From positions 124,001 through 188,000 of the forward strand of contig NZ_FOIC01000003.1 of assembly GCF_900111485.1 (NCBI RefSeq): a DNA stretch of 64,000 bases. The letters are read 5' to 3'. Made by a program: the position numbers and the translations under genes. This document shows, piece by piece, positions 1-64,000 of the stretch. Numbering within the stretch: the stretch's first letter is position 1; each line of letters begins with the position of its first letter. Below the pieces are notes generated by a model. It saw only the letters and a list, made by a program, of their open reading frames with translations, ran no database searches and was not told the origin of the DNA. This DNA is from Natrinema hispanicum (GTDB lineage: Archaea > Halobacteriota > Halobacteria > Halobacteriales > Natrialbaceae).

Positions 1-227
1 ACCTGCTCCCCGAGCTGGGAGGCGTGAATCGTCGCGTTATCGCCGACGTGCGTTTCACGGCCGATGCGGACGGGACCGACGTCACCGCGAAGCACGACAC
101 CGGGCCAGACGCTCGCGTCGGCACCGATGTCGACATCACCAACGAGCGTCGCCTCTCGGCTTACCTGTGCTGTCTCATCGATCGTCGGTTGAGTCCCCTC
201 GAACGCGTAGGTTCGCCTGTCAACCAT
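1..227 (-). CDS. gamma-carbonic anhydrase-like hexapeptide-repeat protein (C-terminus missing)
   Basis: The frame reads on the minus strand from an ATG at 227 and runs off the left edge, so only about the first 75 residues are present. They show the imperfect hexapeptide pattern of left-handed beta-helix proteins (VGDVDIGADASVWPGVVLRG, then VRIGRETHVGDNATIHAS). The W-P-G-V-x-L-R-G-D segment followed by an N-A-T-I-H strand is typical of the gamma-carbonic anhydrase/YrdA/PaaY family, which are trimers binding metal between subunits. The metal-binding histidines further downstream lie outside the window, so carbonic anhydrase activity cannot be judged. A TATA-like box sits about 27 bp upstream. 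Confidence 0.8.
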   Translation of the reverse strand, partial: MVDRRTYAFEGTQPTIDETAQVSREATLVGDVDIGADASVWPGVVLRGDVGPVRIGRETHVGDNATIHASQLGEQ

Positions 228-249
228 GTCCGCGTGCTCAACGATCAGA

Positions 250-259
250 CATATAATAC
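250..259 (-). promoter_or_regulatory. TATA box of the gamma-CA-like gene
   Basis: The minus strand reads GTATTATATG here, centred about 27 bp before the ATG at 227. That spacing fits a leaderless haloarchaeal transcript. Confidence 0.6.
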
Positions 260-378
260 TGAAGTGTGTTAGATGTGACAATCACGCCGCGGCTACATTC
301 GCGGGTGCCGAAACGATGATTTGATCGACTGTGCGTGCCCACGCGGCGGCTCGAGCCGGGTGTGTCGACAGAGCGAGC

Positions 379-648
379 TTACGATTCGATCTTGTCGACG
401 ATCTCACGCGCCTCTTCTTTCGCTGTGTCCTCATCGACGTGTTTGTCGATCAGAACGCCCGTGACCTCCCAGTCGTCTTCACCCTCGAGTCTTCCCGTGC
501 GGACCTCACTGCCTGCCGAGACCGACCGCGCCGGTTGCTCCGTCCAGTCTGGAGTCCGAATCTCCTCGTATCGATCGAGATCGCGAAACCGGACGTGGAT
601 GTAGTCGTCTTCCGTCTCGACTTTATTGATATCAGGGGTGTTAGCCAT
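379..648 (-). CDS. small acidic haloarchaeal hypothetical protein
   Basis: An 89-residue acidic protein that I do not recognise. It is soluble, with no membrane segment or cysteine motif. The middle carries short beta-like stretches (YIHVRFRDL, WEVTGVLIDKHV) and the C-terminus is a charged helix rich in Glu and Lys. In-frame upstream codons run into TGA, so the ATG at 648 is the only good start. Codon use matches its neighbours. It lies between the gamma-CA-like gene and glnA on the same strand, but gaps of 150 and 230 bp give no strong operon argument. Confidence 0.65.
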   Translation of the reverse strand: MANTPDINKVETEDDYIHVRFRDLDRYEEIRTPDWTEQPARSVSAGSEVRTGRLEGEDDWEVTGVLIDKHVDEDTAKEEAREIVDKIES

Positions 649-836
649 ACGCGGTCGTCAGACGGCCACACCGCTACGCTTCGACCTTGAACGTGCGCGT
701 CGGGTGTGCAATGCCTGGCCGTCGCTCCAACAGCTGCCCGGGAAACGTCGCCAGTGGTGCTATCCGGTGGATCTCGCGCCCGCGTGGGAGCACGCTCGAG
801 GGCCACGACACGACCGATTAGCGACTGACCGACCGC

Positions 837-846
837 AATATAAAAG
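837..846. promoter_or_regulatory. TATA-like AT-rich motif without an obvious gene
   Basis: AATATAAAAG is a good TATA core in a GC-rich gap of 229 bp between glnA and the 379-648 gene. Read on the minus strand it lies about 190 bp before the next ATG (648), which would give a long leader. It could alternatively serve an unrecognised small transcript. Confidence 0.3.
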
Positions 847-877
847 AACCGACGCTATGGGAACAGCAGGAACCGGG

Positions 878-2233
878 TTAGAACGTTTCGAGGTAGCGGT
901 CGAGTTCCCACTCGGAGACGTCGATGAGGTATTCCTCGAACTCCTGGCGTTTGGCCTCGATGAACTTGGAGGCGACGTGATCGCCGAGCGCGCTGTACAT
1001 CGCTTCGTCTTCCTCTAAGGCGTCGACGGCCTCGCCGAGGTTGGCCGGCAGCGTATCGATGCCGTACTCCTCGCGTTTCTGTTCGTCGAAGTCGTAGATG
1101 TTCTCGCGAACCGGGTCGGGACACTCGAGTCCCTGCTCGATGCCGTCGAGACCGGCGTGGATCATGACCGCAAGCGCGAGGTAGGGGTTACACGACGGGT
1201 CGGGCGAGCGCAGTTCGATGCGCGACGCGGCGGGCGTGCGTGCGGCAGGTCGGCGGATCAGTGCCGAGCGGTTGCGGTCGGACCACGCGACGTAGACGGG
1301 AGCTTCGTAGCCCGGCACCAGTCGCTTGTAGCTGTTGACAGTGGGGTTTGCGATCGCCGTGATCGCAGGTGCGTGCTCTAAGATCCCGGCGGTGAAGGCG
1401 TGGGCCTCCTCGCTCAGGTTGAACTCGTCGTCGTCGTCGTGGAAGGCGTTCTCGCCGTCCTCGGTGAACAACGAGATGTGCGTGTGCATCCCCGAGCCGT
1501 TGATCTTCGGGATGGGCTTGGGCATGAACGTCGCGTGCAGATCGTGCTGGGCGGCGATTGCACGGACGACCGTGCGGAAGGTACCGACGTTGTCGGCCGT
1601 CGTCAGGGCGTCGTCGTAGGTGAAGTTGATCTCGTGTTGGCCTTCAGCGACCTCGTGGTGGCTGGCTTCGACCTCGAAGCCCATGCTCTCGAGGCCGTAG
1701 ATGATGTCACGGCGAACGTCGGAGGCGAGGTCTTTCGGCGCGAGGTCGAAGTAGCCGCCGGCGTCGTTGGTCTTGGTCGTCGCGCGGCCCTCTTCGTCTT
1801 CTTCGAACAGGAAGAATTCCGGCTCGGGTGCGGCGTTGACCGTATAGCCCATCTCGTTGGCGCGGTCGAGCGCGTTCTTGAGGACGCGACGCGGGTCACC
1901 CTCGAAGGGTTCGCTGGTATAGGTGTCGTAGACGTCACAGATCATTCGGGCGGCAGCGCTGCCCTCTTTCTTGCGCCACGGCAGAATCGCAAACGTCTCT
2001 GGGTCGGGCTTGAGCCGCATGTCCGATTCCTGAATGCGCACGAAGCCTTCGATAGAAGAACCGTCGAAATAGATCCCCTCTTCAAAGGCCTTCTCGGCCT
2101 GACGGGCTGGGACGGAGACGTTCTTGACCGTTCCGAGAATGTCGGTAAACTGCAGTCGGAGGAAGTCAACGTCTTTTTCCTCGATCTCGTCCAGCACCGC
2201 CTGTTCTGTTTCTGTGAGGTTTCCGCTTGTCAT
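878..2233 (-). CDS. glnA: glutamine synthetase, type I
   Basis: This 451-residue protein makes glutamine from glutamate, ammonia and ATP, the main ammonium-assimilation step. It has the family layout: an N-terminal beta-grasp ([15 protein letters not shown]), the ATP/metal region with PEPEFFLF, the signature [12 protein letters not shown], the [12 protein letters not shown] segment, and a C-terminal [19 protein letters not shown]. Length is normal for short type I-alpha enzymes. I do not see the adenylylation-loop tyrosine region of I-beta enzymes, so control is probably transcriptional or by effector or PII binding. It is divergent from an Lrp-family gene; in Halobacterium salinarum an Lrp protein encoded beside glnA activates it, which makes the same control likely here. 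Confidence 0.97.
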
Positions 2234-2356
2234 CTTTCTCGTCGTCGTATTCTCGTAACCCGCTTACTAAAACACTACTGTTCCGAGCAAATCTTCTCTC
2301 TCCCGTCCCAAACTGCATATTCGTAAAGTTCTAAAGGCTTCAATGAGTGAGTCGAT
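2234..2356. promoter_or_regulatory. divergent glnA / lrp promoter region
   Basis: This 123 bp gap carries promoters for both genes. On the minus strand GTTTTAGTAAG (2263-2273) lies about 35 bp before the glnA ATG. On the plus strand TTCTAAAGG (about 2329-2337) lies about 25 bp before the lrp start. No long palindrome stands out, so the Lrp site cannot be placed by eye. Confidence 0.55.
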
Positions 2357-2827
2357 GTGATGACGTACGAAAATCTCGATGCAAAACTAGTGAATGCACT
2401 TCTCGGCGACGGTCGGGCGAGCCTGCGCAGCCTCGCCGAGGAGCTCGACGTCTCCGTGACGACCGTCTCGAATCACCTCTCCGATCTCGAGGAAGAGGGT
2501 GTCATCGAGGGCTATACCCCCCGCGTCGATTACGACGCGGTTGGCTACGACGTAACCGCCGTCATCCAGCTGCAAGTCGAGGGGAATGCCCTGCCTGACG
2601 TCACCGACACGCTACGCGACCACCGCCAGATGACCAGCGTCTACGAGGTCACCGGCGACTACGACGTGATCGCCATCGGCAAGTTCGAAAACACTGACGG
2701 CATGAACGACCAGATCAAAGAACTGCTGACCGACCCCGATATCAAAGCCTCGAACACCAGCGTCGTGTTGAACGCCGTTTCCGAGAACGAACAGTTCGAG
2801 CTCGAGGTCGACGAGGAAGCGGCCTAA
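2357..2827 (+). CDS. lrp: Lrp/AsnC family transcriptional regulator
   Basis: A 156-residue regulator with the usual two domains. The N-terminal winged helix (about residues 5-60) contains [20 protein letters not shown] and a recognition helix [13 protein letters not shown]. The C-terminal RAM (AsnC) effector-binding domain follows, with [16 protein letters not shown]. The start may be the GTG at 2357 or, more likely, the ATG at 2360. The RAM domain binds amino acids or related ligands and drives dimer-to-octamer assembly in the family. Its divergent position next to glnA suggests control of nitrogen assimilation, as reported for the Halobacterium orthologue. Confidence 0.93.
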
Positions 2828-3050
2828 TTCGGAGGGACACCGGAGGGGGAAGTGAGCAGCCGAAAACACTCCTGAACGCGAAAAGAAACTGAAATTCTCG
2901 ACGAGGTCGATGTGTGCAGCGGTATCGACTGCTGTTTTAAGTGTATCTGTGCCGGGCGGGTCAGTACGACGCCACTGTTCTTTCGGATTGCAAACGGCGT
3001 GTTCCGAAGCCGAAGCGTTGACTATCTCACCGCCGATACGGGTGGACAGG

Positions 3051-3239
3051 ATGGACGATAGTTCCGACACGCAATCTACAACTCCTCCACGGACACGCCC
3101 ACCGCTTCCGGCCGAGAACATGATGGTCACTGACACGTACCGACGCGAAGACGAGGTCTGGTTCGTCGTGACCAGTATGTCGACGCCGCTGGTCGAATTT
3201 CACGTCCACGAAGGCGTCATCGAACCGATCGAAGGATAA
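3051..3239 (+). CDS. small haloarchaeal hypothetical protein
   Basis: A 62-residue protein from the ATG at 3051; the longer open frame upstream has non-halophilic composition and is not used. The N-terminus is Ser/Thr/Pro-rich and disordered-looking. The C-terminal half (VTDTYRREDEVWFVVTSMST, then EFHVHEGVIEPI) has alternating beta-strand character like a small beta-barrel. I do not recognise the family. It stands alone between lrp and the protease gene. Confidence 0.55.
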   Translation: MDDSSDTQSTTPPRTRPPLPAENMMVTDTYRREDEVWFVVTSMSTPLVEFHVHEGVIEPIEG

Positions 3240-3400
3240 CGCCGTACTGATCGAGGGGGCCTGCCTTGGTGGGGCCATCGAACGGGAACCCACTTTTCAA
3301 CCCGAGACGCTTCCGACTGCGGTCGCGTCGACTCGTCACCACTGAAAATAATCCCGCACATGTATTGCGGGGATTGAGAGTTCACCCACGCTGATAAGCA

Positions 3401-3412
3401 AGTAATATTACT
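3401..3412. promoter_or_regulatory. 12-bp perfect palindrome at the protease promoter
   Basis: AGTAATATTACT is a perfect inverted repeat directly beside the TATA-like sequence of the protease gene. Its place over the BRE/TATA region makes it a candidate operator. Confidence 0.45.
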
Positions 3413-3498
3413 AATAATTATATTTTTGTGCGTAGTAATGGTGGGCATGCCTTGCCGGACGCGGCTGACGACCAGTATCGGACGACGAGTACTGACAC

Positions 3499-3504
3499 GG
3501 AGGT
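3499..3504 (+). promoter_or_regulatory. strong Shine-Dalgarno of the protease gene
   Basis: GGAGGT lies 6 nt before the ATG at 3511 and fully matches the archaeal anti-SD. Most genes here lack such a site, so it fixes this start and implies a leadered mRNA. Confidence 0.8.
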
Positions 3505-3510
3505 CCTACA

Positions 3511-4782
3511 ATGGCACAGATACAAGCAATGGAAATCCCAGAATCGATCCGCGAAGAGCTTGAATCGACTGAAAACGTAACTGGAACGGCGTTCGGGCTG
3601 AAACAGACTCGAGACGAGGGAATAACGGATACAGAAGCGATCGTGGTCTACGTCGACGAGAAACGGCCGGAAGAGGAACTGGCCGACGAGGAGATCCTCC
3701 CCGAGGAACTCGAAATCGACGACGAGACCTATAAAGTCGACGTCCAGGAATCAGGCGACGTGAAGATGCTCGAGCAGGCGCTGCGGCCGGCAGAACCACC
3801 GATGGAGATCGCCGAAGCGGAGCCGGAACTCGAGGCGATCCCGTCGAGTCTCTCTCGAAAAGAAAAGTGGCGACCAGCGCCGGCCGGCGTCTCCGTGGGC
3901 CACCCGAACGTGACTGCGGGGACACTCGGAACGCCACCGTTGCGGACGACAGACGGACGCACGGTTTTCCTCACAAACTCGCACGTGGCCGCAGACAGCG
4001 GGGACGCAAGTCAGGGCGACGACGTGTATCAGCCCGGCACGTACGATGGCGGCGGGGCAAACGATATCATCGGGACCCTGGTCGACTTCAGCGAAATCTC
4101 GACGAGCGAGGACAACACCACCGATAGCGCGCTCGTCGAGGTCCGCCCGGATCACCTCCAATCGGATATCTTCGAAGTCGAGTCGGACCTGCGAGCGTTC
4201 ACCGACGCGGAGCTCGGACAACGGCACACGAAAAGTGGTCGAACGACCTCGGTGACTGCCGGGAAATGCACTGCACGAAACGCCACGTTCAACGTGGGGT
4301 CCAAACACGGCACCGCCAAATTCGTCGGGCTCGACGTCTTCGAGCCGATCGCATCCGGCGGAGACAGCGGGAGCCTCATTGGTCTCGAGCGGGCCGACGG
4401 CTTCTACGGCACGAGCCTCCTGTTTGCCGGAAGTAGCAGTCTGACGCTCGGAATCCCGATGGACACCGTCCAGCAGTTCCACGGGCAGCTCGAGCCGATG
4501 ACCGGCCGAGAACTGGTCGACCCGGACGACCTCCGGATTACGGGGACCACGTTCTCGATGACGCTCAAGGGCGGACAGACGATCGCCCGATGGAGTGGCC
4601 CCTGGAACGACCGCTACAACGTCGACTTCGATGCGATCCCGACCACGACGGACGGATGGGTAAGCAGTTCGGTCGAGTCGGTGTACAAAACGAACAGCGG
4701 GATCTATTATCGAATCCGCATGGAGAACAAGCGGTCCAATTCACCGGTCGACTGTGACGTCAAATACGTCGTCAGACGGTAG
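3511..4782 (+). CDS. intracellular trypsin-like (S1-fold) serine protease with N- and C-terminal extra domains
   Basis: A 423-residue protein with a chymotrypsin-fold catalytic triad visible as His158 (LTNSHVAA), Asp205 (TDSALVEV) and Ser286 (GGDSGS). Residues 1-110 form an acidic N-terminal domain with an IVVYVDEKRP-type strand, resembling the N-terminal domain of some bacterial/plant Nal1-like peptidases. Residues about 343-423 form a beta-rich, Trp-containing domain (ARWSGPWND, then YYRIRMENK) that could bind a ligand. There is no Sec or Tat signal and no membrane segment, so it should act in the cytoplasm unless exported another way, which is unusual for this fold in haloarchaea. A small ORF follows 10 bp downstream. 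The substrate is unknown. Confidence 0.8.
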   Translation: MAQIQAMEIPESIREELESTENVTGTAFGLKQTRDEGITDTEAIVVYVDEKRPEEELADEEILPEELEIDDETYKVDVQESGDVKMLEQALRPAEPPMEIAEAEPELEAIPSSLSRKEKWRPAPAGVSVGHPNVTAGTLGTPPLRTTDGRTVFLTNSHVAADSGDASQGDDVYQPGTYDGGGANDIIGTLVDFSEISTSEDNTTDSALVEVRPDHLQSDIFEVESDLRAFTDAELGQRHTKSGRTTSVTAGKCTARNATFNVGSKHGTAKFVGLDVFEPIASGGDSGSLIGLERADGFYGTSLLFAGSSSLTLGIPMDTVQQFHGQLEPMTGRELVDPDDLRITGTTFSMTLKGGQTIARWSGPWNDRYNVDFDAIPTTTDGWVSSSVESVYKTNSGIYYRIRMENKRSNSPVDCDVKYVVRR

Positions 4783-4792
4783 TGAGTACACA

Positions 4793-5038
4793 ATGGAAAT
4801 AACGATCACGACCCACGACTCGGAACCCGTCGACGTCGTCACCGAGACAGCCGAATCGGAACGTCACCATGCTGACAGCCAGCCGCCGGAGGAGTCACCT
4901 GCGGAAACCGTCGTGTCTCCGCCCGAGCGATATCAACCCCAGCAGCTGACGATCGCCGTCGAGTCCAACCTCCCCACCGAAGAGGGGACCGATGTTGCCG
5001 GTCCGCCACCTGCATTCGGCCCGCCTGGTTCGTGGTAG
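4793..5038 (+). CDS. small Pro/Glu-rich hypothetical protein downstream of the protease
   Basis: An 81-residue ORF from the ATG at 4793, 10 bp after the protease stop, so probably cotranscribed. It starts with a beta-like MEITITTHDSEPVDVVTE, continues with a Pro/Glu-rich disordered stretch, and ends with a proline-rich AGPPPAFGPPGSW tail. There are no cysteines and no transmembrane segment. I do not recognise it. Its position makes it a candidate substrate, inhibitor or partner of the protease, but nothing in the sequence proves that. Confidence 0.55.
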   Translation: MEITITTHDSEPVDVVTETAESERHHADSQPPEESPAETVVSPPERYQPQQLTIAVESNLPTEEGTDVAGPPPAFGPPGSW

Positions 5039-5209
5039 GCCAGCCACGCGGATCGATGAGGGATCAGCCCTCGATGAATCACACCCGGTAAATACTCTTC
5101 CGGGGCTGCATTTTATTTGTCGATAATTGGATGCAAACCGGAGTCAATCGTTCGAGAAATCGTCCGATTCGTCGACGTACCGACTGGCGGAAAAATCGGG
5201 GTCCGTCGT

Positions 5210-5237
5210 GTTTCAGCGAGCGAATCAGCGCTGAAAC
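5210..5237. terminator. 9-bp perfect hairpin between convergent genes
   Basis: GTTTCAGCG (5210-5218) pairs perfectly with CGCTGAAAC (5229-5237) across a 10-nt loop. It lies about 75 bp past the end of the thermosome gene (minus strand), in the gap between convergent genes. It may act as a terminator or 3' RNA-stabilising structure. Confidence 0.5.
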
Positions 5238-5244
5238 GCGTTGT

Positions 5245-5265
5245 TCGGCACCTGAAAAGTGCCGA
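5245..5265. terminator. second hairpin downstream of the thermosome gene
   Basis: TCGGCAC pairs with GTGCCGA across a 7-nt loop, only 7 bp from the first hairpin. On the minus strand it is reached first, about 50 bp after the thermosome stop. Confidence 0.5.
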
Positions 5266-5314
5266 TCGACGTTTCGCGGTCCGTTCGTCTATGGGTGCGT
5301 GGGCAAGCCCTCGC

Positions 5315-6979
5315 TTACATCATGCCGCCCATGCCGCCGCCCATACCGCCCATGCCGCCGGCACCGGGTGCGCCTTCTTCGTCGTCGCCCTTGTCGGTCG
5401 ACAGGTCACCGGCGGAGATGATGTCGTCGATTTTGAGCACGAGGTTGGCCGCTTCGGCAGCGGAGGTGACGGCCTGTTCCTTGGCGTGGGCCGGTTCGAC
5501 GACGCCAGCTTCGAAGGTGTCCTCGACATCGCCCGAGAAGACGTTCAGGCCGGCCGTAATCTGACCGTCGTCGTGGGCCGCACGAAGGTCGACCAGCGTG
5601 TCGATCGAGTCGAGCCCGGCGTTCCCGGCGAGGACGCGCGGGACGAGCTCAAGCGAGTCGGCGAACGCTTCGACGGCGAGTTGCTCGCGACCGGAGACCG
5701 AGTCAGCGTAGTCACGGAGTCGCGAGGCGAGTTCGACTTCGATCGCACCGCCGCCCGCGAGGACGCGGCCGTCGGAGACGGTCTGCGCGACGACGTCGAG
5801 CGCGTCGTTGACGCCGCGCTCGAGTTCGTCGACGACGTGGTCGGTCGAACCACGCAGCAGGAGGGTGACGCCGTGGGCGTCCTCGCCTTCGACGTAGAAC
5901 AGTTCGTCCTCGTCGTCGCGGGTCACGTCACCGAAGCCGAGGTCGTCCTCCTCGGCGCTCTCGAGGTCGGAGACGATGTTCGCCTCGACGACTTCCTTGA
6001 GGAACTCGAGGTCGGACTTCTTGGCGCGGCGGACTGCGAGGATGCCTTCCTTGGCGAGGTAGTGCTGTGCGAGGTCGTCGATGCCCTTCTGGCAGAAGAC
6101 GACGTCAGCACCGAGATCGGCGATCGTGTCAACCTTCTCCTGAAGCTGTTTCTCCTCGCGGTCGAGGAACTGCTGGAGCTGGTCGGGGTCCGTAACGGAG
6201 ACCTCGGTGTCGATGTCGGTTTCCTCGACCTCGATGGCCTCGTTGAGCAGCAGGATGTCGGCGTCTTCGGCCGACGTGGGCATGTTGTCGTGGACAGGGT
6301 CTTTGTCCACGATGCCGCCCTCGAGCAGATCGGACTCGCCGGCACCGCGGCCGGTCTGGGTCTCGATATTGAGGAACTCGAGGTCGACGACGTTCTCGCC
6401 GTCCTCGCTCTCGACGGTGACCTGGCGGACGGCCTCGACGATGAGTTCGGCGAGATACTCCTTGTTGACCTCGGTGCCCTTGCCGGTCATCGAGGTTTCG
6501 GCGGTCTTGCGGAGGACCTCCTCGTCGCTGGTGTCGATGTCGGTTGCGATGTCGTCGATCTCCTCACGGGCCTGCTCGCTGGCGAGGTGGAAGCCCTTGA
6601 TGATCGCCGTCGGGTGGATGTCCTGCTCGAGCAGGTCCTCGGCGTTCTTGAGGAGTTCACCGGCAATCGCGACGGCCGTCGTGGTGCCGTCGCCGGCTTC
6701 GTCTTCCTGCGTTTCGGCGACTTCGATGATCATCTCGGCCGTCGGGTTGTCGATGTCCATCTCCTTGAGGATGGTGACGCCGTCGTTGGTGATCGTCACC
6801 GATCCCATGGAGTCGACGAGCATCTTGTCCATCCCTTTCGGGCCGAGTGTCGAACGGACTGCTTCAGCGACCGCACGGGCGGCGCTGATGTTGTAATCCT
6901 GCGCGTCCTTGTCCTTGACGCGCTGGGAGTCCTCGCTCATTACGATCATCGGCTGACCCTGCTGCATTCGCTGACTCAT
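5315..6979 (-). CDS. thsA: thermosome (group II chaperonin) subunit
   Basis: A 554-residue chaperonin subunit that assembles into a double-ring ATP-driven folding chamber with a built-in lid. Visible hallmarks are the ATP-binding [24 protein letters not shown] and GDGTTTA motifs, the apical domain in the middle, and the nucleotide motif [10 protein letters not shown] near residue 400. The tail is the typical Gly/Met-rich repeat ([14 protein letters not shown]). Haloarchaea carry up to three paralogues; the N-terminus resembles the CCT1/alpha type of Haloferax, so the symbol is moderately sure. The promoter has a strong TATA box about 31 bp upstream. Halophilic cct genes are heat-shock induced in other species. 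Confidence 0.97.
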
Positions 6980-7005
6980 AGTCGGTCGAGTGATTGATTG
7001 TGATT

Positions 7006-7015
7006 CTATATAAGC
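7006..7015 (-). promoter_or_regulatory. thermosome TATA box
   Basis: The minus strand reads GCTTATATAG, centred about 31 bp before the thermosome ATG at 6979. It is one of the best TATA matches in the window, in keeping with a highly expressed, heat-inducible gene. Confidence 0.75.
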
Positions 7016-7285
7016 ATTTCCCTATTCTCTCACACTCCGATCGCAGCCTGTTCGGTCGTTGATCGAGGAAAACCGTGGCAGTGCGGGACGATGTCGACGG
7101 TTTTGCTCGGCTGAAGTCGGTCGTTACTCGTTCCCAATCGGTCAGTGACAGAGTGTTTTTATTAGGTCACTCGAGCGCCAGCCACGACGCGTGTGGGTCC
7201 GCCATCACGAGTAAGATAGACAACTCGAACTCGAGTTAATACAGCGGAAGCGTTATAGCGGTAGTCACGTATTACTCTACGAGCA
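7016..7285. other. intergenic region between divergent thermosome and TraB-like genes
   Basis: The whole gap is about 306 bp. Apart from the thermosome TATA box, it holds a T-rich stretch at about 7154-7160, a perfect 10-bp palindrome AACTCGAGTT (7228-7237) and a TATA-like GTTATAG (7252-7258) about 30 bp before the TraB-like start. I see no RNA gene or small ORF in it. Confidence 0.5.
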
Positions 7286-8047
7286 ATGGACGAGCCCTCC
7301 TCGTTCGCCGAATCGTTCGACGATCCTCGGATCACCGCCCAGTTCTGCCGCCGACTTCCCGACACGACCGGCGACCTCGTGTTGATCGGCGTCGTCCACG
7401 ACCATCCCGCCAGCGTCGCCCGTGTCGAGCGCGTCTTGGAACACGTCGACCCGACGACGCTCGCACTCGAGTTGCCGCCGATCGCGCTACCACTGTACCG
7501 CGTGTACGGCCGCACGGGCGATGCTGACGAGTCGACAGCGTCGACGCCGCCACGGTTCGGTGGTGAAATGAGTGCAGCGATCCGCGCTGCGCCCGACGCC
7601 GAAGCCGTCGGCATCGACGCCCCGAACTGGTCGTTTCTTCGCCGGCTCGTCACGCGACTGGTCGCCGACCGTGTCTCGCCCGCGACGGCGCGAGGTGTCC
7701 TCTCAAGTGTCGGTAACGCGACCCGTGATGCACTCACCTATCGGATCGCCGCGACGCTGACCCATGCGACATCGATGACCGTCGTGCCCGGCGACACGGT
7801 CGAATACGATGTCGATCACGGGGATTCGCCGGATCGACAGGCCGCCCACGAGCGCGCCCACGTCGCCAGCATTCAGGCACTGCTTGGCAGCGTCGACACG
7901 GGCGGCACCACCCTGGCGTACCGAGACGACACACGCGAGCGTTGTATGATCGAGCGACTCGAGGAGATCCGCTCGGAGCCGGGCGCGGCCGTCGCTGTCG
8001 TCGGCGTCGATCACCTCGACCGCCTTGCGACAGCGCTGGCGCAATAA
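7286..8047 (+). CDS. TraB/PrgY-like domain protein
   Basis: A 253-residue soluble protein. The start VLIGVVHDHPASVARVERVL, then TLALELPPIALPLY, and the end VAVVGVDHLDRL match the TraB/PrgY/GumN pattern, with a GTxH-like first strand, a conserved Glu in a (V/A)xEL strand and a GxxH motif near the C-terminus. Classical archaeal TraB proteins add a membrane region after this domain; it is absent here. TraB-fold proteins are suspected metal-dependent peptidases or pheromone inhibitors, but archaeal function is not established. The gene is monocistronic, with a TATA-like box about 30 bp upstream. Confidence 0.7.
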   Translation: MDEPSSFAESFDDPRITAQFCRRLPDTTGDLVLIGVVHDHPASVARVERVLEHVDPTTLALELPPIALPLYRVYGRTGDADESTASTPPRFGGEMSAAIRAAPDAEAVGIDAPNWSFLRRLVTRLVADRVSPATARGVLSSVGNATRDALTYRIAATLTHATSMTVVPGDTVEYDVDHGDSPDRQAAHERAHVASIQALLGSVDTGGTTLAYRDDTRERCMIERLEEIRSEPGAAVAVVGVDHLDRLATALAQ

Positions 8048-8084
8048 GACAGCCACCACTCGGCGGCCGCGTCAGTGACGCCAA

Positions 8085-8411
8085 TTATCGCCGTAAGCCC
8101 GACGCGCAGTTCCAGCAGTACGTAAACGTCTGATCGGCCTCGTTTGGTGCGCCACAGTGGGGACAGCGGATCGTCTCCCCGTCGAACTCGCGATCAGTGT
8201 CGTGATCCCGGTCAGCATCGTGTCCCTCGTCCGTGGCACGCGGATAGCGATCGGGACCGGGCGACGAGCGAAGGCTCGCGTGGTTGGGATCGGCAAACGA
8301 CGGCGTTCGCTCGTTCTCGCTGTCGCTGCGCCGGACGTACAGGTAATACAGTAACAGGTGGAGCAGGGCAAACAGCGCGACGTAGCCGATGAGCCAGCCC
8401 CAGAGTGCCAT
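8085..8411 (-). CDS. membrane-anchored zinc-ribbon protein
   Basis: A 108-residue protein. An N-terminal transmembrane helix (WGWLIGYVALFALLHLLLYYL) is followed by a disordered acidic linker and a C-terminal zinc ribbon, CPHCGAPNEADQ then YCWNCASGLRR. The layout matches the haloarchaeal DUF7577-type proteins. The ribbon should face the cytoplasm and may bind protein or nucleic acid partners. Its function is unknown. It lies 3' to 3' with the TraB-like gene, 37 bp apart. Confidence 0.75.
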   Translation of the reverse strand: MALWGWLIGYVALFALLHLLLYYLYVRRSDSENERTPSFADPNHASLRSSPGPDRYPRATDEGHDADRDHDTDREFDGETIRCPHCGAPNEADQTFTYCWNCASGLRR

Positions 8412-8485
8412 CAGTGTGCGATACGGTCTCGAGGCACTTGGATATTCCCCGCTGTCGGGGCTGACGAGAGTCAGGTCGACGAGAA

Positions 8486-9385
8486 CTACTGGGGCGGCTG
8501 CAGGTCACGGCCGAACTCGTCGAAGACCTCGAGGCCGTCGGGCAGGTCGTACTCGAGGTGACGTTCGTCCTGGCGATTGACGCCGGCCTCGTTGATCGGA
8601 GTCGCAACATCCTCCCAGCCGGGTTTGATTTTGACGCTCTGTGCGGGCATACCGACGGCGATGTGGTGGGCGGGGATGTCGTGTTGCACGACGCCACGCG
8701 CGCCAACGACGGCGTTTTCGCCGACCTTGTTGCCCGCACGGACCATCGAGTCGTAGGTGAGCCGGACATCGTCCTCGACGATGGTGTGATAGTTGCGAAC
8801 CTCGGTCTGGTCGACGACGTCGTGGTCGTGGCTGTAGATGTGGACGCCGTCGGAGATCGAGACACGGTCGCCGATGGTGAGTTTCCCGCGGTCGTCCAAG
8901 TGGACGTCGTCGTGAACGACGGTGTTGTCGCCGATCGAGATGTTGTGCCCGTAGGTGAACGTAATGCCCTTGAAAAAGCGGCAGTTGTCGCCACACTCCT
9001 CGAAGAGGTGATTGGCGAGCATCCGCCGGAACCGAAGCGCGAACTCGACGTTGTCCGCGATCGGCAGGCTATCGAACTGCCGCCAGAGCCACTGGAGGTG
9101 CTTGGAGCGGCGAAACGTCGCCTCGTCTTTCTCGGCGTAGTACTCGCTCTCTAAGGTCGTGTTACAGGGATCGTAGCTCTGGAGGCGGATGCGTTCGGCT
9201 GGTGGCACCGACTCGCCGCGCTGCCAGCGTTCGTAGGCCTCGCGGTCGCCCGAGAGGTCGATCAGAACGTCCTCGACGACCGAGCAGGTGTCCTCGTCGC
9301 TCGCAAGCCGTCGATCGACCTCATCGATGAACTCGCGCATCCCCGTTTCTGCCTCTTCGGGGAGCGACACGTACCGCTTTGTCAT
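8486..9385 (-). CDS. hexapeptide-repeat O-acyltransferase
   Basis: A 299-residue protein whose central part (about residues 130-250) is a left-handed beta-helix like maltose/galactoside O-acetyltransferases: FKGITFTYGHNISIGDNTVV, VSISDGVHIYSHDHD, NKVGENAVVGARGVV. The IYSHDHD histidine-bearing loop corresponds to the catalytic His region of the family. The N-terminal 125 residues resemble the maltose-acetyltransferase cap domain but are longer. It probably transfers an acetyl group from acetyl-CoA to a sugar or similar acceptor; the acceptor cannot be read from the sequence. Confidence 0.85.
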   Translation of the reverse strand: MTKRYVSLPEEAETGMREFIDEVDRRLASDEDTCSVVEDVLIDLSGDREAYERWQRGESVPPAERIRLQSYDPCNTTLESEYYAEKDEATFRRSKHLQWLWRQFDSLPIADNVEFALRFRRMLANHLFEECGDNCRFFKGITFTYGHNISIGDNTVVHDDVHLDDRGKLTIGDRVSISDGVHIYSHDHDVVDQTEVRNYHTIVEDDVRLTYDSMVRAGNKVGENAVVGARGVVQHDIPAHHIAVGMPAQSVKIKPGWEDVATPINEAGVNRQDERHLEYDLPDGLEVFDEFGRDLQPPQ

Positions 9386-9485
9386 ACCCCGACGTATTGC
9401 CCGCCGAGTTCATAGGGGTTCGGTTGTGCGTCCGTGGTTGCCGGACCAACTAACGTGTGTGTTACTGGGCCGTTCTGACAGGTAC

Positions 9486-9701
9486 TCACTCCTGACCGGA
9501 CTGCCACCCAGCAAAGAGCAACGCGGGTAGTGCAAGCGTGCCGACGACCAGCAACGTCCCGACGAGCACCGCGCCAATCGAAAGTCGGTCTCTCGGAATC
9601 TCGAGTCGGCTCACAGCGAGGAGGGCAAGCGACAGGCTGCCAAGGAGGACGGCGAGCAGGACCCATCTGGGATCGCGCGAGTCGCGGCGGGAACTGGGCA
9701 T
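9486..9701 (-). CDS. small two-helix membrane protein
   Basis: A 71-residue protein with a basic N-terminus (MPSSRRDSRDPRW) and two hydrophobic helices (VLLAVLLGSLSLALLAV and IGAVLVGTLLVVGTLALPAL). The ATG at 9701 gives this compact product; the longer frame upstream is antisense to the aldo/keto reductase and is rejected. The family is not recognised. Confidence 0.65.
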   Translation of the reverse strand: MPSSRRDSRDPRWVLLAVLLGSLSLALLAVSRLEIPRDRLSIGAVLVGTLLVVGTLALPALLFAGWQSGQE

Positions 9702-9810
9702 ACGAATACGTCTCAACCGACACCCAAGAGCGATTCGCCTCACAAAATGCGACCGAGTCGGTTCGGCACGAAATTCAGGCGTTCCGGTCACCCTAAGTTC
9801 CCCCGCTGCA

Positions 9811-9816
9811 AAGGAG
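9811..9816 (+). promoter_or_regulatory. ribosome binding site of the aldo/keto reductase
   Basis: AAGGAG lies 5 nt before the ATG at 9822 and decides between this start and the longer upstream frame. Confidence 0.6.
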
Positions 9817-9821
9817 CACGT

Positions 9822-10877
9822 ATGCACTACAGCGAACTCGGCGAGTCCGGAGTCGAGGTCAGCGAAGTCGGCTTCGGCGCATGGACCGTCGGTACCGACT
9901 GGTGGGGCGACCGCTCCGAAGACGACGCCATCGAAATGCTCCAGTATGCGGTCGAGCAGGGGATCACCTACTTCGATACGGGCGATGTCTACGGCCACGG
10001 CCACAGCGAGGAACTGGTCGGGAAGGCACTGGCCGAGGTCCGCGACGAGGTGACCATCGCGACCAAGGTCGGCTATGACTTCTACAACAACCCCCAGGCC
10101 GGCCACGGCGAACTCCCCAAGGAGATGGACCCCGAGTATCTCCGGGAGGCCGTCGAGAAGAGTCTCGAGCGCCTCGAGATGGACTCCGTCGACGTGCTCC
10201 AACTGCACAACGCCGACGTCGACGAGATCACGCCCGATGTCCTCGAGTTGTTCGACGAACTCGAGGAGGAAGGCAAGATCGACGCGACCGGCCTCGCGCT
10301 GGGTCCCTCGATCGGCTGGCTCGCCGAGGGCGACCTCGCGATCGAAGAGGAGTTCGACTCCGTGCAACTCGTCTGGAACGTCTTAGAACAGGAGGTCGGC
10401 AACCACTTCCTCGAGACGATCGAGCGGACCGGCTCGTCGACCAGCCTGATCCCCCGCGTGCCACACTCCTCGGGCATCCTCAACGAGCAGGTCACGCCCG
10501 AAACCGAACTCGACGAGGGCGACCACCGCGGCTTCCGCCCCGACGAGTGGTACGAGACCGGCTGGGAGAAACTCGAGCAACTGCGCTTCTTAGAGCGTGA
10601 CGGCGAGCGCACGATGGGGCAGGCCTCGATCGCGTGGCTACTCTCCCACGAGCCTGTCGCGACCGTCACCCCGACGTTCCGCACGAAAGCGGACATCGAC
10701 GAGTGGGCAGCCGCAAGCGACGTGCCAAAGCTCTCCGACGAAGAGATGGATCGCGTCGCAGACCTCTACGCGAATGACTTCGACATCGACCGCGACGACG
10801 GCATGGACGCGCTGCGCTCGTCGGTCGACGGCGAAGACATCGAGTCCGCCGGACTGGACAAGCTCGCAGCTGACTGA
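9822..10877 (+). CDS. aldo/keto reductase
   Basis: A 351-residue (alpha/beta)8-barrel NADPH oxidoreductase. MHYSELGESGVEVSEVGFGA is the typical N-terminus. The catalytic tetrad region shows Asp in YFDTGDVYG with Tyr56-type GDVYGHG, Lys in TIATKVGYD, and LQLHN in place of the usual His segment. The cofactor-binding end GQASIAWLLSH with TVTPTFRTKADIDEW matches the YghZ/AKR-like group. The start is supported by an RBS. The physiological aldehyde or ketone is unknown. Confidence 0.92.
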   Translation: MHYSELGESGVEVSEVGFGAWTVGTDWWGDRSEDDAIEMLQYAVEQGITYFDTGDVYGHGHSEELVGKALAEVRDEVTIATKVGYDFYNNPQAGHGELPKEMDPEYLREAVEKSLERLEMDSVDVLQLHNADVDEITPDVLELFDELEEEGKIDATGLALGPSIGWLAEGDLAIEEEFDSVQLVWNVLEQEVGNHFLETIERTGSSTSLIPRVPHSSGILNEQVTPETELDEGDHRGFRPDEWYETGWEKLEQLRFLERDGERTMGQASIAWLLSHEPVATVTPTFRTKADIDEWAAASDVPKLSDEEMDRVADLYANDFDIDRDDGMDALRSSVDGEDIESAGLDKLAAD

Positions 10878-10922
10878 TCGAGCCACTGCGGCAGGCGCGA
10901 GCGGTCACACCCGTGGACGGAG

Positions 10923-11198
10923 CTATTCTTTGGGAGACGACGACTCCGTGAGTCGGAACTCGAACTCGAGTTTGCCGTCCGTCCGCACGTCGACGCCACC
11001 GAGTTGCTCCGAGAGCTGATCCCGCGCTCGAGCGCTCGGCTCGATGGTGACGGAGACGCTGTTGCTGTTGGCGTTGTACGAGATGTTCCCCACCGTCACG
11101 TCGAACTCGAAAAACTCCGGCACGTCCTCCCGAAGCTGTGTTCTGACGTCGTCGATATCCGACCGCACGTCGGCCATCTCCTCGTTGAGCGAACTCAT
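10923..11198 (-). CDS. haloarchaeal hypothetical protein with N-terminal coiled segment
   Basis: A 91-residue acidic protein. The first 25 residues (LNEEMADVRSDIDDVRTQLR) look like a short coiled coil, followed by alternating beta strands (FEFDVTVGNISYNANSNSVS, then LEFEFRLTESSSPKE). It has no cysteines or membrane segment. The family is not recognised and it has no operon partner. Confidence 0.6.
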   Translation of the reverse strand: MSSLNEEMADVRSDIDDVRTQLREDVPEFFEFDVTVGNISYNANSNSVSVTIEPSARARDQLSEQLGGVDVRTDGKLEFEFRLTESSSPKE

Positions 11199-11458
11199 AG
11201 ATACTGGTATGTGATACCACCCCGTAACGGTTTACCCTGTTCGGTCGACCTCGTAACGGGTCCTGTAACTCATTCGGTGCGTTCAGATCGGCATTCGAAG
11301 CGCATACAGGATCGCGAGCAATCCACAGAGTTTGCTACACTGGCTGCGGACAGCGGCGAGCGTCAGGGTCGATAACTTATATATGCCCCTCCATATCTGG
11401 GCCCCTCGTCTAACCCGAACAGTCCCTTCTCTCTAGACGTGCCAGCACACTCAGACCT
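11199..11458. other. divergent intergenic region upstream of the mini zinc-ribbon gene
   Basis: The 260 bp gap has a TATA-like CTTATATATG at about 11376-11385, around 75 bp before the 11459 start, and CATATC just after it. Nothing else stands out. Confidence 0.35.
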
Positions 11459-11593
11459 ATGACATCATACGAGTTTACCTGTCCGGACTGCCAGCGGTCG
11501 ATCACGGTAACAGACCCGATGCGAGCGGCGACGCTTGCCAACGGCTGTCCGGTCTGCGGACGATCGGTGACGGAAGGCAACTTCGCACTCTGA
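11459..11593 (+). CDS. 44-residue zinc-ribbon protein
   Basis: A very short ORF: MTSYEFTCPDCQRSITVTDP, then a helix MRAATLANG, then CPVCGRSVTEGNFAL. Two CxxC pairs form a complete rubredoxin-type zinc ribbon. The composition and the conserved-looking N- and C-termini fit the haloarchaeal mini zinc-finger families (DUF7560-like). Likely a regulatory or structural zinc protein of unknown target. Confidence 0.75.
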   Translation: MTSYEFTCPDCQRSITVTDPMRAATLANGCPVCGRSVTEGNFAL

Positions 11594-11749
11594 GGACTCG
11601 AGCGGCGAACCACAGGATCGACGCGCCATCGACGGCTCGAACGGCCCTCCGTTTCTCAAGCACGGCTTGCAGACCACAGAGGGTCCTTAGCCTCCTTTAA
11701 TATCCCCTATGATAGGTTTTTACGAGAGAACGTCGTGGTAACTGGTAAC

Positions 11750-12202
11750 ATGAACGAGGTCACGTACGTCCAGAAGGCGTGTGCCTACATCACTCGCGGA
11801 ATGAACGAACTCCTGGTCTTCGAAGGGCCGGGCCACGACGGGCTCCAGATTCCGAAAGGGACCCTCGAGCCCGGCGAGTCGCCCCGGGAGGCGCTGTTCA
11901 GGGAAGTTCGCGAGGAGAGCGGACTCGGCACGCTGAGTGACACCCGCCATCTGACGACCGACATCTGGACGCGACGCGCGGGAAGGCGGTACGTCCGCCA
12001 CTTCTTTCATGCGACGGTGCACGAACCCCGCGACCGGTGGACCCACATCGTCACTGACGGCGGAGGCGAACACGGCGCAACGTTTTCGTTTCGCTGGGTT
12101 CGGCCGACGACCGCGCAGGCGTTCGCACTCGAGCTCGACGAGTACGTTGGTCTGTTGCCGACCGCGTCCCGAACCGACGAGGTGTCGACCCTCTCAGACT
12201 GA
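11750..12202 (+). CDS. NUDIX hydrolase
   Basis: A 150-residue protein with the full Nudix box, GTLEPGESPREALFREVREE followed by SGLG, in the G-x5-E-x7-REV-x-EE-x-G pattern that binds Mg and cleaves nucleoside diphosphate-X bonds. The ATG at 11750 is preferred over a GTG five codons upstream. The N-terminus KACAYITRGMNELLVF is a normal first strand. The substrate class is open; the sequence resembles the Ap4A/NTP-cleaning NUDIX proteins common in archaea. A TATA-like stretch lies about 35 bp upstream. Confidence 0.88.
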   Translation: MNEVTYVQKACAYITRGMNELLVFEGPGHDGLQIPKGTLEPGESPREALFREVREESGLGTLSDTRHLTTDIWTRRAGRRYVRHFFHATVHEPRDRWTHIVTDGGGEHGATFSFRWVRPTTAQAFALELDEYVGLLPTASRTDEVSTLSD

Positions 12203-12219
12203 ACCGCCCGTCGACCGTC

Positions 12220-13650
12220 CTATGAGAGCGCGCGCTCGACGGCTTCCGCGACGTCCATCGCTTTGGCAGCCAGTTCGTCCGACACCAGCCCATCTGCGAC
12301 GGCGGCCTCGAGTTCGTCGGCGTCGACGATTTCGACCGTTCCATCAGGCTGGCGGATTACGTCGACGTAGAGGTCGACGTACCGCACGCAGTCGGGGAAG
12401 AGTTCGACCGGCGTACAGACGTTGACGTAGGTCCCTTTCGACGTGCCGTCGGCGGCCTTGTAGGTCGTCGGATACCACCACCGGCCCTCGCGGAACTTCG
12501 TCACGGCCACGTCGCCGTCGTCTTTAGGAGTGCCGAGCGCGTCGTAGCTGCCGCCTCCACGCATCGAGCGCTCGAGCGTGAGCTTGCCCTCGGGGTCCCA
12601 GTCGGTGACCTCGCCGCGACCGAGCGAGATCAGTCGGCCGTCGGGTTTGCCGTGGCCGATCTCGAGGCGGTCGCCAGTCGTGGGGCCGAACTGGCGCGTG
12701 ACGGCTGCAAACGGGAAGTCATCGCCGTCTGCGGCATCGTCGGCCGGCCCACAGACTGCCTCCGCGAAGTCGACCGCCGCACTCGCGGCGCGGTCGGCTG
12801 CCTTCGTCCGGTGATGGCCCGGCATTGTCGTCTCCACGCGCCGGCGCACCCCATCGAGTGCAAACCGGGATTGGCGGCCGAACCAGCCCCACGCGGTTCG
12901 CTGGGGAGCGGCAAGCAGCGCCGGCTCGCCGGGTTCGTCGGATGCGTCGGTAAGTTCGTCTTCGAGCAGGCGCGCACGATTCGCCGCGTCCTCGAGCGCG
13001 GTGCCCATCGCCTCGAGGTCAGCGTCGGCCGCGGCGTGTTGCCAGCGGATCCCCCACCCATCGGGGACCTCGACCGAGAGGAAGTCGGTCATACCGACGA
13101 GTTCGTCCGCGCGCTCGCCGCGCATCGCCGCTGAGACGCCGCTCCGGTCCCGCGAAAGGGTACAGAGCCCGTCCTGCACCTCGAGGGTCGGCCGCACGAG
13201 TGGTCGGTCGTCGTCCCACGGCGGTGTGGGCTCGGTGACCTGCACCCGGTAGCGATTGCCGGCCTCAACGTAGCCATCGACGTCGTCGTAGCTGAGATAG
13301 CCCCGTCGGCCATCACCGAGGTCGACGACGGCACCGCTGCCGCCGTCGGCCTCGAGCACCTCGGCGTCGAAGACCGCGCCACGGGCGGCGTCGTCGTCCC
13401 AGCGGAAGGTGTCGATCGCAAGTCCCTCGAGTTCGGCCATGGCCGTCTCGACCGCGTCGGGATCGCCCGACACCTCGACACCCTGTCGGTCGCGGGTGGT
13501 CTCGATCGAGACGTCGGCCGGAACAGTGTCGAACGACTGATCGAACCGCTCCCGAATCGGGTCGGAGGCCTGAACGACCTCGAAATCGGCCTCGCTCAGG
13601 AGTTGGGTAACTGCCGTCGTGTAGATCCCGCGGACGCGCGCCGTCGTCAT
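12220..13650 (-). CDS. FAU-1-like ribonuclease E/G family protein (S1-like and DUF402 domains)
   Basis: A 476-residue protein of the archaeal AU-1/RNase E/G relative family. Around residues 110-165 an S1-like RNA-binding segment is visible (DLGDGRRGYLSYDDVDGYVE). The C-terminal DUF402 domain covers about residues 330-470, with Asp/Glu-rich strands (VRYVDLYVDVIRQPDGTVEI) that could hold metal. In Pyrococcus the FAU-1 protein binds AU-rich RNA and has been implicated in 5S rRNA processing, so an RNA maturation or decay role is likely. Its gene is followed, 67 bp after the start on the other side, by another minus-strand gene of unknown function. Confidence 0.85.
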   Translation of the reverse strand: MTTARVRGIYTTAVTQLLSEADFEVVQASDPIRERFDQSFDTVPADVSIETTRDRQGVEVSGDPDAVETAMAELEGLAIDTFRWDDDAARGAVFDAEVLEADGGSGAVVDLGDGRRGYLSYDDVDGYVEAGNRYRVQVTEPTPPWDDDRPLVRPTLEVQDGLCTLSRDRSGVSAAMRGERADELVGMTDFLSVEVPDGWGIRWQHAAADADLEAMGTALEDAANRARLLEDELTDASDEPGEPALLAAPQRTAWGWFGRQSRFALDGVRRRVETTMPGHHRTKAADRAASAAVDFAEAVCGPADDAADGDDFPFAAVTRQFGPTTGDRLEIGHGKPDGRLISLGRGEVTDWDPEGKLTLERSMRGGGSYDALGTPKDDGDVAVTKFREGRWWYPTTYKAADGTSKGTYVNVCTPVELFPDCVRYVDLYVDVIRQPDGTVEIVDADELEAAVADGLVSDELAAKAMDVAEAVERALS

Positions 13651-13717
13651 CGGTCGCCCTCCGTCGTGCGTCGTGGATCACTCGAGTGCAATCGTCTGGT
13701 GGCCGCGAACATGGCGA

Positions 13718-14095
13718 TCACCGCAGCGTCTCGCGGTCGGGCGCGAACCGCACCCGATCGTCGATCGTCGACCCGAGCGTGAGTTCGACGGACCCATCGT
13801 CCAGCAGTCGGCCGTCCTCGATGGAGACCCCCCACGTGTCGAACCGGAGCCAGCCGCGCATCTCGTCGGCGTGGGTCGTGATGTCGGCATACTCGACGGT
13901 GTGTTCAGGATACTCGGCACTCGAGTGGGCCATCTCCATGTCGGAGTAGACGGTGTCGTGTTCGTCAAAAAAATCCTCGAGTGCTGCCGCGTCCTCGGCG
14001 ACGGCCTCGACGACGGCCTCCGAAGCGGCCCGGAGGTCGTCGATCTCGAGGCCGACGTCGCGAAGCGCCTGCTGAGTTCGCTGGTCGAAATGCAT
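13718..14095 (-). CDS. haloarchaeal hypothetical protein
   Basis: A 125-residue acidic protein from the ATG at 14095. It begins with a helical segment (MHFDQRTQQALRDVGLEIDD, ALEDFFDEH) and ends in beta-like sequence (GWLRFDTWGVSIEDGRLL, VELTLGST). No cysteine or membrane motif is present. It lies directly upstream of the FAU-1-like gene on the same strand (67 bp), so cotranscription is possible. The family is not recognised. Confidence 0.65.
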   Translation of the reverse strand: MHFDQRTQQALRDVGLEIDDLRAASEAVVEAVAEDAAALEDFFDEHDTVYSDMEMAHSSAEYPEHTVEYADITTHADEMRGWLRFDTWGVSIEDGRLLDDGSVELTLGSTIDDRVRFAPDRETLR

Positions 14096-14247
14096 AGCCG
14101 CCGGTTGGGCCGGGAGACCTTTGATCATTCCGAGTTCGTGCCGGTCGCTGCGTTGCGTATCCACGCGGCTGCCGGACCCATCAGCCTGGCTGTCGTTCCG
14201 GTCACGAGTACTGTAGGCGAAACGTTTGATACTGGGAACAGCCAACA

Positions 14248-14679
14248 ATGCGCATGAGTGGTAAACTCTACAGAACGGACCTCAACGACGAACTCGCAAC
14301 CGGGATCGTCAGTGCCGCACGGACCAGTCTCGGTGACACGCTTCGGAGCGTTCTCTATTTCACGCCGTCGGCGTTCGACATCCTGTATCTCCGGCAGGAC
14401 CTCTACGACTCGACAGCCGACGCCCGTGATGCCAAAGCGCAACTGGTCGAGTTCGAACAAGCCGGCTTTTCCGAGGTCCCTGTTCGGACGGCGATCGCCC
14501 GCAAAGAGAGTAGCTCGGACATCGGGGACTACGAATTTACCGTCCGGTTCCACGAAAGTGGGTTCGTCGTCCGGGTGCTCCAGCGCGACGTCGGCGTCCT
14601 GCTGACGATCGACAGTATGGACGTCAACGCGTTCGAAGACGCTGCCGTCGCGATTCAGGGGCTCCTCCACGGCGAGTAG
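14248..14679 (+). CDS. conserved haloarchaeal hypothetical protein (DUF7522-like)
   Basis: A 143-residue protein; the ATGs at 14248 and 14254 are equally possible starts. It has an alpha/beta pattern: a helix around DELATGIVSAARTSLGD, strand LRSVLYFTPSAFDILYLRQD, a helix KAQLVEFEQAGF, and strands EFTVRFHESGFVVRVLQRDV and GVLLTIDSMDV. This looks like a small sensor-type domain and matches a family common in haloarchaea; no function is known. It overlaps no other gene. Confidence 0.7.
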   Translation: MRMSGKLYRTDLNDELATGIVSAARTSLGDTLRSVLYFTPSAFDILYLRQDLYDSTADARDAKAQLVEFEQAGFSEVPVRTAIARKESSSDIGDYEFTVRFHESGFVVRVLQRDVGVLLTIDSMDVNAFEDAAVAIQGLLHGE

Positions 14680-14789
14680 ACCGCTGACTCGAGCAGCGCC
14701 ACGACGATCCAGATGTGAGAGACCGGCGATGCAACGCTCGCGTCGCCGATTGCCGAACCTATACCGGGCCGGCGCACCAACGCACGACC

Positions 14790-15806
14790 ATGCAGCGCAG
14801 GCGCGACCCGGTCGAGCGGGCCGAGGAGCGACGGAGCGATGGACCAGTCGATCTCTACGACATCTCGACGTGGGAGCCGCGGTCGGCCATCGATTTGCTC
14901 GCGTACACGCTCTACGGGACGGTTAGCTACGCGCTCCGTGCGCTCGTCTTGCTGACTGCCATCGCGATCACCGTCTCGTTGCTCATCTCGCCGGCCGCAA
15001 TCGTCCTCGAGGATCCGTTCGTCGCGATCTTCTTCGGGCTCTCGGTCGTTCCCGCGGGGTTGCTCGCGGGGTATATCTGGTATGCGGACATCACGACGAG
15101 CGAACCCCTCGGGTTGCTCGTCGCGACCTTTCTGCTCGCGGTCCTGTTCGCGACGTTTGCAGCACTCATCAATTCGCTCAGTCAGGTCGCTCTCGGCTTC
15201 GGCAGCGGCGTGCTCTTTTTTTACCTGATCGTCGGCCCCGTCGAGGAGACGGTCAAGCTCCTCGCTGTCTACGTGTTTGCCTATCGAAGCAGCAGCTTCA
15301 CCGCCGTCATCGACGGGGCAGTCTACGGAGCCGTCGCCGGGCTTGGCTTTGCAGCCATCGAAAACGCCGTCTATATCAGCCGCGTCATCGGCGAAGCAAG
15401 TCCCGAAGTAAACCTCTTCGTTACCGCCAGCGGGATCGCGACGGTTCGCGCGCTGGCCGGTCCCGGTCACGTCATCTATTCAGCGATCGCGGGCTACTAC
15501 CTCGGCTTAGCGAAGTTCAACCGAGAGTACGCCGGTCCGATCGTCCTCAAAGGGTTGCTCATTGCCGCGTTCGTCCACGGCACGTACAACGTCACGGTCG
15601 GCATCGTTCCACAACTCCTCGCCGACGTCTTGCCCGTCGGCTACGGCGTCGCGTTCGTGGGGTACGTAATCGGCTACGACCTCACGATCGGCTACTACCT
15701 TTATCGGAAACTCGCCCGCTACCGGGACGCCTATCTGACGGTTAGTGAGGACAACGTCGACGCACCGCGCCCGGAGCTGACGGAGTTCGAGCCGCCACAG
15801 CGCTGA
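14790..15806 (+). CDS. PrsW-like glutamic intramembrane protease
   Basis: A 338-residue polytopic membrane protein. It carries the motifs of the PrsW/APH-1-related CPBP-like clan: VEETVK with paired Glu152-Glu153, GFAAIENAVY with Glu191-Asn192, a membrane His in GPGHVIYSAIAGYYLG, and FVHGTYN. The order and spacing are as in PrsW. About eight hydrophobic helices surround these motifs. PrsW in Bacillus cuts an anti-sigma factor; archaea lack sigma factors, so the substrate here must be different and is unknown. The ATG at 14790 is chosen because sequence before it is Arg/Cys-rich and unlike a halophilic N-terminus. Confidence 0.87.
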   Translation: MQRRRDPVERAEERRSDGPVDLYDISTWEPRSAIDLLAYTLYGTVSYALRALVLLTAIAITVSLLISPAAIVLEDPFVAIFFGLSVVPAGLLAGYIWYADITTSEPLGLLVATFLLAVLFATFAALINSLSQVALGFGSGVLFFYLIVGPVEETVKLLAVYVFAYRSSSFTAVIDGAVYGAVAGLGFAAIENAVYISRVIGEASPEVNLFVTASGIATVRALAGPGHVIYSAIAGYYLGLAKFNREYAGPIVLKGLLIAAFVHGTYNVTVGIVPQLLADVLPVGYGVAFVGYVIGYDLTIGYYLYRKLARYRDAYLTVSEDNVDAPRPELTEFEPPQR

Positions 15807-15835
15807 CTCACACGGTCGAGCGTCGGGCTCGCGAC

Positions 15836-16447
15836 TCAGTCGTCTTCAAATCGTGCCTCGAGCAACCGTTCGACGTACTTCGCGAGCACGTCGACCTCGA
15901 GATGCACCGGGTCGCCGGGTTCTTTCTCCGAAAGCGTCGTCATATCGTAGGTCGTTGGGATGATCGCAACGGTAACCCGACCGGCATCCGCGTCGAGATC
16001 GGCGACGGTCAGACTGATTCCATCGAGCGTGATCGAGCCCTTCTCGACGGCGTAGCGGTCGTACTCTTCCGGAAGCTCGAACTCGAAGAACCAGTCTTCC
16101 TCGACTGACTCGACGTTCGTCACCGTCGCGACCGCATCGACGTGGCCCTGCACGACGTGGCCATCAAATCGGCCGTCGGCCGGCATCGCCCGCTCGAGGT
16201 TGACCGCGTCGCCGACCTCGAGGTCGCCGAGATAGGTTCGCTCGACGGTTTCGGTCGCCAGGAAGACCTCGAACCACGCGCCCTCGTCGTATCGCTCGAC
16301 GGTGAGACACGCGCCGCTGACGCTGATACTCTGGCCGTGCTCGAGGCCTGTCGCGACCTCGTCGGCCCCGATCCGCAGTCGAAGGCCGTCGTCGGTCCGC
16401 TCGCGCGCGACGATCTCGCCGGTCTCCTCGACGATCCCCGTAAACAT
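15836..16447 (-). CDS. ribE: riboflavin synthase, alpha-chain (bacterial) type
   Basis: A 203-residue enzyme converting two 6,7-dimethyl-8-ribityllumazine molecules to riboflavin plus a pyrimidine. The MFTGIVEETG start is the family signature and fixes the ATG at 16447. The internal duplication is plain: SVSGACLTVE with GHVVQGHVDAVA in the first barrel and ITLDGISLTVAD in the second. Length is normal. Many archaea instead have an unrelated lumazine-synthase-like riboflavin synthase; haloarchaea carry this bacterial type. No other riboflavin gene is adjacent. Confidence 0.93.
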   Translation of the reverse strand: MFTGIVEETGEIVARERTDDGLRLRIGADEVATGLEHGQSISVSGACLTVERYDEGAWFEVFLATETVERTYLGDLEVGDAVNLERAMPADGRFDGHVVQGHVDAVATVTNVESVEEDWFFEFELPEEYDRYAVEKGSITLDGISLTVADLDADAGRVTVAIIPTTYDMTTLSEKEPGDPVHLEVDVLAKYVERLLEARFEDD

Positions 16448-16531
16448 ATCTACAAGTGACGGGCGATGGGGGAAAGCCGTTCCGGGTCCAGCCCACAGCG
16501 GAGCCACGTCCGGGTGTTCGCGGTCTGGACG

Positions 16532-18457
16532 TCAGGATGATGGCGCGACCGACTCGTCGCCGACGGCGGTGCGTACGCCGGAGAACTCGAACCGCGCGCC
16601 GCCAGCCGCGCTTTCGGTAACGTCGATGTCCCACTCGTGAGCCTGTGCGATCTCACAGACGATATTCAGGCCAAGTCCGGTTCCGTCGGGGTTCGTGGTC
16701 CAGCCGGGCTCGAGGACGCGGTCGCGCTCGTCCGGCGGAATCCCCGGCCCGTCGTCGGCGATATAAAATCCATCCTCGACGAGTCCGACAGTCACGGTAA
16801 CCCCCTTGCCACCGTTCTCAACGGCGTCCTGCCGAGCATTCGAGGCAGGGCTTGTGGAGCCGTGCTCCACAGCGTTTCGAAACAGGTTCTCGAACAGGTT
16901 CCGGATGCGGCTCGCGTCGGCGAACAACTGCCCATCGGCTTCGATCTCGAGCGAGGCATCGGCAGTCGCGACGGTGTCCCAACAGGACGTGACGACGTTA
17001 CCGAACGCGAGCGCGTCGATCGACTCGAGATCGTACCCACACCGAACCATCGTCAACACATCGTCGATGATCCCCGCCATCCGGTCGAGGACGTCGTCGA
17101 GGTCGTCCAAGTGGTCGAGGTCAGCTTCGGTTTGTGCGGTCGCAAGGAGGCCCTGAGCGACGTTCAGGGGATTGCGAAGGTCGTGGGCGACGACGCTCAC
17201 GAACTCGTCTAGACGATCGTTCTGACGCTCGAGGTTCCGTTCGTACGCGAGTCGGTTGAGCGCGATTTCGGCGTTCAGCGACAACACGAACGCGAGGTCT
17301 TCATCCGACTGGTCAAACGCGCCAGCGTCGGGATCGACGATACTGATCACGCCATGGTCACCGAGCGGGAGGTACATCGCAGCGTGGGCCTCGCCGCGAT
17401 CGTGGTCGTCCTCGAGCGATCGAACGTCATCGTACCGGATCGGCTCACCGCTTCGGTAGGCGCAGCTGACCGGTGAGTCACCGTCGACCGGATACGCCGG
17501 CCGCTCACCTAGCTCCGTTTCCGCTTGCTCTGTTACGGCGACCGCCTGCAGAGACGTTTCGTCGGCGAGTCGAACGACGTTGTGCTCGTAGCCGAGGATC
17601 GCACTCGCAGCATCGGCGACGAGCTGCGCGATCTCTTCGCTGTCGTCGGCCTCCATCAGCCAGCGCGTCGCTGTGTGAAGCGCCTGCAGCTGTCGCTCGT
17701 ACTCCTTTCGGGCCGTCACATCCCGGAAGACCCCTGCAACCAGCTGTCGCTCCTGCAGTTCGAAGACGTGGGCGTTGATCTCAACCGGGACCCGTTTGCT
17801 GTCTTTGGTTTCGACGTAGATGTCAGAGCCGTCCGGAAACTGCGTGAAGATCGACTGGCCGGCACCGACGTGGTTTTCGAAGAGCTCACGGTAAGACGCG
17901 TTTTCGCCCGACGGGTGGACGACCGTCTGGGGCTCACCGATGAGTTCGGCTGGCTCGTATCCCGAGAGGTCGGCTACCTGCCGGTTCGCTTCGATGACCT
18001 CGCCCGTCTCCGCGTCCGCAACGAGGACCGCATCCGGCACTGCCTCGAGGATCGTCCGGTACTTCGTTCGAAGCGCTTCCTGCTCGCTGATATCTCGGAC
18101 GGCAGCCATGAACTCGCGGTTCCCGTCGGTCTCGATCGGACTCTGGCTGACGTCGACCGGGAATTTCGAGCCGTCCTTTCGCTGGCCCGAGAGCTCGAGG
18201 GTGACGCCCATCGGACGAACCGCCGGGTCAGCAATATATGCGTCTCGCTGGGCGACATGTTCGTCTTGAACGGACTCCGGAACGAGGATTTCGATCGGCT
18301 CACCGAGGAGGTCGGCCGGCTCGTACCCGAACAGATCGGTCACGCGCGCGTTCGCGTAGGTGATCCGACCATCGTGATCGACGAGGAGGATGGCATCAGG
18401 GGAGGCTTCACAGATCGCTTCGTATCGCTGTCTCGATTGGCGTGGCATGACGTGCAT
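16532..18457 (-). CDS. cytoplasmic PAS-PAS-GAF sensor histidine kinase
   Basis: A 641-residue protein without membrane segments. Domains are PAS1 (about residues 10-125, AICEASPDAILLVDHDGRIT), PAS2 (about 133-250, ILEAVPDAVLVADAETGEV), a GAF domain (about 258-405), HisKA with phospho-acceptor His425 (VSVVAHDLRNPLN), and a HATPase_c domain with the N box (NLFENLFRNAVEHG), G1 (IADDGPGIPP) and G2 (GTGLGLNI) motifs. All catalytic boxes are intact. No response regulator is nearby, so it is an orphan kinase. Starts at 18457 or 18448 are possible. The signal could be redox, oxygen or a small molecule via PAS/GAF. Confidence 0.94.
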   Translation of the reverse strand: MHVMPRQSRQRYEAICEASPDAILLVDHDGRITYANARVTDLFGYEPADLLGEPIEILVPESVQDEHVAQRDAYIADPAVRPMGVTLELSGQRKDGSKFPVDVSQSPIETDGNREFMAAVRDISEQEALRTKYRTILEAVPDAVLVADAETGEVIEANRQVADLSGYEPAELIGEPQTVVHPSGENASYRELFENHVGAGQSIFTQFPDGSDIYVETKDSKRVPVEINAHVFELQERQLVAGVFRDVTARKEYERQLQALHTATRWLMEADDSEEIAQLVADAASAILGYEHNVVRLADETSLQAVAVTEQAETELGERPAYPVDGDSPVSCAYRSGEPIRYDDVRSLEDDHDRGEAHAAMYLPLGDHGVISIVDPDAGAFDQSDEDLAFVLSLNAEIALNRLAYERNLERQNDRLDEFVSVVAHDLRNPLNVAQGLLATAQTEADLDHLDDLDDVLDRMAGIIDDVLTMVRCGYDLESIDALAFGNVVTSCWDTVATADASLEIEADGQLFADASRIRNLFENLFRNAVEHGSTSPASNARQDAVENGGKGVTVTVGLVEDGFYIADDGPGIPPDERDRVLEPGWTTNPDGTGLGLNIVCEIAQAHEWDIDVTESAAGGARFEFSGVRTAVGDESVAPSS

Positions 18458-18633
18458 TCGTCGGGCTCGGAGCCGATACTCGTACCCCGAGCGCCATCTA
18501 TTTCAAAGTTTTAGTGAATAGTCAATTCCGCATACCGAAAGTAACTCCATTCAACCGGATGTCGACAGCGCCAACGGAAGCGATTGAAATCACTGTCGTC
18601 GCGTTTTTACGCCGCAGGCGCGATATACCGCCA

Positions 18634-18888
18634 ATGGCCGGCATCATCGACACGATCAAACTCGCAGGCACGCTCGTCCTCGCGCTTCCGGCTGCGATCG
18701 CCGGGCTCGAGCTCGTGTTGATTCGTGGACAGACGACGATCGGCATCGCCCTCATCGGACTCGCGATCGGACTCGTCGTCATCCAACACTGGCTGACGCT
18801 TCCGACGGACATCCCCGAACTGCTCGCAAAACGGCTCGTCGGAGTCGTCTCAAAGGAGCCAGAGCCCGACGCCGAAGACGAGCGATAA
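18634..18888 (+). CDS. small two-helix membrane protein (DUF7533-like)
   Basis: An 84-residue protein starting at 18634 (MAGIIDTIKLAGTLVLALPA). Two hydrophobic helices (IKLAGTLVLALPAAIAGLEL and TIGIALIGLAIGLVVIQHWL) are followed by a cytoplasmic tail with TLPTDIPELLAKRL. A T-rich TATA-like GTTTTTAC lies about 30 bp upstream. It is a common haloarchaeal family of unknown function. Confidence 0.75.
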   Translation: MAGIIDTIKLAGTLVLALPAAIAGLELVLIRGQTTIGIALIGLAIGLVVIQHWLTLPTDIPELLAKRLVGVVSKEPEPDAEDER

Positions 18889-18921
18889 CGCGACAGGACG
18901 AACCGAACTGATACCGGATTG

Positions 18922-20088
18922 CTATTGCTCGAGCAGCGCCGCTGGCGATAGCGAGTGTGCGGGTGCCGCGAGTCGCTCGGGTCGCTCGCCCTCGTCGGTG
19001 ACGACCAGCACGTCAGCGATCCGAAGGCGGCTCGTCTCGTCGACGCGGGCAGCCACATCGAGTCGGACGACGGCCCCGGGTTCGATCTCGTCGCTGCCGT
19101 CACTCGGCCCTTCGCAGGGCTCGAGGCCGATGCCGGAGACAGTGGCCTCGATCTCGTCGCTATCGTCGAAGCCGAACGAGCGAACTTCTGCCTCGAGATC
19201 GGCCGCGACGGTCCGCACGGACGCCGAGCCGGTCGTCAGCAGCGACCGCGCGGAGCGAAACGACTGGGTGACGGCGACGTGGACGCGCCGTTCCCGGCCG
19301 CCGTCGCTGTCGACGACGAGCGTCCGGACGAGTCCCCCGTAGTAGCCGGTCGGCCCGCGGGGTGTGGCCGCGAGTACGACCGGCTTGTCGGGCCGGAGCG
19401 CCGCGTCGTCGGTGTCTGGAGATGAGGCAGTATCCGGATTAACAGCGGTGTTGCCGGCCGGAAACGCACCCGCACCGACGATCGCCTCGTCGATGGCGAT
19501 TCGCAGGCGAGCGGGCGTCAACGGGACGGTGTCACCGTTCCCATCCGCGACCGCGAGCCGACCGTCAACGATCGCCGCGTCGGCCAGGACCGACGCGGCC
19601 CGTCGAATCCCGACGCTCGCCGCGCGTTGTGCGGCTGCGATTCGGTCGCGCTCGCCGGCGGTCTTCGTCGCTCGTGCCCGCGCGATGGCGTCCGTCGAGG
19701 CCAACTCGAAGCCCGCGTTCTCGAGGTAGAGCGCCGCATCGTGTGGAACGTGCGGCGGGGTCAGGATCGTCCCCTCGCAACCGCGATCTGTAAGCGTCGC
19801 CGCGAGGTCGGCAGCAGGATGGCCGTCGCAGACGTCAGCCGAGCGGGCGAGCCACTCGTCGGCAGTGCTGTCGTACGCAACGGCAGTACGCCCGTCTGGA
19901 AGTGACTCGCAGCTGTAACGGATCGCCGGATCGCGTTCCAAACCGGCGTGGACGAACGCGGTCGCGTCTCGCTTCTCGAGTGTCGCAGCCAGCACGCTGG
20001 CCGCATGGTCGTGCCGCTCACGGGCGAGCGCCGACGGAACGCTGGCCCGCTGGCCGTACTCGAGAGTGTGTTCGTCTGCGCCGGTCAC
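18922..20088 (-). CDS. M24 (creatinase/aminopeptidase P-fold) homologue lacking all metal ligands
   Basis: A 388-residue protein with the N-terminal creatinase-like domain and C-terminal pita-bread region of Xaa-Pro peptidases. By alignment with the family consensus, the five metal ligands are replaced: first Asp by Ala240/241 (VVLAATPRG), second Asp by Gly252 (YYGGLVRT), His by Ser318 (TVSGIGLEPCE), and the two Glu by Asp344 and Ala358 (RLRIADVLVV). The surrounding scaffold, including the GIGLEP turn and EPG, is kept. It should therefore not be an active metallopeptidase and may bind a ligand or protein. Its start overlaps the helicase stop by 4 nt (ATGA), so the two are translationally coupled. 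Confidence 0.85.
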   Translation of the reverse strand: MTGADEHTLEYGQRASVPSALARERHDHAASVLAATLEKRDATAFVHAGLERDPAIRYSCESLPDGRTAVAYDSTADEWLARSADVCDGHPAADLAATLTDRGCEGTILTPPHVPHDAALYLENAGFELASTDAIARARATKTAGERDRIAAAQRAASVGIRRAASVLADAAIVDGRLAVADGNGDTVPLTPARLRIAIDEAIVGAGAFPAGNTAVNPDTASSPDTDDAALRPDKPVVLAATPRGPTGYYGGLVRTLVVDSDGGRERRVHVAVTQSFRSARSLLTTGSASVRTVAADLEAEVRSFGFDDSDEIEATVSGIGLEPCEGPSDGSDEIEPGAVVRLDVAARVDETSRLRIADVLVVTDEGERPERLAAPAHSLSPAALLEQ

Positions 20089-21956
20089 GGCGCTTCGGCT
20101 TCGATCTCGTCGGCGTCTGCGTCGTCGACTGGCTGCTGGGCCTCCTCGACGAGTTCCTCGAGGGTGAGCTCCGTCAATTCGTTTTTCAGCAGGACGTCGA
20201 CCGGCAGCGTGGGAGCGCCATCGACTAAGTTCTCGAGGAGGACGAGCCGCTCGCGGGCGCGAGACATGCCGACGTAGAAGACGCGCCGTTCGTTGTCCGT
20301 CAAGACGGGCACTGGCGAGGTCGTCTTGGTGAACTCCTCGCAGTGGGGGACGTCAGTCGGATCGTCGACGGTGGCGACCATCTGCTCAACGACTTTTTCG
20401 GTGAGGTCGGTGCCGACGAAGACGTGGTCGGCCTCACGACCCTTCGCGGAGTGGATCGTCCCAAGGCGGACGCGGTCGGTGTCCATCCCCTGGTACTCGC
20501 CGATCGCGAAGTAGGCTCGAACGCTCTTTTTCTGGAAGTTCGTCACTTTTCGGAGCATATCCGAGGCAGAGGCAGGGCCGGGCATGAACGGCACGTGGTC
20601 GCTGATGACCTCGGCCGGGATCATGAGCTCCGCGAGATCGTCGATGCCAGCGTCTTCCTGGCGTTCGTCGATCTCGTCAAAGAGGTCGTCACGGTCGGTG
20701 GTGCCGAACGCCGAGTCCTGGAGCATATCGGCGAGTCTGCGGGCCTGCAGGCCGGTGACGTCCTCGCCAGCGTCGATCGCTTCGACCGCGCGGACGTACT
20801 GCGTGAGTCGGTCGGTCCACATCCGCTGGTCGGTCAGCGAGGTAAAGGGCACGCCTTCGGTGATGAACTCATCGATGAACTGGAACATCTGGTAGCGAGC
20901 CCGGAACAACACCATGATGGTGCCGTCGCCCTCGACGAGCGTACGCCGCACCATCCGGACCACGTCGAGCATCGACGCGTTCGTGCGTGCCTCGACGGCC
21001 CCGCCTTCCTTGCGGGGCTTGAGGTCTTTGTCCTGTCGCTGGTCGATATGGCGGATCTCCTTGTTGACCGCGTTGAGGACGTTCGATGGCAGCCGATAGG
21101 AGTTCGGGAGAATGATGTCGTCGTCAACCTCCTCCTCGAGCAAGAGCGCGGGATCGGCCCCTTGCCAGGAGTAGACGACCTGATCGTCGTCGCCGGCGAT
21201 CAGCACTTGTTCCATGTGGGGTTTCCACTCCTCGTAGACGTCGTACTGCAGCGTCGTGATGTCCTGGAACTCGTCGATCACGAGGTAGTCGACGTTGGGC
21301 AGCAGCGAGCGCTGTTCGACGCGTTCGAGCATGTCAGCGAAGCCGATCTTGCCCTGCTCGCCCTTGTAGGAACGCCAGGCGCGGATCGCTTCGGGGACGT
21401 CGATCCGGTCGTCGTCGCTTGGCCAAGTCGGGGTGTATTTGTTCCCTTCCTGGGCGTTGGGATCGATCTCGGGTGGCAGTCGAACTTCCTCTTCGTCCCA
21501 CTGGAACGGGACGTCGTACCAGTCAGAGACGTCGCGGCTGGTTCGCTGGAGCCACTGACTGGTCGCGATGACTTTGTTGCCGATCGTCGTCGACCGGGCG
21601 GTCCGGCGGCCAGCACCCGAGTACTCGTCTTCGTACTCGATGCCGTACTCGTCACAGAAGTCCTCTTTGTCGGATTCGCCGATGACGTCACTTCGAGAGA
21701 GATCAAGGAGCTCGTAGGCCTTCGCGTGCATCGTACAGACGTTGCCCTGCAGCGCACGCGGGCTCTCGCCGAGACGTTCGGCGAGTCGTTCTCGAACCTC
21801 TTGCGCTGCCGCTCGCGTGTACGAGACAACGAGAATGTCTCGAAAGGTGACGCCGTCCTGGTCGAGAATGTCCTCGACGTGGTCGAGAAGCGCTGTCGTC
21901 TTCCCGCTTCCCGGACCACCGAACAGGCGGGTAACCGTCGTGTCCGTCGTAGCCAT
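20085..21956 (-). CDS. UvrD/Rep-type superfamily 1 DNA helicase
   Basis: A 623-residue SF1A helicase. Motif I is LFGGPGSGKTTALLDH, motif Ia SYTRAAAQEVRERL, motif II VIDEFQDI, motif III GDDDQVVYSWQGAD, motif IV near SYRLPSNV, motif V GTIHSAKGREADHV, and motif VI YVGMSRARERLVLL. The ATG at 21956 fits the family N-terminus; a start at 21980 is less likely. It is shorter than bacterial UvrD or PcrA and lacks their long 2B insertions. Such proteins unwind 3'-5' in DNA repair or recombination. It is followed without a gap by the pseudo-M24 gene. Confidence 0.93.
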   Translation of the reverse strand: MATTDTTVTRLFGGPGSGKTTALLDHVEDILDQDGVTFRDILVVSYTRAAAQEVRERLAERLGESPRALQGNVCTMHAKAYELLDLSRSDVIGESDKEDFCDEYGIEYEDEYSGAGRRTARSTTIGNKVIATSQWLQRTSRDVSDWYDVPFQWDEEEVRLPPEIDPNAQEGNKYTPTWPSDDDRIDVPEAIRAWRSYKGEQGKIGFADMLERVEQRSLLPNVDYLVIDEFQDITTLQYDVYEEWKPHMEQVLIAGDDDQVVYSWQGADPALLLEEEVDDDIILPNSYRLPSNVLNAVNKEIRHIDQRQDKDLKPRKEGGAVEARTNASMLDVVRMVRRTLVEGDGTIMVLFRARYQMFQFIDEFITEGVPFTSLTDQRMWTDRLTQYVRAVEAIDAGEDVTGLQARRLADMLQDSAFGTTDRDDLFDEIDERQEDAGIDDLAELMIPAEVISDHVPFMPGPASASDMLRKVTNFQKKSVRAYFAIGEYQGMDTDRVRLGTIHSAKGREADHVFVGTDLTEKVVEQMVATVDDPTDVPHCEEFTKTTSPVPVLTDNERRVFYVGMSRARERLVLLENLVDGAPTLPVDVLLKNELTELTLEELVEEAQQPVDDADADEIEAEAP

Positions 21957-22019
21957 TGTAGCTGTACAAGAGCGCGACACGCATAAGTGACGTGGGTTTT
22001 CGTCGACAGAAACGAGTGC

Positions 22020-22178
22020 TCACGGATCGCGTGCAGAGCGGGCCTCGCGGACGTCAGCACCGTCGCGGATTTTATCCTGACAGTCTGGACATACGCGTGG
22101 CTCGTCGACGCCGCGTGGGGTGAACACTCGTGCGTATCGTTTGGTAACGAACGCGCCACAGTTCTGGCATTCCGGCAT
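22020..22178 (-). CDS. 52-residue zinc-ribbon protein
   Basis: The ORF starts at 22178 with MPECQNCGAFVTKRYARVFT and continues PRGVDEPRVCPDCQDKIRDG, giving two CxxC pairs separated by a basic, aromatic strand. The family (DUF7563-like) is widespread in haloarchaea. A TATA-like TATAATTATG lies about 40 bp upstream. It could follow or precede the helicase transcriptionally, with 63 bp between them. Confidence 0.78.
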   Translation of the reverse strand: MPECQNCGAFVTKRYARVFTPRGVDEPRVCPDCQDKIRDGADVREARSARDP

Positions 22179-22335
22179 AGTCAGTTCAGTTGACAGTAAC
22201 GAACAGTGACCCATAATTATATTGTAGGTAACATGATAAACGACGGCGAGTGCGCTAGTTCCACTGAGTACAACGGCCGGGACGGATCACGACAGCAGCG
22301 TGTGCTGTGTGTCGTGTCCCGAGGAAAAAGACGTC

Positions 22336-22521
22336 TTACGACGCTGGTTCCCAGCCACAGACGGTACAGGCGCTGGCGGACGTATCGTGAAGACCGCCAC
22401 ACTCCGGACACTGCTTTTTGTTATAGTCGCGTTCCCACCCTACTCGTTCGACCGAGTGACCGCGATCGGCGAGGAATTGATCAATGACGTCGTCACCGGC
22501 ATCATTGGGTGAGGTTGCCAT
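22336..22521 (-). CDS. HVO_0416-family zinc finger protein
   Basis: A 61-residue protein from the ATG at 22521. An acidic helix DVIDQFLADRGHSVERVGWE leads into RDYNKKQCPECGGLHDTSAS and CTVCGWEPAS, a single two-CxxC zinc ribbon. The RGHSVERVGWERDYNKKQCPECGGLHD segment type is distinctive for this haloarchaeal family. It is divergent from ubaA across a 160 bp gap. Function is unknown. Confidence 0.82.
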   Translation of the reverse strand: MATSPNDAGDDVIDQFLADRGHSVERVGWERDYNKKQCPECGGLHDTSASACTVCGWEPAS

Positions 22522-22681
22522 AGGTGTGTGAACGTACACCACAGTAATAAATCGTTGGGTCGGTGAAGATACTGCCCCCTCCACAAGCCCATGCTGGCGA
22601 AGTGACAACAACCGAGCCACCATGTGCCGGGCAAGCCAAACGACCCGCGTTCTTTTCTCGCTCTCGTCCGAATACTACGGT

Positions 22682-23518
22682 ATGAGCGACCTCCGCCTCG
22701 ATACCACCCAACTCGATCGCTACTCGAGACACGTCATCATGGACGAAATCGGTCCTGAAGGTCAACAGCGGCTGCTCGAGGGATCGGTCCTGATCGTCGG
22801 CGCTGGCGGGCTCGGCGCGCCGGCGATTCAGTACCTCGCAGCGGCCGGCGTCGGCCGGCTGGGAATCGTCGACGACGACGACGTCGAACGCTCGAACTTG
22901 CAGCGCCAGATCGTCCACGGCGACGACGACATCGGCCGGCCGAAAGTCGCGAGCGCGGCCGACCACGTCGCAGCGCTAAACCCCGATATCGACGTCGAAA
23001 CCCACCAAACCCGCGTCACCGCGTCGAACGTCGACGAACTGGTCGCCGACTACGACGTTGTCCTCGATGCCAGCGACAACTTCGCCACCCGATACCTCCT
23101 CAACGACCACTGTGTGCTCACCGAGACGCCATTGTTCCACGGCGCGATCTACCGGTTCGAGGGCCAGATCACGTCGTTTACTAACGATCGCAGCGGCGAC
23201 GACGACCCGCCGTGCTATCGCTGTATCTTCCCCGAAGCCCCCGAGCCGGGCACCGTCCCCGACTGTGCGACCACGGGCGTCCTCGGCGTCCTTCCAGGCA
23301 CCGTCGGCTGCATTCAGGCCACCGAAGTCGTCAAATACCTCATCGGGAAGGGCGACCTGCTCGAGGGCCGCCTGCTGATGTACGATGCGATGGATATGAC
23401 CTTCGAGGAAGTGCCGGTACAGTCGAACCCGGCGTGTCCGGTCTGTGGAGACGACCCCGAGATCGAGTCCGTCGAGGACGTGGCCTACGAGGGAACCTGC
23501 GAGATTTCGGCGGATTGA
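22682..23518 (+). CDS. ubaA: E1-like SAMP-activating enzyme UbaA
   Basis: A 278-residue MoeB/ThiF-fold enzyme. The nucleotide-binding loop is LIVGAGGLGAPAIQYLA, with DDDDVERSNLQRQ next to it. The active-site cysteine is Cys195 in TVPDCATTGVLGVLPG, and two zinc-binding pairs are present (CYRC and CPVC). In Haloferax the single UbaA adenylates the ubiquitin-like SAMP proteins for protein sampylation and also serves tRNA thiolation and molybdopterin synthesis. The ATG at 22682 removes an unlikely 20-residue extension. No SAMP gene lies in the window. Confidence 0.93.
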   Translation: MSDLRLDTTQLDRYSRHVIMDEIGPEGQQRLLEGSVLIVGAGGLGAPAIQYLAAAGVGRLGIVDDDDVERSNLQRQIVHGDDDIGRPKVASAADHVAALNPDIDVETHQTRVTASNVDELVADYDVVLDASDNFATRYLLNDHCVLTETPLFHGAIYRFEGQITSFTNDRSGDDDPPCYRCIFPEAPEPGTVPDCATTGVLGVLPGTVGCIQATEVVKYLIGKGDLLEGRLLMYDAMDMTFEEVPVQSNPACPVCGDDPEIESVEDVAYEGTCEISAD

Positions 23519-23545
23519 CTGGCGAGCCGTGTCTCGAGGAGACCA

Positions 23546-24517
23546 CTATCGACCGAGCGGCGACTGACCGACGCGCGAGCGCACGAGGGTCGGTAGCTCC
23601 AGTCCGCCAGCGACGGCGAGACAGGAGACGAACGCGGTCGTCCCGAGTTTGCCGCCCGCACCGGCGAGGGCGGGCGCGACCACAACGTAGACGAGCCCAC
23701 AGACGAGGCCGGCCCCCGCGACCTGGACGTGGGTCTCGAGCCGGTCGGCACTTGACATCCCGGCGAACGACCCGCAGTAGGCCACAGCAGCCAGCGTCGG
23801 CCCCACTGTCGGGAGGAAGACGGGAAACACGAGGCCAGCAGCCACCCCGACCGCTGCGGACGCGACGACCGCGCTCGCGCCGGCGTGCGTACGTAACACG
23901 ACAGTTGCGACCGCTGCGACGACGGCGACTGCGACGATCGCAGGTACAACGTCCCAGACGAGTGTGCTGCCAGCGGCGTAATCGGCACCGAGCAGGGCAC
24001 CGCTCGTGAGACAGCCAAAGAGTGCGAGCGTGCCGTATTTGCCACCGAAACCGCCGAAGACGTCCGCCGTCGCGACAAACGCGAGCCCGGCAACCGTCCC
24101 CGCGAGTACGACTCCCTCGAGCGACGGCAGGACGGCCGGAGAGACCATCCCGACGAACGACCCGCAGTAGGCCGCACCGTCGACTCGCGGGAGTCCGAGG
24201 CCGACGGCCAGTCCGACGAGTGCAGAGGCACGGACTGGCCCGAGGCCGGCGTGAACGCTCAGTCCGTACGTCAGGACTGCCGCCGTGGCAACCGCGAGCG
24301 CGTCGACAGTATCCGCTCGATCGAGACCGATCGCGTCGGCGCTCGAGAGGCGCTGGCGTTCCGTCTCGGCGACGACAGTGCCTGCGAGCGCGACCCCGAA
24401 CGGAACGCTCAGGAGCCCGGTCGAGAGGTCGGGCGGCGCGCGAACGGCACCAAAGAGTAACGCGGCGGGCGTAACGAGCAACGCGACGTAACCGACGAAT
24501 CGAACCGGACCGTACAC
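23546..24517 (-). CDS. polytopic membrane protein with an internal tandem duplication
   Basis: A 323-residue protein with about nine to ten hydrophobic segments. Two halves share a module: AAYCGSFVGMVSP ... GGFGGKYGTLALFGCLTSGA (first copy) and AVAYCGSFAGMSSA ... GAGGKLGTTAFVSCLAVAGG (second copy), about 125 residues apart. In each copy a YCGSFxGM motif begins a membrane segment and a GGKxGT loop follows about 45 residues later. This suggests a pseudo-twofold channel or transporter. I do not recognise the family. It is convergent with ubaA, with 27 bp between the stops. Confidence 0.72.
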   Translation of the reverse strand: MYGPVRFVGYVALLVTPAALLFGAVRAPPDLSTGLLSVPFGVALAGTVVAETERQRLSSADAIGLDRADTVDALAVATAAVLTYGLSVHAGLGPVRASALVGLAVGLGLPRVDGAAYCGSFVGMVSPAVLPSLEGVVLAGTVAGLAFVATADVFGGFGGKYGTLALFGCLTSGALLGADYAAGSTLVWDVVPAIVAVAVVAAVATVVLRTHAGASAVVASAAVGVAAGLVFPVFLPTVGPTLAAVAYCGSFAGMSSADRLETHVQVAGAGLVCGLVYVVVAPALAGAGGKLGTTAFVSCLAVAGGLELPTLVRSRVGQSPLGR

Positions 24518-24605
24518 ACACCGATCTTCGCTCGAGGGGACGGGAGTGGGTTACGGTTCGACACGCGAGTCCTGACCGTCGGAGTGGCGAACGGACATCG
24601 GAGAT

Positions 24606-25391
24606 CTAGCTTCGAAGCAGGCCGCCGTCGATCGGAAGTTCAGCTCCGGTGACGAAACTCGCGCGTGGACTCGAGAGGAAGGCGACCACGTCGCCAAGCT
24701 CGCGGGGCTCGCCGATGCGGTTCATCGGGATGTCGCCGGCCATCGCCGCCAGTCCTTCCTCGTAGTCGTCGTAGGTGCCCCGTTCGACTCTGGCATCGAT
24801 GAGTTCCTCGATTCGGGACGTCTCAATCGTCCCCGGCAACACCGCGTTCGCGCGGATTTCGGGTGCGAACTCCCGGGAAACCGTCTTGACGAGGCCGATC
24901 ACGCCGCGGCGAACCGAGTTCGACAGCAGCAGGCCGTCGACGACTTCCCGAACGGTTCTGGAGGTGATACAGGTGATCGTCCCGTACTCAGAGTCGAGCA
25001 GGTGCTCGTAGCTCTCCTCGATCGTCCAGACGACGCTCATCACCAGCAGGTCGTAGGCTCGGTACCAGTCCTGTTCGTCGGTCTCGAGAAAGGTCGTACT
25101 CGGCGGCCCGCCCGATGACGTGACGAGGTGGTCGAGGCCGCCGAAGGCGTCGACCGTCTCGCGGACGAGGTGGGAGACAGCATCCGGGTCAGTCAGGTCG
25201 GCCTGCACCGCGAGCACGTTACCCGTTCCCACCGCGTCCAGTTCTGCGCGGGCGTCCGCGAGTCGCTCCTCATTGCGGCCACAGATTGCGACATTCGCGC
25301 CGTCTTCGGCGAGTGCCTGTGCGCTCGCGAAACCGAGGCCGCTCGAGGACGCGGTCACCAACGCCGAATTGCCGTCGAGTTCGAGGTCCAT
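24606..25391 (-). CDS. SDR-family protein with altered catalytic residues
   Basis: A 261-residue Rossmann protein from the ATG at 25391. The cofactor loop is TASSSGLG instead of TGxxxGxG, and the NAG motif is replaced by TSSGGPPS. The catalytic Ser is present (ITSRTVRE), but 13 residues on there is Ser instead of Tyr and the Lys is Arg (LLSNSVRRGVIGLVK). The C-terminus FVTGAELPIDGGLLRS is typical. This fits the BKR-like SDR subgroup described as lacking a perfect NAD motif and tetrad. It may be a redox enzyme with another mechanism or a non-catalytic protein. Confidence 0.88.
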   Translation of the reverse strand: MDLELDGNSALVTASSSGLGFASAQALAEDGANVAICGRNEERLADARAELDAVGTGNVLAVQADLTDPDAVSHLVRETVDAFGGLDHLVTSSGGPPSTTFLETDEQDWYRAYDLLVMSVVWTIEESYEHLLDSEYGTITCITSRTVREVVDGLLLSNSVRRGVIGLVKTVSREFAPEIRANAVLPGTIETSRIEELIDARVERGTYDDYEEGLAAMAGDIPMNRIGEPRELGDVVAFLSSPRASFVTGAELPIDGGLLRS

Positions 25392-25504
25392 GCCTGACTC
25401 GACGACAGGCGCGTACAAATCTCTCGGGGAGCCGGCAGGGGATCTCGCTGTGGCCGTCAGGTATCGCTGTACTATAGGTCGGCGAGAGCCGAGTGGTAGC
25501 ACCG

Positions 25505-25828
25505 ATGTCATGGCCGCTGCTGTTCGGTGCAGGACTGTTCGAAGTCGCATGGGCAATCGGGCTCCACTACTCCGATGGTTTCTCGAAACCGGTGCCGACG
25601 GTCGGAACAGCGATTGCACTCGTCCTGAGCATGGTGTTGCTCGCGAACGCGGTTCAAACGCTACCGATCGGTACCGCGTACGCAGTCTGGACGGGGATTG
25701 GCGCGGTCGGGACGGCAACGCTCGGCATCGTGTTGCTCGACGAGCCAGCAACGGTCGCCCGACTCGCCTTCATCTGCTGTATCGTCGTCGGGGTCGTCGG
25801 TCTCAACGTCGTCTCGAGCGGGCACTGA
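25505..25828 (+). CDS. small multidrug resistance (SMR) transporter, SugE/Gdx-like
   Basis: A 107-residue protein with four transmembrane helices and the essential membrane Glu in helix 1 (FGAGLFEVAWAIGLHYSDGF). The WAIGLHYSDGF segment resembles the SugE/Gdx branch, which in bacteria exports guanidinium, more than the EmrE branch. SMR proteins work as dual-topology dimers driven by proton exchange. I looked for a guanidine-type riboswitch in the 113 bp before it and saw none. It converges with the Tfx gene, 16 bp apart. Confidence 0.88.
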   Translation: MSWPLLFGAGLFEVAWAIGLHYSDGFSKPVPTVGTAIALVLSMVLLANAVQTLPIGTAYAVWTGIGAVGTATLGIVLLDEPATVARLAFICCIVVGVVGLNVVSSGH

Positions 25829-25844
25829 CTGACAGGCGTCCGTC

Positions 25845-26393
25845 TCAGTCCTGGTGGCGGACCCGAACCATTCCCTCCGAGGTCACCCCAACGATCAGCG
25901 GCGTCGATATCTGTCGGCCCGTAACCGCGCTGCCGGCGGCGTCGCTGACGACCTTCATCAGGTCCGGCGCAGTGTAATCGACCTTGACGCCGGCCTCATC
26001 GCAGGCGTCGTAGACCAGTTCGGGCACGTCATAGAGGTCGGTTCCGGCGGGAACGCGAACCCGGACCGGCGCGCGAAGCGCCTCCGCAAACGCGACCGTC
26101 TCACGGGCTTTCGTGACGTTCTCGCGGGCGCTTGACTCGATCGATGAGACGTTCGCTCGAGAGGTCCCCAGCGCCTCGGCGATGTCGGCCTGCGAGACGT
26201 CGCGTTCGCGTAACGCGAGCACCTGTGCCTGCCGGTAGGTCAACACGCTGGTCTCAGGATCGAACCCGATCTCCTCGAGCAGGTCCGCAACCTCGTCGAT
26301 CACGGCGACCCGCCCCCGCAGACGTTGCAGGCTCGCGTGGCCATAGTAGACTCTAGCTGTCGGCGGGATCAAAGCTTCCACGGTCCCGGCCAT
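25845..26393 (-). CDS. Tfx-family DNA-binding regulator
   Basis: A 182-residue regulator. The Tfx helix-turn-helix is at about residues 50-100: LTYRQAQVLALRERDVSQAD, then IAEALGTSRANVSSIE. The C-terminal domain (VRVRVPAGTDLYDVPELVYD) matches the acidic regulatory part of the family. It has an N-terminal 45-residue extension compared with methanogen Tfx, which binds downstream of the fmdECB promoter under molybdate control. The target in haloarchaea is not known. The ATG at 26393 is the first in-frame start with halophilic composition. Confidence 0.88.
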   Translation of the reverse strand: MAGTVEALIPPTARVYYGHASLQRLRGRVAVIDEVADLLEEIGFDPETSVLTYRQAQVLALRERDVSQADIAEALGTSRANVSSIESSARENVTKARETVAFAEALRAPVRVRVPAGTDLYDVPELVYDACDEAGVKVDYTAPDLMKVVSDAAGSAVTGRQISTPLIVGVTSEGMVRVRHQD

Positions 26394-26545
26394 CGTCTCC
26401 ACGCCGGTACACGGCGGTCGACGGTGACGCTGCTGGGTGCAGGGGATCAGTGAACAGTACGCGAGGAGCAGCGAGTGAGCCGGCCCGCAAGATGTGGCAT
26501 TCCGAGCAGGCACGACGGACAGATACCTCGAGTTCCCGCCGACTC

Positions 26546-27538
26546 TCAGAACGCGAGTTCCCAGCGCTCTTCGTCGAGCTCGGCGAGCGTATCGGCGACG
26601 CCGTCAGCGAGGCGATACTCGGCTCCCTCTCTGACGACGGTCCCCTCGCGCGCTAAGTGCTCGAGGTGTGCGCCGGACTCACCGGGGCCATGGAGGATGT
26701 GAATGTCCTCGAGTTCCCCGAACAGGTCGGCACTGACGGTCCAGGCATCACAGGGGCCGCGTCGGTCCAGCGCGTCGAGAACCCGCCAGGAACGCTCCTC
26801 GTGGTGCTCGATGATGTACTGGGCACGACCAGCCGGGTCATCGATCGGCGTCCGATGCCCCGGCCACGCGCGGTCGTAGTCGGCGTCGACGATTCCCTGT
26901 AGCGCGCGGAGGTACTTCTCGAGCGGTCGGTCGACGCGGATGTCCGCACCGCCGACGTTGGGCGTATAGACTGGCAACAGTGCATCGCCGGAGAAGACCT
27001 GTCGCTCGCCGTCCATCTCCGTCTCGAACATACAGAGCCCAGCGGCGTGTCCGGAGGTGTGAACGACCTCGAGGTCGATGCCGGTGACTGAGAACGTCTC
27101 GCCGTCCTCGAACGTGGTGACCGTCGGCGTCTCGACGGTCGTCTCGCCGTCGGTCAACCGTTCACGAAGGGTTGTCTGTTTGTCTTCGGGCATTCCCCAC
27201 TCCTCGAAGGACTGCTGGTAGCGGTCGTCCATCGCGTTCCAGGCCGCTTCGTCGCCCTCGACAAGCGCCGCGTCGTCGGTGTGGACGTACACGTCAGCGC
27301 CGCTTTCGGCCTGAATCTCGCCGGCCAGCCCACAGTGGTCGTGGTGCCAGTGAGTCAGAAGGATCCGGTCGATATCCGCCAGCCCGAGGCCGTGCTGAAA
27401 AAGTGCCGTCTCGAGTTGCTCGCGAGTCGTCGCCATCCAGTCACCGGTATCGATCAGCGTCACCGCCGAGCCATCCGCGAACAGATATGCGTTGTTATCA
27501 CCTTCGAACGCGGCGTTCGACAGCGAAAGACGTTCCAT
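26546..27538 (-). CDS. metallo-beta-lactamase-fold hydrolase
   Basis: A 330-residue MBL-fold protein. The metal motif is ILLTHWHHDHCGLAGE, with later ligands in VVHTSGHAAGLCMF and VFSGDAL, and AWPGHRTPI near the end of the core. The C-terminal 80 residues (VLDALDRRGPCDAWTVSADL, HLEHLAREGTVV) look like the winged-helix-like tail of the LACTB2/glyoxalase II-like branch. The start is ATG 27538; a GTG two codons upstream is possible. The substrate is unknown; thioester or phosphodiester hydrolysis is usual for the group. Confidence 0.88.
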   Translation of the reverse strand: MERLSLSNAAFEGDNNAYLFADGSAVTLIDTGDWMATTREQLETALFQHGLGLADIDRILLTHWHHDHCGLAGEIQAESGADVYVHTDDAALVEGDEAAWNAMDDRYQQSFEEWGMPEDKQTTLRERLTDGETTVETPTVTTFEDGETFSVTGIDLEVVHTSGHAAGLCMFETEMDGERQVFSGDALLPVYTPNVGGADIRVDRPLEKYLRALQGIVDADYDRAWPGHRTPIDDPAGRAQYIIEHHEERSWRVLDALDRRGPCDAWTVSADLFGELEDIHILHGPGESGAHLEHLAREGTVVREGAEYRLADGVADTLAELDEERWELAF

Positions 27539-27805
27539 GAACACGTATCACACGCTAGTTGAGAAAACGTTACCTGAAGCGGCACAGGAGAGCCGAGCCC
27601 ATGTTTGCGACCAGTCGGATTCCCGCGCGCAAAGAATAGGTATTACGGCAACAAGCACGGTGGCCGAGACGAGAACGGCCGCCACCGTGCGGTCGGTAGG
27701 GTCAGCGATGACTACAATCGAGCCGTCGATGCCGTCTGCCGTATCAGCGGTTATCTCGTCCTGTCCGGACTCGCCACGGCCCGCGTCGACTGTCCACTCG
27801 AGACG
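27539..27805 (-). other. gap after the TRAM gene that stays open in the TRAM frame
   Basis: Directly after the TRAM stop (TAG at 27808-27806) the same minus-strand frame stays open for about 85 codons. It would encode an acidic stretch followed by a hydrophobic helix (TVAAVLVSATVLVAVIPIL). There is no ATG; a GTG before the helix is the only plausible start. It may be a small membrane protein, a decayed gene end or chance. Confidence 0.25.
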
Positions 27806-28270
27806 CTAGGAGCCCCAGAAGTTCTCGCGGCTACCGAGTCGCTCACGGTCGGGCGAGCGACCGTCATCGGATTCGTCGTCGACATCGTCTGCCGTTGCAG
27901 GCTCGTCGTCTTCGTCGTCCTCGTCTTCGGCGGGTTCCATCGGCAGGAGCTCGAGTTCCTCTGCTCGGGCGTGATTGCTGTGGACCCGCGTAATTTCGAC
28001 GCGAGCGCGCGCTTCCGGCAGGACGCCGTCGACCATCACGATAAATCCGTCCTCGGTTCGGCCGACGCCGGCACCGCTTTCGTGCATGTCGACGACGTCG
28101 ATGACGACCTCCTCGCCTGCCTTGACCGGCTGGGTTTTGAGATCCTCGATCGGCTGGTTGTAGTGGTTACACCACTCCTTGCCACCCCGGTCGCCGTAGT
28201 GTTGGCATCCCATACCCGAGATCCGTTCGGAGAACTCCGGGCAGTCGTCGGCGAGTGGACAGTCTGCCAT
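27806..28270 (-). CDS. TRAM-domain protein with N-terminal cysteine cluster
   Basis: A 154-residue protein. The N-terminus has four cysteines (MADCPLADDCPEF, GMGCQHYGD, EWCNHYNQP), enough for a zinc or Fe-S site. Residues about 50-110 are the TRAM beta-barrel (VKAGEEVVIDVVDMHESGAG then VGRTEDGFIVMVDGVLP), an RNA-binding domain also found in TrmA/MiaB. A long Asp/Glu tail and a conserved-looking NFWGS end follow. Small TRAM proteins in archaea are proposed RNA chaperones of the cold-shock type. The ATG at 28270 starts exactly before the cysteine cluster. Confidence 0.87.
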   Translation of the reverse strand: MADCPLADDCPEFSERISGMGCQHYGDRGGKEWCNHYNQPIEDLKTQPVKAGEEVVIDVVDMHESGAGVGRTEDGFIVMVDGVLPEARARVEITRVHSNHARAEELELLPMEPAEDEDDEDDEPATADDVDDESDDGRSPDRERLGSRENFWGS

Positions 28271-28476
28271 GCACAGTACTACTGGCGGCGGTGTTAAACC
28301 GTTTCCGTCTTCGAGACGGGGACGGAAGACGAACAAAACGCTGGTAGCAAACAATAGAGATAGTGAAAGCAGATCTAACTCAGATCGAATAATTATTAAA
28401 ATATGGTAGCTGAACGGGGGGTGAATAGCTTCCGATTTCGAAAAGGTTTACGGGGTGGGCGTTGCACTATCCCATG

Positions 28477-29268
28477 ATGAAAATTCTCGTTACGGTCAAA
28501 GAGGTGGCGACCGTCGAAGACGAGTTCGAAATCGAGGGAACCGAAATCGCGGACAAGTACCTCGGTGCCGACCTGAACGAGTGGGACGACTACGCGATCG
28601 AAGAGGCCGTCCAGCTCCAAGAAGACGGACTCGCCGATGAAGTCGTCGCGGTCACAATCGGGCCGGAAGACTGTGAACAGACCATTCGGCAGGCACTCGC
28701 GAAGGGTGCCGACCGTGCTGTCCGCGTCTGGGACGACGCCTTAGCGGACGTCGACCTGCTCGACGTCAACGCCAAGACCGAAATCCTCAGCGCCGTCATC
28801 GAGGCCGAAGAGCCTGACCTCGTGCTCTCGGGCGTTCAGGCTGGCGACGACAGCTTTGGCGCGACCGGCGTTTCGGTCGCCGAAGAAATCGGCTTCCAGT
28901 GGGGTGCCGTCGTCAATCACTTAGAACACGATCTCGAGGACGGCGTCGCGTCGGTTCGACGCGAACTCGAGGGCGGTGTCGAGGAGCTGACCGATATCGA
29001 ACTGCCAGCGGTCCTGACGATCCAGACCGGGATCAACGAGCCCCGGTATGCGAGCCTGCGGGGCATTCGGCAGGCCCAACGCAAGGAACTCGACGTCCAG
29101 ACGCTCGATGATATCGGCGTCGACGAGAGCGCGATCGAAACCGAACTCGAGCTGACGGACATGTACGAGCCAGAGAGCGAAAGCGACGCGACCGTCTGGG
29201 AGGGAAGCGCCGACGAGACGGCTGCAGAGCTCGGTGACCTGCTTCGCGACAAGGGGGTGGCACAATGA
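28477..29268 (+). CDS. etfB: electron transfer flavoprotein, beta subunit
   Basis: A 263-residue EtfB/FixA. It begins MKILVTVKEVATVEDEFEIE, with the AMP/FAD-binding alpha/beta fold (DDYAIEEAVQLQEDG, LVLSGVQAGDDSFGATG) and the family region LPAVLTIQTGINEPRYASLRGI. It shuttles electrons from acyl-CoA or similar dehydrogenases to the quinone pool. A start one codon earlier (28474) is equally possible. It overlaps etfA by 4 nt (ATGA), so the two are coupled. TTTACGG about 27 bp upstream is a candidate TATA element. Confidence 0.95.
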   Translation: MKILVTVKEVATVEDEFEIEGTEIADKYLGADLNEWDDYAIEEAVQLQEDGLADEVVAVTIGPEDCEQTIRQALAKGADRAVRVWDDALADVDLLDVNAKTEILSAVIEAEEPDLVLSGVQAGDDSFGATGVSVAEEIGFQWGAVVNHLEHDLEDGVASVRRELEGGVEELTDIELPAVLTIQTGINEPRYASLRGIRQAQRKELDVQTLDDIGVDESAIETELELTDMYEPESESDATVWEGSADETAAELGDLLRDKGVAQ

Positions 29269-30218
29269 GCGACGTCCTCGCAGTCGCGGACCACCGACGC
29301 GGTGACCTCCGCGATGTCAGCTACGAGATCATCACCGCCGGCCGCGAACTCGCCGACGAAACCGGCGGCGACCTCCACCTTGCGGTCATCAGCGGCACCG
29401 TCGACGACTTCGCGGACAAACTCAACCGCGACGGCGTCGACGCGATCCACACCGTCGACCACGGCGAAGAATTCAACCACGACGTTTACGCACAAGCGGT
29501 CACGCAGCTCTACGACGAACTCGCCCCACAGTACGTCCTCACTCCCAACAGCGTCAACGGACTCGATTACGCGCCCGCCGTCGCGAACGATCTCGATCTG
29601 CCGGTCGTCACCGACACCGTCGAGCTCGAGGCCGACGGCGAGACGCTCGTCGCCACCCGCGAGATGTACGGCGGCAAAGTCGAGACGACCACCGAACTCG
29701 AGGGCGACGCCGTCGTCACGATCCGCGGTGCCGAATGGCCCGCCGCCGAGGGCACCGGCGACGCCGCGATCGAAGCCTTCGATGCCGACATCGACGAGGA
29801 CACGGTCGGCTCGACCGTCACCGGCTTCGAGGAAGTCGGCGGCGGCGACGTCGACATCAGCGAAGCCGAGCTGCTGGTCTCGGTCGGCCGTGGGATCGAA
29901 GAAGAGGAGAACCTCGAGATGATCCGCGAACTGGCTGACGCACTCGATGCGACGTTGTCGTCCTCGCGCCCGATCGTCGACAACGGCTGGCTGCCCAAAA
30001 ACCGGCAGGTCGGCCAGTCCGGGAAGGTCGTCACGCCCGACGTCTACATCGCGATCGGTATCTCGGGTGCCGTCCAGCACGTCGCTGGCATGAAAGGCTC
30101 CGATACGATCGTCGCGATCAACACCGACCCCAACGCGCCGATCATGGACATTGCCGACTACGCGATCGTCGACGACCTCTTCGATGTCGTCCCCGAACTC
30201 ATCGACGAATTCCAGTAG
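29265..30218 (+). CDS. etfA: electron transfer flavoprotein, alpha subunit
   Basis: A 317-residue EtfA/FixB. The C-terminal FAD domain is visible in [38 protein letters not shown] then [20 protein letters not shown] and [20 protein letters not shown]. It heterodimerises with EtfB. The ATG at 29265 overlaps the etfB stop. No ETF:quinone oxidoreductase or acyl-CoA dehydrogenase lies in the window. Confidence 0.95.
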
Positions 30219-30304
30219 CCAAACCGCGAACGAGCAGCGCGAGTGAGCAGTCGTCCTCGGAAACGGCGTGAACGAGGGCGCGACAGCGCTTCACTCTTCC
30301 AGTG

Positions 30305-30323
30305 TTTTTGTCCGGTATTTTTT
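30305..30323 (+). terminator. T-rich terminator after etfBA
   Basis: Two T tracts (T5 at 30305-30309 and T6 at 30318-30323) about 90-105 bp after the etfA stop fit an oligo-T archaeal terminator. Confidence 0.5.
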
Positions 30324-30399
30324 GTATGGATCACTGATTGTGCAAAAGTTTCGTTTCGGATCCGTCAGCTACTTTTCTACCCACTCCTAAGCGCGGTTG

Positions 30400-31242
30400 A
30401 TGGAACTGCTGGAGCGCCGACGGGCACTGATCGAAAAGCGCCTCGTCGAGGTGGTCGAAGGGGTCGAGCCCGAGACGCTCTCCAACGAAGTTCGCCACAT
30501 CGCGCTTTCCGGGGGGAAGCGCGTCCGGCCAATGGTGACGCTGTTGGCCTGCGAAACGGTGGGTGGACGGGCAGAGGACGCCGTCGAGTTCGGCGTCGGC
30601 ATCGAACTCGTCCATACGGCGTCGCTTGTCATCGACGACATCATCGATCGCTCCGAACTGCGACGCGGGACGACCAGTACCTGGGCTGAGTTCGGTCACG
30701 GCCCGGCGATTATCACCAGCGACGGCTTACTGGGCGAGGCGTTCGCGCTCTTTTCACCCGATCCGGACGCGACGCGCGTCGTCGCCGAGGCGATGGTCGA
30801 ACTTGGCGTCGGCGAGGCGACCGAACTGGCAGCCCAGCCAGCCAACGAAGACGAGTATATGACGCTCGCACGCCGAAAGACCGGCGCGCTGTTCCGGGCT
30901 GCCGCCGAACTGGGCGCGATCGCTGCCGACTCCGACCCCGTCACCGTCGATGCGCTAGGCGAATACGCAGAACGGGTCGGCGTTGCCTTCCAGATCAGAG
31001 ACGACGTGTTAGACGCCGTCGCCGATCCCGAAGCGCTCGGCAAACCGACCGGCCACGACGCTGCCCTCGAGCGGCCGTCGGTCGTTCAGGTGACTGATCT
31101 CACGCCGGACGAGGCCAACGCCGCCGCCCGGCGGGAAGCCGACCGCGCGATCGACGCCTTGGATCGTGTCGAGGTCGCTGATTCCGACGCCCGACAGTAT
31201 CTCCTCGAGCTCGCGGAATTCGTCGTTCAGCGTGAACGGTAA
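30400..31242 (+). CDS. idsA: polyprenyl (geranylgeranyl/farnesyl) diphosphate synthase
   Basis: A 280-residue all-alpha prenyltransferase. The first Asp-rich motif is LVIDDIIDRSELRRG and the second is FQIRDDVLDAV, with the GGKRVRPM IPP-binding segment. It is shorter than typical IdsA (about 350), with a reduced C-terminus. Chain length is hard to set: the residues before the first DDxxD are HTASLVI, without the bulky aromatic seen in strict FPP synthases, so GGPP or longer products are likely. It would feed archaeol lipid or quinone side-chain synthesis. ATG 30400 is preferred to a TTG one codon before it. Confidence 0.88.
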   Translation: MELLERRRALIEKRLVEVVEGVEPETLSNEVRHIALSGGKRVRPMVTLLACETVGGRAEDAVEFGVGIELVHTASLVIDDIIDRSELRRGTTSTWAEFGHGPAIITSDGLLGEAFALFSPDPDATRVVAEAMVELGVGEATELAAQPANEDEYMTLARRKTGALFRAAAELGAIAADSDPVTVDALGEYAERVGVAFQIRDDVLDAVADPEALGKPTGHDAALERPSVVQVTDLTPDEANAAARREADRAIDALDRVEVADSDARQYLLELAEFVVQRER

Positions 31243-31251
31243 CACAACTCG

Positions 31252-32367
31252 TTAGATCCGCTCAGCCTGTTGCGTTCCCTCCTCGCGCTCCGTGTCGGAT
31301 AGTCGTGATTCCGCGACAGCAAACGTAAGTGTGCTTATAATTCCTAGTACCGTCCCTGCAGTCAGCGCCACCGCGAGATACGTCATCTCGACAGTGCCGA
31401 GGAAGAACGCGCTCACCGCATGAAGGACGACCGCGATCGAGAGCACGTAGAAAGGCGCGTTGAGATAACGCCACTCGAGCGAGCCAGCGATGTACTCGTC
31501 GGTGATCTGACCGAGACTGGTCGTCAGTCCCGCCGCGGCAAACCAGTGGATCGAGCCATAGACGAGTGCGGCGAGTATGACGGGAGCCTCGAGGTCGCCA
31601 CCGGACGACGCCCGGATGGCCGCGAGACTGTCGCGTCCGCTGACGCCACCGAGGACGAACAGAGCGGCGGCGACGACGTACGCAAACAGGGTCGTCCGGC
31701 CGGCGTATAGCGATCGGCGAGCGCGTTCGACAGCCGTATCGAGCCGGTCACCGAGGCCAAGTCCACGCGAGATGAGATAGAGTCCAAGCAGTGTCGACGT
31801 CGTTCCCAACACCATTCCTGGGAGGTTCAGGACGGCTCCGACCAGCGCAAGCGGGTAGATCAACAGGAGAATGCCAAGCGGGATCAGGACCGTTCCGCGC
31901 GTCTCGGGGTCGTCGAGCACTTGCTTGATCGTGTAGTACATCGACTCTAAGTTCTGGGCCTGCCGGACGACGACCCGCCGGACGCCGTCGATGGGGACTC
32001 GCGAACGGATGATCGGAATGACGGATTCATCTTGTGCACCGTCGGTGATCACGAGCGCAGTGACGTCCTCGCCGGTCGAGAGACTCGCGAGGACGGTATC
32101 GACTTCGTTACCGACCTCGCGGTTGGCGCTAACATCGCCCTGATCGTTGCCGGTGACGACGGCGACCTCGACGCTCTCGTCGCGCTCGGCAAGGTCGTCG
32201 TAGATATGCAATCCCTGGAAGATGACGTTGACGTCCGAGTCCTCCGGATCCGCGGTCGCGAGGGCGACGGCCGCCTCCTCGACTGGGTCGCGACCGATGA
32301 CCGGCGTCGAAAAGCCGGTCTTGCGGCCGAGATCGTCGTCGAGGTCGACACAGAGGACCAGCAGCAT
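31252..32367 (-). CDS. DUF373-family polytopic membrane protein
   Basis: A 371-residue protein. The N-terminal 140 residues are a soluble alpha/beta domain (MLLVLCVDLDDDLGRKTGFS, EVAVVTGNDQGDVSANREV, ALVITDGAQDESVIPIIRSR). Six or so transmembrane helices follow (TVLIPLGILLLIYPLALVGA onward), ending in a charged tail. The VDLDDD and TGN/TDG strands resemble nucleotide- or metal-binding loops. DUF373 proteins are widespread in archaea and uncharacterised. It is divergent from the radical SAM gene, 183 bp apart, and converges on the prenyl synthase. Confidence 0.85.
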   Translation of the reverse strand: MLLVLCVDLDDDLGRKTGFSTPVIGRDPVEEAAVALATADPEDSDVNVIFQGLHIYDDLAERDESVEVAVVTGNDQGDVSANREVGNEVDTVLASLSTGEDVTALVITDGAQDESVIPIIRSRVPIDGVRRVVVRQAQNLESMYYTIKQVLDDPETRGTVLIPLGILLLIYPLALVGAVLNLPGMVLGTTSTLLGLYLISRGLGLGDRLDTAVERARRSLYAGRTTLFAYVVAAALFVLGGVSGRDSLAAIRASSGGDLEAPVILAALVYGSIHWFAAAGLTTSLGQITDEYIAGSLEWRYLNAPFYVLSIAVVLHAVSAFFLGTVEMTYLAVALTAGTVLGIISTLTFAVAESRLSDTEREEGTQQAERI

Positions 32368-32550
32368 CGGCTCATAGTTGCACACCGCGCTATTTCCGTC
32401 TTCTGGGACGGACCATCCCAGTCCGTGTCCGATGGGCGTCGGATCGCATCGAGACACACCAACGGGTCGACCCACGACACGGATCAACGGGGCACAGCGA
32501 CGACGTGGATTCGTACCCCTTTTGAGGCTCGGACGGGTACGTTTGTCCGA

Positions 32551-33546
32551 ATGATCTCGAAGGGCTGTGAGCAGTGCGCGAAAGGGGGGAAGATGGTGCT
32601 GTTCGTCTACGGCTACTGCGACCAGCGCGACTGCTTTTACTGCCCGCTTGGCGAGAATCGCAAAAACGTCACCGACGTCTACGCCAACGAACGACGTGTC
32701 GAAAGCGACGAAGACGTCCTCACCGAAGCCCACCGAATGGACGCACTCGGCACATCGATCACTGGCGGCGAGCCCCAGGAGGCGCTGGGGCGGACCTGTC
32801 ACTACCTCGAGCTCCTGAAAGACGAGTTCGGCGAGGACCACCACACCCACCTCTACACCGGGATCACCGGGGGTCGCGAGAACATGCGTCGCCTTTCCGA
32901 AGCGGGCTTAGACGAGATTCGCTTCCATCCGCCCTACGAACAGTGGGGTGAGCTCCACGGCACCGAATGGGAGGAGATCCTCTATATCGCTCGCGAAGAA
33001 GGGCTCACGCCCGCCTTCGAGATTCCCGGCATCCGCGCCGAAGCGGAGTTCCTCGAGTTCCTCGATGAGGGCGCAGCCGAGTTCTGTAACATCAACGAGT
33101 TCGAGATGAGCGACGGGAACTACCGTCGGATGCAGGAACAAGGATACGAGCTCAAAGAGGACCACATGAGCGCTGTCGACGGCGACCGCGAGGACATTCT
33201 CGAGGTCATGGGCGATCACGAGCGAGTCTACTTCTGTACCTCCGTGTTCAAGGACGCAGCCCAGCACCGCCGCCGCCTGAAACGCATCGCCCGCAACGTC
33301 CGCCGCGAGTTCGACGACATCACCGACGACGGCACGCTCGTCTACGGGAAAACGTATGCCGATCCTGAACGCTTCGAGGCGCTTGGCGTCCCCGAAGAGT
33401 TCTACACAGTCAAGACGAACCACGTCGAGGTCGCCTGGTGGCTCTTAGAGGAGATGATCGAAGAAGGCGATCTCGAGGACGGTGAGATCGTCGAGCAGTA
33501 TCCGACCTACGACGGACAAGTCGTTGAGCGGACGCCGTTAGCCTAG
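32551..33546 (+). CDS. radical SAM protein with CX4CX2C motif (COG2108-like)
   Basis: A 331-residue protein. The [4Fe-4S] motif is GYCDQRDCFYCPLG, Cys23-x4-Cys28-x2-Cys31, instead of the usual Cx3Cx2C; it is preceded by a second pair CEQC (Cys6, Cys9). The SAM-binding SITGGEPQEA strand follows, and GLDEIRFHPPYE lies later in the barrel. It fits an archaeal group annotated only as related to pyruvate formate-lyase activase. The substrate is unknown. It is divergent from the DUF373 gene and followed by two T-rich terminator-like tracts. Confidence 0.85.
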   Translation: MISKGCEQCAKGGKMVLFVYGYCDQRDCFYCPLGENRKNVTDVYANERRVESDEDVLTEAHRMDALGTSITGGEPQEALGRTCHYLELLKDEFGEDHHTHLYTGITGGRENMRRLSEAGLDEIRFHPPYEQWGELHGTEWEEILYIAREEGLTPAFEIPGIRAEAEFLEFLDEGAAEFCNINEFEMSDGNYRRMQEQGYELKEDHMSAVDGDREDILEVMGDHERVYFCTSVFKDAAQHRRRLKRIARNVRREFDDITDDGTLVYGKTYADPERFEALGVPEEFYTVKTNHVEVAWWLLEEMIEEGDLEDGEIVEQYPTYDGQVVERTPLA

Positions 33547-33559
33547 GGGCCGCAAGCGG

Positions 33560-33594
33560 TTTTTGGGAAGGCAGCGCAGTCAAAGCGACTTTTT
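33560..33594 (+). terminator. tandem T-tract terminator after the radical SAM gene
   Basis: CCGCAAGCGG followed by TTTTT (33560-33564) and a second TTTTT (33590-33594) lie just after the stop at 33546. Confidence 0.5.
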
Positions 33595-33736
33595 GCACAG
33601 TATAATGTTCGTCCCGCAACGTACAACGTCCCGAAAATAGCCGTTTCAGCCCGTTTCTGGTCTATTCGCAGTCGATCGAGTGGCGACCACTTATCGAGGG
33701 TGTAGTAATGGCGCTGTCCCGGAAGACGTGACTACG

Positions 33737-34447
33737 ATGCAATTCCGAAACGCCGCAGTTGTCGCCGTTGCACTGCTTGTGGCCCTCTCCGGGTGTAGTG
33801 CCCTCGGAGGTACCCCAGCCGGTGAACCGGCAAACGAGACCGACACGAAGTCAGTGACCGACCCAGTCACAAACGGAACCGCCGATGCGAACACCACTTC
33901 GACTGTCGAACCGAACGGAACCGAGGACGATACGAGCACGGATCGTAGCGATGACACCGCCGATGCAGCATGGTATCCGCCCGAAGAGCCGAATCGGCCG
34001 CTGGAAGACAAACGCGAGGACCGAATCGAGTCCGTCACGTTCGTCGACAAAGTGCCCGCCGAAAGCGGTGACGGATACTCGAACTTCAACCTCGAGGTCG
34101 TCGCCAACACCAGCATGGAAGACGTTGATCCGGCTGAACACGGCGACCTAGAGGGCGAGCCGTACTTCTTCGTCAAGATCAACGAAGGCGAGGACAACCG
34201 GAAGATTATCGAACGAACGGACGAGGTCAGGATGGACGAAAACGGGACGTTCCACATCGACGTTCGACCGGCAGGGATCGAAGAATTCGGCGCTGGCTCG
34301 CTGACCGTCGAGGTCTTCCTGATGGACGAAGACAAAGATTGGGATGATATCTACGACGCGGTCGGTACCGAGATTCAATACACCCCGGACACGGACGCTA
34401 ACGGCTCGAGTTCGACCGCCTCCGACTCGGAATCGGCCGAGAACTAA
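33737..34447 (+). CDS. secreted lipoprotein, disordered linker plus beta domain
   Basis: A 236-residue protein. The signal ends in a lipobox (ALLVALSGCSALGG), so Cys would be lipid-modified and the protein held outside the cell. A Thr/Asn/Asp-rich linker of about 60 residues with several N-x-T/S sites follows, then a beta-rich domain (SNFNLEVVANTSMEDVDPAE, FHIDVRPAGIEEF, LTVEVFLMDEDKDWDD). The domain looks like a small immunoglobulin-like fold. I do not recognise it. It converges with the membrane regulator downstream. Confidence 0.75.
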   Translation: MQFRNAAVVAVALLVALSGCSALGGTPAGEPANETDTKSVTDPVTNGTADANTTSTVEPNGTEDDTSTDRSDDTADAAWYPPEEPNRPLEDKREDRIESVTFVDKVPAESGDGYSNFNLEVVANTSMEDVDPAEHGDLEGEPYFFVKINEGEDNRKIIERTDEVRMDENGTFHIDVRPAGIEEFGAGSLTVEVFLMDEDKDWDDIYDAVGTEIQYTPDTDANGSSSTASDSESAEN

Positions 34448-34483
34448 GCACTGGCCCACCTCATCACGGTCGTACCGAGCCGA

Positions 34484-35854
34484 TCAGTCGAAATTAGTCA
34501 GATCGACGCCCGGCAACGTGATGAGGTTCTCCCGCCCGATGCGGAGTTTCTCGATCTCGTCGTCGTCGTCCATCTTCGATAGCAACTGCGAGACCTTGGC
34601 GTTCGACCAGCCGGTCTCCGAGACGATCGACGCCTGTTTCATTCGGCCGCCGTTTTGTTGGAGGAGACGGAGGACACGCTCCTCGTCGCTTAACAGCTCG
34701 GGGTCGACATCCTGATGGGTGGATTCCTCGAACTCGAGACTGGTTCCGCGACCACGGTCAGCATCGTTCTCTCCTGTGACGGCCCCGTCAGCTGGCTCTG
34801 AGCCGGCTAAGGAGTCCCCAGATTCGGATCCGGACTCGGACCTGCTGGCGGTCTCCGCCGCTCGAGCAGCGTGCTCGTCGGTATCGCGGTCGCCGAATCC
34901 GAGCCGTTCGTGCAACGGCAGTCGATCGATCGGGATCGGAAGCTCGGTCCTGCCGTCACGTTTCGCCAACAGGTAGCCACCGGTTCCGATGGTAGCGATA
35001 AGCACGAGGACACCCCCGATCAGCCAGCCAGACATCGACGACGGAAGGGTTCCGGTCCGAACGAACACGATCTCGAGTTCGTCGGCGGTAAACTCGTAGG
35101 GACCATCCCAGGTGAGCGATGTCGGCGTCTCGAGGGCGTATTGAGGTGGTGTTTCAATGACGAGACGCTGTCCTTCGGTCAGTCCCATCCACGTTCCATC
35201 ATCCGTCTGAAACGCATCACCGAAGTGGATTCGATCACCGTCGACGGTCGCAAAGTTAGTCCAGGTAAACGAATATGAGATGACTCCGAGCCGAGCGTTC
35301 TCGGTGGTGGGATTCGATTCGTCGCTGCCGTCACCGTCGGCCGATGGCTCGGTGATTCGCGGTTCGTCCCACTGGGCGTCTTTGATCGACATCTCGCGAC
35401 CGGTTTCCTGTTGAGCGATCTGACGGAAACGTTCGAACTGCTCGGGTGTGAGACCAACAATTCGCTCGCCGGCCGTGACCTGGTCGGCGTACGCTCGAAA
35501 CGACTCAACGTCGCTCTCGTTCGTCAGGAGAAACCGACTTTCGATTGTCCATCGAACGTCCCCATTATCGCGAACGGTGAGCCGAATGACCTGCTTTGGC
35601 GTCGCTTCCGGAGTCGAACTAGTCGACTGCACTGCAGTGGGAACCGATACTGACTGTTCGACTGACCACGCGTGAGAATCACTCGAAAGCGGGGACGTGA
35701 CATGATCCAGTGATACACGGGGCCGATCGGGATCTGCAGCCGTCTGTTCGGGCGCGGGGGAAGCGGCTGCACCCGGTATAGCGACCACCGTCCCAAGGAA
35801 AGACGCCACCAGGAGGGCTGAGAGGGCAACTGTGATGGCGGTGGATACCCGCAT
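34484..35854 (-). CDS. membrane-anchored winged-helix transcription regulator
   Basis: A 456-residue protein. Signal or first membrane helix at about residues 5-30, an outside domain about 40-272 (IRLTVRDNGDVRWTIESRFL ... WTNFATVDGDRIHFGDAF), a second membrane helix at 275-297 (SGWLIGGVLVLIATIGTGGY), an acidic cytoplasmic linker, and a C-terminal winged helix at about 387-449 (LLSDEERVLRLLQQNGGRMK, then VSETGWSNAKVSQLLSKM). This resembles haloarchaeal DUF7345/DUF7343 proteins. The order implies sensing outside and DNA binding inside in one chain. It is divergent from a secreted protein gene, and an inverted repeat lies at its own promoter. Confidence 0.85.
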   Translation of the reverse strand: MRVSTAITVALSALLVASFLGTVVAIPGAAASPAPEQTAADPDRPRVSLDHVTSPLSSDSHAWSVEQSVSVPTAVQSTSSTPEATPKQVIRLTVRDNGDVRWTIESRFLLTNESDVESFRAYADQVTAGERIVGLTPEQFERFRQIAQQETGREMSIKDAQWDEPRITEPSADGDGSDESNPTTENARLGVISYSFTWTNFATVDGDRIHFGDAFQTDDGTWMGLTEGQRLVIETPPQYALETPTSLTWDGPYEFTADELEIVFVRTGTLPSSMSGWLIGGVLVLIATIGTGGYLLAKRDGRTELPIPIDRLPLHERLGFGDRDTDEHAARAAETASRSESGSESGDSLAGSEPADGAVTGENDADRGRGTSLEFEESTHQDVDPELLSDEERVLRLLQQNGGRMKQASIVSETGWSNAKVSQLLSKMDDDDEIEKLRIGRENLITLPGVDLTNFD

Positions 35855-35870
35855 GCGTATCAACGGGTGG

Positions 35871-35884
35871 TTTCCCGGGGGAAA
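35871..35884. promoter_or_regulatory. inverted repeat over the membrane-regulator promoter
   Basis: TTTCCC-GG-GGGAAA lies 17-30 bp upstream of the regulator ATG at 35854. The minus-strand TATA-like TGTTTTTTCC (about 35882-35891) begins inside it. Its position suggests a self-control site. Confidence 0.4.
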
Positions 35885-36055
35885 AAACACTTTCCATCGA
35901 AAAATAAAGCGTTACCAGCGGAAGCGAAGCGGCTCGAGGGCGGAGAGCGCTTCTAATTCAGTGTCAATACATGATTAGGGCACGGTCATTTCTCATCCTC
36001 GTGGGTCAATAGCAGTGCGACCAGTTTTTGTATCAGGAGAGGTTACGATTCGACG

Positions 36056-37285
36056 ATGAACCGCTCGATTCCGCCCCTCCTCGCATTACTTCTCGTCTCA
36101 TCCCTGACTGTCGTCCCAGGGATGGCGACATCCGGATCTTCAGCAGGCGCACCCGCAACGATGTCGGTTCAGCATGAGGTAGCGGCTATCGACCCGGCTG
36201 ACTCCGGGCTCCAGCCAGTGTCGAATACGACGAACCGGCTCTCGCTCGGGGGTGCAGCCAGAAGCGAGTACGCCGAGTACGGCCCTGACCTTGGTGTCGC
36301 GCTCGCGAGCACGGACGACGAGCTTCGGATCGATCATACCCAGTACGTCACGCTCGATCGACAGTTCACCGATGCAACCACTGCAGAACGGCGTGCCTTA
36401 CTCCAAACCACATACGACCGGCTGAAAGACCGCTCGAATACCCTCAGGGAACGCGAAAAGCAGGCGGTGAGAGCACACGCTGCTGGGGACCTCTCGAGTA
36501 GACAATTGCTGAAAACGTTGCTCCGAAATTATCAGGAGGCAGCAGCCCTCTCCGAAGCGTTCGATACACTCGAAGAGCGGTCGGATCGTGTTTCTGGGAG
36601 TTCACTATCGGTCGCAGACCAGCAAGACAAACTCAAGATGCATCGCACCCAAATCCGCGACCAGCTTTGGTCGAGCGCGTATGGAAACGGCGCAATCGCG
36701 TATATCTCCGTCGAGACATCCGAGAGTGGATACGTTCTCGAGACGCTCGACGAGGACTACCTCCGCGAAGCGACCCGATTCGACAACCGGGATACATCGA
36801 CGTCGACCCAGTTCGCCAATCTCCCGGAGGCATACGGGCACAGCGATGACCTCTATCCCTGGGCGTACGACACGGGGCAGTCACCGTCGGTGAGCGAATA
36901 CACGACGGCACAGCTGTACCAGATCGACATCTCCCACGAGCAAGGTGAGCTCAAAGCGTACCTTGATGGCGGCACAGGGGATATTCATCGTGAGCTACAG
37001 ACACTGGTCCCAGAGATATTGCCAACGGTTCGTCAGCAAGAGTGGCAGAAAGACGGGCTCAAGGTCGTCGTCGACAAGACGGCCGCAAACGGCCCACAGA
37101 AAGTGACTGTCACCAACCGAGAGAGCGGCGAGCCAGTTACAGCAACGATCACGATCAGCGGCTTCAACGTCGGCGAGACGAACGCGGATGGCAGCCTCTG
37201 GTATGTCCCACCCAGTGGCGGATACGAACTCACGATAGAGCGGCCGACGGGATCCAACGTCACCGTCCCAGTTTCGAATAGCTAG
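36056..37285 (+). CDS. secreted haloarchaeal protein (DUF7096-like)
   Basis: A 409-residue protein with a Sec-type signal (MNRSIPPLLALLLVSSLTVV). A helical section with coiled-coil character follows (about residues 100-190: ALLQTTYDRLKDRSNTLRER, EAFDTLEERSDRV), then a mixed region, and a C-terminal beta-domain (VTVTNRESGEPVTATITISG, GSLWYVPPSGGYELTIERP), which resembles a carboxypeptidase-regulatory/CNA-B type fold. There is no C-terminal anchor. A TATA-like TTTTTGTAT lies about 28 bp upstream. It is divergent from the membrane regulator and 70 bp before a pilin-like gene. Confidence 0.78.
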   Translation: MNRSIPPLLALLLVSSLTVVPGMATSGSSAGAPATMSVQHEVAAIDPADSGLQPVSNTTNRLSLGGAARSEYAEYGPDLGVALASTDDELRIDHTQYVTLDRQFTDATTAERRALLQTTYDRLKDRSNTLREREKQAVRAHAAGDLSSRQLLKTLLRNYQEAAALSEAFDTLEERSDRVSGSSLSVADQQDKLKMHRTQIRDQLWSSAYGNGAIAYISVETSESGYVLETLDEDYLREATRFDNRDTSTSTQFANLPEAYGHSDDLYPWAYDTGQSPSVSEYTTAQLYQIDISHEQGELKAYLDGGTGDIHRELQTLVPEILPTVRQQEWQKDGLKVVVDKTAANGPQKVTVTNRESGEPVTATITISGFNVGETNADGSLWYVPPSGGYELTIERPTGSNVTVPVSNS

Positions 37286-37322
37286 TGGTGCCGGCCAGCG
37301 CCCGGTCGACGGGCAAGCTGAC

Positions 37323-37330
37323 CTTTATAC
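37323..37330 (+). promoter_or_regulatory. TATA box of the pilin-like gene
   Basis: CTTTATAC lies about 28 bp before the ATG at 37356, so the pilin-like gene can be expressed on its own. Confidence 0.6.
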
Positions 37331-37355
37331 GGTAATACGCGGCCAGACGGTCGTG

Positions 37356-37853
37356 ATGGCGAGCGAAGAGGCAAGCACGATCGCCGATAGCAGGTCGCGC
37401 GGTATCAGCCAGAGTCTTGGTGTCATCTTGCTGCTAGCGCTGACCGTCTGTCTGGCATCGATCGTCGCCGTTGGTGCTGGTGCGTGGACGCTCGAGCCAG
37501 CCGGCCCAACCGCGACGTTCGAGCTCTCGGCTGACGGCGACAGCGCCGCGATCGTGATCGAACACCTCGCAGGAGATGACATCGACGTCGAGACGCTGTC
37601 GGTGACGATCGCAATCAACGGCACGGAGTTGGCCGCACAACCGCCGGTTCCGTTCGTCGGCGCGCGCGGGTTCGATGGCGCGCCCGACGGCCCGTTCAAT
37701 GCGAAAAGCGATTCGACGTGGACAGCAGGAGAACGTGCCGGCGTGTCGATCGCGGGAACGAACAGGCCGACGCTTACAGCAGGCGATTCGGTCACCGTCA
37801 CGCTCGCCGTCGACGATCGACAGGTGGCGACACTCGAGACGACGGCGAGCTAA
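37356..37853 (+). CDS. archaeal type IV pilin-like protein
   Basis: A 165-residue protein. The N-terminus IADSRSRGISQSLGVILLLA then LTVCLASIVAVGAG has the class III signal layout: charged leader, cleavage expected after Arg-Gly or nearby, and a hydrophobic helix directly behind. A beta-rich exported domain follows (AIVIEHLAGDDIDVETLSVT, VTVTLAVDDRQVATLE), as in haloarchaeal pilins of the DUF1628/PilA kind. It would be processed by PibD. It has its own TATA box but sits next to the secreted DUF7096-like gene. Confidence 0.78.
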   Translation: MASEEASTIADSRSRGISQSLGVILLLALTVCLASIVAVGAGAWTLEPAGPTATFELSADGDSAAIVIEHLAGDDIDVETLSVTIAINGTELAAQPPVPFVGARGFDGAPDGPFNAKSDSTWTAGERAGVSIAGTNRPTLTAGDSVTVTLAVDDRQVATLETTAS

Positions 37854-37857
37854 GCCG

Positions 37858-38481
37858 CTATTCGGGTGCGCGGCCGATCGTCGTGATCGCGACGTCAGGT
37901 TCGTACGACGGGCCCATAAAGGCGTGTTTCACGTCCTCGAAGCCGGCGGTCTTGAACATCTGATCGGCCTCGTACTCGTCATAGAAGAGCATAATCGAGT
38001 CGGCAAGCAGTTGGCTGATGACGTTATCGGGATAGTTCGGGCCGACGACGAGCACCTGCCCACCGGGTTTGAGGACGCGGCGGAATTCCCGGAGCGCAAG
38101 GATCGGGTTCGGCCAGTACTCGATCGAGCCCGAGGACCAGACGACATCGAACGTGTCGGTCGCAAACGGGAGTCGTTCGGCGTCACCACGGTGGAAGTGC
38201 ACCGGCGGCGCGTGTTTGCCGAACTTCTCGTAGGCCTGTGCGAGCTGGTGTTCGCTCTGGTCGAGCGCGTAGACCTCGTCGACGTGCTCGAGCAGCCCCT
38301 CGGTCGCGAAGCCGGTCCCACAGCCGACGTCGAGGACGGTCATTTCCTCCTCGATATCGAGCAGGGAGAGGGCATCGTCGCGCATCTCCTCGGTCCAGAT
38401 GAAGGGGTTCACCTGATCGTAGACCCGCGAGAGGTACTTATAAAACAGTCGGGCACGGGCCTTGTTCTCGAGAAGTCCCAT
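37858..38481 (-). CDS. class I SAM-dependent methyltransferase (quinone-type)
   Basis: A 207-residue methyltransferase. SAM-binding motif I is VLDVGCGTGFATEGLL, motif II region is DAERLPFATDTFDVVWSSGS, and motif III is LKPGGQVLVVGPN. The N-terminus NKARARLFYKYLSRVYDQVN and C-terminus resemble the plastid/cyanobacterial MPBQ methyltransferase group, so methylation of a prenylated quinone is a fair guess. The ATG at 38481 (MGLLENK) is preferred over 38502. It is divergent from the ATP synthase operon. Confidence 0.87.
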   Translation of the reverse strand: MGLLENKARARLFYKYLSRVYDQVNPFIWTEEMRDDALSLLDIEEEMTVLDVGCGTGFATEGLLEHVDEVYALDQSEHQLAQAYEKFGKHAPPVHFHRGDAERLPFATDTFDVVWSSGSIEYWPNPILALREFRRVLKPGGQVLVVGPNYPDNVISQLLADSIMLFYDEYEADQMFKTAGFEDVKHAFMGPSYEPDVAITTIGRAPE

Positions 38482-38638
38482 TAGTAATCGATTTCGATCC
38501 AATCGACATATGTCTGCTGTTCTCGGCGCTATGAGCTGCGACTAATGCGGTATTACCAGATATTCGAGAACGACAGCCACTGAGTCACTTTCGCAACTAC
38601 CATATACACGCTCTGGCAAACGTCTGATTGCTTAGAGT

Positions 38639-38971
38639 ATGCCGAGGCCAGAGGTTCTCGAACGAATTCAGTCGGCCGAAGACGAGGCCGACGAGATCGT
38701 CGCACTGGCAGAAAACGACCGCGACGAGCGAATAGCCGAGGCCCGGAAACGTGCCGAGGAAATTCGCACAGAAGCGGAACAGGAGGCGCAGGAGCTCAAA
38801 GAGCGCCGCCTGGAGGAGGCTCGCGAAGAGATCGATGCAGAATGCGAGCAGGTCCTCGAAGAAGGCGAACAGGAGCGCGCGGCACTCGCCGAGCGCGCCC
38901 GAAACCGGGTCGACGAAGTGACCGACCACGTCGTCGAACTGTTCCAGGAGGACGTCCATGCTCAGACCTGA
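38639..38971 (+). CDS. atpH: A-type ATP synthase subunit H
   Basis: A 110-residue, almost wholly helical and highly charged protein (ERIAEARKRAEEIRTEAEQE and onward), the peripheral-stalk subunit that pairs with subunit E. First gene of the operon; CATATAC (about 38601-38607) about 35 bp upstream may be the promoter TATA. It overlaps atpI by 14 nt. Confidence 0.9.
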   Translation: MPRPEVLERIQSAEDEADEIVALAENDRDERIAEARKRAEEIRTEAEQEAQELKERRLEEAREEIDAECEQVLEEGEQERAALAERARNRVDEVTDHVVELFQEDVHAQT

Positions 38972-41186
38972 ACGGATGAGCAAGGTCTCGGTGACCGGTT
39001 CCCGGGGCGTTATGCCCACGGTCATCGAGACGATCCACGGACTGAACCTGGTACATCTCTCGGACTACGACGGCTCATGGGAGGGGTTCGACAACGGTAA
39101 TCCCATCGCCGGTGCCGATCAGGCATCCGAGAAGCTGGTGACCGTCCGCGCCCTTCAGAGCACCCTGGACGTGTCGGCCGACGACGCCGAACCGGGGAGC
39201 ATCGACGAGGGCTGGGAAGCGCAACTCGAGGAGATCCGCACGCGGGTCAACGAACTCGACGATCGCCGCGGCGAGATCACCAACGAACTGCGGCAGGTCG
39301 ACGAGAAGATCGACCGTGTCGCGCCCTTTGCCGAACTGGGCATCGACCTCGACTTGCTGTCGGGGTACGAATCGGTCGATGTCGTCGTCGTTGAAGGCAA
39401 CGTCGACGCAATCGACGACGCCGTCGGCGCGTCCGACGAGATTCGGGCCTTCGAGACGTTCACCGGTGGTGACGTCGTGGCGGTTGTCGCCGCACCCACC
39501 GAAGACGCCGGTGAGGCTCCGATCGACGACGCGCTCGTCGGCGTCGACGTCACCCGCCACGAGGTTCCCGAGACCGAACAGAGCCCCGAGGCGTACGTCG
39601 CAGAGCTCGAGGACGAAAAGCAGTCCCTCGAGTCGCGACGTGACGAGATCGACACGGAGCTCGAGGAGATCAAGCAAGCGGAAGCCGACTTCCTCCTTCG
39701 AGTCGAAGAACACCTCACGATGGAGGTTCAGCAGGCGGAAGCGCCGCTACAGTTCGCGACGACAGATCGCGCGTTCGTCTCGGAAGGCTGGATCCCGACC
39801 GGCGACTACGACCGACTCGTCGCTGCGTTGAACGACGCGGTCGGCGACAGCGTCGAGATCGAAGAACTCGAGCGGGCGGATTACGACCGCCACGGCGCAC
39901 ACGCCCACACTGAAACGGATCTGGAGGGCACGCAGCCGGCGGCCGACGAAGACGAATCGCCCGCCGACGCGGACGAGCAGCAGCAGAAGGCAGTTACCGA
40001 CGGCGGATCGGCGGTCACGATGGGCGACGAGCCGCCGACGGTACAGGACAATCCGGGTCCAGCGAAGCCGTTCGAAGTGCTGGTGCAGGCGGTCAGCATG
40101 CCGAAATACAGCGAGTTCGATCCGACGATCTTCCTGTTCCTGACGTTCCCGTTGTTCTTCGGGTTCATGATCGGTGACGCCGGCTACGGCATCATCTACA
40201 TGGCCATCGGAGGCTACATGGTAACGCAGGTCGACAACGACGCGATCTCCAGTCTCGGCGGTGTCGCCGTCTGGGCTGGTCTATTCACGACCATCTTCGG
40301 GTTCGTGTACGGCGAAATCTTCGGCCTGCACGTCCTGGGCGCAGTCGTCTGGAGCAACGTCGAACTGCTCCCGCTGAACAAGGGACTCGAGCCGGCAGCC
40401 GCCGACTTCGCGCTTGGCTGGATGGTCATTAGCGTGCTGGCCGGGATTCTCCACCTCAACATTGGATACATCCTGGACTTCTTCGAGAACCTTAGCCACG
40501 GCTTCAAGGATGCCCTGTTCCACAGCGGATCGTGGATCCTGATGCTCAACGGCATCTGGATCTGGATCTTCTCGACCCAGGGCGAGGCCGCGAAGCCGGA
40601 CTTCCTGTTCGAGACGTTCGCAAGCGGCGGACCGTTCCCGATCGGCTTCACTGGGTTCTCCGGACTGGGACTGTTCACCGTCCCAGGACTCGGGTTCGAG
40701 CTGACAGCACCGCTGCTCATGTTCCTGATTGGGCTCGTGATGCTGATCGTCAGCGAACCCGTCGAAGCCGTCGAAGCGCTCGACGTCGTCGTGAACGTCT
40801 TCTCGTACACCCGGATGGGCGCAGTGTTGCTCGCGAAGGCCGGTATGGCGTTCGTGGTCAACCTGCTGTTCTTCGGCGCGTACGAGGACCCCAACGGCGA
40901 GTTCCACTTCCTTCGAACGCACGAGCCGAGCTACGTCGCCGAACACTACGGCGAGGGTGCCGAGGTCGTCTTCAACGGCCTCATGCACTCGGGCACCGCA
41001 GCCCTGCTCGGCGGACTTGTGATTCTCGTACTCGGGCACGTGGTCGTGCTAGCACTTGGCGTGACAAGCGCCGGCTTACAGGCCGTTCGTCTCGAGTACG
41101 TCGAATTCTTTAACAAGTTTTATGAAGGCGGTGGGGAGAACTACGAACCGTTCGGAACCGATCGAAACCACATTGAGGACTACTAA
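38958..41186 (+). CDS. atpI: A-type ATP synthase subunit I (a)
   Basis: A 742-residue membrane subunit, homologous to V-type subunit a. The N-terminal half is a soluble stalk-binding part with coiled coils (RDEIDTELEEIKQAEADFLL). The C-terminal half has about seven or eight membrane helices, including the proton-channel region with MGAVLLAKAGMAFVVNLLFF. An acidic insertion (about residues 320-345) is a halophilic feature. It starts inside the end of atpH. Confidence 0.94.
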   Translation: MLRPERMSKVSVTGSRGVMPTVIETIHGLNLVHLSDYDGSWEGFDNGNPIAGADQASEKLVTVRALQSTLDVSADDAEPGSIDEGWEAQLEEIRTRVNELDDRRGEITNELRQVDEKIDRVAPFAELGIDLDLLSGYESVDVVVVEGNVDAIDDAVGASDEIRAFETFTGGDVVAVVAAPTEDAGEAPIDDALVGVDVTRHEVPETEQSPEAYVAELEDEKQSLESRRDEIDTELEEIKQAEADFLLRVEEHLTMEVQQAEAPLQFATTDRAFVSEGWIPTGDYDRLVAALNDAVGDSVEIEELERADYDRHGAHAHTETDLEGTQPAADEDESPADADEQQQKAVTDGGSAVTMGDEPPTVQDNPGPAKPFEVLVQAVSMPKYSEFDPTIFLFLTFPLFFGFMIGDAGYGIIYMAIGGYMVTQVDNDAISSLGGVAVWAGLFTTIFGFVYGEIFGLHVLGAVVWSNVELLPLNKGLEPAAADFALGWMVISVLAGILHLNIGYILDFFENLSHGFKDALFHSGSWILMLNGIWIWIFSTQGEAAKPDFLFETFASGGPFPIGFTGFSGLGLFTVPGLGFELTAPLLMFLIGLVMLIVSEPVEAVEALDVVVNVFSYTRMGAVLLAKAGMAFVVNLLFFGAYEDPNGEFHFLRTHEPSYVAEHYGEGAEVVFNGLMHSGTAALLGGLVILVLGHVVVLALGVTSAGLQAVRLEYVEFFNKFYEGGGENYEPFGTDRNHIEDY

Positions 41187-41188
41187 CA

Positions 41189-41434
41189 ATGAGTGAACTT
41201 GACATCGCAATGCAGGCGGCACAGGCGGCCGGACCAACTCTCGAAAACTCTGGCGCAGCGGCAATCGCTGTCGGCCTCGCGGCGCTCGCGGCGGGCTACG
41301 CCGAGCGTGGTATCGGCGCAGCGGCAGTCGGCGCAATCGCTGAAGACGACGACATGTTCGTTCCAGGTCTGATCATGACCGTCCTCCCAGAGACACTCGT
41401 GATCCTTGCCCTGGTCGTCGTCTTCATCGTGTAA
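41189..41434 (+). CDS. atpK: A-type ATP synthase subunit K (c, proteolipid)
   Basis: An 81-residue two-helix proteolipid. The ion-binding carboxylate is Glu in TVLPETLVILALVVVFIV of helix 2. The first helix has the small-residue packing pattern (GLAALAAGYAERGIGAAAVG). This is a simple one-hairpin c subunit. The N-terminus is extended (MSELDIAMQAAQAAGPTLEN). It starts 2 nt after atpI ends. Confidence 0.93.
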   Translation: MSELDIAMQAAQAAGPTLENSGAAAIAVGLAALAAGYAERGIGAAAVGAIAEDDDMFVPGLIMTVLPETLVILALVVVFIV

Positions 41435-41456
41435 AAGCCACCCCCCTTCTTCACCA

Positions 41457-42038
41457 ATGAGTTTGGACACAGTCGTCAAAGACATTCGAGAAGAGGCCAA
41501 CGCGCGTGCGGAGGACATCCGCGCCGAGGGCGAAACGCGCGCCGAGGAGATCGAATCGGCCGCCGAGTCCGACGCCGAGGAAATCCTCGCCGACGCGGAA
41601 GCGGAAGTTGAGCGCGAGATCGACCAACTCCGCGAACAGCGTCTCTCCAGTGCGAAGCTGGAGGCGAAACAGAAGCGTCTGGAGGCCCGTCGTGACGTCC
41701 TCGGAGAAGTCAACGAGGCCGTCGAGGACGAACTCGCCGCCCTCGAGGGCGACACTCGCGAGGAGCTGACCCGCGACCTGCTCGAGGCTGCACGCGACGA
41801 GTTCGACGCGGGCGACGACGTCAGCGTCTACGGTCGCAGCGACGACCAGGCACTGCTCGAGTCGATCGTCGACGAATACGACGGCTACGAGTACGCCGGC
41901 AGCGTCGACTGTCTCGGCGGCGTCGTCGTCGAGAGCGAGCAATCCCGCGTCCGAGTCAACAACACGTTCGACTCGGTTCTCGAGGACGTGTGGGAAGACA
42001 ACCTTCAGGAGATCAGCAACCGACTCTTCGAGCAATGA
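41457..42038 (+). CDS. atpE: A-type ATP synthase subunit E
   Basis: A 193-residue peripheral-stalk protein. The N-terminal half is one long charged helix (VKDIREEANARAEDIRAEGE and onward) that pairs with subunit H; the C-terminal half is a small alpha/beta head (YAGSVDCLGGVVVESEQSRV). Start is ATG 41457. It overlaps atpC by 4 nt. Confidence 0.93.
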   Translation: MSLDTVVKDIREEANARAEDIRAEGETRAEEIESAAESDAEEILADAEAEVEREIDQLREQRLSSAKLEAKQKRLEARRDVLGEVNEAVEDELAALEGDTREELTRDLLEAARDEFDAGDDVSVYGRSDDQALLESIVDEYDGYEYAGSVDCLGGVVVESEQSRVRVNNTFDSVLEDVWEDNLQEISNRLFEQ

Positions 42039-43102
42039 GCGCAGGTGCCTCAAATCCGGAATACGTGAACGCTCGCGTCCGGTCACGCCGAGCCTCGCTG
42101 TTCTCGGACGAAGACTACCGCAAGCTGATCCGGATGGGGCCGAGCGAGATCGCGCGGTTCATGGAGGAGACCGAGTACGAGCGCGAGATCAACGAGCTCG
42201 GAACGCGCTTTTCGGGCGTCGACCTGATCGAGTACGCGCTCAACCGCAATCTCGCAAAGCACTTCGAGGACATGATCGATTGGTCGCAGGGGCGACTCTA
42301 CGACCTCATCGCTCGGTACCTCCGGAAGTTCGACGTCTGGAACCTGAAGACGATCTTCCGTGGGATTTACACCGATAGCGATCCCGAAGAGATCCGCACG
42401 GACCTCATCCGCGCCGGCGAACTCGACGACCGGACGATCGATCGTCTCCTCGAGACCGACACGATCGAGGACGCGATCGAAGTGCTCTACGGCACGATGT
42501 ACTACGAGGCGCTGACCGAGGCCTTCGAGGAATACGAAGAGGCGGGCGCGCTCGTCCCCCTCGAGAACGCCTTAGACCGGGAGTTCTACGAGAACTTGCT
42601 CGAAGACCTCTCCCGTGGAGCTGGCGACGAGCCACAGGAAGGCCCAGTCGCGAACTATATCGAGTTCCTGCAGGCCGAGATCGACTTCCGGAACGCCCGG
42701 AACGCGTTTCGGCTTGCCCGCAGCGGTGCCGACCTCGACCCTGCGGCGTACTACATCGACGGTGGCGTCCTGTTCGACGAGTCCGATCTAAACCGGCTCG
42801 TCGGCGACTACGACGCGCTCGTCGATCACATCTCCGAGGACCGCCGCTACGGCGACCGCCTCTCGGAGGCGCTCGATCAGTTGCGCGATGCTGACAGCCT
42901 TATCCAGTTCGAGCACGCACTAGACGCTGCGTTACTCGAGTACTCGGATACGCTCTCGAGCATCTACCCGACCTCGGTTTCGGCCGTGTTGTCGTACATC
43001 CTCGCGAAAGAGCGCGAGGTCGAGAACATCCGTGCCATCGCACGGGGCCGTGAGGTCGGACTCGATGAAAACGAGATCGAAGAGGAATTGGTGGTGCTAT
43101 GA
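42035..43102 (+). CDS. atpC: A-type ATP synthase subunit C
   Basis: A 355-residue helical subunit, homologous to V-type subunit d, the socket between central stalk and c ring. Visible family features are NARVRSRRASLFSDEDYRKL, the middle LYDLIARYLRKFDVWNLKTI with FRGIY, and YILAKEREVENIRAIARGRE at the end. The ATG sits in the atpE stop (ATGA overlap). Confidence 0.93.
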   Translation: MSAGASNPEYVNARVRSRRASLFSDEDYRKLIRMGPSEIARFMEETEYEREINELGTRFSGVDLIEYALNRNLAKHFEDMIDWSQGRLYDLIARYLRKFDVWNLKTIFRGIYTDSDPEEIRTDLIRAGELDDRTIDRLLETDTIEDAIEVLYGTMYYEALTEAFEEYEEAGALVPLENALDREFYENLLEDLSRGAGDEPQEGPVANYIEFLQAEIDFRNARNAFRLARSGADLDPAAYYIDGGVLFDESDLNRLVGDYDALVDHISEDRRYGDRLSEALDQLRDADSLIQFEHALDAALLEYSDTLSSIYPTSVSAVLSYILAKEREVENIRAIARGREVGLDENEIEEELVVL

Positions 43103-43431
43103 GCCAGGAAATCGCAGTCGTCGGCAGCCCGGAGTTTACGACCGGCTTCCGCCTTGCGGGAGTCAGTCGATTCGAGAACGTGCCGGACGACGAGAAAGAC
43201 GAACAGCTAGACGACGCCGCGACAGCCGCTCTCGAAGACGAGGGCGTTGGGATCGTCGTTATGCACGACGACGACCTCGAGCACCTGTCGCGTAACGTTC
43301 GCCAGGAGGTCGAAACGAGCGTCGAGCCAGTTGTCGTCACGATCGGGAGCGGCACCGGTGGCGGCGGCCTGCGCGAGCAGATCAAACGCGCGATCGGTAT
43401 CGACCTGATGGAAGAGGACGAAGACAGCTAA
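43099..43431 (+). CDS. atpF: A-type ATP synthase subunit F
   Basis: A 110-residue central-stalk subunit with a Rossmann-like fold (IAVVGSPEFTTGFRLAGV start, GIVVMHDDDLEHL strand) and a C-terminal helix. The family N-terminus is complete. It overlaps atpC by 4 nt and ends 3 nt before atpA. Confidence 0.92.
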   Translation: MSQEIAVVGSPEFTTGFRLAGVSRFENVPDDEKDEQLDDAATAALEDEGVGIVVMHDDDLEHLSRNVRQEVETSVEPVVVTIGSGTGGGGLREQIKRAIGIDLMEEDEDS

Positions 43432-43434
43432 ACT

Positions 43435-45198
43435 ATGAGCCAGGCAGAAGACATCGAATCCGTCGACGAAGACGGTGTAATCGAAAGCGTGAGTGGTCCT
43501 GTCGTGACCGCCACGGACCTCGACGCCCGGATGAACGACGTCGTCTACGTCGGCGACGAAGGACTGATGGGTGAGGTCATCGAGATCGAAGGAAACCTGA
43601 CCACGATTCAGGTCTACGAGGAAACCTCCGGCGTCGGCCCAGGTGAGCCCGTCCAGAACACGGGCGAGCCCCTGAGTGTCGACCTCGGACCCGGTATGCT
43701 GGACTCCATCTACGACGGTGTCCAGCGCCCGCTCGACGTCCTCGAGGAGAAGATGGGGACGGCGTTCCTCGACCGCGGGGTCGACGCCCCCGGGATCGAC
43801 CTCGAGAAGAAGTGGGAGTTCAATCCTGAAGTCACGGAAGGCGACACGGTCGAACCCGGCGACGTCGTCGGGGTTGTCGAAGAGACCATCACCATCGACC
43901 ACAAGGTCATGGTGCCGCCGGACTACGAGGGTGGCGAAGTCACGAACGTCGAGAGTGGCGAGTACACGGTCGAGGAGACCATCGTCGAACTCGACAACGG
44001 CGAAGAGATCCAGATGCACCAGGAGTGGCCGGTTCGTGAAGCCCGGCCCGCCGGTGAGAAGGAGACGCCGACCGAGCCCCTCGTGACCGGACAGCGCATT
44101 CAGGACGGGCTGTTCCCGCTTGCGAAGGGTGGGACGGCAGCGATTCCTGGGCCCTTTGGCTCCGGGAAGACCGTCACTCAGCAGCAACTCGCCAAGTGGT
44201 CCGACGCGGACATCGTCGTCTACATCGGCTGTGGCGAGCGTGGCAACGAGATGACCGAGGTCATCGAGGACTTCCCGGAACTGCCTGACCCGCAGACCGG
44301 GAACCCGCTGATGGCCCGGACCTGCCTCATCGCCAACACGTCGAACATGCCCGTCGCAGCCCGTGAGTCCTGTATCTACACGGGGATCACGATTGCGGAG
44401 TACTACCGCGACATGGGCTACGACGTCGCACTGATGGCCGACTCCACCTCGCGGTGGGCAGAGGCCATGCGGGAGATCTCGAGCCGACTCGAGGAGATGC
44501 CCGGCGAAGAGGGCTACCCCGCATACCTGGCGGCTGCACTCTCCGAGTTCTACGAGCGCGCGGGCAAGTTCCAGCTGATCAACGGCGGCGAAGGGTCGAT
44601 TTCGGTCGTCGGTGCAGTCTCGCCGCCTGGCGGCGACTTCTCCGAGCCGGTCACCCAGAACACCCTGCGTATCGTCAAGACGTTCTGGGCGCTGGACGCC
44701 GACCTTGCAGAACGGCGACACTTCCCGGCGATTAACTGGAACGAGTCCTACTCGCTGTACAAAGACCAGCTCGACCCGTGGTGGGAATCGAACGTCGAAA
44801 GCGACTGGCCCGAGGTTCGCCAGTGGGCCGTCGACGTGCTCGACGAGGAGGACGAACTCCAAGAGATCGTTCAGCTCGTCGGTAAGGACGCGCTGCCGGA
44901 AGACCAGCAGCTGACCCTCGAGGTCGCACGCTACCTGCGTGAGGCGTGGCTCCAGCAGAACGCGCTCCACGACGTCGACACCTACTGCGAACCGGATAAG
45001 ACCTACCGGATGCTCCAGGCGATCAAGACGTTCAGCGACGAGGCCTTCGAGGCACTCGAGGCTGGCGTCCCGGTCGAGGAGATCCAGAGCGTCGATGCTG
45101 CGCCGCGGCTCAACCGGATGGGCACGGCCGAAGAGTGGAACGAGTTCATCGACGAGATCGAGAACGACCTCCAAGAACAACTCCGCGCACTGTACTAA
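43435..45198 (+). CDS. atpA: A-type ATP synthase catalytic subunit A
   Basis: A 587-residue catalytic subunit. The P-loop is [14 protein letters not shown], the V/A-type GERGNE motif is in [14 protein letters not shown], and Walker B lies in [20 protein letters not shown]. The large non-homologous insertion typical of A subunits is present between the barrel and nucleotide domain (about residues 110-210). No intein is inserted at the P-loop. atpB starts 2 nt behind it. Confidence 0.97.
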
Positions 45199-45200
45199 CA

Positions 45201-46613
45201 ATGAAAGAGTACCAGACAATCACGGAAATCAGCGGTCCGCTGGTGTTCGCCGAGGTCGACGAGCCGGTCGGGTACGACGAAATCGTCGAAATCGAGACCC
45301 CACAGGGCGACACCCTTCGCGGACAGGTACTGGAATCGAGCGAGGGTATCGTCTCGATCCAGGTGTTCGAAGGCACGGGCGGAATCGACCGCAACGCCTC
45401 CGTTCGCTTCCTGGGCGAGACGATGAAGATGCCCGTCACCGAGGATCTGCTCGGGCGGGTGCTCGACGGCTCCGGGAACCCGATCGACGGCGGCCCGGAG
45501 ATCGTCCCCGACAAACGACAGGACATCGTCGGCGAAGCGATTAACCCCTTCTCCCGGGAGTATCCCGAGGAGTTTATCCAGACCGGTGTGTCGGCCATCG
45601 ACGGCATGAACACGCTGGTTCGGGGCCAGAAGCTGCCGATCTTCTCCGCATCGGGGCTGCCCCACAACGAACTCGCACTCCAGATCGCCCGTCAGGCAAC
45701 GGTGCCTGAAGAAGAGGAAGGCGACGGCGAAGGCTCCGAATTCGCTGTCGTCTTCGGTGCGATGGGGATCACCGCCGAAGAGGCAAACGAGTTCATGGAC
45801 GACTTCGAGCGCACGGGCGCACTCGAGCGCTCCGTCGTCTTCATGAACCTCGCGGACGACCCCGCAGTCGAGCGGCAGGTCACGCCGCGACTCGCGCTCA
45901 CCACGGCCGAGTACCTCGCCTTCGAGGAGGACTACCACGTGCTGGTCATCCTGACGGACATGACCAACTACTGTGAGGCACTGCGCGAGATCGGTGCCGC
46001 ACGTGAGGAGGTTCCGGGTCGACGTGGCTACCCCGGATACATGTACACAGACCTGGCACAGCTCTACGAGCGTGCCGGTCGGATCGAGGGTAAGGAAGGA
46101 TCGGTCACGCAGATCCCGATCCTGACGATGCCCGGCGACGACGACACCCACCCGATTCCGGACCTGACTGGCTACATTACCGAAGGCCAGATTATGATGG
46201 ATCGGGACTTAAACAGCCAGGGTATCGAGCCGCCGGTCAACGTCCTGCCAAGCCTCTCGCGGCTGATGGACGACGGGATCGGCGAGGGCCTCACGCGTGA
46301 GGACCACGGCGACGTCTCCGACCAGATGTACGCCGCCTACGCAGAGGGTGAAGACCTGCGCGACCTCGTGAACATTGTCGGTCGCGAAGCACTCTCCGAG
46401 CGGGACAACAAGTTCCTTGACTTCGCCGACCGCTTCGAGGAAGAGTTCGTCCAGCAGGGGTACGACACCAACCGCTCGATCGACGAAACGCTCGAGCTCG
46501 GCTGGGATCTGCTCTCGGACCTGCCGAAGACGGAACTCAACCGGATCGACGAGGAACTCATCGAAGAGCACTACCGCGAAGACGAGACGGCCGAAGCCGT
46601 ACAGGCTGACTGA
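45201..46613 (+). CDS. atpB: A-type ATP synthase regulatory subunit B
   Basis: A 470-residue non-catalytic subunit that alternates with A in the hexamer. It starts [20 protein letters not shown] and has the family pattern [20 protein letters not shown] and [20 protein letters not shown]. The P-loop is replaced ([18 protein letters not shown]), as normal for B. The ATG at 45201 follows the atpA stop by 2 nt. The subunit D gene does not follow directly. Confidence 0.97.
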
Positions 46614-46642
46614 GCCGCCGCTCGCTTCGTTCATCGCTTCGA

Positions 46643-46653
46643 TTCTTTCTTTC
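46643..46653 (+). terminator. T-rich terminator after atpB
   Basis: TTCTTTCTTTC lies 30 bp past the atpB stop, and the next gene has its own TATA box. This supports a transcript break between atpB and the following genes. Confidence 0.5.
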
Positions 46654-46764
46654 AGGTGTCGTCACCGCGGCGCGTCGTGGCTCGCGAGATCACCAGTAGT
46701 GACAGACGTCTCACCGAGTGGCAGTCACGGCGGTCATCATCAGCAATCTGTCTAATCGAAACTA

Positions 46765-46774
46765 TCGTATATCG
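46765..46774 (+). promoter_or_regulatory. TATA box of the acyl-CoA synthetase
   Basis: TCGTATATCG is centred about 26 bp before the ATG at 46796. Confidence 0.6.
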
Positions 46775-46795
46775 TGCTGACAACCTGTGGTATGT

Positions 46796-48409
46796 ATGCA
46801 CAAACCACTACTCGTGCCGGAGTTCTTAGACCGGACGCGAACGCACTACGGCGACGACGAGGCAGTCGTCGCCACCACGGGGGAACGGTTTACGTACGCC
46901 GAACTCGGCGAGCGGGCCGATCGGTTCTCCGCAGCGCTTCAGGAACGGGGTATCGAGAAAGGCGACCGCGTCGCGGTGTTGGACCCGAACACCCACTATC
47001 ATCTCGAGGCGGCCTACGGAATCATGCAACTTGGGGCGATCCACACACCGCTGAACTACCGGCTCACACCCGACGACTTCGAATATATCCTATCGGATGC
47101 AGGCGTCGACGCGATTTACGCCGACTACGACTACGCGGAGAAAATCGAGGCAATCCGCGACGAGGTGCCGACGGAGACATTCATCACGAACGACACCGAG
47201 GCAGTCGAGGGTGACTGGGAGTCGTTCGACGACGTGCTCGAGGAGGCTGGTACCGACTACGACCGCCCCGAGATGGCCGAAGACGAGCTCATCACGATCA
47301 ATTACACTTCGGGGACGACAGGCGATCCACAGGGCGTCTGTCGCACCCATCGCTGTGAGACGATCCACGCGTACCTGACGGTTGGTCATCAAAGCCTGAC
47401 CGACGACGATGTCTACCTGTGGACGCTGCCGATGTTCCACGCGAACGGCTGGGGACACATCTTCGCGGTGACGGGAATCGGCGCGAAACACATCTGTACG
47501 CGCGGGATCGACGCCGGGGAGATTTTCGAGACCGTCCGCTCGGAAGACGTCTCCTACATGTGTGGCGCGCCGACGGTGCTGAATATGTTGATCGATTACT
47601 ATGAGCAGAACGAACCAGAAACGACCGGCGACGCCGACGTACGGCTCGCAACTGCCGGCAGCGCGCCGCCGGAGGCGACCATCCGAACCGTCGAAGACGA
47701 GTTCGGCTGGTACATGAAACACGTCTACGGCGCGACCGAGACCGGACCGCTGATCACCACCTCCGACGCTCGACGGCACTTCTCCGACGACAGTGACGAC
47801 CGCTTCCGAATCAAGAAACGGCAGGGGCTTGCCTACCTCGGCACCGAAATCCGAGTCGTCGACGAGGACGGCAACGACGTTCCACGCGACGACGAGACAC
47901 TCGGCGAGGTCGTCGTCCGCGGCAGCCAGATCATGGAGAAATACTGGGGCAAGCCCGAGGCGACCGAGGAGGCGTTTAGCGATCGGATCGAGGGCTACTA
48001 CCACATGGGCGACCTCGCCACCATCGACGAAAACGGGATGCTCTCGATCCAGGACCGCAAGAAAGACATCATCATCTCCGGCGGCGAGAACATCTCGAGT
48101 ATCGAACTCGAGGACACGCTGTTCGACCATCCCGAGGTGGCTGACGTGGCGGTGATCCCGGCACCCAGCGACGAATGGGGCGAGACGCCGAAGGCGTTCG
48201 TCGTTCCCGCAAGCGGCGATCCGACCGAGCCGGGCGTGACCGAAGCAGAACTCGAGGAGTTTACCCGCGAGAACCTCGCGGGCTACAAGACCGTCCACCG
48301 CGTCGCGTTCGTCAAGCAGCTGCCGACGACGGCGACGGGCAAAGTCCAGAAGTACGAACTCCGGCAGGAAGAGTGGGAAGACGAAGACCGAATGGTTGGA
48401 CAGGGATAA
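46796..48409 (+). CDS. acyl-CoA synthetase / AMP-dependent ligase
   Basis: A 537-residue ANL-superfamily enzyme that activates a carboxylic acid to acyl-AMP then acyl-CoA. Motif A3 is INYTSGTTGDPQGVCRTH, where Gln replaces the common Lys; A5 is KHVYGATETGP; A7/A8 are YYHMGDLATIDENG and QDRKKDIIISGGENIS; the catalytic Lys of A10 is in TATGKVQKYEL. The sequence resembles medium/long-chain or benzoate-type fatty-acyl-CoA synthetases. It lies inside what is usually an uninterrupted ATP synthase neighbourhood, with its own promoter. The acid substrate is unknown. Confidence 0.92.
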   Translation: MHKPLLVPEFLDRTRTHYGDDEAVVATTGERFTYAELGERADRFSAALQERGIEKGDRVAVLDPNTHYHLEAAYGIMQLGAIHTPLNYRLTPDDFEYILSDAGVDAIYADYDYAEKIEAIRDEVPTETFITNDTEAVEGDWESFDDVLEEAGTDYDRPEMAEDELITINYTSGTTGDPQGVCRTHRCETIHAYLTVGHQSLTDDDVYLWTLPMFHANGWGHIFAVTGIGAKHICTRGIDAGEIFETVRSEDVSYMCGAPTVLNMLIDYYEQNEPETTGDADVRLATAGSAPPEATIRTVEDEFGWYMKHVYGATETGPLITTSDARRHFSDDSDDRFRIKKRQGLAYLGTEIRVVDEDGNDVPRDDETLGEVVVRGSQIMEKYWGKPEATEEAFSDRIEGYYHMGDLATIDENGMLSIQDRKKDIIISGGENISSIELEDTLFDHPEVADVAVIPAPSDEWGETPKAFVVPASGDPTEPGVTEAELEEFTRENLAGYKTVHRVAFVKQLPTTATGKVQKYELRQEEWEDEDRMVGQG

Positions 48410-48448
48410 TGCGGCCATCCCGGTTCGGTCCACCCAGTGGCCGTCGGC

Positions 48449-48655
48449 TCAAAACGACCGAGACGAATCTCGGTCGTCGTCATCGTCGGATGTCCTGTCG
48501 GTCGATGACTGTCGGCCGCCGCGTTCCTTCGCGATCCGTTCTGCGTCCGCGCGGTCGACAATGGTCGGGTTCGACGTTTCCTGGTCGATCAATAGCCAGA
48601 GAAGGAACGGAACGACGAGCGCCATCACGACGACGAGGCCCAAAACGACTGCCAT
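48449..48655 (-). CDS. small single-helix membrane protein
   Basis: A 68-residue protein from ATG 48655. One hydrophobic helix (MAVVLGLVVVMALVVPFLLW then LL) is followed by a cytoplasmic tail DQETSNPTIVDRADAERIAK and an Asp/Ser/Arg end. It reads against the flanking genes. The family is not recognised; composition is halophilic. Confidence 0.6.
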   Translation of the reverse strand: MAVVLGLVVVMALVVPFLLWLLIDQETSNPTIVDRADAERIAKERGGRQSSTDRTSDDDDDRDSSRSF

Positions 48656-48688
48656 AGCTTGGTGAGTTCTCGGCGGTCTGAGCACAAA

Positions 48689-48697
48689 GATTTTATG
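48689..48697 (+). promoter_or_regulatory. TATA box of the zinc-ribbon gene at 48720
   Basis: GATTTTATG is centred about 27 bp before the ATG at 48720, so that gene should be leaderless and separately transcribed. Confidence 0.55.
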
Positions 48698-48719
48698 GCG
48701 TTGACAGGAAGGGACGTCT

Positions 48720-48923
48720 ATGAGAGACGACGAGCGCGGCTGTCCGAAATGTGGCAACACGGAGACAGAAATCGACGAAATCTCGACGACCGGAGGCGGG
48801 TTATCGAAGATGCTCGACATCCAGAATCGACGGTTTCACGTCGTAAGTTGTACGAACTGTGGCTATTCGGAGCTTTACAAGGGACAGTCGTCAGGCGACA
48901 TGATCGATCTCTTCCTCGGATAG
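48720..48923 (+). CDS. zinc-ribbon nucleic-acid-binding-type protein
   Basis: A 67-residue protein, GCPKCGNTETEIDEISTTGG ... FHVVSCTNCGYSELYKGQSS, with two CxxC pairs. The pattern (CPKCG, GxGLSKMLDIQ, SCTNCGYSELYK) matches the zinc_ribbon_13 family (PF09855), predicted nucleic-acid binders. It sits just before atpD. Confidence 0.82.
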   Translation: MRDDERGCPKCGNTETEIDEISTTGGGLSKMLDIQNRRFHVVSCTNCGYSELYKGQSSGDMIDLFLG

Positions 48924-48996
48924 CTGTCCGCTCGAGTGGGTTCGACGACATCGCATCGACATCGATTTCCCTTACACGGGCGCGAGCACGCGCGGA

Positions 48997-49010
48997 AACT
49001 GTAAACAGTT
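48997..49010. promoter_or_regulatory. inverted repeat upstream of atpD
   Basis: AACTGT-AA-ACAGTT lies 31-44 bp before the atpD ATG, overlapping the place where BRE/TATA would be. Confidence 0.4.
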
Positions 49011-49040
49011 ATCCGACTGGGACTGCTATCCCCCCACAAG

Positions 49041-49787
49041 ATGGCCAACGATGTCAAGCCCACCCGCAAGAACTTGATGGCGATCGAGGATCGCATCGAG
49101 CTCTCCGAGCGGGGACACGGCACGCTCGAGAAGAAACGCGACGGGCTGATCATGGAGTTCATGGACATTCTGGACAAAGCCCAGGACGTCCGCGGTGACC
49201 TCGCCGACGACTACGAGGAGGCCCAGCAAAAGATCAATATGGCTCGCGCGATGGAGGGTGACGTCGCGGTCCGCGGTGCTGCCGCGGCACTGCAGGAAAA
49301 CCCCGAGATCACGACCGAGTCCAAGAACATCATGGGCGTCGTCGTCCCGCAGATCGAGTCCTCGCGCGTCTCGAAGAGCTTAGACCAGCGTGGCTACGGG
49401 ATCATGGGCACGTCCGCCCGCATCGACGAGGCTGCTGAGGCCTACGAGGATCTCCTCGAGAGCATCATTCTCGCCGCCGAAGTCGAGACGGCGATGAAGA
49501 AGATGCTCCGTGAGATCGAGACGACCAAGCGGCGCGTCAACGCCCTCGAGTTCAAGCTCCTCCCGGAACTCTACGAGAACCAGGAGTACATCGAACAGAA
49601 ACTCGAAGAGCAAGAACGCGAAGAGACGTTCCGCCTGAAGAAGATCAAGGAGAAAAAGGAGCAAGAAGAGAAGGAGGCCCGCGAGGAAGAAGCCGAGGAA
49701 GTCGACGAGGAGACCGAAGAGACGGAAGAAGACCTCGAGGACATCCAGCCGGATACCGCGGCACAATCCCCGGCAGCCAACCAGTAA
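49041..49787 (+). CDS. atpD: A-type ATP synthase subunit D
   Basis: A 248-residue central-stalk subunit (V-type D homologue). The N- and C-terminal coiled-coil helices are clear ([20 protein letters not shown] and [20 protein letters not shown]), with the family NALE motif. A long Lys/Glu then Glu/Asp-rich tail of about 55 residues is a halophilic extension. It is needed for the rotor, yet lies 2.4 kb from atpB with its own upstream region. Confidence 0.94.
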
Positions 49788-49830
49788 GGCACGCTGAGTG
49801 TCACGGCCGGCATCTACGAATTCGATTCCG

Positions 49831-50235
49831 ATGGCCTGTTCCAACTGCGGTACGGCCACGATTTCGTTTGCCGTTCCGGACGACTACCAGACGGACGCGC
49901 CGTCGGAAGCCAGCGTCGTTACGTTTTGTCCCCACTGTCTGAACCTTGAACCAGCGTCGGAGAGAGCGGCGGCCGCGAGCAGCGACCCCGAGTTCGCACG
50001 CATCAGCGATTCGTTTCCGACTCAGCCCGAGCGTGCGATTCCGCTTGCGCTCGCAATAGGCCTATGTTCGTCACTCGCGACGAACCGCACCGCGATCGAA
50101 CTGTTGCTCAGAGAAGTCGAACGAGTCGGCACGGATCCGTTGCTGGTGCTCGATCGGCTGATTGCCGATCAATCGATCGACCCGGCGATCGACCTCGAGC
50201 GCCGACGCCACCAACTCGAGCAACTGCTCTACTAG
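49831..50235 (+). CDS. zinc-ribbon haloarchaeal protein (DUF6276-like)
   Basis: A 134-residue protein from ATG 49831; a GTG 33 nt upstream is possible. An N-terminal ribbon MACSNCGTATISFAVPDDYQ plus FCPHCLNLEP gives two CxxC pairs. The rest is helical (ERAIPLALAIGLCSSLATNR, TAIELLLREVERVGTDPLLV). It matches a conserved haloarchaeal family of unknown function. It follows atpD by 43 bp and could be cotranscribed. Confidence 0.75.
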   Translation: MACSNCGTATISFAVPDDYQTDAPSEASVVTFCPHCLNLEPASERAAAASSDPEFARISDSFPTQPERAIPLALAIGLCSSLATNRTAIELLLREVERVGTDPLLVLDRLIADQSIDPAIDLERRRHQLEQLLY

Positions 50236-50236
50236 G

Positions 50237-50635
50237 TTACTTTCCGGTCGGACGGACGCTATCGTTGACGGCCTGTTTCACCTGCAGGGCGGCACTGGCT
50301 GCCAGCCCGCGGGCGACCTCGTCACGTTCGTCGGCGGTGATAACCTCCTCGGCAGCAACGGCATCCTCGAGGTCGGGCGTGAAGCCGGCGCTGACGGCGT
50401 GACCGACCGGCGGCCGAACGGCGACGGTGACCTGTGGGCCGGTCATCCCGCTCGAGACATCGGCGTCGACGACGTATTCATTCGGCAGGAACTCGCGCGT
50501 GCGCGAAGCGATCCGCGAGACGTCGCGGTGAAGCAGTCGTTTCTGCGCACTCGAGAGGTCCGGAACGTCCGCCGCGGCACGCTGCCCAGCCCCAGTCTCG
50601 CCCGGTAGCCCTGCATACGGCGTATTTCCGTTCAT
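50237..50635 (-). CDS. conserved haloarchaeal protein (DUF5811-like)
   Basis: A 132-residue protein. It begins MNGNTPYAGLPGETGAGQRA, continues with a helix LSSAQKRLLHRDVSRIASRT then a beta stretch VVDADVSSGMTGPQVTVAVR, and ends in helix ERDEVARGLAASAALQVKQA. This matches the DUF5811 pattern. It stands 59 bp after pdaD on the same strand, as the possible third gene of a pan-pdaD transcript. Confidence 0.75.
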   Translation of the reverse strand: MNGNTPYAGLPGETGAGQRAAADVPDLSSAQKRLLHRDVSRIASRTREFLPNEYVVDADVSSGMTGPQVTVAVRPPVGHAVSAGFTPDLEDAVAAEEVITADERDEVARGLAASAALQVKQAVNDSVRPTGK

Positions 50636-50694
50636 GAGAAGTGTGTACCCGTAGCAACGAACTGCCGGATGAAAAGGGTTCGCCTTCGAGCAGT

Positions 50695-51174
50695 CTACAA
50701 GATCGGGTCGCTTTCGCCATAGACCGCAAGGACGACTGCGGTCGTGTATCGGCCCGACTCGGCCTGGTGGCTCTCGATGGCGACGCGAGGCTCGGTAAAC
50801 TCCCAGTCGCGAAGCTCCTGGCCCGCGGCGAGCCCTTCGCGAACCCGGCGTTCGACGTCCTCGCGGTCCATCTCACCGGACGTTTCGTAGAACAGGCCGG
50901 GGCCGTCGTCGACGGACTGCGACCATGCAAGCGCGGCACTCGCGCGACCGGGGCCGGCGGTAGTCGCCCGTGCTTCGACGACGGTCAGGCGCTCGCCGGC
51001 GGGGCCGAGGTCGGGGGCGGTACCGACGGCCTCGACGTACGTCTCGGCAGGGATCACCGACGAGACTGAAACGAGGTTGTAGTTCTCGACACCGGCGTCG
51101 GCAAGCGCGGCGTCGTAGGACGACATCGCCGTGGGACCCGATGCGGTTCCCCAGACGACTCGAATCGTGCTCAT
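50695..51174 (-). CDS. pdaD: pyruvoyl-dependent arginine decarboxylase
   Basis: A 159-residue proenzyme that cleaves itself to make a pyruvoyl group and turns arginine into agmatine. The cleavage site is the Ser38-Ser39 pair in NYNLVSVSSVIPAE, with RVVWGTASGPTAMSSYDAAL before it and FYETSGEMDREDVE later in the beta chain. Agmatine in archaea feeds polyamines and agmatidine at the wobble base of tRNA-Ile. It lies 123 bp behind pan. The length is normal for the family. Confidence 0.92.
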   Translation of the reverse strand: MSTIRVVWGTASGPTAMSSYDAALADAGVENYNLVSVSSVIPAETYVEAVGTAPDLGPAGERLTVVEARATTAGPGRASAALAWSQSVDDGPGLFYETSGEMDREDVERRVREGLAAGQELRDWEFTEPRVAIESHQAESGRYTTAVVLAVYGESDPIL

Positions 51175-51297
51175 ATCCGAACTGGGGGCCGAGCGGCGTA
51201 AGGCGTTGCGATCCGAGCGGCACTGCTACATGGCGGTGTGCCAAGGTGGTGGCGATTGCGTGTCTCCGAATCGAAAAAGCGGCGAGGAGCGACAGCG

Positions 51298-52530
51298 CTA
51301 CTGGTAGAAGTAGCCAGCTGAGGAGACCACGTCGCTCGAGTCGTCCTCTTCGATCTTCTCTAAGGCGTCGACGAAGTCAGCGTGGGTAACTTCGTCACGG
51401 TCGTTACGGATGGCGAACATGCCGGCTTCGGTCGCGAGACTTTCGATGTCGGCACCGGAGTAGCCGTCGGTGTTGGCGGCCAGCTCGGCGAAGTCGACGT
51501 CGTCGGCGACGTTCATGTCGCGGGTGTGGATCTCGAGGATCTGCTCGCGCCCGGATTCGTCGGGTTCGGGCACTTCGATGAGGCGGTCGAACCGGCCGGG
51601 TCGCAAGATAGCCCGGTCAAGCATATCGAAGCGGTTGGTCGCGGCGATGATACGGATCTCGCCGCGGGCCTCGAAGCCGTCCATTTCGCTCAAGAGTTGC
51701 ATCATCGTCCGCTGGACCTCGGCGTCGCCGGAGGTCTTGGACTCGGTGCGGCGGGTCGCAATCGCGTCGATCTCGTCGATGAAGATGATGGCGGGTTCGC
51801 GTTCGCGGGCCATCTCGAAGAGGTCGCGAACGAGTCGCGAGCCCTCGCCGATGAACTTGCGGACGAGTTCCGAGCCGGCCATCTTGATGAAGGTGGCGTC
51901 GGTCTCGTGTGCGACGGCTTTCGCGAGCATCGTCTTCCCGGTGCCCGGCGGACCATACAGGAGGACGCCGCTTGGCGGATCGATGCCGACCTCGTCGAAC
52001 AGTTCGGGTTCGGACAGCGGCTGCTCGACAGCCTCGCGGACCTCGCGGACCTGCTCGTCGATGCCGCCGATGTCGTCGTAGGTAACATCGGGTTTTTCGG
52101 TGATCTCCATCGACTGGGCACGCGCGTCGGTCTCGGCGTTCAGGATGGTCTGGATCGCAAAGGAGTCGTTGACTGCAACGCGGTCGCCGGCCTCGACGCG
52201 GTCGACCATCCGCGAGGAAACGTCGGTGAGCACCTCTTGGTTGTTGCCATGTTGTTTGACGATGACCTGCTCGTCGTCGAGGACGTCTTCAACGGTGGCG
52301 ATGTACAGCGACGAGCTCTTGAGCATCTCGTTTTCGCGTTCGATCCGATCGACTTTTCCCTGCAAACGCTCGCGGCGGTCCTCGGCGTCGTCGAGCTGCT
52401 CCGATAGCTGCTCGTTGACATCAACGAGGTCCTCGTAGTGCCCGCGAAGCGCCTCGAGCCGCTCGTCGTCGGGAAGATCGGAATCGATATCGCGGTGAGG
52501 TCGGTCGGGAATAGACGGGCTTCGAGACAT
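51298..52530 (-). CDS. pan: proteasome-activating nucleotidase PAN
   Basis: A 410-residue AAA ATPase that unfolds proteins for the 20S proteasome. N-terminal coiled coil (about residues 25-75), OB domain (about 76-130), Walker A GPPGTGKT (193-200), Walker B IIFIDEIDAI, second region IIAATNRFDMLDRAILRPGR, and the C-terminal HbYX motif (GYFYQ) that opens the proteasome gate. Haloarchaea usually have two PAN proteins; which one this is cannot be told here. A TATA-like CATATCTTATC lies about 20-30 bp upstream. Confidence 0.96.
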   Translation of the reverse strand: MSRSPSIPDRPHRDIDSDLPDDERLEALRGHYEDLVDVNEQLSEQLDDAEDRRERLQGKVDRIERENEMLKSSSLYIATVEDVLDDEQVIVKQHGNNQEVLTDVSSRMVDRVEAGDRVAVNDSFAIQTILNAETDARAQSMEITEKPDVTYDDIGGIDEQVREVREAVEQPLSEPELFDEVGIDPPSGVLLYGPPGTGKTMLAKAVAHETDATFIKMAGSELVRKFIGEGSRLVRDLFEMAREREPAIIFIDEIDAIATRRTESKTSGDAEVQRTMMQLLSEMDGFEARGEIRIIAATNRFDMLDRAILRPGRFDRLIEVPEPDESGREQILEIHTRDMNVADDVDFAELAANTDGYSGADIESLATEAGMFAIRNDRDEVTHADFVDALEKIEEDDSSDVVSSAGYFYQ

Positions 52531-52652
52531 CCTGATATACGCCGATAAGATATGGACAGTAAATGTGCCTTTGGGTCGCGGAGGCAGGGGTGTCGGATAT
52601 TGTTACTGTCTACCCAGCACTTGCAAGCGACCGGTACTGAAAGGCCCTCGGA

Positions 52653-54446
52653 TTAGTCGAGGAGTGACTCGAACTCGTCTAAGCGCTCGCCGTAGGTCTC
52701 GAGTGCGCGGTCGATCGGGGCCGAACTGCTCATGTCGACGCCAGCGATCCGCAGCAGCTCGAGGGGGTACTCACGGGAGCCCCGCTTGAGGAACTCGAGG
52801 TAGTCCTCGGCGGCGGGCTGGCCACGTGCCAAGACGTCGTCGACGATCGCGAGCGCGGCGGAGATACCGGTTGCGTACTGGTAGACGTAGAAGGCCCGGT
52901 AGAAATGCGGGATACGCATCCACTCGCGGGCGATCCGGTCGTCGATGACGGCGGGCTCGTAGTAGTCGTCTTTGAGTCCGCGATAGAGGTCATCCAGCCG
53001 ATCGGCGGTCAGCGGTTCGCCCTCTTCCTCGAGGCGGTGGGTCTCGTGTTCGAATTCTGCGAACAACGTCTGGCGATAGAGCGTCGAGCGCACACGCTCG
53101 AGGAACTCATTGAGAACGTGTTTCCGGAACTCGGGGTCGTCGACGGTCTCGAGTAAGTGGTTGGTCAGCAGGGCCTCGTTGACCGTGCTGGCGACCTCGG
53201 CGACGAAGATCTCGTAACTCGAGTAGACGTAGGGCTGTTCCTCTTTGGTGAGCTCGGAGTGCATCGAGTGACCGAGTTCGTGGGCCAGCGTGTACATCGA
53301 GGCGATGTCCTGCTGGTAGTTCAGCAGGATAAACGGCTGAGTGTCGTAGGTGCCACCCGAGTACGCGCCGGACTGTTTGCCCTCGTTCTCGTAGACGTCG
53401 ACCCACCGGGAGTCGAGCCCCTCGGCGACGCGGGATTGATACTCATCGCCCAGCGGCGCGAGCGCGTCGACGACGTACTCGGTGGCCTGCTCGTACTCGA
53501 GATCGGGGCCTTCGTCGCCGGTCAGCGGCATATAGAGGTCCCACATCTGTAGGTCGTCGACGTCGAGTGCCTGCCGCTTGAGTTCGGCGTGGTGGTGGAG
53601 CTTGTCGATGTTGTCGTGGACAGTGTCGACGAGCGTGTCGTAGACGTCGACCGGAACGTTCGGGCCGTCGAGGGCGGCTTCGCGTGCCGTGTCGTAGTTG
53701 CGCGCCTGTGCAGTCTTGACGTCGGCTTTGACGCTGTTCTTGTAGCTGGCTGCGACCGTGTTCCGGACCGACTCCCACTCGTCGAAGTAGTTCTCGTAGA
53801 CGCGCTTGCGGAACTCACGGTCGGGCCGCTTGAGCAGATTGGTGAAGTTGCTCTGGGTAATCTCGACGGCCTCGCCCTCGGGATCCTCGACGGTCGGGAA
53901 CGCCATGTCGGCGTTCGAGAGCATGGTGTAAACCTCGCCGGTCGCGCCGGTCACTTCGCTTAAATCGGCCAGCAGCGCCTCGACTTCCGCCGAGCGCGTA
54001 TGCGGTTTCATCCGGAGGACGTCGTCGACGTAGTGGTCGTAGGTCTCGAGGTCGGATTCAACCGCCATCATCTCATCGAACTCCGCGCGAGTTATCTCCT
54101 GAATTTCAGGGTCGATAAACGACGCGGCGGACTGGGCGTCGGCCGCCAGCGACTGTGCGCGCGCGGTCAGCGCCTGATAGTGCTGGTCGGTCGTGTCCTC
54201 GTCGCGGCGCATGCGGGCGTAGGCCGCGACGGTCGACACCTCGCGCATGAGCTCGTCGCGTAACTCGAGGACCGCAAGCAGGGTCTCGGCGTCGTCGGTC
54301 GTCTGTCCCTCGTAGGATGCGAGGTCCTCAACGCGCTCGGCGACTGCCTCGTAGGCGGTCTCCCAGTCGTCATCGGTCGCGTAGATGCTCTCGAGGTCCC
54401 AGGTATATTCCTCGTCGACCTCGGAGCGGTCGGGAACGGAACTCAT
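52653..54446 (-). CDS. pepF: oligoendopeptidase F (M3B)
   Basis: A 597-residue zinc peptidase. The HExxH site is TLAHELGHSMHSEL, with the third ligand Glu in YEIFVAEVASTVNEALL. The C-terminal FYVYQYATGISAALAI is a PepF signature. It has no signal and no membrane segment, so it acts on cytoplasmic oligopeptides, a logical partner for PAN/proteasome products encoded next to it. Start is ATG 54446; a 16-residue longer frame is unlikely. Confidence 0.95.
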   Translation of the reverse strand: MSSVPDRSEVDEEYTWDLESIYATDDDWETAYEAVAERVEDLASYEGQTTDDAETLLAVLELRDELMREVSTVAAYARMRRDEDTTDQHYQALTARAQSLAADAQSAASFIDPEIQEITRAEFDEMMAVESDLETYDHYVDDVLRMKPHTRSAEVEALLADLSEVTGATGEVYTMLSNADMAFPTVEDPEGEAVEITQSNFTNLLKRPDREFRKRVYENYFDEWESVRNTVAASYKNSVKADVKTAQARNYDTAREAALDGPNVPVDVYDTLVDTVHDNIDKLHHHAELKRQALDVDDLQMWDLYMPLTGDEGPDLEYEQATEYVVDALAPLGDEYQSRVAEGLDSRWVDVYENEGKQSGAYSGGTYDTQPFILLNYQQDIASMYTLAHELGHSMHSELTKEEQPYVYSSYEIFVAEVASTVNEALLTNHLLETVDDPEFRKHVLNEFLERVRSTLYRQTLFAEFEHETHRLEEEGEPLTADRLDDLYRGLKDDYYEPAVIDDRIAREWMRIPHFYRAFYVYQYATGISAALAIVDDVLARGQPAAEDYLEFLKRGSREYPLELLRIAGVDMSSSAPIDRALETYGERLDEFESLLD

Positions 54447-54608
54447 AGCCCCGATTTCGGAGCCCCAGCGGTAAAGCGTGTCGGACCCTTTCACGGTATG
54501 TCTCAGTGATGAGTCCGCGATGAGAGCACAGAAGTCGTGACTGCGCTCGAGCGAGGGAGCGAAGACACGACGATGGGTCGGCGTCTGATGCGGTCCATCT
54601 GCCAGACT

Positions 54609-55448
54609 CTACCGCATCCCGTCGGCGATCTGGCCGGCGACTCGTGCCCCTGTTCGTCGCTCGAGACGGCGGCGGTCGAACACGGCACGAGCACTCGCAG
54701 CGGCATCGGCGTCGATCTCGAACGAGAGGGCGGGATAGTCCACGTCGGTCAAGACGAGCGGCTCCGGCGGTGCCGGCGCGATTCCCTCGGGACCGGGCAG
54801 CGGCTCAGGGTCGAATACCCGCTCGAGTTTCGCAAGCGGCGACTCGCCGGTGGCGATCTCACAGGCCAGTGAGACAAGTCGCCGGACGAGCTCTCGAGCG
54901 AAGCCACCCGCGCTGGCGGTAACAATGAGGTAGTCGCCGTCTCTGGTCGCTGTAAGCGTCAGGGTGCGCTCGGTGTTGTGGTCGTCCGGCGTCAGGTTGT
55001 GCACGTCGTGTGTGCCGGACAGTGCCTCGCAGGCAGTCAGAAAGCGCTCGTCGTCGATAGGCGGCGTGTCGGGAACAGCCGACGTGTCGGTCGGTGCATA
55101 CAGCTGGTAGGTGTATTTCCGGCGACGCGCGTGATGGGTCGCATGAAAGTCAGCCGGCGCATCGGCGCTCGCCCATGCGCGTACGTCGGCTGGCAGTTCA
55201 GCGTTCAGCGCCCGCGGCGTGAGCCAGTCGGGGGCCTCGAGCGCGATCGTCTGGGCGAGCGCGGAGACCCCTGCGTCAGTGCGGCCGGCGGCAGCGTAGC
55301 CGTCTGGCTTGTCAGTGTCAGACTCGAGGACCCCGAGTGCCCGGAGCGCATCGAAAATCGAATCCTCGACGGTCGGAACGTCGGGCTGGCGCTGGTAGCC
55401 GTAGTAGTCCGTACCGTCGTAGGCGATCCGAAACGCGCGGCGTCCCAT
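54609..55448 (-). CDS. truA: tRNA pseudouridine synthase A
   Basis: A 279-residue pseudouridine synthase for the anticodon arm (positions 38-40). Catalytic Asp is in AAAGRTDAGVSALAQ. Other signs are the RIAYDGTDYYGYQRQPD start, ARRRKYTYQLY and SAGGFARELVRRLVSLACEI. The C-terminal EPLVLTDVDYP and the loss of some bacterial insertions fit archaeal TruA. Confidence 0.95.
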   Translation of the reverse strand: MGRRAFRIAYDGTDYYGYQRQPDVPTVEDSIFDALRALGVLESDTDKPDGYAAAGRTDAGVSALAQTIALEAPDWLTPRALNAELPADVRAWASADAPADFHATHHARRRKYTYQLYAPTDTSAVPDTPPIDDERFLTACEALSGTHDVHNLTPDDHNTERTLTLTATRDGDYLIVTASAGGFARELVRRLVSLACEIATGESPLAKLERVFDPEPLPGPEGIAPAPPEPLVLTDVDYPALSFEIDADAAASARAVFDRRRLERRTGARVAGQIADGMR

Positions 55449-55586
55449 TTGGTCTCGAGTCGATCCAGCGGGGCCAGCGAGTTATACTGTTCGCTGTGGC
55501 GGCGGACAGACGCAAGCGATGCGGAGACAGCGCGAGAATTAGGTCGTCGGCCTTGAGACCGATCCGATGACGACCTCGATCGATTC

Positions 55587-56072
55587 TTACAGCCCGTCGC
55601 CGGTGTCGAACTCGTCGGCGTCGTCGATCCCGGTATCATCGATGTCGAATTCGTCGGTCTCGAGCGACGAGCCACCGGCAGTGATAGCCCCGTCTTGAAT
55701 CTCGATGGTGACGCCGTCGTCGTCGGACGATCCCCCCAACAGCTGGCTGGTCGCCGACTCGACTTCCTGGTTGACCGACCAGGCGAATCGGAGCACCGAC
55801 TCGAGTTCCGTGCCGACCTCGCGGACGCCACGCTGGTCTGTGAGCGTCCCCAGACTCCGTGCGCCCTCCGGATGGAGGTACTGAATCGGATGCTCCGTCG
55901 GGACCTCACGCAGGTCGAGGTCGAACGACCAGAGATACGGCAGGAACTGGAGGGCATAGCCCTGCGGTTTCGGTGCTCGACGGCCGGCAGCGGTCAGTGC
56001 GACGGTTTTCGCCGTCGACTCGCCGTCGGTGTCGAAGTAGACGCCTGGCATGCCCGGAATGGAGAGTCGCAT
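55587..56072 (-). CDS. haloarchaeal hypothetical protein
   Basis: A 161-residue protein. Residues 1-115 have mixed strands and helices (MRLSIPGMPGVYFDTDGEST, GYALQFLPYLWSFDLDLREV, ELESVLRFAWSVNQEVESAT), then an acidic Asp/Ser tail. No membrane helix or metal motif is present. I do not recognise it. It stands alone between truA and an SDR gene, same strand. Confidence 0.65.
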   Translation of the reverse strand: MRLSIPGMPGVYFDTDGESTAKTVALTAAGRRAPKPQGYALQFLPYLWSFDLDLREVPTEHPIQYLHPEGARSLGTLTDQRGVREVGTELESVLRFAWSVNQEVESATSQLLGGSSDDDGVTIEIQDGAITAGGSSLETDEFDIDDTGIDDADEFDTGDGL

Positions 56073-56129
56073 ACTCGAGGGAGAGAGCCACGTACGGGTG
56101 AGTCTACACCCGGCACACCCACCCTCGTT

Positions 56130-56873
56130 TTATTCGAAGGTATCGGCGAACTTGTCCCGCCGGTAGAGGTCGAGTTCGGTCACGCTCGAGCCATTTCGGC
56201 TTGCAGCAAAGCGGATCGCCTCGGCGATTTCCCCGGGTTCGGTCGCCTCCCCCTCGTCGAAGCGCTCGACGAAGGGATCGCCACCGGCCGCCCCGAACTG
56301 GGATCGGACTTCGGAGGGGTTGACGATCGTGACGCCGACGCCGTCATCGCCGACTTGAGCCGCGACGCTCTTGGCGAAGCCCCGGACCCACCACTTCGAG
56401 GCGGCGTAAACGGGGTTGAACGGCCGCGGGTACTGGCCGGCGAAACTGCCGACGAAGATCAGGTGGCCGTCGCGCTCGCGGACGTGGGGGATCGCCGCCC
56501 GCGTCGCATAGAAGACGCCGTCGACGTTAGTCTCCTGCATCGTCTCGTATTCGTCGGTGGTCAGCGACTCGACGTCGCTCCCGCGAGCCAGCCCCGCGTT
56601 ATTGACCAGCACGTCGATCCCGCCAAAGCGGTCGACGGCCGCCTCGATGAGCACGTCGACATCGTCCTCTTCGCGGACGTCCGTCGGGACGACCAGCGTC
56701 TCGACATCGTGGTCGGCCTCGAGGTCGTCGGCGACTGCTTCCAGTTGCTCCTCGCTTCGCGCCGCGAGGACAACGTTGGCACCTGCTGCAGCGAGTTCGT
56801 GGCAGGTCGCCGCGCCGATCCCGGAACTCGCACCCGTGACGATCACCGTGTCCTGCTCGAGTGACTCGGACAT
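56130..56873 (-). CDS. classical short-chain dehydrogenase/reductase
   Basis: A 247-residue SDR with all catalytic parts: TGASSGIG cofactor loop, NNAG, Ser in IFVGSFAGQY and the Tyr/Lys pair in PVYAASKWWVRG. An Arg after the second strand (LAARSEEQLE) suggests NADP(H). The C-terminus lacks the usual VTG..DGG segment and instead ends SSVTELDLYRRDKFADTFE, as in the YdfG-like branch. The substrate is unknown. Confidence 0.93.
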   Translation of the reverse strand: MSESLEQDTVIVTGASSGIGAATCHELAAAGANVVLAARSEEQLEAVADDLEADHDVETLVVPTDVREEDDVDVLIEAAVDRFGGIDVLVNNAGLARGSDVESLTTDEYETMQETNVDGVFYATRAAIPHVRERDGHLIFVGSFAGQYPRPFNPVYAASKWWVRGFAKSVAAQVGDDGVGVTIVNPSEVRSQFGAAGGDPFVERFDEGEATEPGEIAEAIRFAASRNGSSVTELDLYRRDKFADTFE

Positions 56874-56952
56874 GCTGTCACAAATCGGCCGACACCGACC
56901 TAAAGCCGAGGGTCGCGAAGTACGACCCCAAAGAGCGACGGCTCGGCGGCGC

Positions 56953-58536
56953 TTAGTAGTCCTCGAGGTCGTACAGGTCGCCGTATTTCGCGGTGGCGTA
57001 CTCGAGGAAGTAATCGGCGGTCAACTCCTCGCCGGTGGCCCGTTCGATCAACTCGGGCGTGACGAAGTGCTTGCCGTGCTGGTGGATGTGCTCGCGGAGC
57101 CAGCCGTTGAGGGCGTCAAACTCGCCCTCGCTGATGGCCTCGTCGAACGGGCCTCGCGGCTCATCGCCGCTCGGTGTTTCCGAGGCGTGTGACGCCTCGC
57201 TCCCGCGATCGTCCTCGGCGGCGGCGTACAACTGCGCGGCGAGAACGGAGCCCAGCGAGTACGTCGGGAAGTAGCCGAAATCGCCGTGAGACCAGTGGAT
57301 GTCCTGGAGACAACCCTCCGCATCCGTTTCCGGACGCACACCGAGATACTCCTCGTACTTGTCGTTCCAGACCTGTGGGACCTCCGAGACCTCGAGGTCG
57401 CCCCGGATCAGGTCGCGTTCGATCTCGAAACGGATCACGATGTGGAGGTGGTAGGTGAGTTCGTCCGCTTCGACCCGGATGAGATTGTCGTCGTAGACCT
57501 GGTTGGCGGCCTCGTAGGCCTCCTCGGGCGTGACGTCCTCGAGGCTCGGGAACCGCTCGCGGGCGACCGGCAGGAAGTGTTCCCAGAAGGGCCGAGAGCG
57601 GCCGACGTGGTTCTCCCAGAGACGGGACTGGGACTCGTGGACCGACAGGTCACGGGCTTCGCCAAGCGGGGTGCCGTAGCCCTCGTCGGGAAGCCCGAGC
57701 GTATAGTTTGCGTGCCCGAACTCGTGGATCGTCGACGTGATCGAACCCAGAAGGTCCTCCTCGTCGAAGCGAGTCGTCACACGCGCGTCGAACTGCGTCC
57801 CCGAGGAGAACGGGTGTGGTGCGGTATCGAGACGGCCGCGGTCCCAGTCGTAGCCGAGCGACTCGAGCACGTCGCGGGCGAGCGCTTCCTGATCGTCGTC
57901 GTCGAACTCGCCCGCGAAGGCGTCCGTGGCGAGGTCGGCATCGCTGTCCTGGATCGCGTCGATCAGCGACACGACCTCCTCGCGCAGGCGCTCTAGGACC
58001 TGTTCGGCGGTCTCGAGGTCGATGTAGGGCTCGTAGTCCGCAAAGAGCACCGCGTAGGGATCGGCGTCAGGGTCGATGTGGGCGGCGTACTCGCGTCTGA
58101 GGTCGACCAGTTTCTCGAGCGTCGGTGCGAACGCCTCGAAATCGTCCTCCTTGCGGGCCTGCTTCCACGTGGGGTGGGCGTTCGACGCCGTCGCTGAGAT
58201 CTCCTCGACGAGTTCTTGGGGAACGCTCGTCTCGCGGTCGTACTGGCGTCGGATCTCGCGGACGACCGCGGCCTGTTCGTCTCCGAGGGCGGTGTCCTCG
58301 AGGTCGTCGAGCAACTGCCCCGTCTCGTCGGCGGTCAGGAGTTCGTGACTGAGCGAGGACAGCGTCGAGAGTTGCTGGGCACGCGCTGGCGTCCCCTCGT
58401 CGGGCATCACGACCTCCTGATCCCACCGCAGGATGCCGGCGGCGTTGCCAACGTTCGAGATCCGCCGGACTCGGTTTTCGAACTGCTCGTAGGCGTCACC
58501 TTCGCTCGCGTCGCTTCCGGCCTGATCGGTCGCCAT
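56953..58536 (-). CDS. M32 carboxypeptidase (Taq-type) with a hairpin-encoded insertion
   Basis: A 527-residue zinc carboxypeptidase. The HExxH site is TSTIHEFGHANYTLG, followed by VHESQSRLWENHVGRS with the third ligand Glu, and IHWSHGDFGYFPTYSLGSVL. It trims C-terminal residues from peptides in the cytoplasm. Between AAQLYAAAEDD and FDEAISEGEFDALNGWL a segment of about 18 residues (GSEASHASETPSGDEPRG) interrupts the conserved region; its DNA forms a hairpin. The rest of the protein is complete, so the insert sits in a tolerant surface loop. Confidence 0.94.
   Translation of the reverse strand: MATDQAGSDASEGDAYEQFENRVRRISNVGNAAGILRWDQEVVMPDEGTPARAQQLSTLSSLSHELLTADETGQLLDDLEDTALGDEQAAVVREIRRQYDRETSVPQELVEEISATASNAHPTWKQARKEDDFEAFAPTLEKLVDLRREYAAHIDPDADPYAVLFADYEPYIDLETAEQVLERLREEVVSLIDAIQDSDADLATDAFAGEFDDDDQEALARDVLESLGYDWDRGRLDTAPHPFSSGTQFDARVTTRFDEEDLLGSITSTIHEFGHANYTLGLPDEGYGTPLGEARDLSVHESQSRLWENHVGRSRPFWEHFLPVARERFPSLEDVTPEEAYEAANQVYDDNLIRVEADELTYHLHIVIRFEIERDLIRGDLEVSEVPQVWNDKYEEYLGVRPETDAEGCLQDIHWSHGDFGYFPTYSLGSVLAAQLYAAAEDDRGSEASHASETPSGDEPRGPFDEAISEGEFDALNGWLREHIHQHGKHFVTPELIERATGEELTADYFLEYATAKYGDLYDLEDY
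57151..57212. repeat. hairpin-forming insertion-like element inside the M32 gene
   Basis: This in-frame stretch codes the low-complexity segment of the carboxypeptidase. It contains a perfect hairpin CGAGGCG-TGTGA-CGCCTCG (57181-57199) and a smaller one CGGC-TCATC-GCCG nearby. The encoded Ser/Glu/Ala/Pro peptide type recurs, to my memory, in unrelated haloarchaeal proteins, which suggests a dispersed palindromic repeat that can insert in frame. Ends are approximate. Confidence 0.45.
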
Positions 58537-58699
58537 AGCCGTACTATTCGCTCGGATACGGTATCAACGTCGTGGTTCCGGGTGTCTCGAGGGACGCACG
58601 GACAGTCGCAGTCGAGAGTTGCCTCTCGGTTGGAAATCCGTGAGAGCGGGCAGAACGTGCAAGCAACGGTCTGTTCCGCCGAGGTACGTAGCTATCAGT

Positions 58700-59068
58700 A
58701 TGGCAATCGCATCACCACTCGCGTCAGTCATCGTCTTTCTCGTAAGCCTTCTGATCGGTGCACTCGGTATCTACGCTGGCGCACGCGTCATCGTCGGACG
58801 GACAAGCTACGATCACGCCATCGTCACTGCGCTGATCGGCGCGATCGTCTGGGCGATCGTCGGCTTTCTGGTCGGGTGGATTCCGCTCGTCGGCCCGCTG
58901 CTCGTCTTAGTCGCCTACGTCGCGGTCATCAATTGGCGGTATCCCGGGGACTGGACCGCCGCGGCGATGATCGGCCTCGTCGCCTGGGTGACTGTCCTGA
59001 TCGTCCTCTACGTGCTCGCGGTCGTCGGCATCACGAGTTTCGGTGCAGTCGGCGTCCCGGGTCTCTGA
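58700..59068 (+). CDS. four-helix haloarchaeal membrane protein
   Basis: A 122-residue protein from ATG 58700, with about four hydrophobic helices: PLASVIVFLVSLLIGALGIY, AIVTALIGAIVWAIVGFLVG, LVGPLLVLVAYVAVINWRYP, and MIGLVAWVTVLIVLYVLAVV. The GARVIVGRTSYDHAIVTALI loop and VINWRYPGDW look conserved. Family not assigned; function unknown. It converges with the M20 gene. Confidence 0.75.
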   Translation: MAIASPLASVIVFLVSLLIGALGIYAGARVIVGRTSYDHAIVTALIGAIVWAIVGFLVGWIPLVGPLLVLVAYVAVINWRYPGDWTAAAMIGLVAWVTVLIVLYVLAVVGITSFGAVGVPGL

Positions 59069-59096
59069 CCGACCGAGGGCAGTGCCGTCGCCTGTG

Positions 59097-60182
59097 TTAT
59101 CGCGATGGCGGCCACGTCTCCGCGGCCCGCCGGTAGGTCTCGCGACAGCGCTCGAGGACACCGATCGAGACGCTTTCGTCGTCAGTATGGGCCTCCCCGG
59201 GTTCGGAAGGGCCGTAGATCACACACTCCGTGCCGGCGTCTGAGAGCCAGCCCGCGTCGGTCGCGTGGGGCTTCGTCACGTGTTCGGGCTCGGCCGTCTG
59301 TGACGCCGTGGCGGCCTCGAGCACTGCGTCAGCAAAGGCCGCGTCCCCACACTGCATCGGCGGCCAGTCCTGATCGACGGTCCACTCGATGCCCGCGCGA
59401 TCCGCGACGCGCTCGAGGGGCGCGCGCTCGCCGGGCACCGTTCGCTCGTCGACGGTGAACGAACAGCGGGCCGGGACGACGTTCCACGCGGAGCCGCCTT
59501 CGATTTCGGTGACGGTGAGGCGTCCCTCGAGCGTCTCGCCCGCGACGTCGACCGACGGGGACTCGAGTTCGCGAACGTGGTCGATGGCGTCCGTCGCGCG
59601 GTAGATGGCGTTCTCGCCGGCGTCGGTCTCGCTGGCGTGGGCCGCGGTTCCGTGTGCGGTGATCGTACTTCCGCGTCGGCCCTTGTGTGCGACGGCCACG
59701 TCGGTGACGTCCGGCCCCGAGTAGTTGGTCGAGCCCTCGCCGACGATGGCGTACTCTGGGATGAATCCCTGATCGATCGCATGCCGTGCGCCGACGCCGC
59801 CGACTTCTTCGCCGACGAAACTCGCGAACACGAGTTCACCGGCAGGGGAAGCATCGCGAAACGCAAGCAAGGCGGCCGCGAGCGCGCCTTTCATATCTGC
59901 GGTTCCGCGACCGTAAAGGCGGCCGTCGCGTTCCTCGACGGTGTACTCGTCGCCCGTCTCGGCAACCTGCGAATCGGCCGGCTCGACGACGTCGTGATGG
60001 CCAACGAGTGCGAGCGTCTCGTCGCCACTGCCTTTCCGCGCGATCACGTTCCCGGCTTCGTCTCGTCGCACGTCGGCGTCGGTCTCCTGGCGGAGCCATG
60101 ACTCGAGGAACTCACCGGCAGCAGTCTCGTCGCCGTGGCTTGGAATCGAAACGAGTTCGCGCGTCAACTCGACGAGAGTCAT
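59097..60182 (-). CDS. M20 family peptidase/deacylase (ArgE/DapE/CPG2 type)
   Basis: A 361-residue metallohydrolase. Metal-site motifs are LALVGHHDVVEP (His, then Asp with the usual spacing), YGRGTADMKGALAAALLAF with the bridging Asp, FVGEEVGGVGA with the catalytic Glu, and VGEGSTN. The dimerisation domain follows (AHKGRRGSTITAHGTAAHAS). The final His is in EAHTDDESVSIG. This group includes ArgE, DapE and aminoacyl-deacylases; gene context does not decide which. Confidence 0.92.
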   Translation of the reverse strand: MTLVELTRELVSIPSHGDETAAGEFLESWLRQETDADVRRDEAGNVIARKGSGDETLALVGHHDVVEPADSQVAETGDEYTVEERDGRLYGRGTADMKGALAAALLAFRDASPAGELVFASFVGEEVGGVGARHAIDQGFIPEYAIVGEGSTNYSGPDVTDVAVAHKGRRGSTITAHGTAAHASETDAGENAIYRATDAIDHVRELESPSVDVAGETLEGRLTVTEIEGGSAWNVVPARCSFTVDERTVPGERAPLERVADRAGIEWTVDQDWPPMQCGDAAFADAVLEAATASQTAEPEHVTKPHATDAGWLSDAGTECVIYGPSEPGEAHTDDESVSIGVLERCRETYRRAAETWPPSR

Positions 60183-60274
60183 GCGGAGACGATCGCTGGC
60201 TGTCGTGTTCAGTACACCGGAAACGAGTGGCGGCTGCTGGCTCGCGGGTGAAAGCGATGAAAACCGTTCGGTGG

Positions 60275-61918
60275 TCAGTCCAGTTGTTCGTAGACTGGCG
60301 GTTCCTGTTCCTGTTCCTCGTCGGTGAGCCGCGCGACCGAGTCGCGTACCTCGCGGAGACTGGCCGTCTGTTCTTGGCTCGCCGCAGCGACCGATTCCGC
60401 CGCACTCGCGACCTTGTCGGCCGACTGTGACAGGTCTGCAAGCGTCTCGGCCGTTGCTTCGACACCACGGGCCTGCTGGTCGGCGGCCGCTGTCACGTCT
60501 TCCATTCCCGTTGCCGTCTGCTGTGCCGACTCGTGAATCGCTTCGAGCGAGGTGACGGTCTCTCTAACCCGATCGGTACCGGCATCGACGCGGGCAACCG
60601 TCTCCTCGGTCGTCGCGACCGTCGCGCTGGCGTCCTCACGGACGGCTTCGACGGCACTTTCGATCTCCGCGAGGTCCGATTTCGTCTGCTCGGCGAACGA
60701 GCGCACTTCGTTTGCGATCACACCCATCGTGTCGCCGTCTCCACCACCCCCACGGGACGACTCGATCTTCGCGTTCGCTGCCAGCACCGTCGTTCGCTCG
60801 GCGAGATCGTCGAGCCGGTCGACGACTTCGTCGATCTCTTGGGTCCGCTCTGCGAGCGAGTCGACGGCGTCGGCGACGCGGTCGGTCGCGTTCTCGATCG
60901 CCTCGAGTTCGTCCAAGGCGTCGTCGGCCGCTTCGACCCCTTCAGCGGCGAGTTGCTCGGTTCGGGCGCTCTCGTCGCTGACTTCGTCGGCGACGCTTGC
61001 GACTTCTTCGACCGCGGCACTCACTTCGTCGAGTTCGCGTGCCGCTCGCGTGACGCCGGTAGCCTGCGACTCGGTGTGCTGACTGATCGCCTCGGCGCGC
61101 TTCGAGACCACCTCACTCGACTCGTGAAGTTCGGATAGCGGGGCCTGCACGTCGGTTTCGACCTCGTTGGCGAGGCGTTTCCGACGCTCGATCGACTCCT
61201 CGAGTCGCTTGGCGTAGGAGTCGACGTAGGTTTCGGTCGCGATCTGCATATCGAGGTTGATGATCCGTAGCAGCGAGAGGATGTCCATCATGCCGTCGTC
61301 GATAGCATCCCTGACAGCCGCCTCGAACGACTCCTCGAGGCCGTCGTCGACCTCCTCGTCGCCGCCAAATCCCAGTGCGCCAACGACTCTCCCGAGTCCA
61401 CCCTCGCCGCTGTCGGCGTCGCGTTCAGCGGCCCACGTTTCGATCGCATCGACGACCTGATCTTGGACCCGCTCGTTCATCCGCGAGAGAAGTAGATTGT
61501 AGTAGACGCCATACTGCCCCACGTAGTGTTTCAGGGGCATATCGAGCAGTTCGTGGAGTTTGCCGATCCGGGTCCGGTTTTCGAAATACGACAGATCGTA
61601 GTCTCCCGTCGCCAGCGAGACGAGATACGCCTGCTGGGTCTGTTTGAGTCCCTCGACACCCTTCGGCGACCGGTTGATGACCTTCCGCGTGCCCTCGTAC
61701 TGCAGGATGTTCTCGTAGAAGTCGTCGGAAATCTCCTGGCGATTGTCCCGCAACAGTGGCTCGAGGTCCGAGAGCCGCTCTTCATCGATTTCATCGAATC
61801 CGATGAAGTGCTTTCGCCACTCGACTTCGTCTTCGTCGAGTCCGATCCGATCGACGAGTTCGTCGACGTCAAGAAAACCATTGAGACCCCCCTTACCAAA
61901 CGTCTGCTCCGGTTGCAT
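60275..61918 (-). CDS. soluble globin-coupled transducer (HemAT-like)
   Basis: A 547-residue chemoreceptor-type protein without membrane segments. Residues about 25-190 are a sensor globin; the proximal haem ligand is expected at His122 in TRIGKLHELLDMPLKHYVGQ. After a linker, a long helical methyl-accepting region follows (about 220-520), with MIIDLDM-like LRIINLDMQIATETYVDSYA at the junction. The hairpin tip reads LAANAKIESSRGGGGDGDTM then GVIANEVRSFAEQTK, which departs from the usual IEAARAGExGxGFAVVAxEVR. HemAT proteins mediate oxygen taxis via CheA/CheW. A CheA partner is not in the window, and the altered tip leaves chemotaxis coupling uncertain. Confidence 0.92.
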   Translation of the reverse strand: MQPEQTFGKGGLNGFLDVDELVDRIGLDEDEVEWRKHFIGFDEIDEERLSDLEPLLRDNRQEISDDFYENILQYEGTRKVINRSPKGVEGLKQTQQAYLVSLATGDYDLSYFENRTRIGKLHELLDMPLKHYVGQYGVYYNLLLSRMNERVQDQVVDAIETWAAERDADSGEGGLGRVVGALGFGGDEEVDDGLEESFEAAVRDAIDDGMMDILSLLRIINLDMQIATETYVDSYAKRLEESIERRKRLANEVETDVQAPLSELHESSEVVSKRAEAISQHTESQATGVTRAARELDEVSAAVEEVASVADEVSDESARTEQLAAEGVEAADDALDELEAIENATDRVADAVDSLAERTQEIDEVVDRLDDLAERTTVLAANAKIESSRGGGGDGDTMGVIANEVRSFAEQTKSDLAEIESAVEAVREDASATVATTEETVARVDAGTDRVRETVTSLEAIHESAQQTATGMEDVTAAADQQARGVEATAETLADLSQSADKVASAAESVAAASQEQTASLREVRDSVARLTDEEQEQEPPVYEQLD

Positions 61919-62113
61919 ACGAAACTGCTAGTGAGTGGGTCAGTTAAGGTTCCATTGATGTTCCCGCTGAATAAGAAGACATACCATAACAATTGAAACG
62001 ATGTTCATACCGATCGCAGGCTGGGGGATCGGGTGTGCAGTGTGTTTCAGTATCTCAATAGACCCCCACGTTACGGCCGGTTCGTCGCATCGGTCCCGTA
62101 GTGTTCTGTGAAA
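61919..62113. other. divergent region between the transducer and PIN-ATPase genes
   Basis: The gap has a minus-strand CCTTAAC about 27 bp before the transducer start as a candidate TATA. The middle is AT-richer (about 61960-62000) but I see no gene or RNA there. Confidence 0.35.
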
Positions 62114-62115
62114 CC

Positions 62116-62123
62116 CTTATAGG
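62116..62123 (+). promoter_or_regulatory. TATA box of the PIN-ATPase gene
   Basis: CTTATAGG is centred about 26 bp before the ATG at 62145, predicting a leaderless or nearly leaderless message. Confidence 0.65.
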
Positions 62124-62125
62124 CG

Positions 62126-62145
62126 TACGTGAACCAGTTTACGTA
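62126..62145. promoter_or_regulatory. inverted repeat between TATA box and start codon
   Basis: TACGTGAAC-CA-GTTTACGTA is a 9-bp inverted repeat with one mismatch, ending on the A of the start codon. It covers the expected transcription start and is a candidate operator. Confidence 0.45.
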
Positions 62146-64000
62146 TGAACGTCGTGCCGGATACGAGCGTGGTCATCGACGGCCGCGTTTCGGCGACAAT
62201 CGAAGACGGGCAGTTCGAGGGAGCGACGATCTGTGTCCCCGAAGCAGTCGTCGCGGAACTCGAGGCGCAGGCCAACGACGGACTCGATAGCGGCTGGGAC
62301 GGCTTAGAGGAGCTCCAGCAGCTGGCAGAACTGGCCGACGAGGGCGTCGTTGACCTCGAGTACGTCGGCGAGCGCCCGAGTGCGATCGAACGAGGCCACG
62401 CCTCTGAAGGCGAAATCGACGCCCTGATCCGCGATCTCGCGGAGGAACTCGACGCGACGTTCGTCACCAGCGACGTCGTCCAGGCGGAGGTCGCACAGGC
62501 GAAGGGACTCGACGTCGAACACGTCTCCCCCGAGGTTCGGCGGGTCGGCACGCTGGCCGTCGAGGAGTATTTCGACGACGAGACGATGAGCGTCCATCTG
62601 AAAACCGATGCCATCCCGCGGGCCAAACGCGGCGAACTCGGCGCGATGCACTACGAAGAAATCGCCGACGAGCCACTCGACGAGGCGACGATGGACGAGT
62701 ACGCCCGCGAGGTCATCGACGGTGCCAAAGAGGCCCACGACGGCTTCATCGAGCTGTCAGAGCCGGGCATGAAGATCGTCCAGTTCCGGGATTACCGGAT
62801 CGCGATCGGCCGCCCGCCGTTTTCCGACGGCATCGAGATCACCGCCGTCCGCCCGATTGCCCAGACAGACATCGACGACTACGAGCATGCCGACGAACTC
62901 AAAGAACGCCTGCTCGAGCGCCAGCGCGGTGTCCTCATCTCGGGTGCACCCGGGGCCGGGAAGTCGACGTTCGCACAAGCGGTCGCCCGCTACATCTCCG
63001 ATCACGACTACTCCGTCAAGACGATGGAGAAACCACGGGACCTGCAGGTCGGCCCCGACATCACCCAGTACACCGAACTGGGCGGGGAGATGGCAAAGAC
63101 AGCCGACGCCCTGTTGATGGTCCGACCGGACTACACCATCTACGACGAGGTCCGCAAGACCGACGACTTCGAGGTCTTCGCCGACATGCGGCTTGCGGGT
63201 GTGGGCATGATCGGTGTCGTCCACGCAACGCGTCCGATCGACTCGCTGCAGCGACTCGTCGGCCGGGTCGAACTCGGGATGATTCCCCAGGTCGCCGACA
63301 CGGTCGTCTACATCGAAGCCGGGAAAGTCGAGACGGTCTACGACGTCAAAACGACGGTCAAAGTGCCCGCCGGGCTCACCGAGGAGGACCTCGCCCGGCC
63401 GGTCATCCAGGTGACGAACTTCCAGACCGGCGAACCCGAATACGAGATCTATACCTTCAACCGCCAGGTCGTCACCGTCCCGCTGAAAGAAGAGGAGGGC
63501 GGCCCCGGTAGCGAATCCGGCGTTGACCGCATCGCCAAACAGGAGATTGAACGTGAGATCCGCTCGGTCGCCCGCGGCTACGTCGACGTCCAACTCAAAA
63601 GCCAGGACAGAGCCGTCGTCTACGTCGAAGAGGACGATATCTCGAGTGTCATCGGCAAAGGCGGCGGCCGGATCACCGACATCGAAAACCGGCTGGGGAT
63701 CGATATCGACGTTCGCACCCACGACGAGAATCCCCACTACGGTGCCGGCGCTGGTGGTGGCGGCGGCGGTGGCGCAAACACGAGTGGTGCTGGCGGGTCA
63801 CAAGCCGGTCAGATGGTCCAACCCGAGATCACCTCCCGGCACATCGTTATCCCCGTCGACGGCAACCACGGCGAAACCGTCGAGGTCCAGGCCGCCGGCG
63901 ACTACCTCTTTACGGCGACGGTGAGCCGCGGGGGCGAAATTCAGGTGTCGCGCGGAAGTGCGATCGCGGAGGAGCTCGAGCGAGCGATCGACCGGAAAGC
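62145..64000 (+). CDS. PIN domain-ATPase-KH protein (PINA type), cut by window end
   Basis: 618 residues are visible and the frame is open at the right edge. Residues 1-140 are a PIN nuclease domain with acidic residues in place (VVPDTSVVIDG, VAELEAQ, EGEIDALIRD, FVTSDVV). Residues about 240-400 are a PilT/VirB11-like ATPase with Walker A ISGAPGAGKSTFAQ (266-275) and a Walker B-like YTIYDEVR. A KH RNA/DNA-binding domain follows with VIGKGGGRITDIE (502-514), then a Gly-rich linker (533-543) and a beta domain. The Sulfolobus homologue PINA is reported to act on Holliday junctions. A strong TATA box and an inverted repeat lie just upstream. Confidence 0.93.
   Translation, partial: MNVVPDTSVVIDGRVSATIEDGQFEGATICVPEAVVAELEAQANDGLDSGWDGLEELQQLAELADEGVVDLEYVGERPSAIERGHASEGEIDALIRDLAEELDATFVTSDVVQAEVAQAKGLDVEHVSPEVRRVGTLAVEEYFDDETMSVHLKTDAIPRAKRGELGAMHYEEIADEPLDEATMDEYAREVIDGAKEAHDGFIELSEPGMKIVQFRDYRIAIGRPPFSDGIEITAVRPIAQTDIDDYEHADELKERLLERQRGVLISGAPGAGKSTFAQAVARYISDHDYSVKTMEKPRDLQVGPDITQYTELGGEMAKTADALLMVRPDYTIYDEVRKTDDFEVFADMRLAGVGMIGVVHATRPIDSLQRLVGRVELGMIPQVADTVVYIEAGKVETVYDVKTTVKVPAGLTEEDLARPVIQVTNFQTGEPEYEIYTFNRQVVTVPLKEEEGGPGSESGVDRIAKQEIEREIRSVARGYVDVQLKSQDRAVVYVEEDDISSVIGKGGGRITDIENRLGIDIDVRTHDENPHYGAGAGGGGGGGANTSGAGGSQAGQMVQPEITSRHIVIPVDGNHGETVEVQAAGDYLFTATVSRGGEIQVSRGSAIAEELERAIDRK

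Follow-up and report, generated by a model that had tools for sequence, protein, structure and literature searches.

Within the 64 000-nucleotide stretch of Natrinema hispanicum DNA that was analysed (the window), a gene for a membrane-bound winged-helix regulator, here called REG, stands head-to-head with a gene for a secreted protein, SEC, and a gene for a type IV pilin-like protein, PIL, follows downstream of SEC (Table 1). On its other side REG is convergent with a lipoprotein gene, the two 3' ends facing each other. Beyond PIL, a methyltransferase gene, which is conserved and faces PIL tail-to-tail (37858-38481, minus strand), precedes an A-type ATP synthase operon (38639-43102, plus strand); synteny of this block extends widely across haloarchaea.

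Table 1. Positions of genes, protein domains and promoter elements around the REG/SEC intergenic region in the window.
Feature	Position	Strand	Basis
REG: membrane-bound winged-helix regulator	34484..35854	-	Pfam domains, structure model, hydropathy
REG external domain DUF7345, residues 92-239	35138..35581	-	Pfam E 2.9e-39; model pLDDT ~95
REG transmembrane helix, residues 272-299	34958..35041	-	Model helix; hydropathy maximum at 278
REG winged helix DUF7343, residues 387-448	34511..34696	-	Pfam E 1.3e-31
REG promoter block GATGGAAAGTGTTTT, BRE+TATA-like core, possible overlapping operator	35884..35898	-	Motif scans and promoter controls
SEC: secreted protein, DUF7096 (helical), DUF7094 and Fn3_arc	36056..37285	+	Pfam, model, hydropathy
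SEC TATA-like TTTTT, 27-31 nt before ATG	36025..36029	+	Leaderless promoter predicted
PIL: type IV pilin-like protein with a class III signal	37356..37853	+	Pilin_N; predicted cleavage after G16
Lipoprotein, lipobox LSGC	~33737..34447	+	Sub-threshold Pfam match only; lineage-specific neighbour

REG is a chain of 456 amino acids that starts with an ATG at 35854 and contains, from the N- to the C-terminus, a signal peptide, DUF7345, a transmembrane helix, a linker, and DUF7343. Both Pfam domains exceed their gathering cut-offs (134.7 bits for DUF7345 and 108.7 bits for DUF7343), and a second hydropathy peak, at residue 8, corresponds to the signal peptide. In the structure model the outer domain is confident (pLDDT ~95), the linker is of low confidence or disordered, and the winged helix is at the C-terminus. 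Pfam, hydropathy and the model therefore agree with a sequence-only reading of this DNA, which had described one chain with an outside domain, a membrane helix and a C-terminal winged helix. The winged helix matches winged helix-turn-helix folds, such as those of MarR/ArsR-type regulators (Foldseek probability 1.00), and weaker HTH_24/IclR/MarR matches accompany DUF7343 in Pfam. Its residues are near invariant in the REG alignment, including an almost invariant ETGWSNAKVSQLLS-type helix. The nearest named homologues of the window REG are those of N. hispanicum and N. limicola, at 93% identity.

SEC has 409 amino acids, with a signal peptide and no membrane helix beyond it. DUF7096 (173.6 bits), DUF7094 (106.2 bits) and Fn3_arc (92.3 bits) all exceed Pfam gathering cut-offs, and the secreted protein that had been read head-to-head with the regulator is thus confirmed. 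A possible likeness of DUF7094 to PepSY found no support from Pfam. The structure search gave no confident match to any solved fold for SEC or for DUF7345 of REG, so that a function based on fold was dropped for both and structure suggests no sensing mechanism. PIL carries Pilin_N (PF07790; E 7e-12, 46.5 bits compared with a cut-off of 25.2) and the class III signal SRSRG/ISQSLGVILLLALTV (SRSRG/ISQ), followed by a hydrophobic stretch; no pilus assembly gene of the PilB/PilC type was found among its immediate neighbours. Its earlier description as a pilin-like class III protein holds, but it lies downstream of SEC and is not itself head-to-head.

The pair is found throughout the Halobacteriales. 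SEC is present in 135 of 146 genomes (119 of the 122 of good quality); a cut-off of E <= 1e-20 finds REG, paralogues included, in 137 of the 146. By coordinates, the two genes are adjacent and divergent in 104 of the 114 genomes with both among the matches listed. Many cases beyond these had partial matches, and individual reading of further loci raised the count, in a hand tally, to at least 128 of the 135 SEC-bearing genomes. Exceptions are G063 and G129, in which the pair is split; G001 has SEC at a contig end, G057, G120 and G143 are uncertain, and the pair is probably divergent in G044. The divergent pair extends to low-GC reduced genomes (family f2). At two loci in low-GC genomes of ~1 Mb from this family (L248 and L249), the open frames of REG and SEC nearly touch or overlap, leaving almost no promoter space between them. 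Beyond the Halobacteriales, DUF7096 gave three weak matches in ~200 other Halobacteriota genomes, one of them barely above the cut-off, and among the control genomes Haloferax volcanii alone matched. This distribution is best read as that of a pair that is class-wide in haloarchaea and ancestral to the class.

Among 80 named loci a widespread gene order is REG (-), SEC (+), PIL (+), methyltransferase (-) and A-ATP synthase (+), and loci with this order span Natrinema, Halorussus, Haloarcula, Haladaptatus, and Natronomonas. PIL is downstream of SEC in most families; a strict class III-signal pattern places it there in 54 of 78 loci, with more loci found by tblastn only. In Haloarcula and its relatives no PIL was found at the locus, and there is little or no gap between SEC and the methyltransferase gene. 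The lipoprotein was matched in Natrinema/Natrialba-type relatives only and is probably outside the REG/SEC system. A lipoprotein gene does face REG, as had been claimed, but it is not in the conserved unit, and a four-gene unit that includes it was rejected. What survives of the proposed four-gene order is the REG/SEC neighbourhood, which is kept far outside close relatives, so that the test of a conserved neighbourhood did not refute the sequence-only reading.

Further REG-like proteins are encoded elsewhere in the window genome. At ~10 of 22 sampled paralogous REG loci a SEC-like gene adjoins in the same orientation, either before or after the REG-like gene, and another group is without a SEC neighbour. 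Three genomes from which the main pair is absent (G028, G127, G011) have a SEC-like gene adjoining a REG-like gene, and a second copy in G063 is also paired; in G010, where the main pair is absent too, the SEC-like protein is not encoded beside a REG-like gene. Tandem pairs at second loci therefore favour a functional pair over inherited synteny, and this repeated pairing is the best evidence that the two proteins work together. When AtpI and GGPS distances are regressed out, the distances for SEC and for the outer domain of REG retain a correlation of 0.47 compared with 0.27-0.34 for other pairs, a modest value obtained without a permutation test.

Individual loci illustrate the paralogous arrangements. 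In L237 (4674-6662; C68 of the window genome), L258, L259, and L273-L275, a gene for a SEC-like secreted protein lies in tandem with a second REG-like gene. A further REG-like group, in which no SEC-like neighbour was found, includes L236 (C65 of the window genome), L256, L257, and L264-L272. In L263 (864-6266), a 1801-residue open frame opposite the REG-like gene, possibly representing several genes, matches the SEC profile (E 1.2e-20).

Upstream of REG is a conserved promoter block with the general form GATGGAAAG-N-GTTTT, found in ~133 of 137 loci. The relaxed pattern AT(A/G)GAAA(A/G/C)N(G/A/C)(C/T)TTT gave 77 matches over the 1.44 Mb of the 80 named loci, each of them at a REG promoter, and the three loci that it missed are two truncated contigs and one variant block. 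The block or a near form occurs in 54 of 59 anonymous loci, plus two variants recognized by eye, and the strict form GATGGAAAGNGTTTT occurs once per genome in 26 of 117 genomes, always near REG. In 68 non-redundant REG promoters the ATG is 36-44 nt downstream of the block; at this spacing its TTTT is at the TATA position and its GGAAA at the BRE position of the leaderless haloarchaeal promoter consensus (PMC4983044). At the SEC promoters of the same loci, conservation is limited to a generic TATA and to an A at position -11. A redundancy filter reduced 135 REG promoters to 25 groups and 135 SEC promoters to 72, which indicates that the REG promoter is the more conserved. In the split genomes G063 and G129, the block stays with REG and SEC is elsewhere without it; control of SEC by REG through the block is therefore not general, and co-regulation of the two genes is dispensable in those genomes. 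At L144 (Halorhabdus amylolytica), REG and the block are present and no SEC was found adjoining.

Related elements are found at other promoters. Three unrelated genes, namely hisD, a PhoU-like gene and one more, likewise carry GGAAAnnnTTTT ~36 nt ahead of their start codons; a related form is found at the promoter of a pdhA-like gene, and hisD keeps GGAAACCGTTTTTC ~36 nt before its ATG in several haloarchaeal families. This BRE+TATA of hisD is strikingly conserved in L336 (C70 of the window genome), L339, L340, and L344-L373. When both promoters are anchored alike, the cores of REG and hisD carry similar amounts of information (10.3 and 9.7 bits), the former figure being biased by a redundancy filter that merges conserved REG promoters; a higher estimate of ~23 bits for the REG block is conditioned on the search pattern and hence biased as well. 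Only an extra conserved AT upstream sets the REG block apart from the hisD core. Most of the block is thus a leaderless BRE+TATA core promoter, which largely accounts for it, and it may additionally be an operator. An interpretation as a proven operator, favoured at first on the uniqueness of the strict form, was demoted given the same element at hisD and unrelated promoters. A wider REG regulon in Natrinema was also rejected, as the loose-pattern matches inspected recur at orthologous housekeeping promoters, which is expected of core promoters, and a structured RNA reading found no Rfam match.

The domain architecture, class-wide linkage, recurring pairs, and exceptionally conserved REG promoter are the basis of the model that we prefer, to which we give about an even chance: REG, a one-component regulator of the transmembrane type, has SEC as its dedicated secreted partner and PIL as an optional accessory. 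The divergent pair, usually with the pilin-like gene, would probably let the haloarchaeal cell sense its surface. DUF7345 would monitor the envelope from outside the membrane, and the winged helix at the C-terminus, tethered by ~85 residues of flexible linker, would bind DNA from the membrane. SEC, probably the dedicated partner, would act outside the cytoplasm as a ligand, co-sensor or inhibitor, and PIL would be made downstream of SEC as a surface accessory. From these observations we infer physical contact between REG and SEC, the direction of signalling, and binding of REG at its own promoter region. The sequence-only reading is thus partly supported: the membrane-bound one-component architecture and the conserved neighbourhood hold, and its proposal that SEC or PIL might be the signal or the target of REG is at most a possibility. 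REG may control SEC and PIL, but the sole conserved cis element is at the REG promoter and stays with REG where SEC has moved away.

Different explanations can be proposed for the same observations. REG could mainly regulate itself, with its winged helix acting as a repressor by binding the dyad GGAAAGCGTTTTCC, which overlies the BRE/TATA of REG, and with SEC as a neighbour that has a constitutive promoter of its own. The exclusive occurrence of the relaxed block at REG promoters in the named loci and its frequency in the anonymous ones are consistent with this, as are its persistence with REG where SEC is elsewhere, its absence from SEC promoters, and a fully symmetric core in some lineages (AAAGnnCTTT, AAAACGTTTT). 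However, the occurrence of GGAAAnnnTTTT at unrelated genes, the conservation of GGAAACCGTTTTTC at hisD and the similar core information, with just the extra AT standing out, point to a core promoter, so that self-regulation is possible only, and we regard this explanation as a plausible but rather doubtful one. An unlikely alternative is that REG switches on or off, as its direct targets, two structural proteins of the cell surface, SEC and PIL. The shared REG/SEC intergenic region of ~200 bp and the position of PIL after SEC in most families would suit such targets, and in Sulfolobus the promoters of pilin and archaellin genes are controlled by membrane regulators of the ArnR type (PMC6396743), but SEC has no conserved cis element beyond its generic TATA, split-off SEC genes are without the block, and PIL is missing from the locus in a Haloarcula group.

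Linkage of REG and SEC might also be passive synteny beside the conserved methyltransferase gene and A-type ATP synthase operon, with no functional relation between the two. Conservation of the entire block as far as that operon fits, yet REG and SEC are kept together in loci where no ATP synthase genes were found alongside (L075, L114, L128, L138) and in the low-GC reduced genomes, and paralogous pairs occur elsewhere in other arrangements, all of which make this explanation improbable.

Several known systems resemble the preferred model of a membrane-bound regulator with a secreted partner. In bacteria, ToxR/ToxS and CadC are similar to REG in architecture, with a membrane-tethered winged helix and an outer sensing domain, and ToxR has ToxS as its partner, as REG would have SEC. 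The winged helix of ToxR and CadC is N-terminal, a topology opposite to that of REG. Transmembrane transcription regulators (TTRs), the subject of a survey (PMC10269533), are single-pass proteins with a predicted membrane helix and a DNA-binding domain in one chain; REG has both a predicted transmembrane region and a predicted DNA-binding domain in one chain. It differs from the TTRs of that survey, in which a search for haloarchaeal terms found nothing, in its C-terminal winged helix, N-terminal secreted-type sensor domain, and conserved secreted partner gene. ArnR and ArnR1 of Sulfolobus acidocaldarius are, like REG, archaeal membrane-bound one-component regulators, and act on archaellin and pilus genes (PMC6396743). 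Their helix-turn-helix is N-terminal (PMC13286277), whereas REG has a C-terminal winged helix (residues 387-448); they also differ in that the text consulted describes no DUF7345 or SEC-type partner for them.

Another parallel is in Haloferax volcanii, where a transmembrane/HTH glycoprotein, HVO_0306, adjoins a secreted glycoprotein, HVO_0307 (PMC8241124). Annotation and locus numbers indicate that these are probably the REG/SEC orthologues, and that HVO_1944/HVO_1945 are probably a second, paralogous pair. HVO_0306 is an O-glycoprotein candidate and HVO_0307 an N-glycoprotein with three N-glycosites (PMC8241124), and their detection as glycoproteins fits an outward-facing REG domain. Binding of CdrS was detected upstream of HVO_1944 by ChIP-seq (PMC8406309). 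Literature searches with the domain names and Haloferax locus tags returned glycoproteomics and this one ChIP-seq mention, and no functional study.

An S-layer encloses the cells of haloarchaea, in which sensing of the envelope state is poorly known. REG is thus a class-wide winged-helix regulator of the transmembrane one-component kind with a probable dedicated secreted partner, a partnership that the genomic comparisons support. More tentatively, and somewhat against the odds, it could be an ancestral envelope-sensing circuit of the whole class, in which a co-inherited secreted glycoprotein controls the outer domain of REG, with a pilin-like accessory, feedback on its own locus, and a family of duplicated pairs. 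Retention of REG and SEC across nearly the whole class, together with the duplicated pairs, provides a short gene list for direct testing and an obvious experimental target.
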